Position numbers and translations under genes: made by a program
The notes under the pieces: generated by a model
Seen by the model: the letters and a program-made list of their open reading frames with translations, nothing else
The model's database searches: none
What the model was told of the DNA's origin: nothing
In this document: in pieces, positions 1 to 64,000 of the stretch
Layout: the number at the start of each line of letters is the position of its first letter
How positions within the stretch are numbered: the first letter of the stretch is position 1
NCBI GenBank assembly: GCA_020724465.1
Contig: DYGX01000009.1
Span: 62,001-126,000 of the forward strand
Source: Thermoflexus sp.
GTDB lineage: Bacteria > Chloroflexota > Anaerolineae > Aggregatilineales > Aggregatilineaceae
Direction of reading: 5' to 3'
Length of the DNA stretch: 64,000 nucleotides

Positions 1-1
1 C

Positions 2-67
2 GACGGCGATTACCGGATGATCGTGGGCGAAGGCGTCAACGAGTACAGCTTCGAGCGCGCCGGTTAG
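2..67 (+). CDS. C-terminal end of an unidentified protein (partial)
   Basis: An open frame enters from the left edge and stops at TAG 65-67. Only 21 residues are visible, ending in SFERAG. Too little remains to assign a family. The following 216 bases up to the ArsR start hold no gene I can support. Confidence 0.35.
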   Translation, partial: DGDYRMIVGEGVNEYSFERAG

Positions 68-283
68 CGCGTCCTCAAAGAACCGGCGCGGGCTGGCTCA
101 TCGGGAGCGCCCGGCCTGCCAGGTGCCGATTCGCACCGTGCGCAGACCGGGCGCTGTTGTTCCTGTTGCGGTTCGCGCCTGAGTCAGCGTCATAAATCAT
201 GGCAATCTGATGACAATCCGCAGTTGTGCGAAGGGCATGGCAGAGTAGACTGTATTCATGGTTTTGAATGTGAGGAAAAGGCC

Positions 284-628
284 ATGACCGCTTACGAAGA
301 ACTTGCCGCGCGCTTCAAAGCCCTGGCGCATCCGGTCCGCCTGCAAATCGTGGACATATTGCGGCGAGGCGATGCCTGTGTGTGTCATATGGAAACTGCT
401 CTGGGCCGGCGGCAGGCGTACATCTCGCAGCAGCTCATGGTTCTGCGCGAAGCGGGCCTGGTGGACTCTCGCAAAGAGGGACTGCAAGTCTTCTATCGCC
501 TGAGCGACCACGTCACAGAAGACCTGCTGAACACCGCTTTGGGAGCGGTTGGAGAAAGCCAGCAACCGGTGCTCACCGGCTGCCCGTGCCCGCACTGCTC
601 GACATCCGCCGTGACAAGTGTTTCATAG
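284..628 (+). CDS. ArsR-family transcriptional repressor
   Basis: A 114-residue winged-helix metalloregulator-type repressor. The N-terminal AxRFKALAHPVRLQIVDIL block and the central recognition helix (RRQAYISQQLMVLREAGLV) are typical of ArsR/SmtB proteins. CVC at the start of helix 3 (about residues 37-39) sits where arsenite- or metal-binding cysteines occur in ArsR. A second Cys-rich tail (GCPCPHC) near the C-terminus could add ligands. I chose the ATG at 284 over an upstream in-frame ATG at 224 because it is preceded by GAGGAAAAG and because homology starts right after it. It heads the thioredoxin-permease-thioredoxin cluster and probably represses it; a weak promoter candidate (TTGTGC 224-229, 16 bp, TAGACT 246-251) lies just upstream. 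The inducer is unknown. Confidence 0.9.
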   Translation: MTAYEELAARFKALAHPVRLQIVDILRRGDACVCHMETALGRRQAYISQQLMVLREAGLVDSRKEGLQVFYRLSDHVTEDLLNTALGAVGESQQPVLTGCPCPHCSTSAVTSVS

Positions 629-652
629 GCTGCAATTCTTCGGAGAAGAACC

Positions 653-907
653 ATGCTCACCATCAAAGTGCTCGGACCTGGCTGTCCCAATTGCCGGAAG
701 GTCGAAGCCCACACGCGCGAAGCGCTCGCCAGCTTCGATCCGCAGCCCGAATTTGAACTCATCAAAGTCACCGATCCGCTGGAAATCAGCCAATACATCC
801 TGCGCACACCCGGCCTGGTGATCAACGAGAAGGTCGTGGCGGCGGCGCGCATCCCCAGCCCGGAGGAAATCAAGGGCTGGCTGCGCGAGGCCCTTGAGCC
901 AGCCTGA
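653..907 (+). CDS. Small thioredoxin-fold redox-active disulfide protein
   Basis: An 84-residue cytosolic protein with a thioredoxin-like fold and a CPNC active site at residues 12-15, followed by the cis-proline region TPGLVIN. It matches the short 'redox-active disulfide protein 2' type that often accompanies ArsP/permease genes. It lies 24 bp after the ArsR gene and 87 bp before the permease, so it is probably cotranscribed. It may reduce or shuttle the metalloid or thiol substrate of the permease; that role is inferred from context only. It is a paralogue of the protein at 2354-2614. Confidence 0.85.
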   Translation: MLTIKVLGPGCPNCRKVEAHTREALASFDPQPEFELIKVTDPLEISQYILRTPGLVINEKVVAAARIPSPEEIKGWLREALEPA

Positions 908-920
908 CACGGTGTTCTTG

Positions 921-949
921 ATGCCTCACGCGGTGGTGAGGCATTTCTT
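921..949 (+). terminator. Intercistronic hairpin between thioredoxin and permease genes
   Basis: A perfect 9-bp inverted repeat (ATGCCTCAC 921-929, GTGAGGCAT 936-944) with a 6-nt loop is followed by TTCTT. It could act as a partial terminator or RNA-stabilising element that lowers permease expression relative to the first two genes. Confidence 0.5.
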
Positions 950-994
950 GGGCACTTCTTTATTCAATTTCATGAATATTGCGGGGTGTGATTC

Positions 995-2302
995 ATGGCT
1001 CTCGTACTCGATCTGCTCAACGCCGGCTGGACCGGCCTGCTCGACTATCTGGCCGCGCACGTGCTGCTGTGTCTGGTGCCGGCTTTCTTCATCGCGGGCT
1101 ACCTCGGCGGCTTGATGCCTCAGGCGGTTGTCACGCGCTATCTGGGACCCAAAACGCCGAAATATATCAGCTATCCCGCTTCGGCCATTGGCGGCTTTAT
1201 TCTGGCGGTTTGCTCGTGCACCATCCTGCCGCTGTTCGCCGGCATCTGGAAGCGCGGGGCAGGGCTTGGCCCGGCCATCACGTTCCTGTTTGTCGGCCCG
1301 GCGGTGAATATCCTCGCCATCAGCTACACTGGGGCGGTGATCGGGATGGATATCGCGGTGGCGCGCATCGTGCTGGCGATCACCTTCGGGATTGTGATCG
1401 GCATGATCATGGCCGCGCTCTTCCGCCAGCCCGAAACCGCGCCGTCCGCCGCCGGGATGTTTGAGCAGACGGCCACGATGCGCCCTGCGCTGTGGGCGCT
1501 CTTCGGCCTGCTGCTCGCCGTGCTGATCGCAGGCACGCTGCAAATCGACCTGCTGACCGGCACCGTGTTCAGCCTGTCGCTGCCGGTGAACCTGTCACGC
1601 AGTGTGCAGGACGCGCTCGACGCGTTGAGCCTCACCTATCAGGGCGTGCTGTTGATCCTCATGCTGGTGGCGATCGCACCCGTGGCCTGGAAGGGCTTCA
1701 ACAACATTCTGACCGGCTTCAACCGCTGGACCTGGACGGCGTTGGGGATGGCGGCGTTCACGCTGCTGCTCGCCGCCCCGACGACCGGCACGGGCAGCGT
1801 GGTCATTCACTTCACCGGGCGCTTCTTCGCCGAACTGACCCTGCTGGGCGCGCTGGCCTATGTCGCCATAAAGCATCTTGAGCGCGACGAGCTGGCACAC
1901 TGGCTGTGGGAAACCTGGCGCTTCGTCAGGCAAATCTTCCCGCTGCTGATCGTGGGGGTTTTCGTGGCCGGCATGTTCCGCGAAATCACACCTGAGCAGT
2001 GGGTGCAGTCCCTGGCCGGGCGCAACACCATCACGGCGAACCTGATCGGCGTGCTGTTCGGCGTGTTCATGTACTTCCCCACGCTGGTCGAGGTGCCGAT
2101 TGCCGCCGCCTTTCTGGACCTGGGGATGCATCGAGGGCCGCTGCTGGCCTATCTGCTGGCCGATCCGGAGTTGAGCCTGCAAAGCATTCTGGTCACAGGC
2201 CGCATCATGGGGCGCGCCAAGACCGCCACGTATGTCAGCCTGGTGGCGGTGTTCAGCACCGTGGCCGGATATTTGTTCGGGGTTGCACTTGCCGCTTGGT
2301 GA
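995..2302 (+). CDS. ArsP-type permease (PF03773-like)
   Basis: A 435-residue polytopic membrane protein with roughly 8-10 hydrophobic segments. The hallmark block CSC (residues 73-75) followed by TILPLFAGIWKRGAGLGPA and FVGPAVNILAI is characteristic of the ArsP/SO_0444 permease family. Members export methylarsenicals or are of unknown specificity. A second conserved half, VGVLFGVFMYFPTLVEVPIAAAFL, occurs near residue 360. ATG 995 follows a GGGG stretch. It lies between two small CxxC thioredoxin-like proteins and downstream of an ArsR repressor, so a thiophilic metalloid substrate is plausible. No ArsC, ArsM or ArsB gene is present, so arsenic specificity is inference. Confidence 0.85.
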   Translation: MALVLDLLNAGWTGLLDYLAAHVLLCLVPAFFIAGYLGGLMPQAVVTRYLGPKTPKYISYPASAIGGFILAVCSCTILPLFAGIWKRGAGLGPAITFLFVGPAVNILAISYTGAVIGMDIAVARIVLAITFGIVIGMIMAALFRQPETAPSAAGMFEQTATMRPALWALFGLLLAVLIAGTLQIDLLTGTVFSLSLPVNLSRSVQDALDALSLTYQGVLLILMLVAIAPVAWKGFNNILTGFNRWTWTALGMAAFTLLLAAPTTGTGSVVIHFTGRFFAELTLLGALAYVAIKHLERDELAHWLWETWRFVRQIFPLLIVGVFVAGMFREITPEQWVQSLAGRNTITANLIGVLFGVFMYFPTLVEVPIAAAFLDLGMHRGPLLAYLLADPELSLQSILVTGRIMGRAKTATYVSLVAVFSTVAGYLFGVALAAW

Positions 2303-2353
2303 GGCAGCCTGTGCTTCAGCCAGTGGTGCGCAGACAGGGAAAGGATACGGCTT

Positions 2354-2614
2354 ATGCTGGTGGTCAAAATCCTGGGAACGGGGTGTCCAAGCTGCCGCTA
2401 TCTGGAAGCGGAAACGCGCCTGGCGCTCGACATGATGGAGACGCCGATCCCATACCAGCTTGTGAAAGTCACCGATTTCATGGAGATCATCGAGTACGGC
2501 GTGCTCAGCACCCCAGCGCTGGTTATGAACGACAAGGTGCTCAGCGCGGGGCGCATCCCCAGGCGCGAACAGATCGCGCAGTGGGCGCGCGAAGCGGAGC
2601 AGACCACCTCTTAG
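2354..2614 (+). CDS. Second small thioredoxin-fold redox protein
   Basis: An 86-residue paralogue of the protein at 653-907, with CPSC at residues 12-15 and the conserved STPALVMNDKVLSAGRIP segment. It is 51 bp downstream of the permease on the same strand and likely closes the operon. The two paralogues differ in their active-site dipeptide (PN versus PS), which usually changes redox potential. A division of labour (one per membrane face, or one per substrate) is speculation, since neither carries a signal peptide. Confidence 0.83.
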   Translation: MLVVKILGTGCPSCRYLEAETRLALDMMETPIPYQLVKVTDFMEIIEYGVLSTPALVMNDKVLSAGRIPRREQIAQWAREAEQTTS

Positions 2615-2737
2615 GCATATTGGATCCCGCCACGTCGCCGGATTGCGCGGCGGCCCGCGTCGGGGTAGCATGTCCGCAAGTCCGGCGCGGGCGGTCTATC
2701 AAAGCGTAGACCGATCGGGACTGGTTGCTGGCTCACG

Positions 2738-3546
2738 ATGCACTCGAGCCTGGACGACAAGATCGGCACTGCCCTCAGCCTGTTGGGGGACCGGTTCGAG
2801 CTGAACCAGGGGGTGCTGTTCAGCATGCAGCGCATCGACTGGCTAACCATCGGCGTGATGATGTGGGCGCAGTATCTGATGGCGTTGCTGGGGGTGGCGA
2901 TCTGGCTGGCTTGCGAGCAGCGCGCGCCTATCGCGCGCGCCGTCCGTTCCGCGTGGGCGAAACCATCCCGCGCGAGATCGTATTTCATCTTCTGAATTTG
3001 TCGCTGATGCTGGCCCTGCTGTTCCTGCTGTATCAGGTCGATGTTCGGATGGGGATCGCGCCGCTTTTGTTGTCGCTGCTGGTCATGATCCTGGCGCGGC
3101 ACTACCGGGTGGCGGTGGGGATGATTGCGCTTAACCTGCTGTTCGCGCCATTCTTTGTCACGACCTACGAGGTCTTTGCACGGGGCCGATTCTTTCCCGA
3201 CAGGCACTACATCGCTCAGGTCGAGAGCCTGGTCAATCCATATGTGGCTTTTCAGGAGAACGCTCCAAGCGGCTGGTGCAATACTCTGCTGATCCCTATG
3301 GAACTGTTTTCCTGGCCCGTGACGGTCATCCCAGACGGGATCGGCGTCAGCATGTATCTGACCATCGACGATTTGCCGCTGCCCGTCAAATCGAAATATC
3401 TCGTTCTGAGCGAGAACGGCTACCAGCGGGTAAGCCGGCAGCAAACGCTCGAAGTGCTAAACTCCGGGACAGAAGTGCCATATTATTCTGAAAAGCTGGG
3501 GCTGTACCGCAACGCCGAGGCCGCGTGTGGCAGCGAGCGGCCATAG
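2738..3546 (+). pseudogene. Frameshifted membrane protein remnant
   Basis: A membrane-protein reading frame starts at ATG 2738 (hydrophobic WLTIGVMMWAQYLMALLGVAIWLAC) but runs into a stop after 85 codons. The continuation lies in another frame from about 2920-2950 (ARRPFRVGETIPREIVFHLL, then LNLSLMLALLFLLYQVDVR and further hydrophobic stretches) and ends at 3546 with a soluble tail. The two pieces read as one protein with a single frameshift. I do not recognise the family. It abuts another decayed gene (3565-4170), so this looks like a degenerating segment; a sequencing error is the alternative. Confidence 0.55.
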
Positions 3547-3564
3547 AGTCCTGTGCCTGTTTGA

Positions 3565-4170
3565 GTGCGATGCGGATCTGCCGCTTGCGCGCCGATCTGG
3601 CTGGCGCGTCCTTACAGGCGCGCGCTGGCGATCAACCCGCGTCTGATCGTGGCGGACGAGGCCATCTCGGCGCTGGATGTGTCGATTCGGGCGCAGGTCC
3701 TCAACCTGCTCGAGGACCTGCAAGACGAGCTGGGCCTGACCTATCTGTTCATCGCCCACGACCTGAGCGTGATCCGGCATATCTGCGACCGGGTGAGTGT
3801 GATGTATGTCGGCAAGCTGGTCGAGTCCGCCGAAGCGACGACGCTCTACACCTATCCCAAACATCCCTATACCGAGGCCCTGCTGTCGGCGGTGCCCATT
3901 CACAACCCGCGCCTGCGCGACCGGACGCGCCGGATCCGCCTGGAAGGCGACGTGGCCGACCCGGCCAACCCCCCGACCGGGTGCTGCTTCCACCCGCGCT
4001 GTCGCTACGCTCAGGAGCGGTGTGTGCGCGAGGAGCCGCCTCTACGCCCAATCGAAAGCCGCGCGGCGGATGGCAGCGCGTACCCGCACTACGTGGCATG
4101 CCACTTCGCCGAAGAGCTGTCGCTGCGCGGGGTGATCGCCGAAGGGCGGGTGTCGCCGGCAAACACATAG
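3565..4170 (+). pseudogene. Truncated oligopeptide-type ABC ATPase (OppD/OppF C-terminal half)
   Basis: Homology begins near 3618, inside what would be the alpha-helical subdomain, with [22 protein letters not shown] (Walker B and D-loop), the switch histidine in [16 protein letters not shown], and the Opp/Dpp C-terminal segment [12 protein letters not shown] with the Cys-rich [15 protein letters not shown]. The P-loop and ABC signature are missing, so it cannot hydrolyse ATP as written. Walker B is altered to DEA where DEP is usual. The sequence upstream of 3618 is unrelated, so the 5' part was lost by deletion or rearrangement. Confidence 0.8.
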
Positions 4171-4244
4171 CGCGGTCGTGCCACCCGCCGCGAAATCTTA
4201 GGTTTGTATGTGCTTGAGCAGTGCCCAGGAGTGAATTCTGACCC

Positions 4245-6371
4245 ATGGAATCCGTGACCATCGAAACCCAGATTGACGCCCTCTTGGCGCAGATGACTAT
4301 CGCCGAAAAAGTCGGGCAGATGTGCCAGGTTCCGATCTCGCACCTCAAGCTGGACGAGCGCATCCGCCGCGGCCAAGTCGGCTCGGTGATCTATTCCGGC
4401 ACGCCGCTGCCCGGCACCGGACCTCAGGACCCGGTCACCGCGGCGCGTCTCAATCACCTGCAGCGGCTCGCCATCGAGGAGTCGCGGCTGCGCATCCCCG
4501 TCTTGTTCGGGCGCGACGTGCTGCACGGTTACAAGACCGTCGCCCCGATCCCGCTGGGGATGGCGGCGAGCTGGTCACCGGATGTGGTGCGGGCGGTCTG
4601 CCGCGTGGCGGCGCGCGAGGCGTCTGCCGACGGCATCCGCTGGGTGTTCGCGCCGATGCTCGACATCGCGCGCGATCCGCGCTGGGGGCGCATCGCCGAG
4701 GGGTTCGGCGAAGACCCGTTCCTCTGCTCGGTCCTGGCCGAAGCGGCCATCCGCGGCTTCCAGGGGGACGAACTGAGCGATCCGGACTCCGTCCTGGCCT
4801 GCCCCAAGCATTACGCGGCCTACGGCGCCGCCGAAGGGGGGCGCGACTACAACGCGGTTGAGGTGACGACCGCCACGCTACGCAACGTTTATCTGCCCCC
4901 GTTTCACGCCGCGGTTCGGGCCGGGGCCGGATCGGTTATGTCGGCCTTTCCGGAGATCGGCGGCGTCCCGGTGACCGCCAACCGCGCCCTGCTGACCGGC
5001 ATTCTGAAAGAGGAATGGGGGTTCGACGGGTTCGTTATCAGCGATTGGGCCGCTGTCGACGAGCTGCGCTATCATGGCGTGGCGGCAGACCGGGCGGGGG
5101 CCGCGCTGCTGGCCGCGCAGGCAGGCGTGGATATGGACATGGCGTCCGATGTGTACGCCGACGAGCTGGCCGGGCTGGTAGAAGCTGGTCGCCTGCCGGA
5201 AGCCGTCATCGACGCAGCCGTCCGCCGCATCCTGCGCGCCAAGTTCCGCCTGGGGCTGTTTGAACGGCCTTATACCGACGAGCAGCGGAGCGCCGTCCAC
5301 CTGCACCCGGACCATCTTCAGATCGTCCGCGACGCCGCCGCTCGCTCGCTGGTGCTACTTAAGAACGACGGCATTCTTCCCCTGGCAAAGACCGGCCTGA
5401 CCATCGGCGTCTTTGGCCCGCTGGCGAACGCCCGCCGGACGTTGTTTGGGGCGTGGACGCTCGACGGCGACGAGGCGAGCGTGGTGTCGATCGCAGACCG
5501 CATCCGCGCCGCCGTGGATCGCAGCGTGACGATCCGGACCGCCGAGCTGGTCGACGACGCGCTCACGCGCGCGCGCCATTGCGACGTCGTCATCGCCGTT
5601 GTGGGCGAAGGGGTTTCCCGGTCGGGCGAGGATCACTGCATCACGACGCTGGACCTGCCCCCCGGCCAGCAGGCGTTCCTGGACGCCTTGCACGCGCTCC
5701 AGGTCCCAACCGTGGTCGTCGTACTGGCCGGCCGGCCCCTGGCGCTGGAGCCGGTCCACCGCAGCGCCGCGGCGATCCTGATGGCGTGGCATCCCGGCAC
5801 GGAAGGCGCTCAGGCCATCGCCGACGTGCTCTTTGGGGACACGGCCCCCAGCGGCAAGCTGCCGGTCACGTTTCCGCGCACAGTCGGCCAGGTGCCGCTC
5901 TATTACAATCACAAGCCGACCGGGCGCCCCCTGCCCCCAGGCGACCGGCGCCATTCGCGCTACACCGACCAGCTCGATAGCCCACTTTATCCGTTCGGCT
6001 ACGGGCTGAGCTATACCCGCTTCGAGTACAGCAACCTGCACATCACCCCGGACGACAGCCCGGCGGTGATCATCCGCGCCGACGTGACCAACACCGGCCC
6101 GCGAGCCGGCGAAGAGATCGCGCAGCTTTATGTGCGCGATCTCGTGGCGAGCATCAGCCGCCCGGTGAAGGAACTCAAAGGATTCGCGCGGCTGGCGCTG
6201 GCGCCCGGCGAAACGCAAACCGTCTCATTCCGGCTCACGCGCGACGACCTGTCGTTCTACAATGCGCAAGGAGAGCGGGTGTTCGAGCCGGGCGAGTTCG
6301 CGGTCTGGGTCGGGCCCGATTCGAGCTGTGGGCTGATGGGGACGTTCGTCATCGATCCGGAGCAAGCGTGA
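4245..6371 (+). CDS. Glycoside hydrolase family 3 beta-glucosidase
   Basis: A 708-residue cytosolic enzyme (no signal peptide) predicted to remove terminal beta-D-glucosyl or xylosyl residues. It has the usual three-part GH3 layout: TIM barrel (about 10-325), alpha/beta sandwich (about 360-590) and a fibronectin-III-like domain (about 620-705). The nucleophile is Asp267 in FVISDWAAV. Substrate residues include KHY (PKHYAAYGA) and GRDV. A candidate acid/base glutamate lies in the SRSGEDH loop. The likely Shine-Dalgarno is AGGAG about 14 nt before ATG 4245. It precedes an alcohol dehydrogenase and a sugar ABC importer, consistent with intracellular hydrolysis of imported oligosaccharides. Confidence 0.92.
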   Translation: MESVTIETQIDALLAQMTIAEKVGQMCQVPISHLKLDERIRRGQVGSVIYSGTPLPGTGPQDPVTAARLNHLQRLAIEESRLRIPVLFGRDVLHGYKTVAPIPLGMAASWSPDVVRAVCRVAAREASADGIRWVFAPMLDIARDPRWGRIAEGFGEDPFLCSVLAEAAIRGFQGDELSDPDSVLACPKHYAAYGAAEGGRDYNAVEVTTATLRNVYLPPFHAAVRAGAGSVMSAFPEIGGVPVTANRALLTGILKEEWGFDGFVISDWAAVDELRYHGVAADRAGAALLAAQAGVDMDMASDVYADELAGLVEAGRLPEAVIDAAVRRILRAKFRLGLFERPYTDEQRSAVHLHPDHLQIVRDAAARSLVLLKNDGILPLAKTGLTIGVFGPLANARRTLFGAWTLDGDEASVVSIADRIRAAVDRSVTIRTAELVDDALTRARHCDVVIAVVGEGVSRSGEDHCITTLDLPPGQQAFLDALHALQVPTVVVVLAGRPLALEPVHRSAAAILMAWHPGTEGAQAIADVLFGDTAPSGKLPVTFPRTVGQVPLYYNHKPTGRPLPPGDRRHSRYTDQLDSPLYPFGYGLSYTRFEYSNLHITPDDSPAVIIRADVTNTGPRAGEEIAQLYVRDLVASISRPVKELKGFARLALAPGETQTVSFRLTRDDLSFYNAQGERVFEPGEFAVWVGPDSSCGLMGTFVIDPEQA

Positions 6372-6445
6372 AACCACGGCTGGCATAGCATCTGCCCTGA
6401 ACAGTGACCGTCCGATATCTGGCTCTGACAGAAGAGGAGATCAGG

Positions 6446-7462
6446 ATGAAGGCTGCACAGGTACAAGCGCCGGGTGTGGCGCGCATCGTCGAGGCGGCTG
6501 TGCCGGAGCCTGGGCCGGGCGATGTGCTGATCGCGGTGCGGGCGGCGGGCATCTGTGGCACCGATCTGCACATCTTTCGCGGGCAGTACGAGGCGACCTA
6601 TCCCGTCATTCCGGGGCACGAGTTCAGCGGCGTGGTCGCGGCGGTCGGCAGCGAGGTCATCCGCTTCCGTCCCGGCGACCGCGTGACCGCTGATCCCAAC
6701 ATCCCCTGCGGGCGATGCGTCTTCTGCCAGCGGAACGAGCCAAACCAGTGCCAGTCGCTGGCCGCCGTCGGCGTGACGCGCGACGGGGGCTTCGCGGAGT
6801 ATGTCCTGGTGCCCGAGGGCAACGTCTTCCCGATTGGAACGCTGCCGTTTGACGAGGCGGCGCTGGTCGAGCCGCTCGCCTGTGTCGTCTGGGGCTTGAA
6901 GCGGATCCAGGTGCAGCCCGGCGACTCCGTGCTGATCTTCGGCGCCGGCCCGATGGGGTGTCTGGTGCTGCAAGCGGTCCAGCATGCCGGGGCCGCGACC
7001 GCCGTGATCACCGATCCGGTTGGCTGGCGGCTGGAGCAGGCGGCGGCCCTGGGCGCCAGCGAGACGGTCCCGGCGGACGACCGGCAGGGACGTCGCCTGA
7101 AGGCTCTGGCGCCCCTCGGCTACGATGTCATTGTGGACGCCACCGGCCTGACCCGCGTGCTACAGCAGGCTTTCGCCTACACGCGGCCACGCGGCAAGGT
7201 GTGGGTTTTCGGCGTCTGCCCGCCGGGCGAGCGCGCCTCGTTCGTTCCCTACGAGGTGTTCCGCAAGGACCTGACGATCGTCGGCAGTTTCGCGGTCAAT
7301 CGCACATTCCAGGAGAGCATCGCCCTCATCCAGAGCGGATGGGTGCGCGTCAAGCCGCTGATCTCGCACACGCTGCCGCTGGATGAGTTCGTCCGAGGGC
7401 TGGACCTGGCGGAGCGTGATCCGCAGCGGATGAAGGTCCAGTTTGCCGTGTCGGGTGATTGA
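6446..7462 (+). CDS. Zinc-dependent medium-chain (polyol/threonine-type) dehydrogenase
   Basis: A 338-residue medium-chain dehydrogenase. Catalytic zinc ligands are Cys in GICGTDLH and the GHEFSG His-Glu pair. Structural zinc cysteines are in CGRCVFCQRNEPNQC. The Rossmann motif GAGPMG is followed by a DPVGWR segment, favouring NAD over NADP. The family oxidises secondary alcohols such as sorbitol, threonine or inositol derivatives; the substrate cannot be read from sequence. ATG 6446 is chosen over an upstream alternative because GAGGAG lies 6 nt before it. It sits 74 bp after the GH3 gene and probably shares its transcript. Confidence 0.88.
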   Translation: MKAAQVQAPGVARIVEAAVPEPGPGDVLIAVRAAGICGTDLHIFRGQYEATYPVIPGHEFSGVVAAVGSEVIRFRPGDRVTADPNIPCGRCVFCQRNEPNQCQSLAAVGVTRDGGFAEYVLVPEGNVFPIGTLPFDEAALVEPLACVVWGLKRIQVQPGDSVLIFGAGPMGCLVLQAVQHAGAATAVITDPVGWRLEQAAALGASETVPADDRQGRRLKALAPLGYDVIVDATGLTRVLQQAFAYTRPRGKVWVFGVCPPGERASFVPYEVFRKDLTIVGSFAVNRTFQESIALIQSGWVRVKPLISHTLPLDEFVRGLDLAERDPQRMKVQFAVSGD

Positions 7463-7540
7463 GCGGGTCAAGGCTGCTGCCGGGTCAAGCGCGGCGGGTA
7501 AGACGGTTGGTGAGACTCGTATATGCGCCGAGGCATCTTG

Positions 7541-7569
7541 TTGGCCATCGCCGGGTTTAGTGTTACAAT
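7541..7569 (+). promoter_or_regulatory. Candidate promoter of the sugar ABC operon
   Basis: TTGGCC (7541-7546), a 17-bp spacer and TACAAT (7564-7569) lie about 100 bp before the binding-protein start. The -10 is good and the -35 weak. No operator palindrome is evident in the 206-bp gap. Confidence 0.4.
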
Positions 7570-7668
7570 AAAAAGGGTTATGTTCAGTTAAGTATCTACT
7601 GCACATAACCACAAGCTGGTTGTCGATTGTTCTTGTCAATATTTAACGAGTAAAAGGAGAGAGTCCCC

Positions 7669-8973
7669 ATGCTAAAACGTATACTCGGCCTGGCCCTGAT
7701 CGCCATTCTGGCCCTTGGCTTGCTGCCGACCGTCCGCGCGCAGGAAGGCGAGAACATCTGCGGCACCGACGAGGAAGCAACCGTTACGTTCATCGCAGGG
7801 ACCGTCGGCTCGGAGCATGAAGTTGCCGTGACCTTGGGCAACAACTTCATGGAAGTGTGCCCGAATATTACCGTGAATGTGGTTGAGCGCCCGACGAGCA
7901 CAACCGAGACGCTGGCGCAGTATCAGCAGTTTTTCGAAGCCCAGAGCGGCGAGCTTGACGTCTTTCAGATCGATGTTGCCTGGCCCGGCTTGGTTGCCGA
8001 GCACGTCCTGGATATGAACGAGTATCTCGACGAGGAATTCCTCAGCCAGTTCTATCCCGGCGTGCTCGCGGGCTACACCGTGCAGGGACGTCTGGCCGCA
8101 GTGCCCTGGTTCGCCGGTGCGGGAATGCTGTACTATCGCACTGATCTGCTGGAGAAATACGGCCTCGAAGTGCCCCAGACCTGGGATGAACTGTATACCG
8201 CGGCCAAGACCATTCAGGACGGCGAGCGCGAGACCAACCCCGACTTCTGGGGCTTCGTCTTCCAGGGCCATGCATACGAGGGCCTGACCTGCGACGCGCT
8301 GGAGTGGCAGGCGTCGTATGACGGCGGCGTGATCATCACGCCGGACGGCGTGGTCGATGTCAACAACCCCAACGCGATCGAGATCTTCGATAAGGTCGCG
8401 TCCTGGGTGGGCGACATCGTGCCCGAAGCCGTGCTGACCTTCCAGGAAGAGGATGCGCGTGCGGTCTGGCAGGCGGGCAACGCGGCCTTCATGCGCAACT
8501 GGGGCTATGCCTACACGCTCGGCCAGGCGGACGACAGCGTGATCAAGGACAAGTTCGACGTCGGCCCGCTGCCCGGCAAGGAACCCGGCATGAGCGCGGC
8601 GACCCTGGGCGGCTGGGGCCTGTCCGTCTCGAAGTACTCGGACAACGTCGATGCGGCGGTGGCCTTCGTCAAGTGGGTGACCAGCATTGATCAGCAAGTC
8701 TGGTTCACGCTGCAGCGCAGCGAGCAGCCGGTTCAGCCTGCCGTCTACGACGCGCCGGAGATCCAGGAACAGCTTCCGTTCATCCTGGCCTTCAAGGACG
8801 TCCTGAACTTTGCCACCCCGCGGCCCACAGCCGTCGCTGGCGAGCAGTATGCCCGCGTGTCCGAGCTGTACTACACCGCCGTGCATGATGTGCTGGCGGG
8901 CAGCAAGGACGCCGCGACTGCCATGGCGGACCTTGAGCTGGCGCTGGCGGATCTGGGATTCGAGCTACCCTAA
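7669..8973 (+). CDS. Extracellular sugar-binding protein (ABC importer, family 1)
   Basis: A 434-residue solute-binding protein. Residues 1-25 form a Sec signal peptide ending in VRAQ. The mature part has the family-1 carbohydrate-binding pattern: EVAVTLGNNFMEVCPNITVNVVERPTS, then the conserved DVFQIDVAWPGLVAE and GRLAAVPWFAGAGMLYYRTDLLEKYG. No lipobox is present, so retention at the surface is unclear. AAAAGGAGAGA lies 6-10 nt upstream of ATG. It is followed by two permeases; no ATPase is encoded, so a shared MsmX/UgpC-like ATPase elsewhere is expected. The closest functional type is trehalose/maltose (ThuE-like) binding, by overall resemblance only. Confidence 0.9.
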   Translation: MLKRILGLALIAILALGLLPTVRAQEGENICGTDEEATVTFIAGTVGSEHEVAVTLGNNFMEVCPNITVNVVERPTSTTETLAQYQQFFEAQSGELDVFQIDVAWPGLVAEHVLDMNEYLDEEFLSQFYPGVLAGYTVQGRLAAVPWFAGAGMLYYRTDLLEKYGLEVPQTWDELYTAAKTIQDGERETNPDFWGFVFQGHAYEGLTCDALEWQASYDGGVIITPDGVVDVNNPNAIEIFDKVASWVGDIVPEAVLTFQEEDARAVWQAGNAAFMRNWGYAYTLGQADDSVIKDKFDVGPLPGKEPGMSAATLGGWGLSVSKYSDNVDAAVAFVKWVTSIDQQVWFTLQRSEQPVQPAVYDAPEIQEQLPFILAFKDVLNFATPRPTAVAGEQYARVSELYYTAVHDVLAGSKDAATAMADLELALADLGFELP

Positions 8974-9002
8974 CAGCCCGATCCCACACGCGTTGATAGC
9001 TG

Positions 9003-9028
9003 CTAGGGGCAGTACATGCTGCCCCTAG
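9003..9028 (+). terminator. Hairpin between binding-protein and permease genes
   Basis: A perfect 10-bp inverted repeat (CTAGGGGCAG / CTGCCCCTAG) with a 6-nt loop lies 30 bp after the binding-protein stop. It lacks a long T-run. It probably attenuates or protects the upstream mRNA so that binding protein exceeds permease, as is common in such operons. Confidence 0.6.
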
Positions 9029-9099
9029 TTCGCATATGGGGCACATCATTCATAGTGATCACCCCTAATTAGTTTTTGGGGCAATCAAGGGGGTGCTTG

Positions 9100-11013
9100 A
9101 TGACACTGATTCCACCAGGTGGCACGCGCCGGCGCCCAACCGAACAGGAAGCTATCTCGCTCGAACTGGTGAGCGGTCTGTTGATGCTCATAGGGTTTTT
9201 CGCGTTTGCTTACCTGTTCTACGCAATCGCCACCAACGCCGATATCAAGGAAGCCACACAGGGGCCTGAGGTTCCCGGGATTGGTCTGAACGTGACCCTG
9301 GTAGAGCCGGACGAGCCAGAGCCACCCTACTTTGAACTGCATCCTATCGCGGGGGGCACAGCCAGCACTACAGGCATCCGGGCGGGCGACCGGCTCGCCA
9401 AGATCGACGGCGAGGACGCCACACCCGAGACAATGACATTGGAGCAGGTGCGCGCGCGCCTCGCCGAAGCGGACGTTTCGCTGGCCGATGACGACTTCGA
9501 AATCACGCTGGAATTTCTGCGGCCATTGCCCGACGGCAGCCTGAGGGCGGAAACCCGCGTCGTGCCGAAGAACGTCCCGCCGACGACAACCATCGCCTAC
9601 CTCAAGAGCTTTGGGTTTGTCGTGCCATTGCTGCTCGTTCTGCTCGGCATCTTCCTGATCCGGCTTGGCACGCGGCTGCGCCAGTACGATGTGGTCGCGG
9701 CTCGCTGGGCGCTGGTCGCGCTGCTCTGGCTGATGATCGGGCTGGCTGTGGTAGCGCTGTGGTCCTTTTGGGTGAGCGGGAAGGGCGGCCTAGTTACCAA
9801 AGAGCCGTTCAACTATGGCAAAGCAGTGCGTGGCGCCGTGCCTGTTCTGATCGCCATTATCCCGCTGGCGATCGCGTACAAGTGGCTCGGAACGGTGATC
9901 GACGAACTGCTCGTCGGCGAGGAGTCACTCACCTCGCGCAACACGCGGTTCGCGTGGACGCTGCTGGTGCCGACTCTGGTCGTGCTGGCATTGGTCGCGG
10001 CGCGGCCCCTGGAGCAGACGTTCATCAAGAGCCTGACAGACGACCAGTTCGGCACCAACCGGCCAGCGCGCTTCGTCGGCCTGAGAAACTACGCCAACCT
10101 GATCAGCTTCAAGTTCGCGCTCATCGAGTGCCGCCTCGACGACAGCGGCGAGTGCGCGCGCACGCCGAACCAAAGCATCATCTGGGAACGATCGAAAGCC
10201 GAAGAAGAGGAAGCGGAGAAGCTGAGAAGCCTCACCAGTGCCGAGCGACGCAGATACGTGCGCTATCAGGAAGCGGCGACCTGGCGTCTGCCGAACAGCA
10301 CTAAAGGCATCCGCCTGCTGGGCAAAGACCCCACGTTTCTCAAGTCCGTGGGCAACACGCTTCGCTTTACCGTTTCCTCGGTCACTCTGGAGCTGGTGCT
10401 GGGGCTGCTCATCGCGCTGGTCGTTAACTCCGGTTTCCGCGGGCGCGGCCTGATGCGGGCGGCGATGCTGGTCCCCTGGGCGATCCCGACAGTCGTCTCA
10501 GCCGTGCTGTGGCAGGCGATGATGCGCCCGGACCAGACCGGCATCCTCAACAAGCTGCTGCTCGACCTGGGGCTGATCGCCGGCCCCAAGCAGTGGCTGG
10601 CGGCGACCGGCCCCTGGATGAACTCCATTGTGGCGATCGATGTCTGGAAGACGACGCCGTTTATGGCGTTGCTGCTGCTGGCCGGTCTGCAGGTGATCCC
10701 TAGCGACCTGTACGAAGCGGCGGCTGTCGATGGCGCGTCCAAGCTGCGGCAGTTTTTCTCGATCACCCTTCCTCTGCTGCGCCCCACCATCGCTGTCGCG
10801 CTGATCTTCCGCACGCTGGACGCGCTGCGCGCGTTCGATGTGTTCCAGGTGCTGCTCGATACAACGCGCCCGTCGATGGCTGCCTACAACTACAACACGC
10901 TGGTGCTGAACCGGATGGACGGGTACGCATCCACGGTTGGGGTGATGATCTTCATCCTGATCTTCATCTTCACGGTGCTGTACGTTCGATTTGTGAGGAT
11001 TGAACAAGAATGA
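9100..11013 (+). CDS. MalF-type sugar permease with extra N-terminal membrane and PDZ-like region
   Basis: A 637-residue protein, about twice the usual MalF/UgpA size. The C-terminal part (from about residue 285) is an ordinary permease: first helix WTLLVPTLVVLALVAARPLEQTF, then FVGLRNYANLI, a ~100-residue outside loop with a charged helix, and the EAA loop YEAAAVDGASKLRQFFSITLPLL near residue 538. The first 285 residues are unusual: a helix at about 23-43, a soluble PDZ-like stretch at about 76-157 containing GGTASTTGIRAGDRLAKIDGED (GxRxGDxxxxIDG signature), and three more helices at about 173-188, 203-225 and 246-265. ATG 9100 is preceded by AAGGGGG at good spacing. It overlaps the next permease by 4 bp. 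The PDZ assignment is from motif only. Confidence 0.85.
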   Translation: MTLIPPGGTRRRPTEQEAISLELVSGLLMLIGFFAFAYLFYAIATNADIKEATQGPEVPGIGLNVTLVEPDEPEPPYFELHPIAGGTASTTGIRAGDRLAKIDGEDATPETMTLEQVRARLAEADVSLADDDFEITLEFLRPLPDGSLRAETRVVPKNVPPTTTIAYLKSFGFVVPLLLVLLGIFLIRLGTRLRQYDVVAARWALVALLWLMIGLAVVALWSFWVSGKGGLVTKEPFNYGKAVRGAVPVLIAIIPLAIAYKWLGTVIDELLVGEESLTSRNTRFAWTLLVPTLVVLALVAARPLEQTFIKSLTDDQFGTNRPARFVGLRNYANLISFKFALIECRLDDSGECARTPNQSIIWERSKAEEEEAEKLRSLTSAERRRYVRYQEAATWRLPNSTKGIRLLGKDPTFLKSVGNTLRFTVSSVTLELVLGLLIALVVNSGFRGRGLMRAAMLVPWAIPTVVSAVLWQAMMRPDQTGILNKLLLDLGLIAGPKQWLAATGPWMNSIVAIDVWKTTPFMALLLLAGLQVIPSDLYEAAAVDGASKLRQFFSITLPLLRPTIAVALIFRTLDALRAFDVFQVLLDTTRPSMAAYNYNTLVLNRMDGYASTVGVMIFILIFIFTVLYVRFVRIEQE

Positions 11014-11870
11014 GCGGGCGACCAATTTCACGCAGAGAAGTCAGCCATCTGCTGACACGGGCGCTGTTCTGGCTGGTGATCATCCTCGTTGCGCTCTACA
11101 CCATGCTGCCGTTTGCCTATGCGATCAGCATCTCGTTTCGCACCAACGCCCAGGTCCTGGTCACCGCGCGCTACCTGCCGGAAGACCCGCAGCTCACCAA
11201 CTATCAGAACCTGCTGAGCGACAGAAACTTCATGCGAACCATGCTGAACTCGTCGGTCGTCGCGTCGGTGACGGTGTTGCTGGCACTCGTGGTGGGGTCG
11301 TTCGCCGCCTATGCCCTGGGGCGCGTACAGTTTCGCGGGCGGATGGTCGTGCTGTACCTGGTGCTGGCGATGACCATGTTCCCGCAGATTTCGATCCTGT
11401 CGGGGTTATTCGCCATCGTCAACGATCTGGGCATCTACGGCTCGACGGCGGCCCTGATGTTCACCTATCCGATTTTTACGCTGCCGTTCACGGTGTGGGT
11501 GCTGACGTCGTTCTTCCAGGGATTGCCTCCGGAAATCGAGCAGGCGGCGCTGGTCGACGGCGCCACCCCGTTTCAGACCTTCTGGCGGATTCTCGTGCCG
11601 CTGACCGCCCCCGCGCTGGTCACAACCGGGCTGCTGGCGTTCATCGCAGCCTGGAACGAATACCTGTTCGCGCTCACGTTCACGCTGGTGAACAAGAGCG
11701 CCCAGACCGTGCCGGTTGCCATCGCCAACTTTGCCGGGTATAGCTATGAGGTCCCGGTTGCGGATCGAGTCGCGGGCGCGGTGGTGGTGACAGTCCCGGT
11801 GCTAGTGCTGGTGCTCATCTTCCAGCGCCGCATCATCGAGGGGCTGACGGCCGGGGCGGTCAAGGGATAG
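11010..11870 (+). CDS. MalG-type sugar permease
   Basis: A 286-residue inner-membrane permease of normal length with six predicted helices. The EAA loop is EIEQAALVDGATPFQTFWRILVPL, and the family's start (FAYAISISFRTNAQVL) and end (FQRRIIEGLTAGAVKG) are intact. Its ATG overlaps the stop of the preceding permease (ATGA), indicating translational coupling and a heterodimeric channel with it. Confidence 0.92.
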   Translation: MSGRPISRREVSHLLTRALFWLVIILVALYTMLPFAYAISISFRTNAQVLVTARYLPEDPQLTNYQNLLSDRNFMRTMLNSSVVASVTVLLALVVGSFAAYALGRVQFRGRMVVLYLVLAMTMFPQISILSGLFAIVNDLGIYGSTAALMFTYPIFTLPFTVWVLTSFFQGLPPEIEQAALVDGATPFQTFWRILVPLTAPALVTTGLLAFIAAWNEYLFALTFTLVNKSAQTVPVAIANFAGYSYEVPVADRVAGAVVVTVPVLVLVLIFQRRIIEGLTAGAVKG

Positions 11871-11898
11871 CTCCACCCAGCGGCACCGATCGTGAAAG

Positions 11899-11924
11899 CC
11901 GGGCCGGTCTGTTGATCGGCCCGG
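11899..11924 (+). terminator. Terminator of the first sugar ABC operon
   Basis: A perfect 8-bp GC-rich stem (CCGGGCCG / CGGCCCGG) with a 10-nt loop lies 28 bp after the last permease and is followed by ATGGTTTG. The T-run is poor, so termination may be partial. Confidence 0.5.
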
Positions 11925-11973
11925 ATGGTTTGTCTGCCGCCCGCGGACCATGCCCCTGCTGATAGCCCTGCCC

Positions 11974-13146
11974 TCACCAGCCGCCGTGCACCGCGTCGAA
12001 ATAGGGCGTGCGCTGCTGCTCAACCGCCGTCGCCGCATAGAGGTACAGCGCCGCAGACCACGTCTGCCAGTCCTGTCCCATCGGACGCCGGTCCTGGGCG
12101 CGCAGCCACTCGTTGAAGCCAAACGCGACATCTGCCTCGCGCCTCAGGCGGACCAGCTCGGTCAGTGCGTGCAACTTGTGAGCCGCCAGGCGAGGTTTGC
12201 CCGCTGCCACCAGCGCCGCCACGTACAGCCCGCACAGCACCGGCCAGATCCCCCCGTTGTGATACTCGCCGGGCTGGTTGAACCGCTCGTAGCGCGGGTA
12301 CCAATCCGGATCGGTCGGCTGGATGTACGGGAACAGGCTGGGCGGGAGATCACCTGCCAGCTCGCCGCGCGCGCGCAGCGCCCGGCACTGCGCTTCGATC
12401 CAGGTGATCAGGCGGCGGGCGTGGCTGGACGACGCGATCCCCGTCAGAATCGCCAGGCTGTTGCCCATCAGGTCGAAGCGCAGGCTTGAGTGCACCTTAA
12501 ACGACCACAGCGCATAACACGGCCGGCCAGGGATGGCCAACCCTTCCAGCACGTGCGGTGGCTTGACCCCGCTCGTGATCACCGGTCGGTTGATGCGGCG
12601 GCGCAGCGCGTCCGCCTCGGCGTGCAACCCGTAGAGGCGCAGATAGGCGTACACCAGCGTGTTGACATACAGGCCGTAGCCGAGCACCCACTGCTCGTCG
12701 CGCCAATCGGTCGTCGGCTGTTGCTGCACCATTCCCCGATCGTCCGGGCTTTGATAGCGCATCCAGACCAGCGCCCGCTCGGCGGCGTCGTGCAGAAAGT
12801 GCGGCTGCCCGGCGGCCTGGCGATACCAGGCCAGCCCGATCAAGAACAGCGGGGTCGTGTCACTGGAGCCGAGATCATCGGGATTGTGCGCCAGACCCGG
12901 AATCTGCCCATGGGCGGACTGATTTGAGGCCAGGGCTTCGAGCGTCCGGCGCAGCGCGTCACGCAGGTCCGGATCGCCGCTGACAAGGAAGCCTGGCGCC
13001 GACAGCATCAGATCGCGCGTGTAAGGTTCCGGATAGCCCCAGGCTGCCGCGCGCGGCAGCCCGTGGTACGGCCCGCGTGCGTTGTGCTGCAGCACGCGCA
13101 GCGCCGCTGCTTTGGCTGCTTCGAGATCGGAGCCGGGTTGTGGCAC
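11974..13146 (-). CDS. GH100-like neutral/alkaline invertase
   Basis: A 390-residue (alpha/alpha)6-barrel glycosidase resembling bacterial alkaline/neutral invertases (sucrose to glucose plus fructose) and related amylo-alpha-1,6-glucosidases. Visible family blocks are YTRDLMLSAPGFL (Asp45 lies where the catalytic acid of this family is expected), EYHNGGIWPVLCGLYVAAL and GFNEWLRAQ...QDWQTWSAALYLYA. No signal peptide is present, so it is cytosolic. The start is a GTG. It is convergent with the sugar ABC operon, from which a hairpin separates it. Substrate specificity is inferred. Confidence 0.78.
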   Translation of the reverse strand: MPQPGSDLEAAKAAALRVLQHNARGPYHGLPRAAAWGYPEPYTRDLMLSAPGFLVSGDPDLRDALRRTLEALASNQSAHGQIPGLAHNPDDLGSSDTTPLFLIGLAWYRQAAGQPHFLHDAAERALVWMRYQSPDDRGMVQQQPTTDWRDEQWVLGYGLYVNTLVYAYLRLYGLHAEADALRRRINRPVITSGVKPPHVLEGLAIPGRPCYALWSFKVHSSLRFDLMGNSLAILTGIASSSHARRLITWIEAQCRALRARGELAGDLPPSLFPYIQPTDPDWYPRYERFNQPGEYHNGGIWPVLCGLYVAALVAAGKPRLAAHKLHALTELVRLRREADVAFGFNEWLRAQDRRPMGQDWQTWSAALYLYAATAVEQQRTPYFDAVHGGW

Positions 13147-13322
13147 GGCGAGAGCCTTTCTGCCGCCGCCAGTCTGCGAGCGCGCCCGCGCCGACGGCAG
13201 CTCCAGCGCGACCCTGGCCGCTGATGATAGCGCGCCACCGGCGGCCCATCAACGCTCTGCAGGCGGCCGCTTCCTTCGCCATCGAGCGCTGAGCGCTTGA
13301 TCGCCGGCGCCCTCTCACAACA

Positions 13323-13351
13323 ACAAACTCCGGCCCGGTGCCGGAGTTTGT
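13323..13351 (-). terminator. Strong hairpin terminator downstream of the secreted hypothetical gene
   Basis: A perfect 12-bp stem (ACAAACTCCGGC / GCCGGAGTTTGT) with a 5-nt loop lies about 80 bp after the stop of the minus-strand gene 13430-14398. It is symmetric and could work on both strands. On the minus strand it is followed by TGTTGTTGTG. Confidence 0.65.
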
Positions 13352-13429
13352 GTTGAGTGCGCCGCTGGAGATTGTCAATCTCTCCCGCAGCGGCGCGCGC
13401 TTTGGTGTCGGTGTTGCCCGCCGCGAGGG

Positions 13430-14398
13430 CTACTGCTCGACGGCTGTGTACTGCTCGCCGTCCCACTCGAAGAGCACTTCGGGGGTGCGGCCGCAGTGCA
13501 ACGGAGAGCCTTCTTCGCCACCGTTGCTCGGGACGAAGACGCTCCCATCCTCGCGGATCTCCCAGTCCAGCGCCTGACCGGGATAGCACCAGTCGTCGAA
13601 CGCGACGCGCAGCTCGACCGACGGGAAGCGCCCTTCCCAGGACAGGATGTTGAGTTCTTTAGCATCGCCGGTGCCGGTCGGCGCATAGAGGGTGATGGCG
13701 GTCAGCGGGCCGGCATCCCCCTCAACCTCGATCACCTCGACCTCAGGCGCGGGCAGATAGACCAACGCCTGATGCGCTTCCTCGACGCTCAGCGTGCTGT
13801 CTTCCAGCATGGCAAACGACACATGATCGCCGCTCTCGTCGGTCACAAACGCAGACACCGGCGCGATGACCTGGCCCTGCCAGCCGTCTTCTCCGTAGAA
13901 GAACGCGATGCTCAGGCCGCCCCGAAGCTGATAGACGGTCCGATCCGAGAAATACGGCACCTGCGTGTGCAGGATCAGCTCGTCCGCCCCGTCCCCGTTC
14001 AGGTCCATGAAGGCGACCTGCGGCACAAAATCGGTGCTGAGCGGCACGGAGCCGAAGTCGCCGCCGACCTCGACACTCGACACCGGCGGCTCGATCAGGC
14101 TTAGCGCGGCCAACCGCTCGACGACGTCCGCCTGCTCAGCAAGCGGCAGGTCCGGATCGGTGCAGTTGTTGAGGTAGAACTCGCTTGAGCCGACCACACG
14201 CCGCACGATATTCTCCCAATCTGTGCTGTCCCACTCAATCACGCCGGCCTCGATCTCGCTCAGCGCGCGCTCGAAGACACCGGCCGTGAAGTCCCGCGCG
14301 TCGTCGAACGCGGTCGCACAACCGTCCTCTTGCGCGCTGGCAGCCGGAACCATCATCAGGCTCGTCAGGATGGCAAGACGCCAAACGAATCGCCTCAT
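13430..14398 (-). CDS. Secreted hypothetical protein with FG-GAP-like stretch
   Basis: A 322-residue protein with an N-terminal signal peptide (MRRFVWRLAILTSLMMVPAASAQ). The start at 14398 is preferred over a longer frame because AGGAAC precedes it and the signal begins there. The segment VAFMDLNGDGADELILHTQ is an EF-hand-like/FG-GAP calcium-loop pattern often seen in surface proteins. Six or so cysteines suggest disulfides. It lies alone between two terminator-like hairpins. Function is unknown; binding or sensing outside the cell is the most that can be said. Confidence 0.7.
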   Translation of the reverse strand: MRRFVWRLAILTSLMMVPAASAQEDGCATAFDDARDFTAGVFERALSEIEAGVIEWDSTDWENIVRRVVGSSEFYLNNCTDPDLPLAEQADVVERLAALSLIEPPVSSVEVGGDFGSVPLSTDFVPQVAFMDLNGDGADELILHTQVPYFSDRTVYQLRGGLSIAFFYGEDGWQGQVIAPVSAFVTDESGDHVSFAMLEDSTLSVEEAHQALVYLPAPEVEVIEVEGDAGPLTAITLYAPTGTGDAKELNILSWEGRFPSVELRVAFDDWCYPGQALDWEIREDGSVFVPSNGGEEGSPLHCGRTPEVLFEWDGEQYTAVEQ

Positions 14399-14582
14399 AT
14401 CCCGTTCCTCCCTGAGTTCACCGCACAGGCGATTTCGACACATCAACCAAAGGCAGGGCGACGCGTCCGCTCGCCTCTGCCTCTCTTCCCAGATTACTCG
14501 TGCCTTGCCAGAAAGCATCAGACTAAAGACGGATTTTTTCGATCCCGACACACCGGGCGCTACAGCCGGATCCCAAACAGCG

Positions 14583-14606
14583 AGAGGGGGCGGCTGCGCC
14601 CCCTCT
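14583..14606 (-). terminator. Hairpin after the second sugar ABC operon
   Basis: A perfect 9-bp stem (AGAGGGGGC / GCCCCCTCT) with a 6-nt loop lies 40 bp beyond the stop of the last permease. On the minus strand it is followed by CGCTGTTTGG, a weak T-tract. It probably ends the operon read from about 20 kb. Confidence 0.55.
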
Positions 14607-14646
14607 GCATCGCCCGGCCCGGGCCAGACTACCCTAGAGGATCGGG

Positions 14647-16224
14647 TTACTTTTCCACCCCGGTCAGGATCACGCCACGCATGAACACACGCTGCGCCAG
14701 GAAGAACAGCACCACCGGGATCACCAGGCCCATCAGCGCGGTCGCCTGGATCAGGTGCGGCTGCTGGTCGAAGACGAAGTTGAAGATCTGGATGCCCACC
14801 GACAAGGGGGCGATCTTCGGATTGCTCAAGGTGTAGATCAGGGGTTCAAAGTAGTCGTTCCAGGCAAAGACGAAGTGGAACAGACTCACCGCGACGATCG
14901 CCGGCCACGCCTGCGGGATGATCACCGAGCGCAGGATGCGGAACGGCCCTGCGCCGTCAATCATCGCCGCCTCGTCCAGCTCGATCGGCAGCGTGCTGAA
15001 ATACTGGCGCAAGAGCAGGACGTTGTAGGCGTTCGCGAAGAAGTGCGGCACGATCAGCGGCAGCCAAGTTCCCGTCCAGCCCAGCACCTGCGAAAACACG
15101 AAGTAGGTGGGGACCAGGGTCACCTGCTTGGGCAGGATGATAGTCGAGATCAGGATCATGAACAGCACGTTCTTGTACGGGATCGGGAAGCGCGTAAACG
15201 CATAGGCGACCAGCGTGCAGGAAATGACCGTGCCGATCATGCCCAGAATCGCGATCATCAGCGTGTTGAAGAGCAGCCGCGGGAAGCCCACTTCGCGCCA
15301 GGCATAGGAGAAGTTCTCCCACTGCGGATCAAACCGCTTCACCGGCTTGGCGGTGGGCTGTTGCTGATTGGCAAACGGCTGCTCGGACCAGGCCAGAATA
15401 CCCGCATCCAGATTCTCCGGGTCGATAAAGTAGGTTTCCGTCTGGCCGGGCACGCCCTGCCGCACCATCGCCCAGCGCTGCGTTCCGCCATCCGGCGCGG
15501 GCACCTCATAGAGCGGATATTCCGCGCCGGGCTGCAGAACCACCTCGGGAATTGTCTTGCCCCGGTAGGTATAGAGCACTTCTTTTTCAAGCGCCGTCGC
15601 CTCGGCGAGATCGCCCTGCCAGGTCACAATCCCGGACTCGGGGGCGGCGGGGTCGAGGAAGTAATGCGTGTCCCCTTCAGACTTGAACAGCGCCAGCCGT
15701 TTCACGCCCCCGTCAAGCGGGATGTCATACAGCGGGTACGGTGTGCCGCGCACCACCCCTTCTTCCCGGTAGCCCGTTCCCACATACATGAATGTCTCCG
15801 GCTCGGTCAGCGGCTCGATGGTCGCCGGGTCGCCCGTCCACTCGATGACGCCTCCGGCCACGTTCGCCGGATCCAGAAAGACGACCATATCATCCAGGGT
15901 GGCGATCAGCGCCCATTCCCGCCAGATGCCCTGCTCGTCCGGAACGCGGTAAAGCGGGTAGCGGCTCCCAGTACGCACGCTCCACTCGGGATATTCCTCG
16001 CCATCATAGCGGTACATCACCGGCGACATCGGCAAGATGCTCTTCTCGGTGATCTGGGGCTTGTTCTTGATAGCGGTCGTCGCCATGTACCCGAATGGGG
16101 ACAGATAGGCGATCAGGAGCATAATCGTAAACATCAGCAGGAGCGCGCTGAGGCCAAGATTCCGGTAGCGGGCGACGATCTGCTTGCTGCCCCAGAGTTT
16201 GCGTTTGTGCGTGGAATCAGCCAT
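14647..16224 (-). CDS. MalG-type sugar permease with a threefold-repeated extracytoplasmic insertion
   Basis: A 525-residue permease against about 280 for normal MalG. Helix 1 (about 25-45) and the rest of the channel (from about 315; EAA loop ELDEAAMIDGAGPFRILRSVIIP) are conventional. Between them lies about 240 extra residues containing three related units, at about 71-129, 147-202 and 218-279. Each carries YPLYxVP, then a hydrophobic strand, a (F/Y)(L/I)DP turn and ends G(V/I)xxW. In MalG topology this is the first loop on the outer face, so the insertion should face the binding protein. It lies 5 bp after the partner permease gene. Confidence 0.9.
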   Translation of the reverse strand: MADSTHKRKLWGSKQIVARYRNLGLSALLLMFTIMLLIAYLSPFGYMATTAIKNKPQITEKSILPMSPVMYRYDGEEYPEWSVRTGSRYPLYRVPDEQGIWREWALIATLDDMVVFLDPANVAGGVIEWTGDPATIEPLTEPETFMYVGTGYREEGVVRGTPYPLYDIPLDGGVKRLALFKSEGDTHYFLDPAAPESGIVTWQGDLAEATALEKEVLYTYRGKTIPEVVLQPGAEYPLYEVPAPDGGTQRWAMVRQGVPGQTETYFIDPENLDAGILAWSEQPFANQQQPTAKPVKRFDPQWENFSYAWREVGFPRLLFNTLMIAILGMIGTVISCTLVAYAFTRFPIPYKNVLFMILISTIILPKQVTLVPTYFVFSQVLGWTGTWLPLIVPHFFANAYNVLLLRQYFSTLPIELDEAAMIDGAGPFRILRSVIIPQAWPAIVAVSLFHFVFAWNDYFEPLIYTLSNPKIAPLSVGIQIFNFVFDQQPHLIQATALMGLVIPVVLFFLAQRVFMRGVILTGVEK

Positions 16225-16229
16225 GCGGT

Positions 16230-17192
16230 TTAGTCATCCCCTCCGGCGTAATACACCCACTTTCGCGCCGTCACGAACAGGATGATGGTCGTGATCAGGG
16301 CGATCACGAACAACAGCCACGCCAGCGTGGCACCATAGCCCATCCGGTCATATTGGATCGCCACGCGGTAAAAATAGATGTTGTAGAACAGCGTAATATC
16401 GTTGGGCCCACCCGTTCCTCGAGAAATGATGTAGGGAACATCAAAATAGCGAAACAGCCCGATCGTCGACAGGATGAGGTTGTAGAAAATCATCGGCGTG
16501 ATGAGGGGCAGCGTGATGCGGCGGAAAACCGTCACCGGACCGGCACCGTCCACCCGTGCGGCCTCGTACAGCTCGGTGGGAACGGTCTGCATACTGGCGA
16601 GCAGGGTGAGCATGGCGTTCCCAGTTCCCCAGATCCCGATCATCAGCAGCGCAGGATAGATCCAGGTCGAGCTGTACAACCAGTTCGGGCCGGAAATCCC
16701 CAACAGGCCCAGGAAGCGATTCAGCCAGCCGGACTGGGCATTGAGGAAGCCGTTGAAAATGTACGTGACGGAAATGATCGGCACGACATAGGGCATGTAA
16801 AACAGCGTGCGAAACAGCCGCCTCCCCCACAACTGCTTCGAGTTGAGCAGCGTCGCCAGCCCCAGCGGGATCAGGATCGAGATGGGCAGGGCAAGCACCA
16901 TATACGACAGAGTGACCTTCAGCGACTTGCCAACATAGACGTCCTTCAGCAACGTCCGGTAGTTGTTGAGGCCCACGAACGACACTTCATCCGGCTTGGT
17001 CAACTGCAGGTCGGTAAAGGTGAAGGCAAAGGACGCGATCATCGGAAAGAAGTAGAAAGCGAGGAAGCCGAACACCCACGGCGCCAGAAAAACCCATCCC
17101 CACAGGGTACGGCTCTGCTGCAATGTCAGCCGGCCAAAGATCGTCCGGCCTGTGGGTGCCGTCATACTCTGCGTTTGGTCAGCAACAGACAT
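16230..17192 (-). CDS. MalF-type sugar permease
   Basis: A 320-residue six-helix permease of normal size. The first helix is in WGWVFLAPWVFGFLAFYFFPMIASF, followed by FVGLNNYRTLL, and the EAA loop is LYEAARVDGAGPVTVFRRITLPLI. It follows the binding-protein gene by 112 bp and precedes the MalG-type partner by 5 bp. It should form the heterodimeric channel with the insertion-bearing permease. No ATPase is in the operon. Confidence 0.92.
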   Translation of the reverse strand: MSVADQTQSMTAPTGRTIFGRLTLQQSRTLWGWVFLAPWVFGFLAFYFFPMIASFAFTFTDLQLTKPDEVSFVGLNNYRTLLKDVYVGKSLKVTLSYMVLALPISILIPLGLATLLNSKQLWGRRLFRTLFYMPYVVPIISVTYIFNGFLNAQSGWLNRFLGLLGISGPNWLYSSTWIYPALLMIGIWGTGNAMLTLLASMQTVPTELYEAARVDGAGPVTVFRRITLPLITPMIFYNLILSTIGLFRYFDVPYIISRGTGGPNDITLFYNIYFYRVAIQYDRMGYGATLAWLLFVIALITTIILFVTARKWVYYAGGDD

Positions 17193-17304
17193 AATTCACC
17201 ATCTTTCCTCCAACACCGCCAGCCGCCTGTGCTTGGGATGCGGGTGGCGACCGCTTCGGATCGCCACCCGTGCGCCAGTTCGGAAAGAACTAATCCCGAT
17301 AGCT

Positions 17305-18681
17305 TTAGGACTGCGCCGCGTCGAAGATCCCCTGCAAGGTTTGCAGCAGGGTTTCAATCTCCGCGTCGACATCGAGGCCCGGCGTGGCCTGCATGTGCAG
17401 CGACCAGTTCTGGATCGCGACCACGGACTGGGTGTGGTTAGGCAGCCAGCTCTCGTGGTTCGGGTTATCCGGATACTGCAGGCTCTCGATAGCCACATCC
17501 CAGTTTACACCCTGCGGGAACCGGGCGTCCAGTTCGTCGAGGAACGGCTGGAGATAGACTTTATCGGCAGGTGCCGCGCCGTAGACCTGCAGCAGTTCCG
17601 GCATGGCCGGGCCGGCCACCAGGTAGTCCAGCACCTTAAACGCCTCGATCGGGTGCTCGGTGTATTCGAGGATGCGGAAGGTGTCCGCGTGCAGCTTGGC
17701 GGTGTACGTGCCCTCGTAGGACGGAACCACCGCGATATCCCAGTTCGGAACATCGCCTACGCAGCAGGTGTACCACAGGTGGCTGTAAGCCATCGCCACA
17801 CGGCCGGAGTTAAACACGTTTCCGTTCAGCAGCATGTCGCTCTGCTGATAGTCATAGTTCGGCATAAAGTGGTCCTCGTGCCAACCGGCGTAGATCCACT
17901 TGATGCCTTCGCGCCAGTTGTCCGGCATCACGGCCTGGCCAGTCTCTGGATCGTAGAACGACCCGGCGCCGAACGGCGACGTCACCGCGGAGCGAATGTC
18001 ATCGCCCCACCACTGCGGCGCATAGCCGAACTGCACGATCTTGGTCGGGTCGAACTCGGGGCTGGTGGCGTTGTTGCCGTTCTCGTCCAGCGTCAGCAGC
18101 ATGGCGATCTCGCGCAGCTTGTCGACGTTCCACTCATCCCCGTCGGCATACGGCTCGCCGAATGCCTGGGGCGGATAGGCGACGCCAGCCGCGTCGAACA
18201 GATCGCGGTTGAAGTAGATGAACGACGGATAGGTGGCGAACGGCAGGGCGGTCAGGCCCTCCTCCGGATCGCGATAGAACTCGATCAGGCTCGGATTCCA
18301 GCGGCTCAGGTCATAGTCCAGCTCATCAATGATGGGCTGCAGATCGAGGAAGGTGCCGGCGTAGTCATTCGAGCCGCCGATCCCCACCGGGCCGATGATG
18401 TCCGGCGCGTCGCCCGACGCGATGAGCGTGCTGAGCGTCTGGCGGCTGACGTCAAAGTCGGACACGATGATCTCCAACTCAATGTCGTCGTGCTCGGCGT
18501 TGAACTGCTCGACGACCCGGTCCTGGGCTTCCCGATGCTCAGGCTGCCCACCGGCACCCAGGCCGATGAACCAGGTGATGACCACCGGCTCACCCCCCTG
18601 CGCCTGCACAGGGGCCAGCGGAACGACCATCACCGACAGCGCGGCGATGAGAACAGTGAAAACGGCTAGTTTACGGAACAT
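17305..18681 (-). CDS. Extracellular sugar-binding protein (ABC importer)
   Basis: A 458-residue solute-binding protein with signal peptide (MFRKLAVFTVLIAALSVMVVPLAPVQAQ). The mature start VVITWFIGLGAG, the segment VVEQFNAEHDDIELEII and SGDAPDIIGPVG match family-1 sugar-binding proteins. A later LTALPFATYPSFIYFNRDLFDAAGV block is the hinge-proximal conserved region. Two adjacent cysteines occur in WYTCCVGDVP. The 18681 start is preferred to a longer frame because the signal begins there and AGGAGATG precedes it. It is second in the minus-strand operon lacI-binding protein-permease-permease. Ligand unknown; the GH67 fragment upstream hints at xylan-derived sugars. Confidence 0.9.
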   Translation of the reverse strand: MFRKLAVFTVLIAALSVMVVPLAPVQAQGGEPVVITWFIGLGAGGQPEHREAQDRVVEQFNAEHDDIELEIIVSDFDVSRQTLSTLIASGDAPDIIGPVGIGGSNDYAGTFLDLQPIIDELDYDLSRWNPSLIEFYRDPEEGLTALPFATYPSFIYFNRDLFDAAGVAYPPQAFGEPYADGDEWNVDKLREIAMLLTLDENGNNATSPEFDPTKIVQFGYAPQWWGDDIRSAVTSPFGAGSFYDPETGQAVMPDNWREGIKWIYAGWHEDHFMPNYDYQQSDMLLNGNVFNSGRVAMAYSHLWYTCCVGDVPNWDIAVVPSYEGTYTAKLHADTFRILEYTEHPIEAFKVLDYLVAGPAMPELLQVYGAAPADKVYLQPFLDELDARFPQGVNWDVAIESLQYPDNPNHESWLPNHTQSVVAIQNWSLHMQATPGLDVDAEIETLLQTLQGIFDAAQS

Positions 18682-18891
18682 GCGAGCATCTCCTGAAAAC
18701 AAACCAACCTGTCGATGTAGTGCGCGGGTCAGATGGCCATGAAACCCGAAATGTCTGGCTGGCCCGCCCGCGAGTTTGGGGTGAACGGCTGCTCTGCGGG
18801 CTACCCAGTCCACCCACATATCTGCTCTTGCCCCCGTTACCCCCTCCTTTCTGCTACTCTCGGCCCCTGACGTGGATACACAACGATCGAA

Positions 18892-19989
18892 TCATGAGCG
18901 TTGATCGGAAAATGACCCTTCCACTGGCTGCTGGCGCGGCGAGCCGCCCGGCCCCGATTCGAGAATCCCGCCGCAGGTCGAGCGAATCACCAGCTCCGTC
19001 GTCAAGATCAGATGGCGCGGCGGGTGCGGCCCCATCTCCAGCAGCTCAAGCAGGACCTCAACCGCTAGCATGCCGTTGCGCCGGACCGGCTGGCGGATGG
19101 TCGTCAGCGGCGGGTCGAAGCGCATCGCCGGCGGCAGGTCGTCGAAGCCGATGATCGCCACATCGTCCGGGACGCGCAGGCCGGCCTCGCGGATGGCACG
19201 GATGGCGCCAAACGCCATGGTGTCGGACGCGGCAAAGACCGCATCGGGGCGGTGAAGCAGAAGCTGGCGCATCGCGGCATAACCGCTGTCCAGGCTGAAA
19301 TCGCCCTCGACGATCAGGTTCTCGTCCACCTTGCGCCCGCGCTCTTGCAACGCCTTGATATAGCCCGCGCGCCGATCGATGCCGGCAGTAGAGTCCATCG
19401 GGCCGGTGATAGTCGCGACCCGCTCGTAGCCCAGGCGGATCAGGTGGCTGGTCGCCACATAGGCCCCGGAGACATTATCGACATCGACATAGCTGGTCTG
19501 GCTGGAATCGGGCGGGCGGCCCACATACACGGCGGGGATCTGGCGGGCGATCAGCTCGGGGATTAGCGGGTCGACCAGTTTGTCGGCGGTGACGATCACG
19601 CCGTCAAGCAGCCCCGTCCCCAGCGCGCGCCGGTAGAGACGCTCCTGGTCGTCTTGCGAGTTGAACAGAAACAGCGTCAGCGTGAGGTCGTGCAGATTGC
19701 AGGCGCGCGAGATACCCTCGATCAGAATCGGGTAGTAGGGGTCGGCGAAGACGAATTCGGTCACACTGGGGATGATCAGGCCGATGATGCCGGAACGGCG
19801 CGACGCCAGCGAGCGAGCCGCCAGGTTGGGCTGGTAGCCCGTGTCGGCGATCACTTTTTCCACCCGCGCACGGTATTCGGGGGAGACACTGGCGGGATTG
19901 TTCACCACGCGGGAGACTGTCGCACGCGACACGCCGGCGAGGCGGGCGACCTGCTCGAGTGTAAGTTTCTTTCCGGGGCTGTTGGCCAT
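18892..19989 (-). CDS. LacI-family transcriptional regulator
   Basis: A 365-residue regulator. The N-terminal helix-turn-helix and hinge are textbook (LTLEQVARLAGVSRATVSRVVNN, then SPEYRARVEKVIADTGYQPNLAARSLA). The rest is a periplasmic-binding-protein-like effector domain (about 65-345). It is first in the operon with a sugar importer 210 bp downstream, so it most likely controls its own operon. Two palindromic operators lie directly upstream (20003-20012 and 20086-20097). The effector is presumably the imported sugar or a derivative. Confidence 0.93.
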   Translation of the reverse strand: MANSPGKKLTLEQVARLAGVSRATVSRVVNNPASVSPEYRARVEKVIADTGYQPNLAARSLASRRSGIIGLIIPSVTEFVFADPYYPILIEGISRACNLHDLTLTLFLFNSQDDQERLYRRALGTGLLDGVIVTADKLVDPLIPELIARQIPAVYVGRPPDSSQTSYVDVDNVSGAYVATSHLIRLGYERVATITGPMDSTAGIDRRAGYIKALQERGRKVDENLIVEGDFSLDSGYAAMRQLLLHRPDAVFAASDTMAFGAIRAIREAGLRVPDDVAIIGFDDLPPAMRFDPPLTTIRQPVRRNGMLAVEVLLELLEMGPHPPRHLILTTELVIRSTCGGILESGPGGSPRQQPVEGSFSDQRS

Positions 19990-20002
19990 GATCTTTTTTC
20001 TG

Positions 20003-20012
20003 AGAGCGCTCT
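20003..20012. promoter_or_regulatory. LacI-type operator O1
   Basis: The palindrome AGAGCGCTCT, inside TGAGAGCGCTCTAT, is centred 18 bp before the LacI-type start codon. It has the central CG typical of LacI-family operators and overlaps the expected transcription or ribosome-binding zone. Confidence 0.7.
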
Positions 20013-20085
20013 ATGAAAAACCCAGGACAGACGCCATTTAAGGGAAAAACGAATAGAAAAAAGTCGAAAGTAAACGAAATTCAGA

Positions 20086-20097
20086 GAGAGCGCTCTC
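20086..20097. promoter_or_regulatory. LacI-type operator O2
   Basis: A perfect 12-bp palindrome GAGAGCGCTCTC with the same core as O1. The centres are 84 bp apart, close to eight helical turns, so a tetramer could bridge them. A weak promoter candidate (TTCGTT, 17 bp, TATTCG on the minus strand) lies between the two. Confidence 0.7.
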
Positions 20098-20174
20098 ACA
20101 ACTTGATCTCAGTATAGAACAGTCCTGACCCAGAGTCAAGCACCCGCGCCGGCAATGCCACCTGCCAAGCACGG

Positions 20175-20558
20175 CTACAACCAACCAGGGTCCGCGGCGC
20201 TCAAGGCTGCTGTAAACCTTGCAGCCCGGACCGCGGGGGGAAAGCCTTCGTCACGCGCCCGGGCGAGGTCCGCGCCAAGGTCGAGCGCGGCGATCAGCGG
20301 GGAGCTGTGCGGCGTTCCGGCGACGAGCGCGCCACGCCCGGCCGTGCCCGCCAGAGGGACAGACGTCCCCAGCAGGCACGGCAGCGCAAACGCCAGTTCG
20401 TCGCGGGCCGTCTGCAGCGTGGCCGAAGTGCCTTCGACAACGATGTACGTCAGCGCGGCACGGTACTCGGTCAGCGCCGGGTGCGCCGCGGGCACATAGC
20501 GCAGCCACAACTCGTAGCCGTCCTCGGAAATGCGCTTGCACGGAAAGTGTGTGTTCAT
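20175..20558 (-). pseudogene. N-terminal fragment of a GH67 alpha-glucuronidase
   Basis: A 127-codon frame reads like the first ~100 residues of a family 67 alpha-glucuronidase: EDGYELWLRYVP, the hydrophobic strand TYIVVEGTSATLQTARDELAFAL, and GALVAGTPHSSPLIAAL ending in DEGF. After DEGF the sequence departs into PPAVRAARF and stops, whereas a functional enzyme has about 670-700 residues with its catalytic glutamates far downstream. It is therefore a truncated remnant. It points to past use of glucuronoxylan side chains by this locus. Confidence 0.72.
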
Positions 20559-20708
20559 CGCTCACCTTCATTCGATTGGAGCCGCCGCGTCCGCACCCTG
20601 GTGATGAGGGATACTGAACTCAGGGGCAGCAGTTGACAAGTCTGCCGGGCTGAAGTCTGGGCCTGGGCACAAGGCTTAGCATCTCAAGGCTTTTTTGCGC
20701 TTTCTTCT

Positions 20709-20737
20709 TTCAGAAGAATCAAAAAGTGTGCTAGAAT
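20709..20737 (+). promoter_or_regulatory. Candidate promoter of the ROK regulator operon
   Basis: TTCAGA (20709-20714), a 17-bp spacer and TAGAAT (20732-20737) lie about 80 bp before the ROK start. The -35 overlaps an inverted repeat TTCTTC / GAAGAA (20702-20718) that could be an operator. Confidence 0.45.
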
Positions 20738-20816
20738 GTACTGAAACAGAGACACTCTTGAAAAAATGTCCGCACGCTGTGCGCGGTTTCCTGATACGGT
20801 TTTGTAGGCGCGTCCC

Positions 20817-22067
20817 ATGCGCAGCCAGTTCTCTCTTCTGCAACAGTTCCAGCAGTCCGCTCTCTACCACAACAGCCTTGCCCTGCCGCGCCACGAGTAC
20901 AGGGTCGTGGCGCTGATGCGTGCGTTGGGCACGCTGTCGCGGGGCGAACTGGCGCAGCACCTGGGATACTCGCGCGCCACGATAACCGGCCTCGCCAAGG
21001 CACTGATCGACGGCGGCATCCTGCAAGAGATCGCGGGTACGCAGTCCACAGGCGGACGCCGGCCCCGCCTGCTCGACTTCAACCCGCAGTTTGCTTACGT
21101 TGTCGGCGTAGACATGGGCGCCACCAGCGTGGACGTTGGGCTGGCGGACTTTCGCGGCGAGATCTTGTTGCGCCACCAGGAGCCGATCGACGTCCGCGAC
21201 GGCCCGGAGCCGGTGCTGGACCGCGTGATCGCCATCACGCAAGACTTGATTAGCCGGTGTGGCGTGGCGCCGGCCCGCGTGCTGTCGATGGGCATTGGCG
21301 TGCCCGGCCCGGTCGATTTCGTGAACGGGGTTCTCAGCGTGCCGCCGATCATGCCGGGCTGGGAACGCTACCCGATCCGCCAGAAAATCCAGCAAACCTT
21401 CCCACACATGACCGTTGTGGTTGACAATGATGTCAACATGATGGCCCTGGGCGAACTGCGCGCCGGCGCAGGCCGGGGTGTAGATAATTTCATTTACGTC
21501 AAGGTCGGCACCGGGATCGGCGCGGGCATCGTCGTTGGCGGCGAGATCTATCGCGGCAGCACAGGCAGCGCCGGAGACATCGGGCACATCCAGGCCGATC
21601 GCAATGGCCCGGTCTGCCACTGCGGCAACATCGGGTGCATCGAGGCGATGGCATCCGGCAGCGCGCTCGCTCGCCAGGCCATGCAGGCCGCGCAGAGCGG
21701 GCGCAGCCCGATCCTGGCGCAGTATCTGGCAAGCGGCGTGCAGCAGCTCACCGCCGAGCATGTCGGCTCGGCGGCTCACGCGGGCGACAAGGTCGCCATG
21801 GAGCTGATCATGACCAGCGGCACGCTGATCGGCGAAGTCCTGGCCGGGGTCGTGAATTTCTTCAACCCCAGCCTGATTCTGATCGGCGGCGGGGTCGCCA
21901 ACATCGGGACGCAGTTCCTGGCCACCATTCGGCGCGGCGTGCTGTCGCGCTCACTTCCCCTCTCAACCCAACACCTGCGCATCGACTATTCTCCAATGGG
22001 CGAAGACGCCGGCGTGACCGGCGCGGTCGCTCTGGCGCTTGAGTATCTGTTTGTGGTCAAACCTTGA
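20817..22067 (+). CDS. ROK-family transcriptional regulator
   Basis: A 416-residue protein with an N-terminal winged helix-turn-helix (about 25-75; LSRGELAQHLGYSRATITGLAKALIDGGIL) joined to a ROK/NagC-type sugar-sensing domain. The ATPase-like phosphate loop is VVGVDMGATSVDVGLAD, a second loop is VGTGIGAGIVVGGEIYRG, and the zinc motif is GHIQADRNGPVCHCGNIGCIEAM. The HTH marks it as a XylR/NagC-type repressor rather than a free sugar kinase. It lies 93 bp upstream of the binding-protein gene of an Rbs-type importer and probably regulates it. Confidence 0.92.
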   Translation: MRSQFSLLQQFQQSALYHNSLALPRHEYRVVALMRALGTLSRGELAQHLGYSRATITGLAKALIDGGILQEIAGTQSTGGRRPRLLDFNPQFAYVVGVDMGATSVDVGLADFRGEILLRHQEPIDVRDGPEPVLDRVIAITQDLISRCGVAPARVLSMGIGVPGPVDFVNGVLSVPPIMPGWERYPIRQKIQQTFPHMTVVVDNDVNMMALGELRAGAGRGVDNFIYVKVGTGIGAGIVVGGEIYRGSTGSAGDIGHIQADRNGPVCHCGNIGCIEAMASGSALARQAMQAAQSGRSPILAQYLASGVQQLTAEHVGSAAHAGDKVAMELIMTSGTLIGEVLAGVVNFFNPSLILIGGGVANIGTQFLATIRRGVLSRSLPLSTQHLRIDYSPMGEDAGVTGAVALALEYLFVVKP

Positions 22068-22160
22068 CCGAGCAAAGGAGGAGGCAATCGCAGACAAGAC
22101 GCACAACAAACCGGGTATTTCCGCCAATAAGTGTCAGGCAAGTGATAGGAGAGCGGATCC

Positions 22161-24278
22161 ATGCGTAAATTGCATCTATTGAGCGTTTTGGCCATAGTGC
22201 TTTCGTCGGTCTTTTTCTTTAACGCGGCCCAGCCAACACAAGCCCAGTCCGAATGTACGGGGCCGTTCACGATCGGGGTTTCGAACAGCTTTGTGGGCAG
22301 CGAGTGGCGCACGCAGATGATCCAGAACATCGAGAATGTGGTCGCCGAGTTCAACGCGGCGGGCATCGAGGTCAATCTGGTCATCGAGAGCGCCGACACG
22401 GACGTGGCCGGTCAGCAGCAGCAGATCCAGAACCTGGTCAACCGTGGGGTGGATGCCATCATCATCAACCCCGGTGACCAGGCTGCCCTCAACTTCGACC
22501 TGGAAGAGGCTGCCGCTCAGGGCATCGTCGTCATCGCGGTCGACCAGGAGATCGGCGCTCAGGGGGTCTACAACGTCGTCATCGACCAGACCGAGTGGGC
22601 ACGCATCAGCGCGCGCTGGCTGGCCGAGAAGCTCAACGGTGAGGGCGACATCGTGGTCATCGAGGGCTTCGTCGGCCACCCGGCCAACGAAGCGCGCATG
22701 GCCGGTGCCCTCGAGGTCTTCGCCCAGTATCCCGGCATCAACATCGTCGGGCGCGAGAGCGGCGGCTGGGACCAGGCCACCGGTCAGCAGGTCATGAGCG
22801 ACTTCCTCGCCAGCCTGCCCAACATCGACGGCGTGTGGACCCAGGACGGCATGGCCTTCGGCGTCCTGACCGCCATCCGCACCGCCAACCCCGCTTCCTG
22901 GCCGGTCGTCAGCGGGGAAGCGCGCGCAGGCTACCTCCAACTGTGGCACGACGTGCTGGCCGAGCAGCCTGACTTCTCCTCCATCGGTGTCGTCAACCCG
23001 CCCGGTGTCGGCGCCGATGGCGTCCGGGTCGCCATGGAGATCCTCTGCGGCAACACCGTCGATGAAAGCCAGCTTCAGGGTCCCTTCGGCAACACCCTCT
23101 ACGTCCCCATCCCCTACGCCGTCACCGATGAGGACTTCGCCAGCTACTACCAGCAGTTCGGCTCCTTCCCCGCTTCCTACACCCTGGATGGCTTCATCAC
23201 CCAGGAACAGGCCGCAGCCTTCATGGTTGAGGACGACGGCCCCGTCATCAGCGGCTCGGCATTCGCCCAGAACCCGCGCGTGGCAGAGCTGGCCGGGATG
23301 TGCAGCGGGCCGTTCACGATCGGGGTATCGAACAGCTTTGTGGGCAGCGAGTGGCGCACGCAGATGATCCAGAACATCGAGAATGTGGTCGCCGAGTTCA
23401 ACGCGGCGGGCATCGAGGTCAATCTGGTCATCGAGAGCGCCGACACGGACGTGGCCGGTCAGCAGCAGCAGATCCAGAACCTGGTCAACCGTGGGGTGGA
23501 TGCCATCATCATCAACCCCGGTGACCAGGCTGCCCTCAACTTCGACCTGGAAGAGGCTGCCGCTCAGGGCATCGTCGTCATCGCGGTCGACCAGGAGATC
23601 GGCGCTCAGGGGGTCTACAACGTCGTCATCGACCAGACCGAGTGGGCACGCATCAGCGCGCGCTGGCTGGCCGAGAAGCTCAACGGTGAGGGCGACATCG
23701 TGGTCATCGAGGGCTTCGTCGGCCACCCGGCCAACGAAGCGCGCATGGCCGGTGCCCTCGAGGTCTTCGCCCAGTATCCCGGCATCAACATCGTCGGGCG
23801 CGAGAGCGGCGGCTGGGACCAGGCCACCGGTCAGCAGGTCATGAGCGACTTCCTCGCCAGCCTGCCCAACATCGACGGCGTGTGGACCCAGGACGGCATG
23901 GCCTTCGGCGTCCTGACCGCCATCCGCACCGCCAACCCCGCTTCCTGGCCGGTCGTCAGCGGGGAAGCGCGCGCAGGCTACCTCCAACTGTGGCACGACG
24001 TGCTGGCCGAGCAGCCTGACTTCTCCTCCATCGGTGTCGTCAACCCGCCCGGTGTCGGCGCCGATGGCGTCCGGGTCGCCATGGAGATCCTCTGCGGCAA
24101 CACCGTCGATGAAAGCCAGCTTCAGGGTCCCTTCGGCAACACCCTCTACGTCCCCATCCCCTACGCCGTCACCGATGAGGACTTCGCCAGCTACTACCAG
24201 CAGTTCGGCTCCTTCCCCGCTTCCTACACCCTGGATGGCTTCATCACCCAGGAACAGGCCGCAGCCTTCATGGAGTAA
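22161..24278 (+). CDS. Ribose-type sugar-binding protein, tandem duplicated (two domains fused)
   Basis: A 705-residue protein where about 340-370 is normal. A signal peptide (1-29, ending TQAQ) is followed by one complete periplasmic-binding-protein domain (about 32-356), a 26-residue linker (VEDDGP...RVAELAGM) and a second complete domain (about 381-704). Both contain GPFTIGVSNSFVGSEWRTQMIQ, DAIIINPGDQAALNFDLEEA and VWTQDGMAFGVLTAIR. The two domains are the same sequence: DNA identity runs for about 967 bp with one silent change found. It precedes an RbsA-like ATPase by 3 bp, with two RbsC-like permeases beyond. Either one fused protein offers two binding sites, or an assembly error merged a duplication. 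Confidence 0.9.
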   Translation: MRKLHLLSVLAIVLSSVFFFNAAQPTQAQSECTGPFTIGVSNSFVGSEWRTQMIQNIENVVAEFNAAGIEVNLVIESADTDVAGQQQQIQNLVNRGVDAIIINPGDQAALNFDLEEAAAQGIVVIAVDQEIGAQGVYNVVIDQTEWARISARWLAEKLNGEGDIVVIEGFVGHPANEARMAGALEVFAQYPGINIVGRESGGWDQATGQQVMSDFLASLPNIDGVWTQDGMAFGVLTAIRTANPASWPVVSGEARAGYLQLWHDVLAEQPDFSSIGVVNPPGVGADGVRVAMEILCGNTVDESQLQGPFGNTLYVPIPYAVTDEDFASYYQQFGSFPASYTLDGFITQEQAAAFMVEDDGPVISGSAFAQNPRVAELAGMCSGPFTIGVSNSFVGSEWRTQMIQNIENVVAEFNAAGIEVNLVIESADTDVAGQQQQIQNLVNRGVDAIIINPGDQAALNFDLEEAAAQGIVVIAVDQEIGAQGVYNVVIDQTEWARISARWLAEKLNGEGDIVVIEGFVGHPANEARMAGALEVFAQYPGINIVGRESGGWDQATGQQVMSDFLASLPNIDGVWTQDGMAFGVLTAIRTANPASWPVVSGEARAGYLQLWHDVLAEQPDFSSIGVVNPPGVGADGVRVAMEILCGNTVDESQLQGPFGNTLYVPIPYAVTDEDFASYYQQFGSFPASYTLDGFITQEQAAAFME
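22260..23226 (+). repeat. Direct repeat, copy 1 of the binding-protein duplication
   Basis: This block recurs at 23307-24273 with a constant offset of 1047 bp (349 codons, in frame). By eye I found one mismatch, T22280 versus A23327, a silent Val codon change. Confidence 0.92.
23307..24273 (+). repeat. Direct repeat, copy 2 of the binding-protein duplication
   Basis: The second copy of the 967-bp block. Copies diverge abruptly at both ends: after ATGG, copy 1 continues into the linker and copy 2 stops within two codons. Confidence 0.92.
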
Positions 24279-24281
24279 GCT

Positions 24282-25787
24282 ATGACGCTGACCCTTCTTG
24301 CCCAGGGAATTGTCAAACGCTACGGCGGCGTGATCGCTGTTAAGGACGGTCACTTGGAAGTCCAGTCCGGCGTAGTGGTCACGCTCGTCGGAGCGAATGG
24401 CAGTGGCAAGAGCACCCTCAGCAAAGTCATCACGGGAGTAGTTGCCCCCAACGAGGGGCAACTACTCCTCAACGGCGTGCCGGTCCAGTTTCCAACGCCT
24501 CAGGCCGCAAAAAAGCGCGGCATCGCGGCCGTCTATCAAGAACTCAGCCTGATCCCGGATATGACTGTGGCGGAAAATATCTGGCTGACCAACGAGCCGC
24601 TGCTGGGCGGGATCAGCCTGCGCCGTGGCGAGATGCGGCGGAAGACCCAGGAACTGCTCGACCTGTTCGCCGGAACCACATCCAACAACCTGACACCGGA
24701 CACTCTGGTCAACACGCTGCCGCCCGACGAGCGCCAGATCGTCGAGATTCTCAAGGCCATCAGCAGCCAGCCGCGCCTGGTGATCTTCGACGAAGCGACC
24801 GCCAGCCTGGACCGCTCTCAGGTTGACCGGCTGTTCGAGTTGATCCGGCAGTGGAAGCGCGAGGGCATGGCGATCGTCTTGATCACCCACCGCATGGACG
24901 AGATCTTTCGCGTGGCCGATCGCGTCACAGTCATGCGCAACGGCCAGACGGTCGGCACGGTCAACGCCGCAGACACCACCGACCGCGAGATCGTGCAGAT
25001 GATGATCGAGGGCGCTGCCGCGCCCGACGCCGGGCGCATGCCGCAGATCGACACAACGGCACCTGTTCGCCTGGAAGTCCGGGGGCTGCGTTGCGGGCGC
25101 CTGCAGCGCGCAGACCTGACGCTCCGCGACGGCGAGCTGTTGGGGTTGGGCGGGCTGCAGGGCCAGGGACAGACCGAACTCCTGCTGGCGTTGTTTGGCG
25201 CGCTGCCGTATGCCGGGACGGTGATCCTGGGCGGGAAGCCGGTTCGCTTCCGGCATCCACGCGACGCGATGAAGCACGGGGTTGCCTTTGTGCCGGGCGA
25301 TCGCGCCACGGAAGGCCTGCTGCTCTCGCGCTCGATCCTAGAGAACTTCCTGCTTCCGTCCTGGCAGCGATACGGCATCATTCATGATGTGGAAAGCGCC
25401 CGCCAGGACGCCACGACCGCCGCGCGAGACCTGTCGCTCGTCTATTCCACTCTGGACGCACCGGCCAGCAGCCTGAGCGGTGGCAACGCGCAAAAGGTCG
25501 TTATCGGAAAATGGCTGCTGAGACGGCCCAAGCTTCTGCTGCTCAACGACCCGACCAAAGGGGTCGACGTCGGCGCGAAGGCGGAATTCTACGCGCTGCT
25601 GCGGCAGCTCACCGCGCAGGGCACCGCCGTGTTGTTCTACAGCAGCGACGACGACGAGCTGCTGGGGCTGTGCAACCGCGTGCTCGTCCTGCAGGATGGG
25701 CTGGTCCGCGACGAACTCAGCGGCGAGCGTTTAACACGCGAGAACCTTGTGGCTGCCAGCATGGGAACAACGCATGAACAGCGTTAG
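24282..25787 (+). CDS. RbsA-type double ABC ATPase for sugar import
   Basis: A 501-residue cytoplasmic protein with two fused nucleotide-binding domains. Domain 1 has Walker A GANGSGKST, Q-loop AVYQELSLIPDMTVAENIWL, Walker B LVIFDEATASLD and switch His in LITHRMDEIF. Domain 2 has the degenerate P-loop GGLQGQGQTELL usual for this family, signature LSGGNAQKVVIGKWL and Walker B LLLLNDPTKGVDVG. In domain 1 the signature region reads LPPDERQIVEI instead of LSxGQxQ, an odd substitution. It energises the permeases at 25774 and 26739, with the tandem binding protein as receptor. Confidence 0.93.
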   Translation: MTLTLLAQGIVKRYGGVIAVKDGHLEVQSGVVVTLVGANGSGKSTLSKVITGVVAPNEGQLLLNGVPVQFPTPQAAKKRGIAAVYQELSLIPDMTVAENIWLTNEPLLGGISLRRGEMRRKTQELLDLFAGTTSNNLTPDTLVNTLPPDERQIVEILKAISSQPRLVIFDEATASLDRSQVDRLFELIRQWKREGMAIVLITHRMDEIFRVADRVTVMRNGQTVGTVNAADTTDREIVQMMIEGAAAPDAGRMPQIDTTAPVRLEVRGLRCGRLQRADLTLRDGELLGLGGLQGQGQTELLLALFGALPYAGTVILGGKPVRFRHPRDAMKHGVAFVPGDRATEGLLLSRSILENFLLPSWQRYGIIHDVESARQDATTAARDLSLVYSTLDAPASSLSGGNAQKVVIGKWLLRRPKLLLLNDPTKGVDVGAKAEFYALLRQLTAQGTAVLFYSSDDDELLGLCNRVLVLQDGLVRDELSGERLTRENLVAASMGTTHEQR

Positions 25788-26742
25788 GCTTCAGCACTTC
25801 CTGACACGCAATACTTATCTCTTTTCGCTGCTCCTGCTGGCGATCCTGCTCAGCGTCAATTACTCGCTGCAAGACAATCTCTTCGAGCTGCGGGTCCTCA
25901 ACAACTCGATGCGCACACTCCTGCCGCTCATTCTGCTGGCCGTGGGGCAGTCGGTGGTCGTCATCGGCGGCGGGATCGACCTCTCGGTTGGGACCATGGT
26001 CTCGATGCTTGTGGCGGTGTTGGTCAAGCTGATCAATGCCGAGTCCAGCGCGGCGGATATCGCTCTGGCCGTGCTGGCCGCCTGCGGTGTGGGAATTGTG
26101 GCGGGGTCGCTGAACGGGCTGGCGGTATCATATCTCCGGCTGCAACCCATCGTCACGACCTACGCCACCAGCTTTATCTTCTCCGGAGTGGCTCTGCTGC
26201 TCCTGCCCCGGCCCGGCGGTCAGATCCCTACCGAGCTGCGGCGCTTCTACGCGCAGACTCCGTACGGTGTGCCGCTGTCATTCTACGTGATCGGCGTGCT
26301 CCTGCTGCTCTGGACGCTGATCCGCTCGACCCGCTACGCGCAATACCTCTTCGCGACAGGCAGCCACAGCCAGGCCGCCTATACGAGCGGGGTTCCTGTC
26401 CGCGTGGTGCGGTTCAGCACCTACGTCTGGGCCGGGTTCTTTGCCGGGCTGGCGGCCACCGCCCTCACCTTCTCGACCGGGTCGGGCCAGGCCAACATCG
26501 GCGACAATATGACGCTGGACTCAATCGTGGCCGTGGTGCTGGGCGGGACGCGACTCAGCGGCGGCAAGGGCGGGATTGCCGGAGCGATCATCGGCGTCAT
26601 GATCCTGCGCGTCATCCGCAACGTGATCTTTTTCGCCGACGTGCCGACCTGGTCGCAGACGCTGGTCAACGCGCTGATTATCATTGCAGCGCTGGCCGGG
26701 CCGGGCCTGTTCGGTTTGGTACGACGGATGGTGAAGAAATGA
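25774..26742 (+). CDS. RbsC-type sugar permease 1
   Basis: A 322-residue polytopic permease of the ribose/xylose/inositol type. Family blocks are GQSVVVIGGGIDLSVGTMVSM, the GSLNGLAVSYLRLQPIVTTYAT loop and LDSIVAVVLGGTRLSGGKGG. The start at ATG 25774 overlaps the ATPase gene by 14 bp, so the two are translationally coupled. It presumably pairs with the next permease, since this operon has two rather than one. Confidence 0.92.
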   Translation: MNSVRLQHFLTRNTYLFSLLLLAILLSVNYSLQDNLFELRVLNNSMRTLLPLILLAVGQSVVVIGGGIDLSVGTMVSMLVAVLVKLINAESSAADIALAVLAACGVGIVAGSLNGLAVSYLRLQPIVTTYATSFIFSGVALLLLPRPGGQIPTELRRFYAQTPYGVPLSFYVIGVLLLLWTLIRSTRYAQYLFATGSHSQAAYTSGVPVRVVRFSTYVWAGFFAGLAATALTFSTGSGQANIGDNMTLDSIVAVVLGGTRLSGGKGGIAGAIIGVMILRVIRNVIFFADVPTWSQTLVNALIIIAALAGPGLFGLVRRMVKK

Positions 26743-27728
26743 ATCTCAGCAGCGTCAGCACCGGTATCCAACGCTCTTTTCCCTTCGTGCGCCACCTCAC
26801 GCCCCCGCTGATCGCGCTGCTGCTGGCCGTGCTTCTCTTCTTCGCGGGCGGGTTGGTCAAGCCGAATTTCGTCAACATCAACCAGGCAACCAACATCGTC
26901 CGTCTGGCCGCCTTCTTGGGGATCATCGCCGCCGGGCAGACCCTTGTCATCATCAGCGGCGGCGAGGGCATCGACCTGTCGGTTGGCGCTATCGTTACCC
27001 TGGCAGCGATGCTCACCTTCCGCTATACCAACGGCAACAACGGCCTGATCTGGTGGGGCTTTGTGCTCAGCTGCGGAGCCGGCCTGGCCGTGGGCTTCGT
27101 CAACGGGCTGGGGATCGCGCTGCTGCGCATTCCCCCGCTGGTTATGACGCTGGGTATGACCGGAGTTGTTCAGGGGACCATTCTGGTGGTGACCCAGGGC
27201 GAAATGCTCGGCGCCGCGCCGCCGCTGATGGCGAAATGGATCGCCCGGCCACTGGTTTTCGGCCTGCCCGGTGTGATCTTCATCTGGCTGGCGCTCGGCG
27301 TCCTGATGTGGCTGCTCCTCAACCGCACCACCTACGGCAAGCACCTGTTCGCCATCGGCACCAACCGGACGGCTGCCCGGCTTTCCGGCGTGCGGGTGCA
27401 GCAGGTGGTCATGATCACCTACATGCTGAGCGGCCTGCTGGCAGGCTTTGGCGGCTTCATCCTCTTGGGCTTCTCGCAGACGGTCTTTCTGCAATTGGGC
27501 AACAACTATCTTTTCCCGTCTATCGCGGCTGTGGTCGTCGGCGGCACGTTGCTGACCGGCGGCATGGGCAGCTATTGGGGCACCATGTCCGGCGCGCTGG
27601 TCCTCACGCTGATTGACAGCCTGCTGCGCGCCATGGAGCTGGAGCAGGCCTATCAGCTTATTATTGTTGGCATCATTCTGCTGGCGCTGATCACCGTCTA
27701 CGGGCGGCAGCGCAGCCTGCGGCAGTAG
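26739..27728 (+). CDS. RbsC-type sugar permease 2
   Basis: A 329-residue relative of the preceding permease with GQTLVIISGGEGIDLSVGAIVTL, GLAVGFVNGLGIALLRIPPLVMTLGM and FPSIAAVVVGGTLLTGGMGSYWG. It starts inside the stop of permease 1 (ATGA overlap). Two distinct permeases with one double ATPase implies a heterodimeric channel. Confidence 0.92.
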   Translation: MNLSSVSTGIQRSFPFVRHLTPPLIALLLAVLLFFAGGLVKPNFVNINQATNIVRLAAFLGIIAAGQTLVIISGGEGIDLSVGAIVTLAAMLTFRYTNGNNGLIWWGFVLSCGAGLAVGFVNGLGIALLRIPPLVMTLGMTGVVQGTILVVTQGEMLGAAPPLMAKWIARPLVFGLPGVIFIWLALGVLMWLLLNRTTYGKHLFAIGTNRTAARLSGVRVQQVVMITYMLSGLLAGFGGFILLGFSQTVFLQLGNNYLFPSIAAVVVGGTLLTGGMGSYWGTMSGALVLTLIDSLLRAMELEQAYQLIIVGIILLALITVYGRQRSLRQ

Positions 27729-27758
27729 GTGGGTGCATGGTTTAATAAGGAGAGACAG

Positions 27759-28844
27759 ATGGATAAGGTTCGCTTAGGGATAATCGGCAGCGGCTTCATC
27801 GCGAACATTCATGCGGACGGCCTGCGGCATGTGCCCCAGGCGGATCTCGTCGCGGTCGCCAGCCGCACCCCCGGCAAAGCGCGCGCCTTTGCCGACGCGC
27901 GCGGAATCCCCGACGCCTACGACGACTATGAGGAGATCCTCAAGCGGGACGACATCGACGCGATCACCGTCGCCGTACCCAACTATCTGCACGAGGAAGT
28001 CGTCGTCGCGGCGGCGCAGGCGGGCAAGCACATTATGTGCGAAAAACCTTTCGCCCGCAGCCTGCCCGAAGCCGAGCGCATGCTCGCGGCGGTGAAAGAA
28101 GCGGGCGTTAAACTGGTCTATGGCGAGATGCTATGCTTCGCGCCGAAGTACGTGCGCGCCAAGCGCCTGGTCGATGAAGGCGCGCTGGGCCGGGTCTTCC
28201 TGGTCAAGCAGAGCGAAGAACACGATGGCCCGCACTCGCCCTGGTTCTGGGATGTCAACCTCTCCGGCGGGGGCGTGCTGCTGGACATGGGCTGCCACAG
28301 CATCGAGTTCGCCCGCTGGATTCTGGATCGGCCTGCGGTCAAGAGCGTGCAGGCAACGCTGGGGCGTTTTGTGCATCTTGACCGAACCCAGGGCGAAGAT
28401 CACAGCGTGGTGATCATCGAGTTTGAAAACAACGCGATCGGCATTGCGGAGAATAGCTGGGCGAAAACCGGCGGTATCGACGACCGCTGCGAGATCTACG
28501 GCAGCCTGGGGAACACCCGCGCCGACCTGATTCACGGCAACGCGCTGATGACCCACAGCAAAGTCGGCTATGGCTACGCTGTTGAAAAAGCGGACACCAC
28601 CACCGGCTGGACTTTTACCGGCTTCGAGGAAGAGTGGAACTACGGGTTCCCTCAGGAGATGCAGCACTTCGTCAACGTAGTGCTCGGCAAAGAGGAGCCA
28701 ATCGAAACCGGGCAGGACGGACTGGAAGTCTTGAAGATCATCTACGCCGCCTACCAGTCCGCCGGAGAGGGCCGCCGCATCGAGTGGCCGTACGAGCCGC
28801 CGCAGGTCGATAAGCCGGTTGACCTGTGGCTGCAAGCGCGCTAG
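27759..28844 (+). CDS. Gfo/Idh/MocA-family NAD(P)-dependent sugar dehydrogenase
   Basis: A 361-residue oxidoreductase. An N-terminal Rossmann fold (VRLGIIGSGFIANIHADGL) is followed by the MCEKPFARS motif with the catalytic lysine, and a C-terminal substrate domain with GGGVLLDMGCHSIEFARWIL. The family oxidises or epimerises sugars, inositols or amino sugars. ATG 27759 has AAGGAGA 5-6 nt upstream. It lies 30 bp after the permease, so it most likely performs the first catabolic step on the imported sugar. Confidence 0.9.
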   Translation: MDKVRLGIIGSGFIANIHADGLRHVPQADLVAVASRTPGKARAFADARGIPDAYDDYEEILKRDDIDAITVAVPNYLHEEVVVAAAQAGKHIMCEKPFARSLPEAERMLAAVKEAGVKLVYGEMLCFAPKYVRAKRLVDEGALGRVFLVKQSEEHDGPHSPWFWDVNLSGGGVLLDMGCHSIEFARWILDRPAVKSVQATLGRFVHLDRTQGEDHSVVIIEFENNAIGIAENSWAKTGGIDDRCEIYGSLGNTRADLIHGNALMTHSKVGYGYAVEKADTTTGWTFTGFEEEWNYGFPQEMQHFVNVVLGKEEPIETGQDGLEVLKIIYAAYQSAGEGRRIEWPYEPPQVDKPVDLWLQAR

Positions 28845-28894
28845 GTGCCGCCGGGCAGCCCTGCCTCTTGTGCAGATTCGCCATACCGGATTTC

Positions 28895-28923
28895 TTGACA
28901 GCGACGCGGAAGGTTTTTATTCT
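28895..28923 (+). promoter_or_regulatory. Strong sigma-70-type promoter of the lysine operon leader
   Basis: A consensus TTGACA (28895-28900), an exact 17-bp spacer and TATTCT (28918-28923). It is the best promoter match I noticed in the window. Transcription would start near 28930, about 365 nt before the lysW start codon, giving a long leader. Confidence 0.75.
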
Positions 28924-28929
28924 GGTAGC

Positions 28930-29099
28930 TGTACTTGGCACAGAACGCATACGATAGGTTCGCAGTCCGATGTCGCTGACCAGCAAGTGCTCGAAGCAGG
29001 AGAAGAAGACCCGCGTCTCGTGAGACGAGTGGTGATGTTCTGCTGGTAAGCGCCCAGCACCAGACGACGGAAACGCCACTCGACCCGGGTGGCGTTTTT
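28930..29099 (+). ncRNA. Structured leader or small RNA upstream of the lysine operon
   Basis: This stretch lies between the strong promoter and an intrinsic terminator and has no convincing coding frame. It can form a 12-bp helix with one G-A mismatch (28974-28985 with 29041-29052), enclosing a CGTCTC/GAGACG hairpin. It lacks the T-box AGGGUGG core and the lysine-riboswitch sequence blocks I would expect. It may be a free small RNA or the first half of a two-stage attenuated leader. Confidence 0.4.
29071..29099 (+). terminator. First intrinsic terminator in the lysine leader
   Basis: The 9-bp stem AAACGCCAC / GTGGCGTTT closes a GC-rich loop and is followed by TTTTT (29095-29099, partly in the stem). 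It lies downstream of the promoter and upstream of the leader peptide, so readthrough past it is required for lysine gene expression from that promoter. Confidence 0.7.
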
Positions 29100-29114
29100 C
29101 ATTGGCGGACTATC

Positions 29115-29174
29115 ATGATGACCATGCACCTACCCATGCCGGACAAGAAGGCGAAGAAGCACATCCCACCCTAG
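29115..29174 (+). CDS. Lysine leader peptide (attenuator control peptide)
   Basis: A 19-codon frame, ATG 29115 to TAG 29172-29174, encoding MMTMHLPMPDKKAKKHIPP. Four of five consecutive codons (29145-29159) are AAG lysine codons. ATGs at 29118 or 29124 are alternative starts; GGCGGA 8 nt upstream is a possible ribosome site. The stop lies 45 nt before a strong terminator that precedes lysW. Ribosome stalling on the lysine codons when charged tRNA-Lys is scarce would favour an antiterminator, as in classical attenuation. From memory, leader-peptide attenuation has been reported for the Thermus thermophilus lysine cluster, which uses the same pathway. Confidence 0.8.
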   Translation: MMTMHLPMPDKKAKKHIPP

Positions 29175-29218
29175 CGGCGGAAGCCGGTAGTGTGCTTGGT
29201 GCTGTATCGATCGCCAGC

Positions 29219-29257
29219 GCGCCTCCCCGGACTTTTGCCGGGCGAGGCGCTTTTTTT
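29219..29257 (+). terminator. Attenuator terminator before lysW
   Basis: A stem GCGCCTC-CCCGG (29219-29230) pairs with CCGGG-C-GAGGCGC (29238-29250), one bulged C, 7-nt loop, followed by seven Ts (29251-29257). It ends 36 nt before the lysW ATG. A competing helix GTGCTG with CAGCGC (29215-29220) invades its 5' arm and could be part of an antiterminator. Confidence 0.85.
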
Positions 29258-29293
29258 CTCACACGGATCACACAAGGCAGAGAGGAGACAGAC

Positions 29294-29464
29294 ATGAATC
29301 AGGTTGAGTGTGTGGAGTGTGGCACGACGGTGAGCGTCCCCGACAATGTCATGCGCGGCGAGATCCTGGTCTGTCAGGACTGCGGCACAGAGCTGGAAGT
29401 TATCGAGCTGGACCCGTTGACGGTCGATCTGGCCCCGCTCGAAATGGAGGACTGGGGCGAATGA
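29294..29464 (+). CDS. lysW: LysW, lysine-biosynthesis amino-group carrier protein
   Basis: A 56-residue acidic carrier. A zinc ribbon is formed by Cys6/Cys9 and Cys27/Cys30, and the chain ends in the conserved EDWGE. The side-chain carboxyl of the terminal Glu is linked by LysX to the amino group of alpha-aminoadipate, protecting it through the following reduction steps. GAGGAG about 7 nt before ATG 29294 fixes the start; an upstream extension in the same frame has no support and runs through the attenuator. Its stop overlaps the lysX start (ATGA). Confidence 0.96.
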
Positions 29465-30318
29465 GGATCGGGATTCTGTGCAGCCGGGTGCGCGTCGAGG
29501 AAAAGCTGCTCTTCGAAGCGTTCGCGCGCCTGGGTGTGCCGGTCGAACAGGTAGACGACCGCGCCCTGGCCATGCGCGCCGGCGAGGGGACACCCCCGGT
29601 CGATCTCATGCTGGTGCGAAGCATCAGCACGGTCACCGGGCTGGCCGCGGCCCTGTTGCTGGAGTCCGCCGGGGCGCGCGTGATCAACAGCTACGCAACG
29701 GCCAGCACCTGCGCGGACAAAGCCCGCACGACGGTTGCGCTGGCCGCGGCGGGTATTCCCCAGCCCGTCACCGAGATCGCGCTTGGCCCCCAGGCCGCGC
29801 TGGACGCCATCGAGCGCATAGGCTATCCGGCCGTCCTCAAACCGGCGCTTGGCTCGTGGGGGCGGCTGCTGGCGCGGGTCAACGACCGCGACGCCGCCGA
29901 AGCGATCCTGGAGCACAAGGAAACGCTCGGCGGTCCGCACCACCAGGTCTTCTACGTTCAGGAATACATCTCCAAGCCGGGGCGAGACATCCGCGCCTTT
30001 GTGGTCGGCACGGAAACGATCTGCGCCATCTATCGCAGCGCCGACCACTGGATTACCAACACAGCACGCGGCGGGCGCGCCAGCAACTGCCCGGTCACGC
30101 CGGAGATCGACGCGCTGTGCCGGCAGGCGGCTCTGGCTGTCAGCGGCGGCGCGGGCGGCGTGCTGGCGATCGACCTGCTGGAAGACCCGGCACGCGGGCT
30201 GCTGGTGTGCGAGGTCAACCACACGATGGAGTTTCGCAACAGCATCGACACCACCGGGGTCAACATCCCGGAGCGTATCGCTCGCTACGCCCTGGCAGAA
30301 ATGAGCGTGGTGGCATGA
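29461..30318 (+). CDS. lysX: LysX, LysW-alpha-aminoadipate ligase
   Basis: A 285-residue ATP-grasp enzyme joining alpha-aminoadipate to the C-terminal Glu of LysW. The opening [20 protein letters not shown] is diagnostic for LysX/RimK relatives. The ATP-grasp core shows [14 protein letters not shown] and [19 protein letters not shown]. The metal-binding end is [11 protein letters not shown]; an Asn-His-Thr-type motif here is usual for the lysine rather than the arginine enzyme. It is translationally coupled to lysW and lysY by 4-bp overlaps. Confidence 0.95.
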
Positions 30319-31373
30319 CAATCCGCAACGGCAGCGACCGTCTCACGGTGGGCATCGTCGGCGGCTCCGGCTACACCGGCGGCGAGCTGCTGCGCTTGTT
30401 GCTGCATCACGACGGCGTCGCGGTGACGCAGGTCACGTCCGAGACACACGCGGGCGCTCCCCTGCCCCAGGTTCACCCTCATCTACGCGGTCAAACGGAC
30501 CTGCGCTTCATCAGCCGCCAGCGTCTGGCACCCTGCGACGTGTTGTTCCTCGCCATGCCGCATGGCCAGGCGCAGGCGGAGATCGAGCGCTACGCCGGCC
30601 TCGCGCCGCGCCTGATCGACCTCAGCGCGGATTTCCGGCTGCGCGACGCCGACCGGTACACGCGCGCGTACGGTCACGCGCACGCCGCGCCCGCCTGGCT
30701 GGAGCGCTTCGTGTATGGCCTGCCGGAGATCAACCGCGACGCGCTGCGCGACGCGTGCTACGTCAGCGGGGTCGGCTGCAACGCGACGGCCGTCCTGCTG
30801 GCGCTGTGGGCGCCGGTGCGCGGCGGGCTGCTCGACGCGGGCCAGCCCCTGATCGCCGATGTCAAGGTTGGCAGCAGCGAGGCGGGCAACACGCCGACGG
30901 CAGCCTCGCACCACCCGGCCCGCAGCGGCGTGGTGCGCCCCTTCCAACTGACTGGCCACCGGCACGAGGATGAGGTCCGGCAGGCGCTGGGCGACAGCTT
31001 CGACGTGCGCATCGCGGTGACCAGCGTCGAGATGGTGCGCGGGGTCGCCGCGGCGGTGCATATTACGCTGCCAGCCGGCCTGGCCGAGCGGGATCTGTGG
31101 GCGTGCTACCGCGCCGCGTGGACCGGTGAGCCGTTCGTGCGCATCGTGCACACCGCGCAGGGTCTGCACCGCCACCCGGAGCCGCGCCTGCTGGCAGGCA
31201 CCAACTACGCTGATGTCGGCTGGGAATACGACCCGCAGACCGGCCGGGCGGCCCTGCTGTGCGCCCTGGACAACCTGGGCAAAGGGGCGGCGGGCACCGC
31301 GGTGCAATGCCTCAATCTGATGTGCGGCTTTGAGGAAACGACCGGGCTGAGTTTCGGAGGGTTCTTCCCATGA
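30315..31373 (+). CDS. lysY: LysY, LysW-aminoadipyl phosphate reductase
   Basis: A 352-residue ArgC-like NADPH-dependent reductase giving LysW-aminoadipate semialdehyde. A Rossmann start ([19 protein letters not shown]) is followed by the catalytic Cys155 in [11 protein letters not shown] and the substrate-binding [19 protein letters not shown]. The C-terminal [17 protein letters not shown] is conserved in ArgC. Context with LysW and LysX identifies it as the lysine version. It overlaps lysX and lysZ by 4 bp each. Confidence 0.94.
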
Positions 31374-32191
31374 TCCACGTTTTGAAGATCGGCGGCGGGG
31401 CCGGGATCGACGCCGCGCCCGCGCTGCACAACTTGGCCGAGCGCGTGCGCAACGGCGAGCGGTGGGTGCTGGTGCATGGCGCCAGCGCCGCCGCCGACGC
31501 CCTCGCCGCGCGGATGGGCGTCCCGGTGGAGACGATCACCGGACCCGGCGGGCACGCCAGCCGCTACACACCCCCGGCGATGATCGACCTGTACTGCGCC
31601 GCCGCCGCGTCGGTCAGCCAGCAGAACGCCGCAATCCTGGCCGGGCTGGGCGTCGGCGCGGTGGGCTTGGCCGGTCCAAATGTCATCGCCGCGCGGCGCA
31701 AGACCGCCATCCGCGCGCTGCGCGACGGGCGGCCCGTCGTCATCCGCGACGACTGCTCAGGGACGATCACGGGCGTGAACGGCGCGCTGCTCGACGCGCT
31801 GCTCAGCGCCGGGTTCACGCCGGTGATCGCGCCGGTGGCCCTGGGCGAAGAAGGCGAGCGCCTGAACGTCGACGGCGATCTGGTGGCAGCAGCCGTGGCG
31901 CGGGAGCTTGGCGCTGAGACATGCGTCATCCTCAGCAACGTGCCCGGCCTGCTGCGCGACACGGACAACCCGGCCTCGCTGGTGCGCCGCATCGGGCAGC
32001 ACGAGATCGACGCCTACGAAGCGCTGGCACAGGGACGCATGAAGAAAAAGCTGCTGGCCGCGCGCCAGGCCCAGCCCGCACGGGTGATCCTGTCGAGCGC
32101 GGGAGTCACCCGGCCGCTGGATGCCGCGTTGAACGGCAGCGGCACCCATATTGTCGCGCCGGGGGTGGTCTATGCTGGCAACTCCGGCTGA
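31370..32191 (+). CDS. lysZ: LysZ, LysW-aminoadipate kinase
   Basis: A 273-residue amino-acid-kinase-fold protein of the ArgB family that phosphorylates the side-chain carboxyl of LysW-bound aminoadipate. It shows VLKIGGG and VHGASAAAD (nucleotide and substrate glycine loops), the LNVDGDLVAAAVA block and LSNVPGLLRD, and ends with GRMKKKLLAA. The order X-Y-Z is the standard operon order of the pathway, although LysZ acts before LysY. Confidence 0.94.
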   Translation: MIHVLKIGGGAGIDAAPALHNLAERVRNGERWVLVHGASAAADALAARMGVPVETITGPGGHASRYTPPAMIDLYCAAAASVSQQNAAILAGLGVGAVGLAGPNVIAARRKTAIRALRDGRPVVIRDDCSGTITGVNGALLDALLSAGFTPVIAPVALGEEGERLNVDGDLVAAAVARELGAETCVILSNVPGLLRDTDNPASLVRRIGQHEIDAYEALAQGRMKKKLLAARQAQPARVILSSAGVTRPLDAALNGSGTHIVAPGVVYAGNSG

Positions 32192-33347
32192 CACGCTGGC
32201 GCTGGAGCAGCGCCACACCAGCGGCGCGTATGCCAAGCGCGCGCTTCAGATCGTGCGCGGCGAAGGCGCCCGCCTTTTCGACGCAGACGGCAACAGCTAC
32301 ATCGACTGCGCCAGCGGGATCGGCGCCGCCAACCTGGGGCACGCTCACCCGGCCGTGCTGGCCGCGCTGGCCGGGCAGGCAGCCGAGCTGATCGTCTGCC
32401 CGGAGCTGTTTCACAACCCCGTGCGCGCGCGCTACCAGGCCGCGCTGTGCCAGGCGGCGGGGATGTCGCGCGTCTTCCTGTGCAACAGCGGCACGGAAGC
32501 CGTCGAAGCAGCGATCAAGATCGCCCGCCTGTCTACCGGGCGTCCGGGCATCGTTGCCGCCATGCGCGCCTTTCACGGGCGCACGCTCGGCGCGCTGAGC
32601 GCCACCTGGAAAAAAGCCTACCGCGAGCCGTTCGAGCCGCTGGTCCCCCAGGTGCGCCACGTCCCGTTCAACAGCATCGAGCACCTGGAGCGCGCGCTGA
32701 CGCCCCAGGACGCCGCCGTGATCCTCGAAGTGGTGCAGGGCGAGGGCGGCGTGCATCCGGCGGACGCCGGGTATCTGGCAGCGGTGCAGGCGCTGTGCCG
32801 CGCCAACGGCTCGCTGCTGATCATCGACGAGGTGCAGACCGGCTTTGGGCGCACCGGGCGGCTGTTCGCCTTCCAGCATGAGGGAATCGAACCGGACGTG
32901 GTGTGCGTGGCAAAGAGCATGGCGGGCGGCCTGCCGATGGGCGCCGTGCTGATGGGCGAGCGTGTCGAGCCGCTGTCGCCGTCGTCGCACGGCAGCACGC
33001 TGGGCGGCAACCCGCTGGCGTGCGCCGCCGGGCTGGCGGTGCTGGACGTGCTCCAATCGACCGATCTGATCCCGCGCGCAGCGGCGCTCGGCGAGGCAGC
33101 GCTGGCGCATCTGCGCGCGCGCCTGCCCGGCGGCGCAGTGCGCGACGTGCGCGGGCGCGGGCTGATGATCGGGGTCGAACTGCGCGGCAAAGTGACCGAT
33201 GTGCTGGCCGCGCTCCAGGCACGCGGCGTGCTGGCGCTGCCCGCCGGAGTTACCGTGCTCCGGCTGCTGCCGCCGCTGGTCATCACCGAAGACGATTTGT
33301 GGCAGGCGATTTTCGCCGTCGAGGAGGTCATCGGCCGTGCCGCTTGA
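32172..33347 (+). CDS. lysJ: LysJ, LysW-aminoadipate semialdehyde aminotransferase
   Basis: A 391-residue class-III PLP aminotransferase of the ArgD type producing LysW-lysine. PLP lysine is Lys248 in VAKSMAGGLPMG. Other class-III hallmarks are FLCNSGTEAVEAAIKIAR, FHGRTLGALSAT and IDEVQTGFGRTG. The ATG at 32172 overlaps lysZ by 20 bp. As in Thermus, it might also serve arginine biosynthesis, since no ArgD is seen here; that is inference. Confidence 0.93.
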   Translation: MLATPADTLALEQRHTSGAYAKRALQIVRGEGARLFDADGNSYIDCASGIGAANLGHAHPAVLAALAGQAAELIVCPELFHNPVRARYQAALCQAAGMSRVFLCNSGTEAVEAAIKIARLSTGRPGIVAAMRAFHGRTLGALSATWKKAYREPFEPLVPQVRHVPFNSIEHLERALTPQDAAVILEVVQGEGGVHPADAGYLAAVQALCRANGSLLIIDEVQTGFGRTGRLFAFQHEGIEPDVVCVAKSMAGGLPMGAVLMGERVEPLSPSSHGSTLGGNPLACAAGLAVLDVLQSTDLIPRAAALGEAALAHLRARLPGGAVRDVRGRGLMIGVELRGKVTDVLAALQARGVLALPAGVTVLRLLPPLVITEDDLWQAIFAVEEVIGRAA

Positions 33348-34479
33348 CAGCTATCACATCATCGACAGCACGTTGCGCGAAGGCGAGCAGTTCAGCACCG
33401 CCGCCTTCAGCCCGGCCCAGAAACTGGAGATCGCCGGCCTGCTCGACGAGTTCGGCGTCGAGATGATCGAAATGACCACGCCCTGCGCGTCGCCCCGCAG
33501 CGAGGCCGACATCCGCATGCTGGTTGGCGCGGGGCTGAAGGCGCGCATCCTGACGCACATCCGCTGCCACAAAGACGACGCGCTGCGGGCGCTGGACACA
33601 GGCGTTCACGGGCTGGACGTCGTCATCGGGACGTCCGCGCCGCTGTTGGAGCACAGCCTGGGCAAGGACATCAACCAGGTGATCGACTCGGCGCTGGACG
33701 TCCTGAGCTTTGTGCGCCAGCAAGCGCCCGATGTCATCCTGCGCTTCAGCACCGAAGACACGTTCCGCAGCCGCGAAGCCGACCTGCTGCGCGTCTATCT
33801 GGCCGTGGCCGATCTCGGCGTGGTGGACCGGCTGGGTGTGGCCGACACCGTGGGCGTGGCGCTGCCGTCTCAAGTCTACACGATGGTGAGCCAGCTTGTG
33901 CGCCTGACCGGGCTGGACGTCGAATTTCACGGGCACAACGACAGCGGCTGCGCCATCGCCAACGCCTGCGCCGCGCTGGAAGCAGGCGCCACGCACGTCG
34001 ACACGACGGTGCTCGGCATCGGCGAGCGCAACGGGATCACCCCGCTCGGTGGCCTGATCGCCCGGCTCTACACGCTCGACAGACGCTATGTCGCCAAGTA
34101 CAAGCTCCCCCTGCTGCCGGCCATCGACCGCACCGTCGCCGCGATGATCGGCGTAGACATCCCGTTCAACACCTATATCACGGGGTCCAGCGCCTTCATC
34201 CACAAGGCGGGCATCCACGCCAAAGCCGTGCTGGCCGATCCGTCGACCTACGAGATCATCCGGCCGCAGGACTTCGGTCTGACGCGCCAGGTCCCCATCG
34301 GCCACCGCCTGACCGGCTGGAACGCGGTCCGCGAGCGATCCCTGTCGCTGGGACTCAGCCTGGACGAAGCCACCCTGCGCGCCATCGCCCGCCAGATCAA
34401 GCACCAGGCCGACGAGCGGGTGCTGTCTGCGCAGGAGATCGACACAATGCTGCTCAGGGCAGCGGGGCAGGAAGCGTGA
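33337..34479 (+). CDS. Homocitrate synthase
   Basis: A 380-residue DRE-TIM metallolyase condensing 2-oxoglutarate with acetyl-CoA, the first step of the pathway. The N-terminal [10 protein letters not shown] carries the catalytic Arg14 and metal-binding residue. The metal histidines are in [14 protein letters not shown] and the second conserved block is [13 protein letters not shown]. The start is a GTG inside the lysJ end, with GAGGAGG 9 nt upstream. The HxSxGxE-like loop [12 protein letters not shown] and conserved [14 protein letters not shown] agree with homocitrate rather than isopropylmalate synthase; the allosteric domain of isopropylmalate synthase is absent. Confidence 0.92.
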
Positions 34480-35735
34480 TGGCCGGGCGAACCTTTGCCG
34501 AGAAAGCCCTGGCGCGGGCGGCGGGCGTGCCCGATGCGCGGGCGGGCGACATCCTCGACGTGACGCCGGACCTGATGCTCAGCCACGACAACTCGGCGGC
34601 GATCAGCCAGATCTTCCGCGAGACGGGCGCTGCGCAGGTGGTCTACCCGGAGCGCATCGCAATCACGCTCGACCACGCCGTGCCCGCGCCGACCACCCGC
34701 CACGCTCAGAACCACGCCGAGATCCGCGAGTGGGTGCGCCAGCAGGGCATCGCGCACCTGTTCGAGGTGGGGCGGGGCATCTGCCACCAGGTGATCGCCG
34801 AAGAGGGTCTGATCCTGCCCGGCGAGACGGTCCTGGGGGCCGACAGCCACACCACGCACGCGGGGTGGCTCGGCGCGTTCGGCGCGGGCGTGGGCCGCAC
34901 AGAGATGGCCGCGCTGTGGGCCACCGGCCAGCTTTGGATGCGCGTGCCGGATGCCATCCGGATCACGCTGAGCGGCCGTCTGGCGCGGGGTGTCACGGCC
35001 AAGGACGTCGCGCTGCACATCCTGGCCGCGCTGGGACCCACCGCCGCGCTCTATCGCTCGGTTGAGTTCGCAGGGGACGGGCTGGCAGGGCTATCGCTCG
35101 ACGAGCGCCCCGTGCTGCCGAATATGATGGCCGAGGCGGGCGCCAAGAACGCGTACCTGCCGCCCGATGACGCGGTCTTCGCCTATCTGGAGCCGCGCCG
35201 CACGCGCGATTACACCCCGCTCTACCCCGATCCGGACGCCGAATACGTCGCGGACTACCGCTTCGATCTGGACTCGCTCGCGCCGCAAGTCGCCCTGCCG
35301 GAGCAGCCCGATCACGTCCGCCCGGTCACTGACGTGATCGGCCAGCCGGTGCAACAGGCGTTCATCGGCACTTGCACCAACGGTCGCCTGGACGATCTGC
35401 GCGCCGCAGCACAGATCCTGCGCGGGCAGCGCGTCCGCTGCCGGCTGATCGTCATCCCGGCCAGCGCCGAGGTCATGCTGGCGGCAGCACGCGAGGGGAT
35501 TCTCGACACCCTGATCAGCGCCGGCGCGGCGATCGGCACGCCCGGCTGCGGGCCGTGTATGGGGAACCACATGGGCATCCCGGCGCCGGGCGAGGTCACG
35601 ATCAGCACCGGCAGCCGCAACTTCCGGGGCCGGATGGGCACCCCGGACGCGCCCGTCTATCTCGCCAGCCCCTACGTGGTCGCAGCCAGCGCCATCTGGG
35701 GAACAATCACCGATCCGAGAGAGGTCCTGGCATGA
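34479..35735 (+). CDS. Homoaconitase large subunit (LysT type)
   Basis: A 418-residue aconitase-superfamily protein that, with the small subunit, converts homocitrate to homoisocitrate through homoaconitate. The [4Fe-4S] ligands are Cys in [16 protein letters not shown] and the pair in [14 protein letters not shown]. Substrate residues include the [11 protein letters not shown] block. ATG 34479 shares its A with the upstream TGA; a GTG one codon earlier is an equal possibility. The leucine-pathway isomerase is the main alternative, but the operon settles it. Confidence 0.92.
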
Positions 35736-36232
35736 GAACGGAACATCGCTGCTGGGTCTATGGCGACAATGTGAACACCGACGTGATCTTTCCGGGGCGC
35801 TACACCTACACGCTGCGCGAGCCGCGCGAGATCGCCGCGCACGCCCTGGAAGATCTGGACCCGGACTTTGCGCCGAACGTGCGCCCCGGCGACGTGATCG
35901 TGGCAGGCGCCAACTGGGGCTGCGGCAGCAGCCGCGAGCAGGCCGTCACCGCGCTGAAATTCGCCGGGGTCGCCCTGATTATCGCTTCGTCGTTCGCGCG
36001 CATCTACTTCCGCAACTGCATCAACCAGGGCTTGCTCCCGATCATCATCCCCGGCCTGAACACGCAGCTGCGTACCGGGGACACGCTCGTCTGGGATCGC
36101 GAGGCGGGGACGATCAGCACCCAGGGCGGCGTGTACCCCATCCCGCCGCTGCCGCCTTCGGTCCAGGCGATCCTGGACGCCGGGGGCCTGCTGCCGATGC
36201 TCCAGCGACGCTTCCGGCAGGGCGAGCCATGA
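35732..36232 (+). CDS. Homoaconitase small subunit (LysU type)
   Basis: A 166-residue swivel-domain subunit, overlapping the large-subunit gene by 4 bp. It contains [15 protein letters not shown] and the mobile active-site loop [13 protein letters not shown]. Length and motifs match LeuD/LysU. It completes the [4Fe-4S] hydratase made with the preceding gene. Confidence 0.93.
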
Positions 36233-37197
36233 CGCACACCGTCACGCTGATCCCCGGCGACGGCATCGGGCAAGAAGTCATCCCGGCGGCGCGCACCGTG
36301 CTCGAACGGCTCGGCGTTCCGCTGGCGTTCCACCAGGCCGAGGCTGGCTTCGGCACGTTTCAGGCACGCGGGACGGCGCTGCCCGACGACACGCTGCGCC
36401 TATGCGAAGCCAGCGACGCGATCCTGTTCGGCGCGACCGGCTCGCCCCTGGCGCGGGTCGAAGGCTATCACAGCCCGATTCTGGCCCTGCGCCGCCATTT
36501 CGATCTGTTTGCCAACCTGCGCCCGGCCTGCGCGGACGGGATCGACGTGCTGATCGTGCGCGAGAACACCGAGGGCCTCTACAGCGGGCGCGAGCGCCTG
36601 GAAGACGGCGGGCAGACGGCCATCGCCGAGCGGGTCATCACGGCGCGGGCGTCCCGGCGTATCGTTCGCGCAGCGTGCGAGCAGGCGTTGCGCCGGCGCC
36701 ACCACCTGACGCTGGTGCACAAGGCGAACGTGCTGCGGGAAAGCTGCGGGTTGTTCCGGCGCGTTGGGCTGGAAGTCGCGCAGGATTACCCGCAACTGCG
36801 TGTTGACGAGCTGCTGGTCGATACGGCGGCGCTGACGCTGGTCCAGGACCCGGGGCGCTTCGATGTGATCGTCACTACCAACCTGTTCGGCGACATCCTG
36901 AGCGATCTCGCCGCCGGGCTGGCGGGCGGCCTGGGACTGGCGCCATCGGCCAACATCGGCGCAGCGCCGCCCGCGCTCTTCGAGCCGGTGCACGGCAGCG
37001 CGCCGGATATCGCCGGGCGCGGCATCGCGGACCCGCGCGCGGCCATCCTCAGCGCCCTGATGATGCTGGACTATCTTGGCTACGAACGGCTGGCGTCGGC
37101 GGCCCGGCGCGTCGTGCTGGCGACCGCCCACACCGGCAGCACGCAGCGCACCACCGAGGCGATCTGCGCCCGCCTGGAAAGGGAACTGCATGTCTGA
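36229..37197 (+). CDS. Homoisocitrate dehydrogenase
   Basis: A 322-residue beta-decarboxylating dehydrogenase converting homoisocitrate to 2-oxoadipate. N-terminal LIPGDGIGQEVIPAA, substrate loop SPILALRRHFDLFANLRP, VRENTEGLYSGRE, the catalytic Lys in HKANVLRE and the Mg-binding NLFGDILSDLAAGLAGGLG are all present. Isopropylmalate and isocitrate dehydrogenases are relatives; placement between homoaconitase and lysK makes homoisocitrate the likely substrate. It overlaps lysU-type and lysK genes by 4 and 8 bp. Confidence 0.92.
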   Translation: MTHTVTLIPGDGIGQEVIPAARTVLERLGVPLAFHQAEAGFGTFQARGTALPDDTLRLCEASDAILFGATGSPLARVEGYHSPILALRRHFDLFANLRPACADGIDVLIVRENTEGLYSGRERLEDGGQTAIAERVITARASRRIVRAACEQALRRRHHLTLVHKANVLRESCGLFRRVGLEVAQDYPQLRVDELLVDTAALTLVQDPGRFDVIVTTNLFGDILSDLAAGLAGGLGLAPSANIGAAPPALFEPVHGSAPDIAGRGIADPRAAILSALMMLDYLGYERLASAARRVVLATAHTGSTQRTTEAICARLERELHV

Positions 37198-38302
37198 GCC
37201 GAACGCCGATCTTCTAATCGAACTGGTGCGCCGCGCCAGCCCGTCGGGGCACGAAGCCGCCGCGGTCGCGTTCCTGGTCGACTGGATGCGGGCGCATGGC
37301 TTGGTCGCCTACGTGGACTCCGCCGGCAATGCGATCGGCATTCGCGGCCCGGAGCGCGCGCGCTTCACGCTGATGCTGCTGGGGCACATCGACACGGTGC
37401 CCGGCCAGGTCCCGGTCGCCGTGCGGGATGGCGCGCTATATGGCCGGGGCAGCGTGGACGCCAAAGGGTCGCTGGCCGCCTTCGCCGAGGCGGCGGCCCA
37501 GGCCGCGCTGCCGGATGGCTGGCGCGTGGTGGTCGCCGGCGCGGTCTGCGAGGAAACCGACAGCCGGGGCGCGTACCATATCCGGGACAGCTTCGAGCCG
37601 GACGCCTGCATCGTCGGCGAGCCAAGCGGCGTCGACCGGGTGGCGCTCGGCTACAAAGGCCACGTCTGGTTCCGATACACGCTGGCGCAAGCGGAAACGC
37701 ACAGCTCGCGGCCCGAACCAAGCGTCGGGGCGCTCGGCGCGGCGTTCTGGCACGCGGTCTTGAGCTGGTCCGAAAACGCCAACCAGGGCTACGAGCGCCA
37801 CTTTGACCAGGTGGTGCCCCATCTCAACGCCATCAACACGCGCAGCGACGGTCTGGAGGCGGTCGTCGTGATGTCGATCAGCTTCCGGCTGCCGCCGCGC
37901 CTCGCGCCAGACGACGTGCGCGCGGCTATCGCCCCGCTGGCCGCGCCGGGCGCCCGGCTGGAGATGGATCGCGGCGTGGGGGCATATCTAGGCGCGAAGG
38001 ACAACGCCCTGGTGCGCGGCATGGTCGGCGCGATCCGCGCCCAGGGGCGGCGCCCGGCGTTTGTGCTGAAGAGCGGCACCAGCGATATGAACGTGGTCTG
38101 CACACGCTGGCTCTGTCCGTTGATCGCTTACGGGCCAGGCGACAGCCACCTCGACCACACGCCCGACGAACACCTGCCGCTGGACGACTACGCGGCTGCA
38201 ATCGTCACGCTGCGGCACTTCATCGAGCATCTGGAACCCGCGGCAGAGCTGGCCCCGGCCCAGGGCACGACTTTGCCGGCAGAGCAGCGCGGTGATCTAT
38301 AA
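37190..38302 (+). CDS. lysK: LysK, LysW-lysine hydrolase
   Basis: A 370-residue M20-family zinc carboxypeptidase that releases lysine from LysW. Metal ligands lie in [21 protein letters not shown], the [13 protein letters not shown] glutamates and [14 protein letters not shown]. It begins 8 bp before the end of the preceding gene, with AAAGGGAA upstream. A related role in arginine release from a carrier (ArgE-like) is possible. This is the last recognised pathway gene; the 2-aminoadipate aminotransferase (LysN type) is not in the cluster. Confidence 0.93.
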
Positions 38303-38343
38303 TCTGTGCGCATCGAGCAGGCCGCGCACTCAGGAGACGACTT

Positions 38344-39126
38344 GTGAACTCGAACCGCGATACGAGCCAGCACGCCCGCTGGCAGGGTCGGAACGCCGAA
38401 AAGGACGCGCTGCGCGCCGAGGTTTGGTCCGCGCTCGAACGCCATGGCGCGAGCGCCGGATCGGTGTGGAGCCGGATCCCCAACTTCATCGGGGCGGACG
38501 CCGCCGCCGCACGCCTGGCCGGGCTGCCGATCTGGCAGCGCGCACGCGTCGTCAAGTGCAATCCGGACGCGCCGCAGATCCCGGTGCGCCTGCGTGCGCT
38601 CCAGGATGGCAAGCTGCTCTACACCCCGGTTCCGGAGCTGGCCCAGGAGTATCCCTTCATCCTGCTCGACCCGGCCGATCTGCGCCGCCGGGGAATCGCT
38701 TTTGAAGCGGTCGCGCCCATCGCCGGAGCCGTCGAGCATGGGATCAAGGTTCGCTTCGAGGACATGCAGCCGTTCGACCTGGTCGTCGTGGGCTGCGTGG
38801 CGGTTACTCGCAGCGGCGGGCGAACGGGCAAGGGCGGCGGTTTCGCGGACCTGGAGCTGGGCATCTTCCGCGAGATGGGCCTGATCGCGCCGCACACCCC
38901 GGTTGTGACCACCGTCCACCCGCTGCAGGTGATCGAGGACGAGCGGATCGTCATGCAGGCGCACGACACCCCGCTGGACTGGATCATCACGCCAGATGAG
39001 GTGATCGAGACGCGCACGACCTACCCGCAGCCTGCCGGGGTCAACTGGGACGCCGTCCAGCCCGACCAGTGGCATCACATCCCGTTTCTTGCCGATCTCA
39101 AGGCGCGGTTGACGGGTGAGGGCTAG
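38344..39126 (+). CDS. 5-formyltetrahydrofolate cyclo-ligase-like protein
   Basis: A 260-residue protein of the MTHFS/MTHFSD type. N-terminal KDALRAEVWSALER, the PNFIGADAAAARLA helix and the GKGGGFADLELGIFREMG loop fit the cyclo-ligase fold; ATP-dependent conversion of 5-formyl-THF to methenyl-THF is the family reaction. A GTG start at 38344 has AGGAGA about 7 nt upstream. It lies 41 bp after lysK and may be cotranscribed; no lysine-pathway link is known to me. The family also includes uncharacterised variants, so substrate is uncertain. Confidence 0.75.
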   Translation: MNSNRDTSQHARWQGRNAEKDALRAEVWSALERHGASAGSVWSRIPNFIGADAAAARLAGLPIWQRARVVKCNPDAPQIPVRLRALQDGKLLYTPVPELAQEYPFILLDPADLRRRGIAFEAVAPIAGAVEHGIKVRFEDMQPFDLVVVGCVAVTRSGGRTGKGGGFADLELGIFREMGLIAPHTPVVTTVHPLQVIEDERIVMQAHDTPLDWIITPDEVIETRTTYPQPAGVNWDAVQPDQWHHIPFLADLKARLTGEG

Positions 39127-39147
39127 CGCGGCAGGTGTGGTAACTCG

Positions 39148-42100
39148 TCACCGGTTGGGCGATGTGCCGTTCTCGGCGGCGCTGCTCAGCGCGCCGCCCG
39201 ACAGGTGCCCTGCGGGGACATGATGCCCATTCGGAGCAGAACCGGCGAGTTCTGCCGGCGCGAGAGAAAGCCCGGCATCACGCCGGAACGCAGCCACGAC
39301 TGCCTCTGGTTCCAGCCCGGCGGCGGCGTTCCACGCGGCGTGGTAGCGCGCCTCACCAAGCCGTTGCTGCAAGGTCGCCTGAAGCTCGACTGTTACGGGC
39401 CAGATCCGGATCCAGCCGGTCAGCGATTGGGGAAAATGCGAGGCCACCGCCAGATATGTCACGGCGCGCTCGTGGTCACCACGCGCTGCCACAAGCGGGG
39501 CGGCCGCCCCCAGGAGAAACCCGATCGCGCCAGAAGCAGAGGCGGCCAGCGCAAAGTCTGCCGCGGCGATCAGGGAGCGCCACGCCGCGTTGACGTCGCC
39601 ATACGCGCAGCGGGCCAGCGCGGTTGCCCAGCCAGCCAGCATATGCACAACCGCGTTAGAGGGCACGGCGCGACAATCCTCAGCCAGTTGAACCGCAGCC
39701 AGGCTGTGCCCTTCCAGGCTGGCGAGGAAGCTGAGGACCATCAAGCCAAAGGCGATGGTAACCGGGAAGTTCACGGCGCGGGCGATCGCCAACCCTTCCA
39801 GGCACGCCTGCCGGCCCTCGGAGACATCACCCTGCAACGCGTACATGAAACCCAGCATGACTTTTGCCTGCGCCAGCGGCAGCCGGTCGCCCGTCTCGTT
39901 GGCAAGCGCGGCCGACTCCACGTAATAGCTCTCGGTCAGGTTTACATATTCGCGCGAAAGCAGTCCAATGCTGCCCAGCCCGGCCAGGCAGATCGCCGCG
40001 TCGAACTTGTTGCCCGACCGCCGCGCAATCTCTAACCCCTGAGAGGTATGCGTCATGAAATCGAGGGTGCCGCCCAGGGGAAGCAGGCAGTACCCGATGC
40101 GGTGGTAGGCGCGCGCCAGGTAGAACTCGTCGCCCACCCCCTCATAAATTCTCAGGCTCTGGCGGAAGTAATCGAGCGCGCCGGCGAAATCCTTGGCCGT
40201 GTCGACCAGATAGTACCCCATAGTCAGCAGCGCAAACGCATACTCCGCTTGATCCTCGCAGCGCCGCGCGTCATCGAGCGTCTCGACCAGCACGTCCAGC
40301 AGTTCCGGCGCGTGGTGCAGAAACCGCGTCTGGAGCATGATGCTGCGCACCAGAATCTGGCGGCGCAGGCACTGCGCATCCTCGTCAGTCGAGCCTGCAA
40401 AGTGACGCTGCGCGGCGTCGAACAGCTCGGCCCCTTCGTGAAAGCGGCTGCGCATCTCGTAAAACAGATAGAGGCTTTCGAGCGCAGCAGAAAGGCCCCC
40501 TAGATCGCCCTGCGCCAGCGCCCAGGTCCACGCGGCCAGGATGTCTTCGAGCGACTCTTCAATCTCGGCCAGGGCTTCGATCTGCCGGTGGCCTTTGAGC
40601 GCCGGCGTAAGCTGCCGGCATCGATCGAGAAAAAAGTTGCTGTGCAGGTCGTGTGTCGCCTGGGCGCCACCGTGCGTTTCGAGCTTCTCCGCAATGTAAG
40701 CGCGCAGCAACCCATGAATGACATACAACCCCTCAGCGTTGGCAGAGACAAACGATTTGTTCACCAGCACGCGCAGCGTCTTGAGGTCGATGCCCGCCAC
40801 GGTTTCCGCCGCGCGATGGCCGAAACGGCCTTGAAAGACGGACAGACGCATGAGCGCGTGCTGGTGCTCGGGCGCGAGCCGGTGCCAGGAATAGTCGAAC
40901 GCCGCCCGCACACTGGATTGGCGCTCCGGCATATCCCGCAATTCGGTCGAAAGAAAGTCCAGGCTTTGCGCGATCTCGTCCGCGACCTGTTTCAGAGACA
41001 GCATCTCCAGCCAGCCAGCCGCCAGGATGATCGCCAGCGGCATCCCATGCACCAGGCGGCAGATCTGCACAGCGTCGGCGATTTGTTCCTGCGATAGCTC
41101 AAAGCCGGGGCGGACCAGGCGGGCGCTCTCGACCAGCAGCGCGAGTGAATCGGTCTCGGGTTGGACGCCGGACAGGTCCTCTACCGGGACGGCCATGCTG
41201 CCCAGGGGATAGACAATTTCGCCGCTGAGATTGAGCCGCTCCTGAGCTGTAAGCAGCATCCGAACGCCAGGCGCCACGTGCTGAAGTTCCCTGAGAAACT
41301 CAACCCCGGCGGAAACCGTCTCGAAATTATCCAGAACCAGCAGCATGCGCTTGTCGCGCAGGTAGGCGAGCAGTTGCCCTCTCGGCGTACTCTCGCCATG
41401 AAACCGGCAGTCGAGGGCATCGGCCAGCACAGGAATGAGCCGTTCGGCGCTGGCGACCGCGCCCAGCGGCACGAAATAGACGCCATCCCGAAACCAGGGC
41501 GCGACGGCAGCCGCCACCGCGCACGCCAGGCGTGTTTTCCCGATGCCGCTCGGCCCCACGATGGTGACCATGAGCGGGCGCTCCTGCATAAAAAGCTGCT
41601 GGATCTCCCCAAGCTCACGCGCCCGCCCGACAAATGGAACGGGCTCTGAGGGGAGCCTGACGGGGGGAGATGCGCCGGGCGGTACCTGCGCGCTGGCGGG
41701 GGACGCCGATTCAGTCGGGCCGACCTCGCGGCTCAGGATGCTCTCAAACAGCGCCTTCGTTTCAGGTTCAGGATCGATTCCCAACTCTTGCTGCAGAAGC
41801 TGTGCGCACTGCTCGTACTGGCGCAGCGCGGCTGCGCGCTGCCCGGCCAGGGCGTAGAGCAACATCAGGTCGCGCTGCGCGGCCTCGTTCAGCGCGTCGA
41901 GAGCCACCAGACGCCGGCTGTACTCCAGCGCCTGGACGTATGCGCCGCAACCGCTGTACCATTGAACGAGCTGCTGAAGCGCCAGCGCAAGCTCCTGGCG
42001 CAGACTTTCCGCCTGGAAGAATTGCCATTCATCAAACGCCGGGCTGTCCAGCAGGCTGAAGCCGGTCATGAAGTGATCGGCATACAGGGCTGCCGCGTCC

Positions 42101-42483
42101 GCCAGTGCTGCCACAGCATCGGCACTCAAGGGGGGCGCCGCCCGGCGCAGATCGTGAAAGACCGCAAGCTTCGCCCGGAACGCGGCTACATCGACCCACA
42201 ACCCGGCATCCGGCTTCAGACCCACCGTGTCCCACTGAACATCGAGCAGATCATCTCCGAACAACGAGCGAAGCCGCGACAGATTCCGGCGCAGGTTGGC
42301 GCGGGCGCTGGTGTGATCGTTCTCCGGCCACAAGAGAGTCGCCAGCTCGTCCCGGTTGCGCGGCTGGCCGGTCAGCGCCAGATACACCAACAGGGCGATG
42401 CCCTTGCGCCGGTGGATGATTACCGGCTGGCCGTGATATTCAAAACGAGGATTTCCAAAAAGGAATATCCGGAGGGCTTCCAT
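39148..42483 (-). CDS. SARP/BTAD-type transcriptional activator with NTPase and TPR region
   Basis: A 1111-residue cytoplasmic regulator. Residues 1-95 form an OmpR-like winged helix (LRIFLFGNPRFEYHGQPV, RDELATLLWP, ARANLRRNLSRLR). Residues 98-250 are a bacterial transcriptional activation domain (WVDVAAFRAK, AAQRDLMLLYALAGQRAAALRQY). A P-loop NTPase follows, with GPSGIGKT at 310-317 and VLDNFE (Walker B) near 415. The rest (about 600-1050) is helical TPR-like repeats with ALEYSR/ALDYFRQSL-type units. This is the LuxR/AfsR-like large ATP-dependent activator layout. No target is obvious; it is convergent with the lysine operon, and the nearest gene set across its 5' end is the methanethiol oxidase pair. 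Confidence 0.9.
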   Translation of the reverse strand: MEALRIFLFGNPRFEYHGQPVIIHRRKGIALLVYLALTGQPRNRDELATLLWPENDHTSARANLRRNLSRLRSLFGDDLLDVQWDTVGLKPDAGLWVDVAAFRAKLAVFHDLRRAAPPLSADAVAALADAAALYADHFMTGFSLLDSPAFDEWQFFQAESLRQELALALQQLVQWYSGCGAYVQALEYSRRLVALDALNEAAQRDLMLLYALAGQRAAALRQYEQCAQLLQQELGIDPEPETKALFESILSREVGPTESASPASAQVPPGASPPVRLPSEPVPFVGRARELGEIQQLFMQERPLMVTIVGPSGIGKTRLACAVAAAVAPWFRDGVYFVPLGAVASAERLIPVLADALDCRFHGESTPRGQLLAYLRDKRMLLVLDNFETVSAGVEFLRELQHVAPGVRMLLTAQERLNLSGEIVYPLGSMAVPVEDLSGVQPETDSLALLVESARLVRPGFELSQEQIADAVQICRLVHGMPLAIILAAGWLEMLSLKQVADEIAQSLDFLSTELRDMPERQSSVRAAFDYSWHRLAPEHQHALMRLSVFQGRFGHRAAETVAGIDLKTLRVLVNKSFVSANAEGLYVIHGLLRAYIAEKLETHGGAQATHDLHSNFFLDRCRQLTPALKGHRQIEALAEIEESLEDILAAWTWALAQGDLGGLSAALESLYLFYEMRSRFHEGAELFDAAQRHFAGSTDEDAQCLRRQILVRSIMLQTRFLHHAPELLDVLVETLDDARRCEDQAEYAFALLTMGYYLVDTAKDFAGALDYFRQSLRIYEGVGDEFYLARAYHRIGYCLLPLGGTLDFMTHTSQGLEIARRSGNKFDAAICLAGLGSIGLLSREYVNLTESYYVESAALANETGDRLPLAQAKVMLGFMYALQGDVSEGRQACLEGLAIARAVNFPVTIAFGLMVLSFLASLEGHSLAAVQLAEDCRAVPSNAVVHMLAGWATALARCAYGDVNAAWRSLIAAADFALAASASGAIGFLLGAAAPLVAARGDHERAVTYLAVASHFPQSLTGWIRIWPVTVELQATLQQRLGEARYHAAWNAAAGLEPEAVVAAFRRDAGLSLAPAELAGSAPNGHHVPAGHLSGGALSSAAENGTSPNR

Positions 42484-42712
42484 TCAGAACCTCCGGCGAA
42501 ACCAGTTCTGCCCCAGATATACATAAAAAGTGTAGCATATATCTTACAAAACTGGCAAATGTAGATTTGACACGCGGGGGAGCTTGTGTTTCTCCGGTCC
42601 AGGCGCAGGCCACGCCACGCGCGCTTGCCCGGTCAAAAGGCTTCAGGCGGGCCGCAACGTGGCGCGCCCGCCTGGACAGCTTTCCGAACCGGATGAAGAT
42701 GGGGAACCGCCG

Positions 42713-43369
42713 CTAGATCGCCGTCACGAAGGCAATCCCGCCGACAAACAGCAGCGCGACGGACCAGATCAGGTCGAAGTTGACCCATCCCGTCCGCAGA
42801 ACCATCAAGCCGAGTCTGCGATACACCACCCAGGCGATGATGGCCATGGTCAGCAGCATCGCCAGCGTGTGGATCGATACCGCCAGCCAGACATTCGCTC
42901 CGGCCGAGTGCGACATCCCCCCGAGGCCGTCCATCTCCATGACCCCCAAGAGGGCGGGTGCCGCCATGAGGCCCGCGCCGTGCGCTGTTGCCATCAGGAA
43001 GGACCATCCGGCCAGCTCCGGCAGGCTGACGCGCATCCCAACCCACCGGGGGTGGCGGTACCAGTTCATCAGCTTGTAGACGCCAAAGGCGATCAACATC
43101 AAGGCAGTGGCCGTCTGGAGCGTGTTCATCGCGATGAACTCCTTGAGGGCCAGCACAATCATCGCGGCCAGCGCGATGGACGCCGCATGACCGATGGCGA
43201 TAGGCACCAGGGCGATCCAGACCGCGCGCGGGTTTTCCTGCTGCAGCCCGCGAGCCAGCGCGAAGAGCCAGCCCATGGCCGGGTTGAGGCCGTGGTAGAC
43301 CCCGAACCCGGCCAGGATCAGCCAGAGCCCTAACTCGCTAGGAGAAGCAGTATGAGTCGGTGGATGCAT
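42713..43369 (-). CDS. Small multispanning membrane protein next to methanethiol oxidase
   Basis: A 218-residue protein with six or seven hydrophobic segments and the motifs YHGLNPAMGWLFALARGLQ, IAIGHAASIALAA and TAHGAGLMAAPALLG. Histidine-Gly/Asn-Pro motifs in successive helices recall NicO/HupE-type metal permeases but are not a firm match, so I leave the function open. ATG 43369 has GGAAGG upstream and lies 32 bp inside the preceding selenium-binding-protein gene, a tight coupling. A metal (copper or nickel) or sulfur-compound transport role linked to that enzyme is inference. Confidence 0.72.
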   Translation of the reverse strand: MHPPTHTASPSELGLWLILAGFGVYHGLNPAMGWLFALARGLQQENPRAVWIALVPIAIGHAASIALAAMIVLALKEFIAMNTLQTATALMLIAFGVYKLMNWYRHPRWVGMRVSLPELAGWSFLMATAHGAGLMAAPALLGVMEMDGLGGMSHSAGANVWLAVSIHTLAMLLTMAIIAWVVYRRLGLMVLRTGWVNFDLIWSVALLFVGGIAFVTAI

Positions 43370-44723
43370 CGCCGCCTTCCAAGCGCACCTGGTGAGGACG
43401 CGTGTCCCCGAAATCCACGAAGAAATCCGGATCAATCGCGAATCCGCCCTCGGCGTTGGCGTTCAGCTTGACCAGCCAGCCCCGCAGACCGGGATAAAAC
43501 TGATCGTCCCACGTGCTGTACAGCGAGTTGGTCACATAGACGCGCTTGCCATCGCGGCTGATCTCGACCATCTGCGGCCCGCCGTTGAGCGGTGTGCCGT
43601 TGGGGTGCGCGGCCTTGGCCGTGACGCCACCCAGCCGCACCGAGCCGGTCAGGCGCGGGTTGAGAGGATCGGACACGTCGTACTGGCGCAATTCGCCAGT
43701 TCCCCAGCACGAGACATAGAGATAGCGGTCGTCCAGCGACAGGTCGATGTCCGTCACCAGAGGCGGCACCGCACCGAACGGCTTGAGGATGTCCGGCAGG
43801 TGGTCGGCATCCGCCGGCTCGGCCGGGATGTGGATGGTCTTCTTGGCTTTCCACTCGCCCTGCTCCTGGTACCAGGTCCAGATCGAGCTGGAAAGATCGG
43901 TGGTATTGGTGACCACGCCGACGAAGCCGTAGGTCTTGTTTGGGTTGTGAGCCGGGCGCAGCTCGAGCACCATTTGGTTCTCGGCGCCCAGATCAACCGT
44001 CTGGATGTGGCGCCGGCGCCGCAGATCCCAGAAATGAAGCGCGTGGCCAAACCGCTGGTTGACGATGTCTTCTACGTTCAGCCCATTCTCGAACATGGCG
44101 GGCGTGGCCCACTCGCTGGTGACCATGACATCGTGCCCGATGTGCCACCAGAAATCGTAGGCCAGATGCTGCGGGCCGCGGTCAATTTCCCACGCTCCAA
44201 GAACGTCGAAATTGTAGTGATCGAGCATGAAGATGCCGCCCGGTCCCTGGCCGTCGTTCGTTCCGCCAAGCGCGTTCACGTAGATCGCATCCGGCCCGCA
44301 GTGGACCGTGTGCAGGCGGCTGTAGCCGGCGCGAGACGCCACCTCGTCCGCATCCACGATCTTGACGATCCGGGCCTGAATAGGATCCGGCTTGGTGTCG
44401 ATGACGTAGATGCGCGAAGTGCGCAGGGTGGGGACGAGCAGGTAGCGGCGCTCCAGGTGCGGGTGTGCAGACGAAGGGCACAACGCGGAGCTGCACGCAT
44501 TCCAGCCAAAATGATGAACCTCGTCGCCCACGTGGGGAAACTCGATCTTGTTTAGAATCTGGCTGTAGGTTGCCGACGCCGGATCCAGATCGACGACAGC
44601 GATCCCGTCCGGCTTGCCGTTGCCCACATTCAAAAAGCCGACATAGCCGAAACGTTCCGGAGGCGCCTGCATCGCCTGGCGAGCAGAAGGATAGAACGTT
44701 GAATCGGGGCGCAGCAAAGTCAT
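43338..44723 (-). CDS. Selenium-binding protein family / methanethiol oxidase
   Basis: A 461-residue SELENBP1/MtoX-family beta-propeller protein. Methanethiol oxidase converts CH3SH plus O2 to formaldehyde, H2S and H2O2 and uses copper in characterised members. Family blocks are HHFGWNACSSALCPSS (with the reactive Cys), YLLVPTLRTSRIYVID, DFWWHIGHDVMVTSEWATP and VTDIDLSLDDRYLYVSCWGTGELRQYDVSDP. The His-rich C-terminal THRPHQVRLEGGD-like segment appears as TRPHQVRLEGGD. No signal peptide is present. It precedes a small membrane protein in the same operon. Confidence 0.9.
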   Translation of the reverse strand: MTLLRPDSTFYPSARQAMQAPPERFGYVGFLNVGNGKPDGIAVVDLDPASATYSQILNKIEFPHVGDEVHHFGWNACSSALCPSSAHPHLERRYLLVPTLRTSRIYVIDTKPDPIQARIVKIVDADEVASRAGYSRLHTVHCGPDAIYVNALGGTNDGQGPGGIFMLDHYNFDVLGAWEIDRGPQHLAYDFWWHIGHDVMVTSEWATPAMFENGLNVEDIVNQRFGHALHFWDLRRRRHIQTVDLGAENQMVLELRPAHNPNKTYGFVGVVTNTTDLSSSIWTWYQEQGEWKAKKTIHIPAEPADADHLPDILKPFGAVPPLVTDIDLSLDDRYLYVSCWGTGELRQYDVSDPLNPRLTGSVRLGGVTAKAAHPNGTPLNGGPQMVEISRDGKRVYVTNSLYSTWDDQFYPGLRGWLVKLNANAEGGFAIDPDFFVDFGDTRPHQVRLEGGDASTDSYCFS

Positions 44724-44942
44724 GTTTCCTCTCCTGATGGTTAGACGGTACCGATTTATCTGTAATCTACACGGTTACCGTCCCCTCAACGATCCAGAAA
44801 CCGTCCCGTCCGCCAAGCGCGCGCGGATCGCCCTGTCCAAACGCACGCGAGCCGCATCCTGACACCCAGTCCCCGACCTGGTGATGCCTGCCCGCGCGTC
44901 TGCTCACTTTGCGCCGGGCAGGACCGGAAAGCCACCTTTCGG

Positions 44943-44970
44943 TTGATTATTTTTGTATAATTCATAATAT
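44943..44970 (+). promoter_or_regulatory. Candidate promoter of the response-regulator fusion operon
   Basis: TTGATT (44943-44948), 16 bp, TAATAT (44965-44970) in an AT-rich patch within the 303-bp divergent gap 44724-45026. Nothing else recognisable lies in that gap. Confidence 0.45.
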
Positions 44971-45026
44971 TGCAGCGCCGATGCGGACTTCGAGACCTGT
45001 CCCAACCGCAGAAGGAAAACACGCCT

Positions 45027-46688
45027 GTGCCCAAACCTGCGCTCTTTATGGTAGACGACGATCTGGATGTGCTGGACAGCATCGAGCGCGACCTGCGCCA
45101 TGAATACGGCGAGCGCTTCCGCCTGCTGCGGGCCAGTTCGGGACCGTCGGCGCTGGACGCGGTGCGCCAGCTCAAGCTGCGCGGCGAGCCGGTGGCCCTC
45201 TTTCTGGTCGATCAGCGCATGCCGGAGATGACCGGCGTTCAGTTCCTGGCCGAGGCGATCAAGATCTTCCCGGACTCCAAGCGCGTTCTGCTGACCGCCT
45301 ACACCGACATCGAGGCGGCCATCCAGGCAATCAACGACGTTGGCATCCATCACTACCTGCTCAAGCCCTGGCACCCGCCCGAAGAACGGCTGTACCCCGT
45401 TCTGGACGATCTGCTTAGCGACTGGCTCTCGTCCTATCGCCCGCCGTTTGAGGGCCTGCGCATCATCGGCTACCGCTGGTCGCCCGCCTGCCACGAAGTC
45501 AAGCAGTTCCTGGCGCTCAACCAGGTCCCCTACCAATGGCTGAGCATCGACCAGTCGCAGGAAGCCCAGGTGCTGCTCGATCAGATGCAGCTTGAGCACC
45601 CTCGCCTGCCGGTGGTGTTGTTCCCCGATGGAACCTACCTTGATAACCCCGGCATCAGCGCGCTCGCCGAGCGCATCGGCCTGACCATGCGCGCCAAGCG
45701 CCCCTTCTACGATCTGGCAATCATCGGCGCGGGGCCGTCCGGGCTGGCAGCGGGGATCTACGCCGCGTCGGAAGGGCTGCGCACCGTCCTGATCGAAAAG
45801 CAGGCGCCCGGCGGCCAGGCCGGGACCAGCGCCCGCATCGAGAACTATCTGGGCTTCCCGGTCGGGTTGAGTGGGGCGGACCTCGCGCGCCGGGCGACGG
45901 CGCAGGCCCGGCGTTTTGGTGCGGAGATCCTCTCGCCGGTCGAAGCGATCGGCCTGCGGGTCGAAGGCCCCTACCGGATCATTACCCTGTCGGACGGGCG
46001 CGAGATTAGCTGCCACGCGCTGCTGATCACCACCGGCGTGACGTACCGCATGCTCGACGTGCCGGGGGTCAGTCGGCTTACCGGGGCCGGGGTGTACTAT
46101 GGCGCCACCATGAGCGAAGCCCCCGCCTACGAGGGTCAAGAGGTGTTCATCGTCGGGGCCGGCAACTCGGCCGGGCAGGCAGCGGTCTACTTCTCCAAGC
46201 ACGCCCGGCGTGTGCGCCTGCTGGCGCGCACCGCAACCCTGACGACCAGCATGTCGCAGTACCTCATCGACCAGCTGCACGCCATCGAGAACATCACGAT
46301 CCACACCGAGACGCTCATCGCCGAAGCCCACGGCACCGAGCACCTCGAAGCGATCACAATCGAGTGTAACGGGCAGCGCCAGACACTGCCGGCCGACGCG
46401 CTGTTCGTGTTCATCGGAGCCACGCCGCCGACCGACTGGCTGCGCGACGTCATCGCCTGCGATCCGCAGGGATACATCCTGTGCGGGTCATGGTCATATC
46501 TTGCCGACGGGCAGGTTCGCCCGCCCGGCTGGCCGCTGGAGCGCGATCCGTACATGTTCGAGACGAATGTGCCCGGCGTCTTCGCCACCGGCGATGTGCG
46601 CCACGGCTCCGTCAAGCGCATCGCGACCGCCGTCGGCGAGGGGGCGATGGTTGTCCAGTTCGTGCACCAGTACCTGGGGAACCTGTGA
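45027..46688 (+). CDS. Response regulator-glutaredoxin-like-thioredoxin-reductase-like fusion
   Basis: A 553-residue three-domain protein. Residues 1-125 are a receiver domain (acidic patch DDD at 10-12, phospho-Asp62 in LVDQRMPEMTG, Lys113 in LLKPW). Residues 144-220 resemble a glutaredoxin fold with a single Cys155 in YRWSPACHEVKQFL. Residues 228-553 are a flavoprotein with FAD motif GAGPSG, GGQAGTSARIENYLGFP, NAD(P) motif VGAGNSAGQAA and GVFATGDVRHGSVKRI. The CxxC of thioredoxin reductase is replaced by GATM, so disulfide exchange by the standard route is excluded. The start is a GTG with AAGGAAAA upstream. The histidine kinase 3 bp downstream is the obvious partner. Confidence 0.9.
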   Translation: MPKPALFMVDDDLDVLDSIERDLRHEYGERFRLLRASSGPSALDAVRQLKLRGEPVALFLVDQRMPEMTGVQFLAEAIKIFPDSKRVLLTAYTDIEAAIQAINDVGIHHYLLKPWHPPEERLYPVLDDLLSDWLSSYRPPFEGLRIIGYRWSPACHEVKQFLALNQVPYQWLSIDQSQEAQVLLDQMQLEHPRLPVVLFPDGTYLDNPGISALAERIGLTMRAKRPFYDLAIIGAGPSGLAAGIYAASEGLRTVLIEKQAPGGQAGTSARIENYLGFPVGLSGADLARRATAQARRFGAEILSPVEAIGLRVEGPYRIITLSDGREISCHALLITTGVTYRMLDVPGVSRLTGAGVYYGATMSEAPAYEGQEVFIVGAGNSAGQAAVYFSKHARRVRLLARTATLTTSMSQYLIDQLHAIENITIHTETLIAEAHGTEHLEAITIECNGQRQTLPADALFVFIGATPPTDWLRDVIACDPQGYILCGSWSYLADGQVRPPGWPLERDPYMFETNVPGVFATGDVRHGSVKRIATAVGEGAMVVQFVHQYLGNL

Positions 46689-46691
46689 CGG

Positions 46692-48077
46692 ATGGACGAG
46701 CGCCTGAAACAATCCCCCGCCTTCGCCGAACTGACCGACGCGCAGCTCGCGCATATTGTGGCGTTGGGCAGGGAAGTGACATTCCCTAAAGATGCGATCA
46801 TCATTCAGGAAGGGGCGCAGTCCAGGGGGATGTACGTCCTGCTCGACGGCGAGCTGATCGTCACCAAGCACATTCGCGGGCGCTCGGTCACGCTCAGCCG
46901 TCTGGAGCCGGTGACCTTCGTCGGCGAGATCTCGGTCATGACCGGCTTCGACCATATGGCGACCGTGCGAGCCGTCACCGACGCGCGCCTGTTGTTCTAC
47001 GACGTGGCGCTGTTCCGGGCGATCTTCGAGGACTCGCCGCTGCTGCGCATCCTTTTATCAACCACCGCCGAGCGCTTGCGGCGCATGGAAGCGGCGGTGC
47101 GCCAGGAAGAAAAACTGACCGCTCTGGGGCGTCTGTCTGCCGGGCTGGCGCACGAGCTGAACAACCCGGCCGCCGCCAGCGTGCGCGCGGCCAAGCAGCT
47201 CCCCGCCGTGCTCTCGGCACTGCAAACGCTGGTCTTTCAGCTAAGCGAATTCGGCCTGACCGCAGACCAGCTCAGCTTTCTTGACGAGCGCCAGAGCCAG
47301 TTGATGGCGCGCGCCACACAGCCCGACACGCTCGCGCCGCTGGAGCGTGCCGACCGGGAAGATGAGCTTGTCGCGTGGATGGGCGCGCACGGCATCGACA
47401 ACGGCTGGCAGCTTGCCCCGATGTTCGTCCGCGCGCAGATCACGGTGGGCGAGCTAGACGAGATCCGGATCATGCTGGGCGACCGCGCGCTCCGCACCGC
47501 GCTGGCGTGGCTGGAAGGCGTGCTGAACGTGGTGAGCATGCTCACCACCATCGAACAGAGCGCCGAGCGGATTCACAGCCTGGTTACGGCGATCAAAGCC
47601 TACAGCTACATGGATCAGTCACCTGTGCAGGAGATCGACATCCACCAGGGGCTGGAGAACACCCTCGCCATTCTGGCGCACAAACTCAAGAACATCACCG
47701 TCGTGCGCGAGTACGACCCGTCTATGCCGCGCGTGACGGCCTACGGCAGCCTGCTCAACCAGGTGTGGACCAACCTGCTCGACAACGCCATCGACGCGCT
47801 GAAGGGCAACGGGACGATCTGGATCCGCACCGCCTTCGAGCACGATCATGTCACGGTGGAGATCGCCGACAACGGCCCCGGCATCCCGCCCGAAGTGCAG
47901 TCGCGCATCTTCGAGCCGTTCTTCACCACGAAAGGCATCGGCGACGGGACCGGCATGGGCCTCGACATCGCCTACCGGATCGTAGTCGAGGATCACCGGG
48001 GCGATCTCCAGGTCACGTCCCAGCCGGGAGACACGCGCTTCCAGGTCTGCCTGCCCCTTCAACCCAACGGGGAGTGA
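46692..48077 (+). CDS. Cyclic-nucleotide-binding-domain sensor histidine kinase
   Basis: A 461-residue soluble kinase. Residues 10-115 form a cNMP/CRP-like effector domain (FPKDAIIIQEGAQSRGMYVLLDGEL, FVGEISVMTGFDHMATVRAVTD). The phosphoacceptor His154 is in LSAGLAHELNNPAAA. The ATPase domain has N-box NLLDNAIDAL, DNGPGIPPEVQSRIFEPFFTTK and GTGMGLDIAYRIVVEDH. There are no transmembrane helices, so it reads a cytosolic signal. It probably phosphorylates Asp62 of the upstream fusion; together they form a redox-linked two-component pair. Confidence 0.92.
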   Translation: MDERLKQSPAFAELTDAQLAHIVALGREVTFPKDAIIIQEGAQSRGMYVLLDGELIVTKHIRGRSVTLSRLEPVTFVGEISVMTGFDHMATVRAVTDARLLFYDVALFRAIFEDSPLLRILLSTTAERLRRMEAAVRQEEKLTALGRLSAGLAHELNNPAAASVRAAKQLPAVLSALQTLVFQLSEFGLTADQLSFLDERQSQLMARATQPDTLAPLERADREDELVAWMGAHGIDNGWQLAPMFVRAQITVGELDEIRIMLGDRALRTALAWLEGVLNVVSMLTTIEQSAERIHSLVTAIKAYSYMDQSPVQEIDIHQGLENTLAILAHKLKNITVVREYDPSMPRVTAYGSLLNQVWTNLLDNAIDALKGNGTIWIRTAFEHDHVTVEIADNGPGIPPEVQSRIFEPFFTTKGIGDGTGMGLDIAYRIVVEDHRGDLQVTSQPGDTRFQVCLPLQPNGE

Positions 48078-48108
48078 GCCGGCGCATGGACATGCCTCGC
48101 CGCCCCGG

Positions 48109-48813
48109 CTACCCGCCCAGGTAGGCGCGCTGGACTTCCGGGCTGGCGCTCAGTTCGGCGCTCGGCCCGGATAGCACGATACTGCCTGTTTCCAGCACGT
48201 AGCCGCGGTTCGCCAGCTTCAGGGCCATGTGGGCGTTCTGCTCGACAAGCAGAATCGTCGTGCCCCGCTGGTTGATCTCGGCCAGGATCTCGAAGATATG
48301 CTGCACCAGGATCGGCGCGAGGCCCATCGACGGCTCGTCGAGCAGCATTAGCCTGCCGCCTGTCACCAGCGCGCGGCCCACGGCCAGCATCTGCTGCTCG
48401 CCGCCCGAAAGCGTGTCGCCAAGCTGGTTGCGGCGCTCGGCCAGCCGGGGGAAGTACTCGAACGCGCGCTCGATCCGCCGTTCCAGTTCCTGCCCGCTGA
48501 TCTGAAACCCTGCCAGGCGCAGGTTCTCGTAGACTGTCAGGTTGCCGAAGATGCGGCGCCCCTCCGGAACAAGCGCCACCCCCAACCTGACGACATCGTG
48601 CGCATTCATCCGGGCCAGATTGGTGCCCTGGTAGATGATCTCCCCCTGATCCGGCCGCAGCAGCCCCGCAATGGTGTTGAGGATGGTGGACTTGCCCGCT
48701 CCATTCGCGCCGATCAGCGTGACGATTTCGCCCTCGTCCACGTCGAAGGAGACGCCGTGCACCGCCTTGATGCTGCCATAGGATACGTGCAGATCGTGAA
48801 CGCTGAACAGCAC
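48109..48813 (-). CDS. livF: LivF-type branched-chain amino-acid ABC ATPase
   Basis: A 234-residue ATPase. Walker A GANGAGKST, signature LSGGEQQMLAVGRAL, Walker B LMLLDEPSMGLAP and the LivF-typical end SAELSASPEVQRAYLGG are present. The start is a GTG with GGAGG 8 nt upstream; its first base is the last of the livG stop (TAGTG). A longer open frame upstream is only the other frame of livG. Acts with LivG on the LivH/LivM channel. Confidence 0.92.
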   Translation of the reverse strand: MLFSVHDLHVSYGSIKAVHGVSFDVDEGEIVTLIGANGAGKSTILNTIAGLLRPDQGEIIYQGTNLARMNAHDVVRLGVALVPEGRRIFGNLTVYENLRLAGFQISGQELERRIERAFEYFPRLAERRNQLGDTLSGGEQQMLAVGRALVTGGRLMLLDEPSMGLAPILVQHIFEILAEINQRGTTILLVEQNAHMALKLANRGYVLETGSIVLSGPSAELSASPEVQRAYLGG

Positions 48814-49586
48814 TAGAGCACCTCCGCTTGCTCGCCCAGATAGGCCTCGATGACCCTGGGGTTGTTGCGGATCTCCTCTGGCGTCCCTTCGGCGATGGTC
48901 GCGCCGAAATCCAGCACCTTGATCCGCTCGCAGATGTTCATCACCAGGCGCATTTGATGCTCGATCAGCCAGATCGTCAGATGGAACTCGTCGCGAATCC
49001 AGTGGATGAACTCCATCAGCGCGCCGACTTCGCGCGGGTTCATGCCGGCGGCCGGCTCGTCCAGCAGCAGAAGCTGCGGGCGGGCGGCCAGCGCGCGCAC
49101 GATCTCGACCCGCCGCTGCTCGCCGTAGGGCAGGTTCTTGACCGGCTCGTGCGCGTACCGCTCCAGCCCAAACAGCCGCAACAGTTCCATCGAGTGCTCC
49201 TCGATCGCGCGCTCCTGGCGCCGGTAGCGGGGCAGCCGCAAGAACGCTTCGGCCAGCGAATAGTTGATGCGGCTGTGATGCGCGACCCGCACGTTGTCGA
49301 GCACGGACATCATGTTCCACAGGCGGATCGTCTGGAACGTGCGGCTGATGCCCAGCGCGGTGATCTCATGGGGCGGCTTGCCCACCAGGTTCTCGCCACG
49401 GAACAGGATCTCGCCCTGGCTGGCGCGGTACGCGCCCGTGACCAGGTTAAAGACGGTCGTCTTGCCGGCCCCGTTCGGCCCGATCAGGCCCAGCAGCTCG
49501 CCCTCGTGGATGGTCAGGTTGAGGTTGTCGACGGCGAGCAGCCCGCCGAAGTAGTGCGACAGCTTGTTAATCTGCAGCAGCGTCAT
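48813..49586 (-). CDS. livG: LivG-type branched-chain amino-acid ABC ATPase
   Basis: A 257-residue ATPase with Walker A GPNGAGKTT, the LivG-specific ISRTFQTIRLWNMMSVLDNVRVA stretch, signature-region LPYGEQRRVEIVRAL and Walker B LLLLDEPAAGMNP. It overlaps livM by 20 bp and livF by 1 bp. Partner of LivF in the heterodimeric motor. Confidence 0.93.
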   Translation of the reverse strand: MTLLQINKLSHYFGGLLAVDNLNLTIHEGELLGLIGPNGAGKTTVFNLVTGAYRASQGEILFRGENLVGKPPHEITALGISRTFQTIRLWNMMSVLDNVRVAHHSRINYSLAEAFLRLPRYRRQERAIEEHSMELLRLFGLERYAHEPVKNLPYGEQRRVEIVRALAARPQLLLLDEPAAGMNPREVGALMEFIHWIRDEFHLTIWLIEHQMRLVMNICERIKVLDFGATIAEGTPEEIRNNPRVIEAYLGEQAEVL

Positions 49587-51585
49587 CGCGCACCCCCATC
49601 GGACCAGCCGGAGCGTCGTCCTCGCGGATCCCCTTTAGATTGATGTTGATCTCGCGGAACCCGAACAACCCTTGCGGCCGGAACAGCATCAGCAGAATCA
49701 GGATCAAAGGCAACACGACCCATTTGAGCACGGCCAGCGGGCGCAGGGCTTCGATCAGGATGGTGAACAGCACGGCGGCCACAATCGACCCGGAGATCGT
49801 GCCCATGCCGCCCAGGTAGACCATCACCAGCGCCTCGGTCGATTTGAGAATCCCGAAAACGCCCGGGTTCACGTAGGCCAGCACGTGCGCGAACAACCCG
49901 CCGGAAACCCCCGCGATGAACGACGACACCAGGAACGCCACCAGCTTGATCCGCCGTGTGTGGACGCCCATCAGCTCAGCGGCGATTTCATCCTCGCGGA
50001 TGGCGACGATCCCTTTCCCGAAGGTCGAGCTGACCAGGTGATGGATCGCCAGGACCGACAGGATGGTGAAGACGAAAATCCAGCGCAGGTTGGTCCACAG
50101 CGGAACCCCATTGAGGCCGCGCGGCCCGCCGATGGCGTCGATGTTGTTGATCAGACCGGTCACGATGAAGTTGACGGCCAGCGTCACAATCGCCAGGTAG
50201 TCGCCGCGTGTCCGGAACGACGGAAACGCGACGAGCAGCCCGGCCAGCGCCGCCGCCACACCGCCAGCGATCAGCGCGATCGCAAATCCGATGGTCAGCG
50301 CCCAGCCGGGCACCGAGAGCACCGCCTCGCCAAAAACGCGTTCGTCCACGAACAACCACATCGTCAGGATCGACGAGACATAGGCGCCCACCGCCATAAA
50401 CCCGGCGTGGCCGACCGAGAACTCGCCCATATAGCCGTTGACCAGATTCAGGCTGATCGCCAGCATGATGTTGACGCCCATGTAGATCAACACCAGCTCG
50501 CGATAGTCGCTCAGCGCGCCCCAGCGCGACACCGCGCCGTACAGGACCACAATCTGCAGCGCCAGCCCGGCCCACGTCGGCAGGCGCACCAGCAGCGCGT
50601 TGCTCGGTCGGCGCAGCAGCAGCGCCACGACCAGCACCGGGATGACAAACATGATCAGGTCGTATTCGACGACGCGCAGAAGCACGCTGAAGAAGCCCGG
50701 TTCGCGCGGGCCGTGCGACGTCAGCGCGTAGACGAAATCTTCCGCCAGCTTGCGCACCGCTTCCCACGAGTGCTGCAGCGGCGCGTCGAAGCTGTCGGAC
50801 GGCGAGGGGAACAGAGGCGCCAGCACGCCGGAGAAATCCAGCCTGGAGAACGGCTCGAGCAGTTCCGTGCTGCCGAACAGGCTCGGCATCCGGCGGAAAC
50901 CAAGCAGCCGGGCGAACGCCTGCCCCTCGCGACGCTCAAGCTCCGTCGCAGCGAACATGCCAATCAAATACGCCAGTACAGGCACCCGGCTGAGTTGCAG
51001 CGCGGCGGCTGCCTGCCGCACGGTGGCGGAGAGCCGGGCGCGTCCCAGCGCCAGAGCCGAGCGCCGCTCCCCTGGCAGCACCGCCGCGTCCCCGACCACG
51101 GCGGGCGCTGCCGCCTCAGACGGGTTCGAGGTGTTGGCACGCGGGATCGCCGCCTGGAGCACCAGGCCCAGGCCCGCTACCAGCGCCAGATAGAACCCCC
51201 CGCGCACGTAATCGGTCGCGCTGGTCGTATCGTTGACCCAATCTTCGTAGAAAAAGATCCCGTAGTAGTAACCAACCAGAATCAGGCCCAGGATAAACAC
51301 CAGCCTGGCCGCCATCCGGGCGCGGCGTGGTGATGCCAGGCTCCACACGGCCAGCCCTGCTCCAGCCAGCGCCACAACGGGAACGACGATCAAAAACAAG
51401 TTCGTGATCCGGGCGGGGACGTCAAGCTCTCTGTCCGTGTCGGCGATCAGGTTATAGGCGGTAACGGTAGACCCATCTTCCAGAGACAGCCAGGGGACGC
51501 CCAGCACGGCGATCAGGATGACGGCGGCGCAAGCCAGCACCAGCCAGTCACCGATAGAGAAGGGACGATTCGCGGCACCAAACAT
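49567..51585 (-). CDS. livM: LivM-type permease with a ~360-residue additional N-terminal region
   Basis: A 672-residue protein; LivM is normally 300-420. The channel core starts near residue 365 (YMGVNIMLAISLNLVNGYMGEFSVGHAGFMAVGAYV) and has the family blocks FRTRGDYLAIVTLAVNFIV, GIVAIREDEIAAELMGV and YLGGMGTISGSIVAA. The first 360 residues hold about four helices in 15-146 (WLVLACAAVILIAVLGVPW, FLIVVPVVALAGAGL, LVFILGLILVGYYYGIFF), then a soluble stretch (150-300), then two more helices (312-324, 340-352). I do not recognise this extension. ATG 51585 is chosen for its signal-anchor start. Confidence 0.88.
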   Translation of the reverse strand: MFGAANRPFSIGDWLVLACAAVILIAVLGVPWLSLEDGSTVTAYNLIADTDRELDVPARITNLFLIVVPVVALAGAGLAVWSLASPRRARMAARLVFILGLILVGYYYGIFFYEDWVNDTTSATDYVRGGFYLALVAGLGLVLQAAIPRANTSNPSEAAAPAVVGDAAVLPGERRSALALGRARLSATVRQAAAALQLSRVPVLAYLIGMFAATELERREGQAFARLLGFRRMPSLFGSTELLEPFSRLDFSGVLAPLFPSPSDSFDAPLQHSWEAVRKLAEDFVYALTSHGPREPGFFSVLLRVVEYDLIMFVIPVLVVALLLRRPSNALLVRLPTWAGLALQIVVLYGAVSRWGALSDYRELVLIYMGVNIMLAISLNLVNGYMGEFSVGHAGFMAVGAYVSSILTMWLFVDERVFGEAVLSVPGWALTIGFAIALIAGGVAAALAGLLVAFPSFRTRGDYLAIVTLAVNFIVTGLINNIDAIGGPRGLNGVPLWTNLRWIFVFTILSVLAIHHLVSSTFGKGIVAIREDEIAAELMGVHTRRIKLVAFLVSSFIAGVSGGLFAHVLAYVNPGVFGILKSTEALVMVYLGGMGTISGSIVAAVLFTILIEALRPLAVLKWVVLPLILILLMLFRPQGLFGFREININLKGIREDDAPAGPMGVRDDAAAD

Positions 51586-51598
51586 GAGGGCGTCTTCC

Positions 51599-52495
51599 CT
51601 ACACTTTCTGGCGACGTGCCACGCCGAACAACCCGGTCGGGCGCACGACAAGGATGATCAGAAGCAGGCCGAAAGCGATCGGGTCGCGCCAGGTCGATGA
51701 GATCCCAAAGCTGGCGCCATAGGCCGGCACCATGATCTCGATGAAGCCCAGCAGCAGCCCGCCGATCGCCGCCCCGCGAATGTCACCGATGCCGCCCACT
51801 ACCGCCGCAATAAAAGCCTTCCAGCCGACGCGCATCCCCATGTAGGGGTTGAGCACCGGAAACGCGACGCCCCACAGAATGCCGCCCGCCGCCGCCAGAC
51901 CCGCCCCCAGCAGAAACGTGAGCGAGATGATCTGGTCCTGCGAGACGCCCATCAGCGGCACCGCGAACTTGTCGTACGAGATGGCACGCATCGCCATGCC
52001 CCACTTGGTGCGCTGGACAATGGTGTAGAGCCCGGCGAACAGCACCGCTGCCAGGACGATGATGAGGATCTTGACGTTGCTGATACTCACCCCGCCGAAG
52101 TTGTAGACGGTCGTGGTGATGAAATCCTGCGGATAGCTGCGCGGGTTGGCGCCGGTGAGGGCCAGCATCCCGTTTTCCAGCAGCAGGCCGACGCCCAGGG
52201 CGGTAATCACCACCGAGAGACGAGACGCTTGCCGCAGCGGCTTGTAGGCGACGCGCTCGATTGTCACGCCCAACAAACCGGTGAGCACCATCGAGAGGAT
52301 CAGGGTCGGCACAAAGGGGAGATCGAGCGTGATGGACCCGAACACGCCCAGGAAGGCGCCCACCATGAAGATGTCGCCGTGCGCAAAGTTGATCAACAGC
52401 AGCACGCCGTAGACCATCGAGTAGCCCAGAGCTATGAGCGCATAGAGGCTGCCAAGCTGCAGGGCATTAAGCAATTGCTGGATGAAATATTCCAT
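51599..52495 (-). CDS. livH: LivH-type branched-chain amino-acid permease
   Basis: A 298-residue permease of usual length: ALQLGSLYALIALGYSMVYGVLLLINFAHGD at the start, AISYDKFAVPLMGVSQDQIISLTFLLGAGLA in the EAA region and a typical LLLIILVVRPTGLFG end. ATG 52495 is selected over a longer frame because it begins the conserved family start and follows GGCGGAGAAC. It is separated from livM by 13 bp. Confidence 0.93.
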   Translation of the reverse strand: MEYFIQQLLNALQLGSLYALIALGYSMVYGVLLLINFAHGDIFMVGAFLGVFGSITLDLPFVPTLILSMVLTGLLGVTIERVAYKPLRQASRLSVVITALGVGLLLENGMLALTGANPRSYPQDFITTTVYNFGGVSISNVKILIIVLAAVLFAGLYTIVQRTKWGMAMRAISYDKFAVPLMGVSQDQIISLTFLLGAGLAAAGGILWGVAFPVLNPYMGMRVGWKAFIAAVVGGIGDIRGAAIGGLLLGFIEIMVPAYGASFGISSTWRDPIAFGLLLIILVVRPTGLFGVARRQKV

Positions 52496-52579
52496 CAGGG
52501 GTTCTCCGCCGGTTCGCAAGCCAAAAACACGATCAGGCTGCGGTCACAGCCGGTCACAACGCAGGCAAACAAGGCAGAA

Positions 52580-52603
52580 GTGCCCCATTGGGTCATGGGG
52601 CAC
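52580..52603 (-). terminator. Hairpin between Liv binding-protein and livH
   Basis: A perfect 8-bp stem (GTGCCCCA / TGGGGCAC) with an 8-nt loop lies in the 131-bp gap after the binding-protein gene. Like the hairpin at 9003-9028, it is placed to limit readthrough or protect the 3' end of the binding-protein mRNA. Confidence 0.5.
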
Positions 52604-52626
52604 ATCACAGCCGCTCAGACGATCGC

Positions 52627-53805
52627 TTACTCCGGTGGGAACCCTGCCGGGCAGGCCGAATCGTAGTAGGTAAACGCGCCGTCTTTGATCTGGATGATCA
52701 CCGCGCACTTGATCGGGTCACCTTGCTCGTCGAAGCTCATCAGGCCCGTCACGCCCTCGAACAGCTCGATGTTCGCCAGCGCGTCACGGATATCCGCCTT
52801 ATCCAGCGAGTTGGCGTCCTCGATCGCCGTAAAGAGCAACTGGAACGCGTCGTAGGTCAGGGCGGCCACGTCATCCGGCTTGGCGCCGTACCGCTCTTCA
52901 TAGGCGTTGATGAACGTCTGGCCGACTTCGGTGGCGATGTCCGGCGCGTAGTGCGTGCTGAAGAACAGCCCTTCACAGGCCTCGCCGCACAGCTCGATCA
53001 GGTCCGGCGTGCCCCAGCTATCGCTACCCACGATCGGGCCTTCAAAGCCCAGCTCGCGGGCCTGCTGGACGATCAGCGGAACCTCGTTGTAATACTGCGG
53101 TGTGAAGAGTACATCCGGATTGGCGGCGATGATGGACGTCAACTGCGAGCTGAAGTCGGTGTCGCCGGTGGTGAAGCTCTCGAACGCAACTACATCCACG
53201 CCGGCCGCCTCGGCGGCATCGCGGAAGTTCTCCGCCAGGCCCTTAGGATAGTCGCTGGCGACATCGTACAACACCGCCGCAGTCTCGGCCCCGAACTCAC
53301 TGACCACAAACCCGGCCACCACCGGCCCCTGGAAGGGGTCGAGGAACGCCGCGCGGAACACCCAGGGCCGGTCCAACGTCGTCGCGGGGTTTGTCGACCA
53401 AGGGCTGATCATGGGCGTCTCGCGGTCGTTGGCAACCTGGCCGGTCGGGACGGCCTGCTTGCTGGCCTGCGGTCCGATGATCGCGATCACGTCTTCTTCA
53501 ACGATCAGCCGGGTCGCGACGGCCACCGAGGACTCCGCTTTCGCCTCGTTGTCCTCGATGATGATCACGACTTCATAGTTTTCGTCGTCAATGGTCAGGC
53601 CGCACTCGGCATTGACCTCTTCTACGGCCATCCGGGCCGCTTCGACCGTGCTCTGACCCACTTTCGGGATGTCGCCCGTGAGCGGCGCAATCACCCCGAT
53701 CACCACTTCGCCGACGAAATCGCAGTCGTCCTGGGCTGCAACTGTAAATGTGCCCAGCGCAACCATAACAACCGCCAGAGCCAACGAGATGAATCGCTTG
53801 GCCAT
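52627..53805 (-). CDS. livK: LivK-type branched-chain amino-acid binding protein
   Basis: A 392-residue binding protein with signal peptide (MAKRFISLALAVVMVALGTFTVAAQ). The mature domain shows VVIGVIAPLTGDIPKVGQSTVEAARMAVEEVN, IIGPQASKQAVPTGQVAND and the SPWSTNPATT hinge, standard for Leu/Ile/Val-type receptors. Relatives also bind urea or aromatic amides, so the ligand is not proven. It is first in the operon livK-livH-livM-livG-livF. Confidence 0.9.
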   Translation of the reverse strand: MAKRFISLALAVVMVALGTFTVAAQDDCDFVGEVVIGVIAPLTGDIPKVGQSTVEAARMAVEEVNAECGLTIDDENYEVVIIIEDNEAKAESSVAVATRLIVEEDVIAIIGPQASKQAVPTGQVANDRETPMISPWSTNPATTLDRPWVFRAAFLDPFQGPVVAGFVVSEFGAETAAVLYDVASDYPKGLAENFRDAAEAAGVDVVAFESFTTGDTDFSSQLTSIIAANPDVLFTPQYYNEVPLIVQQARELGFEGPIVGSDSWGTPDLIELCGEACEGLFFSTHYAPDIATEVGQTFINAYEERYGAKPDDVAALTYDAFQLLFTAIEDANSLDKADIRDALANIELFEGVTGLMSFDEQGDPIKCAVIIQIKDGAFTYYDSACPAGFPPE

Positions 53806-54207
53806 CGTATCTCTGCCTCCGTAAGATATTCAATTGTCAAGGGGAGTACGATCACTAGATTGAACTGCGGACGATGGTTTCCGGTTTGGTTCGGCTGGTC
53901 ACCTCCTCGCGTGATGACGCGGCGCGCGATCTGGGGAGTCTTGTACCTACCACACGCCCGCGGGCCGGATGCGGCGATTTAACTCATCAGCACTGAGAAA
54001 TTGGAGCTGTCTCCGCAACCCCGTGGGGCGCTCCTGTCTGGGCAGGCCGCAGCCTGCAGCGCTGGTCCCCTCCTGGGCGATTTGGAACGCATAACAGCCT
54101 ATATGTAAGGGGTTAGTTTTTGACTAGAATGAATTCAATTATAGGTAGAGTCCTGCCGAAGGACAAGTCCCCAACCCGTCGCAGACGGTTCACAAGGCAG
54201 AAGGCCA
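53806..54207. other. Divergent intergenic region between livK and alanine racemase
   Basis: About 400 bp without a supportable gene. On the minus strand a TTGACA (about 53835-53840) precedes livK but has no good -10 at 17 bp. On the plus strand TTGACT near 54119 precedes an AT-rich stretch upstream of the racemase. Several short GC-rich inverted repeats (e.g. around 54020-54055) are present. No riboswitch was recognised. Confidence 0.4.
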
Positions 54208-55335
54208 ATGTCTCCATGGACCTACATCGAAGTCGATCTGGGCGCCATCGCCCACAATGCACGAACGATCAAGGCGCACATCGGGCCGGGGGTGCGGCTG
54301 CTGGCAGTCGTCAAGGCGAACGCCTATGGGCACGGCGCAGTCGAAGTGGCGGGCGCCGCGCTCCGTCACGGGGCAAGCGGGCTGGCCGTCGCGCGTGCCC
54401 CCGAGGGCCTCGCCCTGCGCGACGCCGGGATCACCGCGCCAATCCTGGTCATGAACTACACCCCCGCCCCGGAGCTGGAAGCGGCTGTCACGCACGATCT
54501 CACGCTCACCCTCAACGACCTGGAAACAGCCGAAGCCCTGTCCGCGCTGGCGGTCCGGCTGGGCCGCGCGGTGCCGGTGCACGTCAAGATCGATACCGGG
54601 ATGGGGCGCTTCGGCCTGCTGCCGGACGAAGTGATCCCCTTCGTGCAGCAGGTCGCCGGGCTGCCGGGGATCGCGGTTGAGGGGCTGTACACGCATTTCG
54701 CCGCCGCCGACCTGGCCGATAAGGAATACACGCGACACCAGTTCGCGATCTTTCAGCAGATCCGCGCCCGGCTGGCTGCCAACGGGCTGCGACCTGCCGT
54801 GTGCCATGTCGCCAACAGCGCGGCCACGCTCGACCTGCCGGAGATGCATCTCGACGCCGTGCGGGTGGGCATCGCGCTCTACGGGCTGCGCCCGTCGAGC
54901 GAAGTGGAGCCGGCGGTGCCCCTGCGCCCGGCGCTGGCGCTGAAAAGCCGCGTGGCGCGAGTGCGCACGCTGCCGGCCGGGTCGAGCATCAGCTACGGGC
55001 GGACGTACATCACACCCCGCGCCATGCCCGTCGCCCTGGTCCCGGTCGGCTACGGCGACGGCTACCACCGCCTGCTCTCCAACCGCGGGGCAGTGCTGAT
55101 CAACGGACGTCGCGCGCCGATCGTCGGCCGGGTGTGCATGGATCAGTTCGTGGTGGACGTCTCGCGGGTTGGGCCGGTCGCCCTGGAGAGCGAGGTCGTG
55201 CTGATCGGCTGCCAGAGCGGCGCGTGCATCTCCGCCGAAGAGGTCGCCACCTGGGCGGAAACCATCAACTACGAGGTCACAACCGGGCTGCTGCCGCGTA
55301 TTCCTCGAATCTATCTACCTGACGAGGCAACCTAG
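54208..55335 (+). CDS. alr: Alanine racemase
   Basis: A 375-residue fold-type III PLP enzyme interconverting L- and D-alanine for peptidoglycan. PLP lysine Lys36 lies in AVVKANAYGHG, and the second catalytic base Tyr263 in SISYGRTY. HVKIDTGMGRFG, EGLYTHFAAAD and GRVCMDQFVVDVS are conserved blocks. Length is normal. Only weak AAGG precedes the ATG. It is monocistronic as far as the window shows. Confidence 0.94.
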   Translation: MSPWTYIEVDLGAIAHNARTIKAHIGPGVRLLAVVKANAYGHGAVEVAGAALRHGASGLAVARAPEGLALRDAGITAPILVMNYTPAPELEAAVTHDLTLTLNDLETAEALSALAVRLGRAVPVHVKIDTGMGRFGLLPDEVIPFVQQVAGLPGIAVEGLYTHFAAADLADKEYTRHQFAIFQQIRARLAANGLRPAVCHVANSAATLDLPEMHLDAVRVGIALYGLRPSSEVEPAVPLRPALALKSRVARVRTLPAGSSISYGRTYITPRAMPVALVPVGYGDGYHRLLSNRGAVLINGRRAPIVGRVCMDQFVVDVSRVGPVALESEVVLIGCQSGACISAEEVATWAETINYEVTTGLLPRIPRIYLPDEAT

Positions 55336-55460
55336 ACTCAAGCCGAGATCAAACGCAGGAGATTAGGCAGCGGGCGCAGCAAGCTACGCCCCTACGGGGG
55401 TCCGGTGACGGGGGCCGAACGGCACGGGGGAATGCCCGCGCCAACCTCTCGGCCCGTGTC

Positions 55461-55580
55461 CCCCTCATCCCCCCGGCCCCTTTTCCCGCGCGCGCGGGGA
55501 GAAGGGGCGAGCGCGCGACGATTCGAGGCCCCTCTCCCCGCGACGCAGTCGCAAGAGGGAGAGGGGTTTGGGGTGAGGGG
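55461..55580. repeat. Palindromic GC-rich intergenic repeat
   Basis: A 120-bp element with inverted ends (CCCCTCATCCCC at left, GGGGTGAGGGG at right) and internal inverted arms (CCCCTTTTCCCGCGC / GCGCGGGGAGAAGGGG and CCTCTCCCCGCGA / AGAGGGAGAGG). This is the pattern of REP/MITE-like repeats that recur in intergenic DNA of several phyla. It lies between convergent genes, so it may also end transcription. Confidence 0.65.
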
Positions 55581-55587
55581 CGAAAGG

Positions 55588-57483
55588 TCAGGCGTCAGGC
55601 GCAGGCTCCCCGGTGGCGCGCGTCTCCCGAAGCTGGTCGAAGGCCAGCCCGCTGCTGCCCTCGCCGCGCCCGGTGTGCTTGCTGATGCCCAGCCAGACAA
55701 ACGCCCGCCCGCCGTTCCAGCGCGTGCGCTTGTACACCTGCTGGACCACCACGCCCGCGCGCGGGACCTCTTCCTCGTGCAGGAAGTACGCCGTCTTGGG
55801 CGCGCGATCCAGCCCGACGCGTAGCAGCGTCGTCCGCGGGCGGACCTTGACCGGCAGCCGCGGATCGCCTTCGAGGATACGCGGCATGGCGGCCCGCTGG
55901 AGCTGGATCTCGCGGTTGTCGCCTTCCAGATGCACCGGGACGAACGGGATCCACTCTTCCGGCACCGTGTTCATCACCTCGTAGCGGATCGGAGCAGCCG
56001 GTTCGGGCGGGGGCGGTGGGGGCGTGGTTGCCAGCTCGTCGGCCAGGCGCGCGGCGTAGAAGCGGTAGGTTTCGAGCGCCGCTTCCGGGCCAGACTTGCC
56101 CCAGCCGGTCGGCAGAGGGATCACGCGCTCGATGCCCCACACCATGTTCGCCATCTCGTCGCGGATCAGCACAACTTCTTCCAGCGGGCTGCTCTCCAGC
56201 ACTTTGGGCGCAGTGGACAGCAACAAAAGGCTGGTGTCCGCCTGCTCGCCGGACTGCCCCTGTACATTGAGCGTGAACATGCTCCACCGCTGCCAGGCGT
56301 CGTCCGGACCGCGCCCCGCCGGCTCGATCCAGGTGCGCTCGTTGAACACATTGGTCACAGCCATCCCGCGCACCTGCGCAATCGACCCCGCCGGAAGCTG
56401 GTACGGCAGCAGGAACCAGTCGTTGGCATACACCAGCCCAAACTCGATCAGCAGCAGCTTGGCGATGTCGGTCGTATCCGGCTTGACGTCCCCAAAGTTG
56501 GTGCGGTTGTCCTCGAAGGCCCACCAGCGCGTGTTGGGCATGCCATCGAACGTGATTTGGGTGGGGATGAATGTCTTGGTGTCCGGCTTTTGCGGGTCGG
56601 GCGTTTCGGGCGGTAGCTCGGCGTCCAGGCCGGGCGACTGCGCGTCGACGTCGAAGTTGTACCAGTCTAGATGGCCGTGATAGTACTCCTCGGCGGCCAA
56701 AACCTTCTCGCCCGACCCTTGCGGCGCGGAGACCTTGAACTGATATTCGAGCCGGTCGGGCAGCCAGGCATCGGCGTCCTCGACCGGCGGCTGGTAGACG
56801 AGGCGCTCGAACCACGCCACGAAGCGCGCCGCCAGGTCATCCAGCGCGGGCTTGTCTCCATCCGCGATCCCGGTCACGCCGTCGTAGGCGCGATTGGCCG
56901 GGTTCGCCTTGAGATGCAGGTACAGCTTGCCGCCGTCCATGCGCCGCCCGGCAACTGCCGCGAAGACACTCCACGATTCGGGGTGCGCCGCGATCGCGGC
57001 GTCGGCGCGCTGAGTCGGGTCCGGTTCATCAATCGGGTAGGCGTCGATGAACGCCTGCGCATAGCCGCCGAGCGCGCCCAACAGCTTGAGCCACTGCCGC
57101 CCCATCAGCAGGCGCAGATCCAGCGACGCCGGGCGCCCGCCGCTGGAGAACGCGATCGGACGCCGCTCGACTTTCGTTTCCAGCGGCACCCCGTCCTCGA
57201 ACGGCTCGGCGGCGTGCCCGTCGGGCCGGTATTCCTGCAGGCGCGTGGTCGCCAGGTGAACGCGCGCCAACACCGGCGATCCGGCGTCATCGCCCTGGAA
57301 CTCGCCCATCTGCCACTGGCGGGTGAGCATCCACAGCGCGTCGCGGATCTCGGCTTTCAGGGCGCGGTCAAAATTCAGCGTGCGCGGGCGGCCTTCCAGC
57401 CGGTTCCAGATCGTGATCGCCGGGACCGTGCGCGCGGCCAGTTCGTGCTGGATGTTCTGGATGATGAACTGCTGCTCAGACAT
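55588..57483 (-). CDS. Uncharacterized 631-residue protein, third gene of the giant-protein cluster
   Basis: A soluble 631-residue protein without signal peptide. The N-terminal block ALWMLTRQWQMGEFQGDDAGSP is a distinctive conserved-looking motif; the rest has Trp/Tyr-rich stretches (GHLDWYNFDVDAQ, NTRWWAFEDNRTNFGDV, IEFGLVYANDWFLLPYQLP) and a proline run (PPPPPPEPAAP) near residue 505. It starts inside the stop codon of the 1876-residue gene (1-bp overlap), so both belong to one operon. I do not know its function. The ATG at 57483 is followed directly by the conserved-looking start MSEQQFIIQN. Confidence 0.75.
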   Translation of the reverse strand: MSEQQFIIQNIQHELAARTVPAITIWNRLEGRPRTLNFDRALKAEIRDALWMLTRQWQMGEFQGDDAGSPVLARVHLATTRLQEYRPDGHAAEPFEDGVPLETKVERRPIAFSSGGRPASLDLRLLMGRQWLKLLGALGGYAQAFIDAYPIDEPDPTQRADAAIAAHPESWSVFAAVAGRRMDGGKLYLHLKANPANRAYDGVTGIADGDKPALDDLAARFVAWFERLVYQPPVEDADAWLPDRLEYQFKVSAPQGSGEKVLAAEEYYHGHLDWYNFDVDAQSPGLDAELPPETPDPQKPDTKTFIPTQITFDGMPNTRWWAFEDNRTNFGDVKPDTTDIAKLLLIEFGLVYANDWFLLPYQLPAGSIAQVRGMAVTNVFNERTWIEPAGRGPDDAWQRWSMFTLNVQGQSGEQADTSLLLLSTAPKVLESSPLEEVVLIRDEMANMVWGIERVIPLPTGWGKSGPEAALETYRFYAARLADELATTPPPPPPEPAAPIRYEVMNTVPEEWIPFVPVHLEGDNREIQLQRAAMPRILEGDPRLPVKVRPRTTLLRVGLDRAPKTAYFLHEEEVPRAGVVVQQVYKRTRWNGGRAFVWLGISKHTGRGEGSSGLAFDQLRETRATGEPAPDA

Positions 57484-60400
57484 CAGTCGTCTCCTGCAAG
57501 CACCGCGAAGACCCGGTTGTTGGCGGCCAGGCTGGCCGAGATGGATAGCCCGTAGAGCGTGACGGCCATCACCGTCGCGGGCAGGAAGCGCGCGAAGGCG
57601 GTCTTGTCCACCTGCGCCGGTTCGACCGCCCGCTTGCGCGCCAGGGCCAGCGTTTCGTGCAGCGCGTCGACCAGGTCCTGCCACTGCCAGCTACCCACGA
57701 ACTGCGGCGGCGTGACCAGCAACATCGCCTGCGGCGGCTCCGCGTTGGGCCGGTCGTAATGGAAGGTCAGGCCGGTGGTTTCCTCTGTGCCGGGGATCAC
57801 CTCGGTCCACTCGTCCACCAGCAGCCCGCACTGCGGCGCGCCGCGGTCGAACGGCGCGGCGTAGTGGGCCGTGTACAGCAGGCGGTCGCCATCCAGCGCG
57901 TAGTCGTCGGGGAACTCCAGCGCCAGCCAGCGGTCGCCGTCCTGGTAGGGGAACTGCGCCGGCGTGAGCTGGGGCGAGGCGCTGCCGAAGCCCTCGGCCA
58001 GCATCAACACCCGCTCCCAGTGGCGCAGCTTGTCGCGGACCCGCGCCGCGCCGTAGAGCCAGTCATCCACCGGGAAGTCGACGTTCAGCGTGCCGGTCAG
58101 GTGATCGAGCAGCGCGCCGCTGGCGTTGAACGCCTTTTCCCACTCGGCGCCCTGATCCGCGCCAAGGGTGAACTCCGGGATCATGAGGAAATCCGGGCCG
58201 AACAGAGCCTTTGCCTCCGCCTGGAGCGCCCCGACCTTCTCGGACGCGCCGGCTGCGGCGTCGTGCGCGTCAAGCTGCGCCTGCGCTTCGGCCAGCCGCG
58301 CGTCGAGGTCCGCACCCAGGCCCGCGGCCAGCCCCAGCAGGTCGCCCGCGAAGAGGATGATCTCGTCCTCGGTCGCCGTGATGGGGAACGCGTCGAGATC
58401 AAAATCGCTGACGGGCAGCAGCGCCTGTACGCTCACCACCAGAGCGGCCAGCGGCTGTGTGTCGCTCAGCAGTGCCTCGAACTGGGCCAGCCGCCCCACG
58501 AAGGCCGCGCGCTTGGTGTCCAGCAGCGCGCGCATGTCCGCCGGGGTGTCGGGGAGCGGGTTCTCCGGCTGGGCGGCGACCCACCGCTCGGCCTCGATCA
58601 GCCGGTCGAAAAGCTCGGCGGGCGGCGTGGTTCCCGGCAGGGCGTCGTAAGCGGCGATGGCTGCGTCGAACGCGTCCCGCCGTTCCGACCAGCGCGCGAC
58701 CAGCGCCCCGATCGCGTCCAGCAGCCGCCGGTAGATCGCGGCGCGGCGCTGGACGATGAAGCCCCAACCGGTCTGCGGGATGGCGCTGCGGCTGGCGCGC
58801 TCCAGCAGGGCGATCATTTGGCCGGCGGTGGTATCGATCCCGCTCAGGATCGCGCCCCGGTTGGTGTCCGGATCGGCCAGCAGCGGCTCCAGCCCCGCCT
58901 GGAACGCGGCCAGATCGCCGCGCAGCGCCGTAACCGTGGCGTGGGCGGTGGCGACCCGCCCGCGATCCAGCGTGACGGTTTCGTCCTGCGCGGGCTGCGC
59001 CTCGACGGGCAGCATCACGTCGCTGGCGCGCAGCGGACGCGATGTCAACGCCAGCTTGCGCAGGCTGGCAACCAGCGGCATCAGCTCAAAGAAAGAGAAG
59101 GTCCCCAGGTTGGCAGATTTGCGCGTGTAGTCGATGCGGATCGCGGCGTCGGCGCGCGGGTTCTGCGTCTGGATCACGTGACGCATCACGCGGTCGTCCA
59201 GCTCGGCCATCGCCGGCTCTGTCTCATGGCTCAGCAAATAGAGCAGGTCGATGGGTTGCAGGCCGAGGTCCTGCTGGGTGACGACGATTTCCGTCTCGGC
59301 AGCGGTCACCGGGTCGGTGAGTGTCGCGATACAGAAGACCGCCGCCGGGTCGGGCAGGACGCCCGCCAGCCAGTCGTTGAGGGCCGGCTCCGCCTGGCTG
59401 CGCGGTGTCACCGCCATACCGGGAACCGGGCTGGTGGCCGGGTTCACGCCGCTGCGCAAGTGAATCCCGACGCGATGCGTCAGGGTGATGCCGCTGCGCG
59501 GCGTCTGGACCACATCCGGGATCGGCGGGTAGTTGCCCTTGCTGTAGGTGTCGAGCGTGCCCGCCGCCCGGTCATAGTTCCCCTGCGCGGCGTGATGAAC
59601 CGCCTCGGCGATCGCCACGTCGGCCACGGCGTCGTGCGTGTCGAGCATGCGCTCCACCTCGGCGTTGATCGCGTTGGCCTCGGCGACGGTCGCGGGCGGC
59701 AGCGGTTTGCCAAAGGGATAGGTCTTGTTCCCGGTGGCGCGGATGTGCTCAACCAGCTTCAGGCCGTCCACCACATTGCGCGCCTCGATCGCCTCGATGC
59801 TCGCGTCATCCGGCGGCAAAGTCGATTTCAGATGCCCGGCCGTCAGCGGAAACTGCTTGCGCAGGTCGTAGATGAACTTGTCCACTTCGGCCATGTTGTG
59901 CCGGTCGTGCAGCCCGCGCTCAAGCTGGTAGCCCAGCAGCGCGCCCAGGCTCTGCCCGGCGCGGATGCCCTCGATGGCGCTGATGGCGCGGCGCACGCGA
60001 TCCGACGACAGGTTAACGGCCAGCGAGTCCGGGGTCGACGGCGCCGCGTTGGACAGGTAGCCGTTGCGCAGGATCGCGGCGGTCACGGCGTGGTTGAGCG
60101 ACGGCGCGTGGATGTAGCCCCCGTTGGTCGGGTCGCGCATCAGCGGCGGCGCAGCCGGATCGGTGTTGAAAACGGCGTCCAGCTCCGGTTCGAGCATGAC
60201 CGGCGTCAGAGCCTTGCCTTCGGGCCGCAGATTCTCCACCCAGCCATACGCGCCAACGTACAGCCCGCGCCGGACGGTCTCTTCATCGCCCTCGCGCGGC
60301 GGCTGGTAGCGCATCAGCATCAACTGGTAATTCAGCAAGCCCAACTCCCAGGCGTCCAGCCGGTACGAGACGGTGTCGATGTGCTCGGCGAACAGGCGCT

Positions 60401-63113
60401 CCAGGCGCGCAGTCGGCACATCGCGCAGCCGCTCCAGCGCCTCGACCTGCTCGCGCAGGTCGGCGGTGGCGACGGCCTGCGTCCCGCTCGTCTGTGGCAG
60501 GATGCGGGCGATATGATCGGCCACCAGCACGTTGTCGCTGCCGGTGATCTGCGGGCTGGTGGTGAAGAGGTGCGTGAAGCGGCTCTCGCTGACCTGGGCC
60601 TGCTCCTGCACGTGGATGAACTTCGGCTCGTGGCGCACAGCCTGAACCTGCGGCGCGGTCAGCACTCCGGCCAGCTCGTGCAGGCGGATGCTGGTGATCC
60701 AGTACGACTGCATCAGCGCGTAGCGCGCCAGGATGTAGAACAGCGCGGCGGGGATTTTATTGTCGATGAAGCCTTCCTGGCGCCGCAGCGTTTCGAGCGA
60801 CGCGCGCGTTGCGTCCACCAGCCACTGCACGTAATTGCGCCCGTCTGGGGTGTAGGGGCGGATCGGGTCCGTCTCAGACAGCGGCACATCGTCGATGACC
60901 GGCCCCTGCATCAGGTGCTGGTTGGAAAGGAACAGCCGCTCCAGAATGTCCGGCGCGATATCGCGCGTGTAGCCGAACTCCGCCAGCAGGTTCATCCCGC
61001 TCTGGACATACGCGCCGGCGATCAGCGCCGCCAGGAAGCTGCCCCCCGCGCCGTAGAGATTCGTCAGGTTGTAGAGATGGTCGATGCTCTCGGCATAACG
61101 CTGGTGGTATTCGACCGAGGCCGGGTGCAGCCCCAGGATATCGAGCAGCGTCTGGTGCGGGTCGGCCTGCGCGTTGGACGGGTCCGCGACGCGCGCCACG
61201 GTCTGCGCCATCTCGGACCAGTGCTGGTCCATGCGAAGCAGCACGGCGTAGAGCCGGGTCAGGTACGTCCCGCCCGCCACCACGCCGTGTGTGGACAGCA
61301 CCCCGCCGGCGTCCGTGCCGCGCCCGCGCAGCCAGCGCATCCGCGAGAAAACGCTCGTCGGCAGCACGCCGTACGGCTGTGCGCCGATGCGCAGCGCGGG
61401 CAGCGCGCCCCGCCCGCTGACAAAGTTGATGAAGAACGTGCGCGTGAAGCGGATGTCGTCCGGCGAGAAGAGCGGGGCCATCATCGTGTCCATCATGTAG
61501 CCCAGCGTGCCGTTCCACAGCGCGGTGTTCATGGCGCGCGCCTCAAGCTGGTCGGTCCCGCCGCTGCCCCGGATCCTCTGGATCACTGCCGGGTCGAGGC
61601 CCAGATAGTCGGCCAGCCACTGCCCGTCGCGCCGCAGCATCGGGTCCGCTTCCGGCGTGTAATGCACGTCGGACTTCAGGTATTGCTCGAAGGTGGCGTC
61701 GGCGTCTTCGGCGTAACTGAAGCCCGCACCGGCCTGCTCGGTGTTGTTGGTCGGCGTGCCCTGGGGCAGCAGGCTGATCCCGGTGCGGCTGTAGTGGTGA
61801 TGCTCGAAGAGCGTCTCGACCAGTTCCTTGCCGCCCTGCTCGTCGGCGCTCAGGCGCACGCCGAGCACCAGCAGCCGGTCAAAACCGCGCCGCGCCTGGT
61901 CGATGGTCAGATTGACGCGGAAACCCATGCCCACCTGAACCGCGCGATCGAAATCGACCATCCATTTCAGATCGTCCGGGATGATCAGGTCGCCCTTCTC
62001 GTCCGGGCGAAGCTGCTCGCTGTCCGGCGCGGACGGATCCGGCCCGACGATCAGCGGCGAGGGGATCGGGTTGCCGACCACCGTGAATGCGACGCTCTCA
62101 CCGATGTAGCCGATCAGCACCAGGCGGTCGGGTAAAACATGCACCTTGGGCGCCTGCGACCAGGAATTCTCCTTGCTAGGGACATTCTCCGGCGTGGGGA
62201 AGTCGAGGAACGCGACCGTCACCGCGACGTCGCTTTTGCTCAGCGGGGGCGCGGGCGCGGCGCTCAGGTTGGTGGGCACAAAGCGCGTCGCCAGCGCCTC
62301 GGCCCGCTCCGCACCGACCGCGCTTTCCAGCGCCTGCCGCGCTGCGTCGAGCGCGCTCGCGTCGCCATCCGCCAGCCAGACTGCCTTCCAGTAGGCAGCA
62401 GCGGCGGTTTTGTCGGCAGCGGTGAGCGTCTCCTCGCTGGCGATCACCAGAATGATGTCGGTCGGGTCGGCCTTGACCGGCTGCTCGGCGGCGTTTTCGG
62501 GCAGATAGGCGCGCGCGATCCACGCCCCGCGCCCGGCACCGTGGCTGGCGACCAGGCCGCGCCAGGCGCTGCGCTCCAGGTCTTCGTCGCCGCCCGCGGC
62601 CCACATCTCCGCCCAGAATAACTGCGCGCTATGGATCTCGGCTTCGGACAGCACCGGCTCGAAGCGATCGATAGCGCATTCATCGGGATAGGCCCGCACC
62701 CACAACTGCGGGCGCGGCGCGGGAGTTCCCGGCTGTGTCACCATCTTGAAACGCGTCTCGAGGCGCAGCGGCAGCAGCAGAATCGGGTAAGAGTCTTTGA
62801 GCTGCCCGATCATCTCGCGCGGGTCGGTGAGTGGCTGGAACCGCTCGAAGGTCGCGGCGACCGCATCTGCGATCTCGGCGAGCCCTGCACGCCGGCGTTC
62901 GAGGGTGGCTTCGGCGCGCTCGATGCGCGCGTCCAGCGCCGCCATGCGCTCGCGGTGCTGCCCGTCCTCGGGGTTGAAAACCCGCTCAAACCGCGCCTTC
63001 TCGCGCCGGAGCCTGCGCACCTGCTCCTGGGCCAGATAGGCCGCCTGGGCCGCGCTGTCTCGCTTGGCGCGCGCGTCGGCAAGTTGCTGTCTCAGTTCGT
63101 CAAACTCGCTCAT
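57483..63113 (-). CDS. Uncharacterized giant protein (1876 residues)
   Basis: A single uninterrupted 5.6-kb frame without signal peptide or membrane helices. Residues 1-90 form a charged coiled coil (ELRQQLADARAKRDSAAQAA..., RRLRREKARFERVF). Then come DSYPILLLPLRLETRFK, LWVRAYPDECAIDRFEP and a mid-protein block FINFVSGRGALPALRIGAQPYGVLP (about residue 560-585) that looks like a family signature. The C-terminal third has another helical region (1350-1600) and a globular end with YDRPNAEPPQAMLLVTPP. It follows the upstream gene by 19 bp and the 631-residue gene overlaps it. Function unknown; size and lack of export signals suggest a large cytosolic assembly or a cargo/tail-like structural protein. 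Confidence 0.75.
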   Translation of the reverse strand: MSEFDELRQQLADARAKRDSAAQAAYLAQEQVRRLRREKARFERVFNPEDGQHRERMAALDARIERAEATLERRRAGLAEIADAVAATFERFQPLTDPREMIGQLKDSYPILLLPLRLETRFKMVTQPGTPAPRPQLWVRAYPDECAIDRFEPVLSEAEIHSAQLFWAEMWAAGGDEDLERSAWRGLVASHGAGRGAWIARAYLPENAAEQPVKADPTDIILVIASEETLTAADKTAAAAYWKAVWLADGDASALDAARQALESAVGAERAEALATRFVPTNLSAAPAPPLSKSDVAVTVAFLDFPTPENVPSKENSWSQAPKVHVLPDRLVLIGYIGESVAFTVVGNPIPSPLIVGPDPSAPDSEQLRPDEKGDLIIPDDLKWMVDFDRAVQVGMGFRVNLTIDQARRGFDRLLVLGVRLSADEQGGKELVETLFEHHHYSRTGISLLPQGTPTNNTEQAGAGFSYAEDADATFEQYLKSDVHYTPEADPMLRRDGQWLADYLGLDPAVIQRIRGSGGTDQLEARAMNTALWNGTLGYMMDTMMAPLFSPDDIRFTRTFFINFVSGRGALPALRIGAQPYGVLPTSVFSRMRWLRGRGTDAGGVLSTHGVVAGGTYLTRLYAVLLRMDQHWSEMAQTVARVADPSNAQADPHQTLLDILGLHPASVEYHQRYAESIDHLYNLTNLYGAGGSFLAALIAGAYVQSGMNLLAEFGYTRDIAPDILERLFLSNQHLMQGPVIDDVPLSETDPIRPYTPDGRNYVQWLVDATRASLETLRRQEGFIDNKIPAALFYILARYALMQSYWITSIRLHELAGVLTAPQVQAVRHEPKFIHVQEQAQVSESRFTHLFTTSPQITGSDNVLVADHIARILPQTSGTQAVATADLREQVEALERLRDVPTARLERLFAEHIDTVSYRLDAWELGLLNYQLMLMRYQPPREGDEETVRRGLYVGAYGWVENLRPEGKALTPVMLEPELDAVFNTDPAAPPLMRDPTNGGYIHAPSLNHAVTAAILRNGYLSNAAPSTPDSLAVNLSSDRVRRAISAIEGIRAGQSLGALLGYQLERGLHDRHNMAEVDKFIYDLRKQFPLTAGHLKSTLPPDDASIEAIEARNVVDGLKLVEHIRATGNKTYPFGKPLPPATVAEANAINAEVERMLDTHDAVADVAIAEAVHHAAQGNYDRAAGTLDTYSKGNYPPIPDVVQTPRSGITLTHRVGIHLRSGVNPATSPVPGMAVTPRSQAEPALNDWLAGVLPDPAAVFCIATLTDPVTAAETEIVVTQQDLGLQPIDLLYLLSHETEPAMAELDDRVMRHVIQTQNPRADAAIRIDYTRKSANLGTFSFFELMPLVASLRKLALTSRPLRASDVMLPVEAQPAQDETVTLDRGRVATAHATVTALRGDLAAFQAGLEPLLADPDTNRGAILSGIDTTAGQMIALLERASRSAIPQTGWGFIVQRRAAIYRRLLDAIGALVARWSERRDAFDAAIAAYDALPGTTPPAELFDRLIEAERWVAAQPENPLPDTPADMRALLDTKRAAFVGRLAQFEALLSDTQPLAALVVSVQALLPVSDFDLDAFPITATEDEIILFAGDLLGLAAGLGADLDARLAEAQAQLDAHDAAAGASEKVGALQAEAKALFGPDFLMIPEFTLGADQGAEWEKAFNASGALLDHLTGTLNVDFPVDDWLYGAARVRDKLRHWERVLMLAEGFGSASPQLTPAQFPYQDGDRWLALEFPDDYALDGDRLLYTAHYAAPFDRGAPQCGLLVDEWTEVIPGTEETTGLTFHYDRPNAEPPQAMLLVTPPQFVGSWQWQDLVDALHETLALARKRAVEPAQVDKTAFARFLPATVMAVTLYGLSISASLAANNRVFAVLAGDD

Positions 63114-63132
63114 GGCGTCAAACTCCCTGCGC

Positions 63133-64000
63133 TCAGCGCGGACGCAGCATTTCCGAAGCGTGGACGGCGACCAGCACCGGCACCTGGTAGAGAATGTAGG
63201 CGAGGTCCGCCGCGTTGGTGTTGGTATTCCAGCTTACGAAGCGGTCCTCTTCCCACTGGACGTGCTTCTCCTGAACGTCCGGCTGCGTCGGCTCGACGAG
63301 CGTGAACGCGCTGCTGACGGCGATGTGTCCACCCGGCGCGCCCGGCAGCACGTCTTCCCACGACAGATCGTTCCAGATGTTGATGGCCGGCTGCTGGTCG
63401 ATGTCCAGCCCGAAGCGCGGCTCGCCAGGGCGCTCTTTGATCACAAAGAACCAGCCTGGCCGGTCGCCCGGATGCGTGCCGTCGTCGCCTTTAGCTTCAT
63501 CAGCGGTCAGGTCAAAGCCGAAGAAGTAGATGTCCGGCGCGACCTGCGCCTGATACAGCGGCGTCTTGACCTTGTCGCGCGGGGGATTGGCTTCTTCGGC
63601 GGGAGTCAGCTCTTGCAGGCGGCGCTCTTTGGTGTTGTCGATGTTGTCGTTGCTGGGCTGCCAGCGCGCTTTGTGCGCGTAGATGACCGCGTTCGGATAT
63701 TTCTTGAGCAGCTCGCCGCGAATAACCAGCACAACCTCTTCTTCCGCCTCGCCGCCCTGCTCGCGGTGATCGTGATCGCCCAGCCGCGAGAAGCGGGACC
63801 ACAGGTGCAGCGGCGGGATATCGCGCAGCATCTCGCGCAGCGCGTCCCGGTCCAGCGAGGGATCGGTGTTGAGGTAGCTGGTCACGTCCCAGAACTGGCG
63901 GAAGTAGCTGCCGCGCTGATCGGTCGGGTACTCGCGCCAGAGCAGCTCGCGCGCGAACTCGTGGTTGAGGCCGACCATGTACGCCTCGATGAATTTCTGA
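63133..64000 (-). CDS. Uncharacterized protein, first visible gene of the giant-protein cluster (5' end outside window)
   Basis: The frame is open at the right edge; 289 codons are visible. The beginning reads EAYMVGLNHEFARELLWREYPTDQRGSYFRQFWD, a striking conserved-looking motif, followed by IPPLHLWSRFSRLGDHDH, VVLVIRGELLKKYPNAVIYAHKA and near the end GWFFVIKERPGEPRFGLD and YQVPVLVAVHASEMLRPR. No catalytic motif is evident. It is read in the same direction as the 1876- and 631-residue genes with a 19-bp gap, so the three form one transcription unit. I cannot assign a function. Confidence 0.75.
   Translation of the reverse strand, partial: QKFIEAYMVGLNHEFARELLWREYPTDQRGSYFRQFWDVTSYLNTDPSLDRDALREMLRDIPPLHLWSRFSRLGDHDHREQGGEAEEEVVLVIRGELLKKYPNAVIYAHKARWQPSNDNIDNTKERRLQELTPAEEANPPRDKVKTPLYQAQVAPDIYFFGFDLTADEAKGDDGTHPGDRPGWFFVIKERPGEPRFGLDIDQQPAINIWNDLSWEDVLPGAPGGHIAVSSAFTLVEPTQPDVQEKHVQWEEDRFVSWNTNTNAADLAYILYQVPVLVAVHASEMLRPR

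Follow-up and report, generated by a model that had tools for sequence, protein, structure and literature searches.

A PDZ domain in the N-terminal extension of a MalF-type importer permease conserved in the Aggregatilineales, and a candidate ligand in its substrate-binding protein

Why should the permease of an ABC importer carry a PDZ domain? The question is raised by a 64,000-nucleotide stretch of DNA from Thermoflexus sp. (GenBank assembly GCA_020724465.1, contig DYGX01000009.1, positions 62,001 to 126,000 of the forward strand), referred to here as the window. A preliminary description of this DNA proposed that a PDZ-like domain and additional membrane helices are fused to the N-terminus of a MalF-type permease, a combination with which it was not familiar. 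Is the domain truly a PDZ domain, is the fusion conserved, and what might such a domain bind? Here we investigate the permease, its operon and its relatives in other genomes.

The genes of the operon lie in the order substrate-binding protein (SBP), MalF-type permease with the PDZ domain, MalG-type permease, all on the forward strand, and the SBP and the second permease are kept at orthologous loci:

7669..8973, + strand, SBP of the operon (SBP_bac_1, 127.4 bits), without a lipobox
9100..11013, + strand, MalF-type permease with PDZ, 637 aa, ATG start
10393..10995, + strand, BPD_transp_1 core of this permease, residues 432-632; its EAA loop begins near 10714
11010..11870, + strand, MalG-type partner permease, 286 aa, 55.6 bits, without PDZ

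The ATG at 9100 was preferred over a TTG at 9076 as the start of the MalF-type gene because a start of MTLIPP is common to the orthologues. Two features identify the 637-aa protein as a type I ABC importer permease, a BPD_transp_1 score of 71.5 bits against a cut-off of 26.4 and the EAA loop EAAAVDGASKLRQFFSITLPLLRP, which can be read directly in the sequence. With the NCBIfam MalF equivalog it scores 76.1 bits, below the cut-off of 392 bits, and is therefore MalF-type rather than a MalF orthologue in the strict E. coli sense. We take it to be the MalF-type component of a sugar importer of type I (CUT1-like). Its substrate is indicated neither by NCBIfam, which holds no assignment above cut-off for this importer, nor by the neighbouring genes, since at the PDZ-bearing loci a GH3 gene and a dehydrogenase gene are conserved no further than the sister genome.

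The first 287 residues of the permease form an extension ahead of the canonical core, with a soluble domain (residues 57-160) in the loop between the first and second of four helices:

9142..9234, + strand, TM1 of the extension, residues 15-45 (AlphaFold helix 15-45; hydropathy 16-49)
9268..9579, + strand, PDZ domain, residues 57-160 (AlphaFold, profile, Foldseek/VIA), extracytoplasmic by predicted topology
9583..9903, + strand, TM2-TM4 of the extension, residues 162-268 (AlphaFold, hydropathy), retained in PDZ-less relatives

The extra membrane helices around the domain are thus present as proposed, four segments preceding the permease core. Because helices counted back from the cytoplasmic EAA loop place the TM1-TM2 loop outside the cytoplasm, the PDZ domain is predicted to be displayed at the outer surface of the membrane. 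The arginine-rich N-terminus (GGTRRR) is consistent with this orientation. Soluble parts were also seen in other permeases of this genome. In the window, a 525-aa MalG-type permease (14647-16224, - strand) carries, after its first helix and before its second, a long soluble insert built of similar repeats (YPLYxVP...), to which there was no Pfam match. On contig C49, the outer loop of a MalF-type permease (L177, a 498-aa frame) appears by eye to consist of two SH3-like repeats (LRAEP...VGELxRGT).

Several lines of evidence converge on the identity of the soluble domain. The AlphaFold model (mean pLDDT 81.5) gives it a PDZ fold. The structures matched by residues 59-159 of the model in VIA are PDZ domains throughout, Ctp-type domains leading (best Z 12.9, with an rmsd of 2.0 across 84 residues) and HtrA-type domains behind. 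Foldseek matched CtpA at an E value of 3.9e-4, and a profile built from 16 orthologues found the PDZ domain of the D1 C-terminal processing protease (D1P) at 2.3e-6, with GIGL aligned to GVGL. The Pfam PDZ_6 score of the isolated window fragment (22.5 bits, E 9.8e-5) is below the 27-bit cut-off, as is that of one orthologue (L067, 16.5 bits); others exceed it (L062, 33.7; L068, 53.6; another, 41.8 bits). Taken together, the model and the profiles indicate that residues 57-160 are a genuine PDZ domain, as the preliminary description had supposed. The affinity to HtrA and RseP that it proposed was wrong in detail, since the closest solved domains are those of the Ctp/S41 proteases (CtpA, CtpB, D1P), which share the fold, the circularly permuted strand order and the GxG loop. 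The PDZ domains of HtrA/Deg and RseP have the same fold at lower scores and are not the nearest relatives.

The site at which a PDZ domain of this type would hold a peptide end can also be located:

9271..9288, + strand, carboxylate-binding (GxG) loop VPGIGL, residues 58-63 (V58-P59-G60-I61-G62-L63), aligned with GVGL of D1P
9373..9417, + strand, GIRAGDRLAKIDGED, residues 92-106, the conserved GxxGD turn and next strand of the PDZ domain

The second of these, with its GIRAGD turn, had been mistaken for the carboxylate loop. In the true loop, of the GxG type, G60 and G62 are invariant among 16 sequences, and its mean conservation is 0.88 compared with 0.48 for the whole PDZ, which makes it the most conserved segment of the domain. 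This suggests that the PDZ still binds a ligand, although the loop glycines may be kept for folding.

The PDZ form of the MalF-type permease is present in 19 of 154 genomes of the Aggregatilineales, a sparsely studied order of the Chloroflexota. The extension is conserved in the orthologues, and a local fusion or assembly error, which its absence from them would have suggested, has accordingly been ruled out. Contigs matching elsewhere are titled Anaerolineae or Aggregatilineales; in a sample of 400 genomes from the phylum, no member outside the Aggregatilineales had a match spanning the extension, the weak partial matches reaching E 2e-5 at best. Two PDZ copies were counted in each of two orthologues (L068 and L162), by eye and by Pfam, and three by eye in L069, of which Pfam calls one. 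The MalG-type partner of this three-PDZ permease is a 720-aa frame (L069:5244-7406, - strand) rather than the usual 286 aa. At another locus the SBP gene and the MalG gene each fall into two frames (L061:4794-6096 and 8147-9002), through frameshifts or sequencing errors. The sister group is made up of 38 permeases with the same four helices, in which TM1 and TM2 are joined by a short linker and there is no PDZ. The PDZ-bearing permeases form one clade (100/99), and the tree leaves gain versus loss of the domain undirected. Could the domain be a neutral passenger, or the fusion an artefact after all? The sub-threshold Pfam score of the window protein would fit such a view, which is nonetheless highly improbable given the 19 genomes in five family-level groups, an extension identity of 56-93% among single-PDZ members, the invariant loop glycines and a second family of PDZ-permeases.

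This second family came to light in a PDZ_6 scan of the source genome, through an open frame of 587 aa in contig C44 (L172:4183-5790, about 152682-154289). Read from its likely ATG, the frame encodes a 535-aa MalG-type permease with PDZ_2 (42.8 bits) and BPD_transp_1 (50.8 bits) both above cut-off, in an operon of the order SBP-MalF-MalG(PDZ)-ATPase. Here too the extension contributes four helices, of which one was assigned by eye; the PDZ is in the loop from the third to the fourth and is outside by predicted topology. This form was counted in 49 of the 154 Aggregatilineales genomes, and its PDZ was read directly in 21 aligned sequences, a subset of that count. Most orthologous MalGs in other orders of the Anaerolineae measure about 300 aa, and the extension is absent from them; matches outside the Aggregatilineales cover the core end only. 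The PDZ of the MalG family is nearer to HtrA-type domains. Because the subunit, the loop and the PDZ likeness all differ, the sequences argue for separate gains of the PDZ on MalF and on MalG.

The PDZ-permease architecture is solid, conserved and found in two permease families, and it is new in that there is no prior report in the literature searched, as the preliminary description had anticipated. Searches for PDZ with ABC importers or with MalF returned nothing relevant, and the main text of a survey of microbial PDZ domains makes no mention of transporters or permeases (PMC6411480). The Ctp/S41, HtrA/Deg and RseP domains belong to proteases; the window permease has no protease domain, and its PDZ sits in a transmembrane loop of an ABC importer. 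GspC/EpsC of type II secretion, also a membrane protein and no protease, likewise exposes a PDZ outside the cytoplasm, that of EpsC being among the fold matches. It is a different fusion, in secretion machinery, whereas the window protein is part of an importer.

What would the domain bind? A candidate lies immediately upstream:

8956..8970, + strand, C-terminal tail GFELP of the SBP, proposed PDZ ligand (tail comparison across operons)

The SBP ends in [FY]x[LFA]P followed by 0-3 residues in all 19 PDZ-bearing operons. Among PDZ-less operons a like tail was found in 1 of 35, and the others end differently. Within the source genome, the operon's own SBP is the only one of 30 with a GFELP-type tail. 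At equal body identity above 0.6, tails are more alike between SBPs of PDZ-bearing operons than between those of PDZ-less ones; for pairs with body identities of 0.70-0.85, identity over the final six residues is 86% in the former and 43% in the latter. In addition, the C-termini of the permeases are cytoplasmic by predicted topology, so that, of the importer subunits, the SBP alone offers a C-terminus outside the cytoplasm. A lipobox is present in only 1 of the 30 SBP_bac_1 proteins of the genome, and a tether would therefore be useful; in most of these proteins (L113-L142) the signal peptide ends at AxAQ. Together with the PDZ fold, its outside topology and the conserved carboxylate loop, these observations are a circumstantial pointer to the SBP as partner. 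The preliminary description had suggested that the PDZ could couple importer assembly or stability to another protein, and to factors of that kind they do not point.

The PDZ may thus act as a docking arm with which the transporter retains a partner outside the cytoplasm. The likeliest partner would be the operon's own SBP, gripped at the C-terminal tail G[FY]x[LF]P, and such docking would raise the local concentration of an SBP that has no lipid anchor. GlnPQ and OpuA, described as having substrate-binding domains fused to their permeases (PMC8025302, PMC11065425), would serve the same purpose of keeping the SBP at the transporter if the docking idea is right; as described there their link is covalent, and here it would be non-covalent, through recognition of a tail. 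We put forward docking by the PDZ, with the SBP tail as foremost candidate, as a possibility that falls short of an even chance.

Several findings weigh against it. The PDZ-bearing permeases and the SBPs of their operons each form one clade, PDZ and tail mapping to the same single branch, so that their association counts as a single event. The single like tail in a PDZ-less operon (L164, GFTVPGE) stands without any PDZ to bind it. In a read-through chain from L067, in which the tail, an intergenic linker and the PDZ are continuous, AlphaFold gave the tail as coil, though this chain has no free carboxylate and the output was of secondary structure only, so that the result counts neither for nor against docking. 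A covariation of the tail end with PDZ residue 59 was dropped as post hoc and underpowered.

Since the evidence for the SBP tail rests on one event, another extracytoplasmic protein with a matching C-terminus might be docked instead, such as a protease of the HtrA or Ctp type, a chaperone, a glycoside hydrolase at the surface or an envelope component, with control of importer turnover or placement as the result. The conserved carboxylate-binding loop would suit such a partner, and bacterial PDZ domains are, according to the survey text, mostly linked to proteases (PMC6411480). Among the genes tested at the PDZ-bearing loci, however, the only conserved neighbours are the SBP and MalG, and we regard a different partner as somewhat unlikely.

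Nor need the domain bind a peptide end at all. The MalF-type permease of E. coli also has an extracytoplasmic part, the periplasmic P2 loop, which contacts MalE. Daus et al. are said to have reported in 2009 that this interaction lasts throughout the transport cycle. The P2 loop is no PDZ and is found between helices further along the chain, whereas the window PDZ belongs to an added N-terminal extension. The PDZ could still serve in a like manner as a structural scaffold touching the SBP body or the permease, the SBP tail being unrelated. Other importers of the same genome do have extracytoplasmic permease inserts, and the very last residues of the SBP vary in the PDZ-bearing operons (P, E, Q, EE, EME), which is unexpected under classical PDZ recognition and counts against docking of the tail. 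Yet the most conserved segment of the domain is its carboxylate-binding loop, for which a mere spacer would have no need unless the glycines serve folding. A scaffold of this kind is, in our estimate, somewhat unlikely, to the same degree as a different partner.

Does tail docking extend to the second family? There the SBP C-terminus (LQNELGDNVIIR-like; L211-L230 and L261-L280) is sharply conserved whether or not MalG has a PDZ. The tail, NE[LVI][GP]D-x-I-x-[IV]-R-like (NELGDNVIIR-like), is kept in PDZ-bearing and PDZ-less operons alike, and for this reason the SBP tail was rejected as a rule that would hold for all PDZ importers. This also tells against tail docking in the MalF family, since it means that such tails can persist on other grounds, packing in the SBP fold being one example. 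The broader proposal, that importers of this order tether unanchored SBPs by their C-terminal tails through permease PDZ arms which arose on the MalF subunit of one importer and the MalG subunit of a second, is on balance unlikely.

The PDZ domains known in bacteria belong mostly to proteases and secretion. Carried by ABC importer permeases of two families, a PDZ would be a peptide-recognition link from the transporter to its partners. The PDZ-permeases also raise the question of what holds an SBP without a lipid anchor at its importer. If the SBP tail is indeed what the PDZ grips, these bacteria would have a third way to hold an SBP, non-covalent and peptide-coded, beside lipid anchors and direct fusion.

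Follow-up and report, generated by a model that had tools for sequence, protein, structure and literature searches.

A gene for a MalG-type permease of 525 aa raises the question of what fills the unusually long stretch between its first two transmembrane segments, and what that stretch might do for the sugar importer to which it belongs. The gene is in the window, the whole stretch of 64,000 nucleotides that we analysed, in the operon of a CUT1 sugar importer, which comprises genes for a LacI regulator, a binding protein, MalF, and MalG. We found that the first outside loop of this MalG carries a tandem triplication of a module of about 60-70 residues that is mostly single in its relatives. 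The features of the operon and of the permease are listed in Table 1.

Table 1. Features of the importer operon and of the 525-aa permease, in window coordinates.
Feature	Position	Strand	Basis
MalG-type (CUT1) permease, 525 aa	14647..16224	-	PF00528; NCBIfam models below cut-offs; SugB/MalG in PDB
BPD_transp_1 core with EAA motif (residues 345-511)	14692..15192	-	PF00528
Outside first-loop insert (residues 58-300)	15325..16053	-	Hydropathy; charge; start of solved MalG/SugB alignment at ~303
Unit 3 (residues 216-283), adjoins TM2	15376..15579	-	Repeat statistics; unit profile, 61 bits; dN/dS 0.09
Unit 2 (residues 143-215)	15580..15798	-	Repeat statistics; unit profile, 63 bits
Unit 1 (residues 69-142)	15799..16020	-	Repeat statistics; unit profile, 64 bits
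TM1 (residues about 23-52)	16069..16158	-	Hydropathy
Partner MalF/UgpA/GlcT-type permease, 320 aa, without large loop	16230..17192	-	PF00528, E 7.9e-17; full-length UgpA match without large insert
Sugar-binding protein, N-terminal WFxGLGxG, signal peptide without lipobox	17305..18681	-	SBP_bac_1, E 7e-18; lipobox scan; motif/family association
LacI-family regulator, likely of the operon	18892..19989	-	PF00356, E 7.8e-18

The permease and its repeated loop

The protein is a MalG-type sugar permease, as an earlier note made from the sequence had proposed. PF00528 (BPD_transp_1) matched residues 345-511 (E 3e-13, 50 bits; cut-off 26.4), and the best solved relative in a search of the PDB was SugB (query residues 303-517 on chain residues 55-270). 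The operon also contains genes for a binding protein and MalF, as is characteristic of CUT1 MalG-type permeases. The UgpE, GlcU, and MalG models of NCBIfam matched below their cut-offs. The maltose-specific MalG family (NF008231) scored 64.6 bits versus an NCBI equivalog cut-off of 261, and the permease was not assigned to it.

The permease is over-long because of a stretch of approximately 240 residues between TM1 and TM2. By hydropathy, TM1 is at about residues 23-41 (given as about 23-52 in Table 1) and the next transmembrane segment at about 312-340; solved SugB and MalG chains align to the protein only from about residue 303 on. The first-loop gap was 255 residues, compared to mostly ~15-36 residues, by the same measure, in the other MalGs of the same genome. 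The N terminus is positively charged (K+R 6, D+E 1) and the insert is acidic (K+R 19, D+E 38); the EAA motif, which is cytoplasmic, begins at residue 417. These features indicate that the insert is in the first outside loop, on the side of the binding protein, where the earlier note had placed it, and not in the cytoplasm.

The insert contains three related units. The units are 35-36% identical in pairwise comparisons, with local alignment scores of 96-117 compared to means of ~25 for shuffled sequences (z of 15-19; 0 of 2000 shuffles scored as high). The self-score of the whole insert was 121, compared to 31 ± 5 after shuffling, bearing out the proposed threefold repeat. The motif YPLYxVP, which had been described for every unit, is present in units 1 and 3 (YPLYRVP and YPLYEVP), and unit 2 has an I in place of the V (YPLYDIP). 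The other two proposed motifs, a (F/Y)(L/I)DP turn and a closing GxxxW, are in all three units (FLDP, FLDP, and FIDP; GVIEW, GIVTW, and GILAW). In the six-frame translation of the window there are exactly three occurrences of YP(L/M/V)Yx(V/I)P, all of them in the 525-aa permease. The conserved aromatics of the unit are Y, Y, F, W, and W, and the alternating pattern in YxVYxVP, xELALV, FIDP, and IxW suggests that the module is beta-rich.

The insert is under purifying selection. The same three-unit array is present in two other genomes, G462 (99% identical) and G409 (74% identical), and an assembly artefact is therefore excluded. In the comparison of the window gene with that of G409, dN/dS was 0.17 for the insert, 0.11 for the core, and 0.09-0.24 for the individual units, of which unit 3 was the most constrained.

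Distribution and copy number of the unit

Most proteins with the unit have a single copy and are MalGs of ~350-420 aa. A search with the whole insert detected the unit in 31 of the 400 genomes of a phylum sample. A profile built from 35 units detected it in 114 of the 154 genomes of the window's order and in 40 of the 400 genomes of the Chloroflexota phylum sample, indicating that the unit is not peculiar to the 525-aa permease. A scan of GTDB contigs gave 80 loci, mostly from Anaerolineae and also from Chloroflexus, Acidimicrobiia, and Trueperaceae; a few records from other phyla may be misbinned contigs. A MalG core was present in all of the unit-bearing ORFs recovered from the fetched loci (156 of 156). 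We found no viral contigs with the insert, and a search of plasmids for one loop sequence of the single-unit type (that of L013) was likewise negative. Because relatives in the Chloroflexota commonly carry one copy, the 525-aa permease is a stretched (three-copy) version of a widespread single-unit design.

Another MalG of the window genome (L156) has a separate, diverged single unit. Two fused MalF-MalG proteins of relatives (L065 and L066, with frames of 711 and 757 aa) each have one diverged unit in the first loop of the MalG half.

The subfamily of single-unit Chloroflexota MalGs found here is without a name in the databases that we searched. The window permease belongs to it, with the unit in the first outside loop (three copies at 61-64 bits) and a core in the same clade; it shares the loop, the unit, and the family of the binding protein with the single-unit members and differs in having three units rather than one. 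No Pfam family describes the unit, no PDB chain matched it, and we found no literature on the module within open-access papers. We rejected a kinship with DUF3592 (PF12158), which matched 4 of the 35 units weakly (best E 0.034) and had a profile-profile probability of 12% over 24 columns.

The earlier claim that no described MalG has such a repeat did not hold up as a claim of uniqueness, given that Chloroflexota MalGs commonly contain one copy of the unit and that large inserts in the first loop of MalG have been described in Thermotogales (PMC2246101). MalG1 and MalG2 of Thermotogales have a hydrophilic region of ~500 aa between TM1 and TM2 that was reported in 2008 as having no known function and no similarity to known proteins (PMC2246101). 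These proteins are like the window permease in the large TM1-TM2 region and are set apart by description only, in that no repeat was reported there. Large first-loop domains of MalG were thus already known, and what is new here is that a common, previously undescribed loop module is repeated.

We saw tandem arrays in the window's order only. MalGs with two units are in G428, G451, G460, and G464; those with three are in the window genome, G462, and G409, and in more degenerate form in G434, G466, and G444. The MalG of G422 has about five units (823-aa frame) and that of G431 has six (772-787 aa); counts of weak units in the arrays are approximate. Outside the order, no ORF in the phylum sample had more than one unit (from the match table, with part of the loci fetched). 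When the MalG cores were placed in a tree, the main subfamily with the unit was one clade of 124 with a support of 100, the three-unit group of the window fell among single-unit proteins, and the arrays needed at least two separate changes. The six-unit protein of G431 has the same operon order and the same loop, and its first two units pair with unit 1 of the window permease, its fourth with unit 2, and its last with unit 3. It differs in the number of units and in the GH1 and GH3 glycosidase genes directly downstream.

One explanation for the arrays is that a single unit serves as a structural domain of the loop, with the additional units being a spacer that was enlarged by tandem duplication and has little function of its own. 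Close relatives differ in copy number (1 to 6), several proteins have degenerate N-terminal units, and the size of the binding protein is unchanged, all of which would fit a spacer. However, each of the three window units is constrained, and they have positional orthologues that have been kept in two other genomes and, roughly, in the six-unit protein. We consider this explanation rather improbable.

Binding proteins, substrates, and lipid anchors

Unit-bearing MalGs are found with one family of binding proteins. A binding protein of this family (P0003) was encoded within 6 kb of 87 of the 95 strong unit loci in the order, and several of the misses may be due to contig ends. The motif WFxGLGxG was present in 58 of the 61 binding proteins beside unit-bearing MalGs versus 1 of 26 in the window genome, the sole carrier there being the binding protein of the 525-aa permease operon. 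The unit and the binding protein may be associated simply because both were inherited within one clade of operons. Over 61 operons, the partial correlation of distances between the unit and the binding protein, beyond the core and MalF, was 0.11 (12 of 1000 permutations were as high), which is weak support at best for contact between the two; that between the unit and the MalG core was larger (0.22). The binding protein was about 460 aa with either three or six units. Because it does not grow with the length of the array, extra units need not touch it.

Genes near 62 unit-bearing operons that we scanned included those for GH3 (18), CBM11 (7), GH39 (6), GH16 (3), GH94 (3), cellulase (2), and GH1 (1). 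Based on the neighbouring GH3, GH1, GH16, GH94, CBM11, and cellulase genes, we infer that the substrates of the wider subfamily are beta-gluco-oligosaccharides. The window's own operon is without such a neighbour and has the LacI regulator upstream and a gene for a GH100-like hydrolase downstream. Just downstream of the permease gene is one for a secreted-looking protein of 373 aa without a Pfam match (window positions 13430-14551, minus strand). Elsewhere in the window (9076-11013, plus strand) is a gene for a 645-aa MalF-type permease with a PDZ-like stretch at residues ~73-132, after the first hydrophobic segment (PF17820, E 0.0019, below cut-off).

The units could also be glycan-binding modules that gather oligosaccharides or the ends of polysaccharides near the transporter, with more copies giving more avidity. 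The five conserved aromatics, the beta-glucan enzymes encoded beside many of the unit-bearing operons, and a copy number that varies as it does in tandem binding modules are consistent with such a role. However, the unit matched no carbohydrate-binding family, and many of the conserved aromatics fit a pattern like that of strands and may belong to the core of the fold, and we believe that this role is unlikely.

The unit does not compensate for a missing lipid anchor. The earlier note suggested that the insert might anchor a binding protein without a lipid anchor, and the binding protein of this operon indeed has no lipobox. With a simple detector, 32 of the 62 binding proteins beside unit-bearing MalGs were lipoproteins and 30 were not, and a few Chloroflexus binding proteins that were missed by the detector look lipidated. 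No lipobox was found in any of the ~26 sugar-binding proteins of the window genome (G000 operons L155-L190), whether or not the permease has a loop insert; Lgt and LspA are encoded in this genome. Because lipidated and non-lipidated binding proteins accompany the unit about equally often, and because the unit-less systems of this genome are also without lipoboxes, an anchoring function is not supported, and a tether for the binding protein is very improbable.

A possible docking or capping element

We favour, tentatively and at a little short of an even chance, a function of the module in docking or capping of the operon's binding protein on the MalG side. In E. coli MalFGK2, the P2 domain of MalF reaches the binding protein, and an outside domain of MalG could, by its position, do likewise. 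The module on the first outside loop of MalG would then be a mirror counterpart of the P2 loop of MalF in docking or capping the binding protein, and extra units would extend the docking platform outward. Support for docking comes from the MalG core in every unit-bearing ORF, the single clade, the single family of binding proteins, the purifying selection, and the outside topology. It is possible, but doubtful, that the unit represents an undescribed family of extracytoplasmic modules that is private to the first loops of MalGs and serves in docking or capping of the binding protein, with the reach or affinity of the importer tuned by the number of copies (1 to 6).

The insert is not itself a P2 domain. 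P2 of E. coli MalF is ~180 aa and is between TM3 and TM4 (PMC2246101). Both are large outside loops of a CUT1 permease that face the binding protein, but P2 is on MalF, and the insert lies between TM1 and TM2 of MalG. A Pfam profile search gave no P2-family match in the 525-aa permease.

Models of how type I importers capture their binding proteins are based almost entirely on E. coli MalFGK2, in which the P2 loop is on MalF. If docking or capping by the MalG module is correct, then a widespread clade of importers has a small, uncatalogued module on MalG, and the natural variants with one to six copies would be a test series for loop domains. The unit also supplies a domain model that is missing from Pfam.

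Two other permeases of the window genome have large additional regions. A MalG-type permease with a 727-aa frame (L179; G000:C17:182000-194000, minus strand) has an unrelated first-loop insert of ~358 aa, for which we found no homology with the unit and which has an internal two-fold repeat (self-score of 74, compared to 35 ± 5 for shuffled sequences). A MalF-type ORF with an 873-aa frame (L163; G000:C55:172000-183000) has a soluble stretch ahead of its permease core, together with many additional hydrophobic segments.

Follow-up and report, generated by a model that had tools for sequence, protein, structure and literature searches.

RNA control of lysine genes is best known from riboswitches, and a leader-peptide attenuator, reportedly a single one, is said to have been described for the lysine cluster of Thermus thermophilus (J Biol Chem, 2005). 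The Thermus cluster reportedly resembles the locus studied here in its LysW/alpha-aminoadipate pathway and in a short translated leader followed by a terminator; it differs in having one attenuator, whereas in the Anaerolineae, members of another phylum, two stand in series, mostly before lysW.

A biosynthetic operon is normally under a single attenuator (PMC3641672). In the his attenuators described in PMC9413887 and the actinobacterial trp attenuators of PMC1262725, as far as the available text of these sources goes, a series of codons specifying the amino acid that the operon makes, alternative 1:2, 2:3 and 3:4 helices and an intrinsic terminator before the first gene recur in Proteobacteria and Actinobacteria, as they do here, where the 1:2 helix is a predicted one. 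That same text gives one attenuator per operon and no lysine example, whereas the present leader has lysine codons and two complete units. Tandem attenuators have been called a singular example in Salmonella mgtCBR, where, as proposed here, two short leader ORFs on one leader mRNA control transcription elongation, but the two mgtCBR units answer different signals, ATP and proline (PMC3641672), while both units here are for lysine. The double (tandem) T-boxes of Firmicutes, mentioned in the available text of PMC9413887, likewise place in series units that sense the charging of one tRNA, though by that account T-boxes bind tRNA without translation, whereas each lysine leader unit would need a translating ribosome. 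What is new relative to these described cases is the succession of two complete leader-peptide units for the same amino acid, and our literature search, which covered few subscription journals, returned no account of lysine leader peptides from Chloroflexota.

The locus lies in a genome of 4.4 Mb, within a window by which we mean the whole 64 kb stretch of DNA analysed, and all of its elements are on the plus strand. The regulated operon has the order lysWX-argC(lysY)-lysZ-lysJ-HCS-hacA-hacB-HICDH-lysK: lysW comes first (29294-29464; NCBIfam TIGR01206, above cut-off), and lysX, argC/lysY, lysZ, lysJ, homocitrate synthase, the large and small homoaconitase subunits, a homoisocitrate dehydrogenase-like gene and lysK of the alpha-aminoadipate lysine pathway follow at 29461-38302. 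From the gene content of 29294-38302 the product of the operon is lysine, which agrees with the codons of the leader, as the preliminary description had proposed. Upstream of the operon and on the same strand, two sugar-type ABC permease genes and a Gfo/Idh-like oxidoreductase gene were recognized from their translations alone (25747-28844). The same genome also encodes a second, distant LysW-like protein with 35% identity (G000:C1:13830-13976), and similar extra copies occur in several relatives.

The leader as a whole spans 28895-29257 and comprises one promoter, two leader frames and two terminators. The sigma-70-like promoter TTGACA-17-TATTCT (28895-28923; one found against 0.2 expected) serves the leader transcript and is followed by leader peptide 1, MSLTSKCSKQEKKTRVS (28970-29023), which contains SKCSKQEKK, with the Lys-codon run AAG CAG GAG AAG AAG at 28994-29008. 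Segment 2 of attenuator 1, CGAGTGGTG (29026-29034), lies 17 nt past the last Lys codon and pairs with segment 3, CGCCACTCG (29074-29082), which is part of terminator 1, AAACGCCACTCGACCCGGGTGGCGTTT followed by T (29071-29097). The second unit repeats this order: leader peptide 2, MMTMHLPMPDKKAKKHIPP and a stop codon (29115-29174; 19 codons), contains KKAKK, encoded by AAG AAG GCG AAG AAG at 29145-29159, and terminator 2, GCGCCTCCCCGGACTTTTGCCGGGCGAGGCGC (29219-29250, with T7 at 29251-29257), begins 44 nt past the leader-2 stop codon, with 36 nt left between its T7 tail and lysW. It was this second unit that had been recognized beforehand, and its frame, its terminator with the T7 tail and the distances to leader and gene all hold. 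The extent then given to the attenuator is right for leader 2 and too short overall, missing the upstream leader and terminator 1. The competing helix then proposed, GTGCTG with CAGCGC, is replaced by a conserved pairing of segment 2, CGGCGGAAG (29175-29183), with segment 3, CTTTTGCCG (29232-29240), within terminator 2.

A strict scan of both strands of the window returned leader 2 alone; leader 1, with only 3 Lys per 6 codons, was recovered after the threshold was relaxed to 3 Lys in 6 codons. This relaxed scan for a Lys-rich short frame followed by a terminator gave leaders 1 and 2 and nothing else on either strand. Since only about 17 nt separate the end of terminator 1 from the leader-2 ATG, there is no space for a promoter between the two units, and across tandem loci 4-93 nt lie between terminator 1 and the first start codon of leader 2, which places both leaders on one transcript. 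Of 39 tandem loci, 30 have a promoter-like site no more than 145 nt upstream of leader 1, compared with 5.0 expected from shuffles. Shine-Dalgarno sequences with at least 4 matching bases precede 50 of 113 leaders against 25 of 113 by chance, a moderate excess only.

From these parts, their order and their covariation, we infer attenuation of the trp/his type, and the lysW operon leader very probably consists of two serial transcription attenuators of the classical, ribosome-dependent kind, each a sensor of charged lysyl-tRNA. A single transcript from the promoter at 28895 would carry leader 1, terminator 1, leader 2, terminator 2 and lysW. When Lys-tRNA is ample, the ribosome trailing RNA polymerase would translate the whole Lys run, reach the stop codon and mask segment 2, and the terminator would form. 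When Lys-tRNA is scarce, the ribosome would stall on the Lys codons and leave segment 2, about 14-17 nt further on, free to pair with segment 3 as an antiterminator that blocks the terminator. A polymerase that has passed terminator 1 would then meet a second, similar switch, and since expression of the operon would require read-through at both terminators, the two ratios would multiply, and the pair should leak less and respond more steeply than a single attenuator would.

The same anatomy is conserved in relatives. In a relative from the same genus (Anaerolinea sp. isolate Tomsk_5_66_7, L092), leader 1 is MSLISKCSKQEKKAIVS and leader 2 is MMILHLSLSDKKAKKHNPP, at equal offsets and with near-identical terminators; close relatives thus do carry a Lys-rich frame and a terminator, the check that had been suggested for this locus. 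Among 151 non-redundant lysW upstream regions, a set that takes in the window and the named genomes, 42 have two leaders and 29 have one, and the tandem leaders are spread over seven or more families of the class Anaerolineae. The strict scan detected leaders in 44 of 90 lysW regions and in 0 of 1800 dinucleotide shuffles, and when it was repeated for every amino acid it returned 44 loci for Lys, 4 for Arg and 0-1 for the others, such that the leader signal is essentially Lys-specific. The Lys codons change synonymously while Lys is kept (AAG 329, AAA 67), and the middle codon of KKxKK varies among relatives.

At the RNA level, segment 2 has its complement within the terminator in both leaders, either in the 5' arm or in the loop, and it starts at a median of 17 nt (leader 1) or 14 nt (leader 2) past the last Lys codon. 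The paired segments differ by species and are yet complementary, as in CGAGTGGTG/CGCCACTCG, GTCCGGGC/GCCCGGAC, TCAGGCG/CGCCTGA, TGAGTGCGGGC/GCCCGCACTCA and TTTCGGGC/GCCCGAAA, and the family members' equivalent of attenuator 2 is CGGCGAT(T) paired with (A)ATCGCCG. The 42 tandem loci hold 37 distinct segment 2:3 helices in leader 1 and 35 in leader 2. When partners were swapped between species, a test that ignores the kinship of the species, the 2:3 score in leader 1 was 20.8 for the own partner versus 14.4 for swapped partners (z = 12, 0/5000 permutations), and in leader 2 it was 17.8 versus 14.9 (z = 7.3, 0/5000 permutations). In five leader-2 loci of family f8, a gapless helix search yielded merely a 4-bp segment 2:3 helix. 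RNAalifold returned zero pairs in a consensus of 28 diverse leader-1 sequences, probably due to competing alternative helices and differing registers; its place was taken by the helix-swap test together with a count under a fixed structure in 18 sequences. A sequence-only alignment of these 18 leader-1 regions shows 14 double-changed cells in the antiterminator where 4.8 are expected from shuffles (0/500), a signal that is lost on sliding by 1-3 columns, while at the terminator the rows of this alignment are out of register and the count is uninformative.

Constrained folding of the window sequence gives a different result for each ribosome position. A ribosome placed on the Lys codons makes the antiterminator the top-ranked fold of the RNA that reaches to the terminator loop, and one at the stop codon makes it the terminator. 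The complete terminator beats the antiterminator thermodynamically even with a stalled ribosome, and for this reason the switch has to work kinetically, like known attenuators. A pause hairpin (1:2), which would free the terminator when the leader goes untranslated, is predicted in both window leaders and was seen by eye in relatives.

These data can be weighed against three other explanations. If leader 2 were the sole lysine attenuator, the upstream frame and hairpin would be remnants or a plain insulating terminator, and both the presence of a single leader in 29 of the 71 leader-bearing regions and the poorer Lys content of leader 1 in the window would fit. This is nevertheless improbable, since leader 1 of many relatives has a clear KKAKK, its antiterminator covaries more strongly than that of leader 2, and the promoter sits upstream of leader 1. 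Furthermore, a rule that simply takes the longest frame upstream places that frame on the opposite strand in 18 of the 42 tandem loci, which indicates that the terminators are more than the ends of adjacent genes.

The Lys-rich peptides could instead be functional small proteins, or arrest peptides whose own sequence (for example poly-basic or KKP motifs), and not a shortage of lysyl-tRNA, halts the ribosome, and a KKPDxRSG ending does recur in many leader-2 peptides, namely in loci of family f2 (for example L022, L033, L032 and L053). We regard this as very unlikely, as PDxRSG maps onto a hairpin, CCNGA...TCNGG, directly past the Lys codons, WRR, HIPP or TNRT stand in its place in other families, and the peptides vary outside the Lys run even between species of one genus; in f2, RNA constraint seems to shape the peptide ending. 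Least credible of all, and already strongly disfavoured, is control by a lysine-binding riboswitch or a T-box with the short frames incidental, even though lysine genes of other phyla are commonly regulated by RNA in the form of lysine riboswitches, and T-boxes are direct sensors of tRNA. The conserved parts are Lys codons and short helices rather than a large aptamer, an Rfam search of the window at the gathering threshold gave no match, and the weak Rfam matches in 28800-29320 include neither a lysine riboswitch nor a T-box. The Rfam lysine riboswitch was also absent from 20 lysW loci without detected leaders. Lysine attenuation, as the preliminary description had read the locus, is instead supported by conserved Lys codons that alternate between AAA and AAG, conserved spacing, a covarying antiterminator, a conserved promoter and recurrence at a second lysine operon.

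This recurrence emerged from the related genomes. In 61 of them, the matches of a leader-1 covariance model are mostly lysW leaders. In a genome where the pathway is split (G054), leaders MVKIMVMSISKQAKKHTPER and, next to it, MTLHDIKKTKKHIPPD, both followed by a terminator, lie directly before homocitrate synthase-hacA-hacB, and in two other genomes (G565 and G568) a Lys leader, MFAQFVCKQVKKQPPERIVRAFVLS, precedes homocitrate synthase; among the other homocitrate synthase loci checked, none has a Lys leader of its own. The leaders of the homocitrate synthase operons indicate that control tracks the lysine pathway and not the lysW neighbourhood. Three matches of covariance model R2 (L230, L231 and L232) were judged to be chance because no lysine gene lies downstream. 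At L230 (G045:C177, about 512-644), a frame, MVALQSVGLPLNLMLMKKAKFAKD, and a terminator stand before an MFS transporter; the frame overlaps another reading frame and is probably fortuitous, though the transporter may be a lysine-related exporter. In the window's own genome, histidine leaders were sought and none was seen among 30 of 53 matched places.

Such leaders are missing from all 26 lysW loci of other Chloroflexota classes and from the lysW loci sampled from Synergistetes, Acetothermia, Bipolaricaulota, Chloroflexus, Herpetosiphon, Binatia and Ignavibacteria, and in family f7 of the same order leaders are absent from nearly all sampled genomes. In family f69, from another Chloroflexota class, lysW itself occurs in two or three tandem copies (G477:C141:6462-7000, G505:C30:40418-40784 and G533:C1:423214-423589). 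In genome G009 (L242, G009:C3:451133-452251) the homocitrate synthase match contains a single in-frame TAA, although the operon is conserved in other respects.

It is slightly more likely than not that the serial pair for one amino acid is an ancient standard module of the Anaerolineae, selected for a steep, low-leak, multiplicative response to lysyl-tRNA charging, and that it had more than one origin or copying event, at the lysW operon and separately at the homocitrate synthase operon. The Chloroflexota are a mostly uncultured phylum, and these data suggest that lysine control in the class Anaerolineae operates via leader peptides. A conserved pair for the same amino acid would be a natural multiplicative switch, directly testable for steepness and leak. 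As the proposed mechanism needs a ribosome close behind RNA polymerase, the conservation of these leaders would also be comparative evidence for transcription-translation coupling in Chloroflexota.
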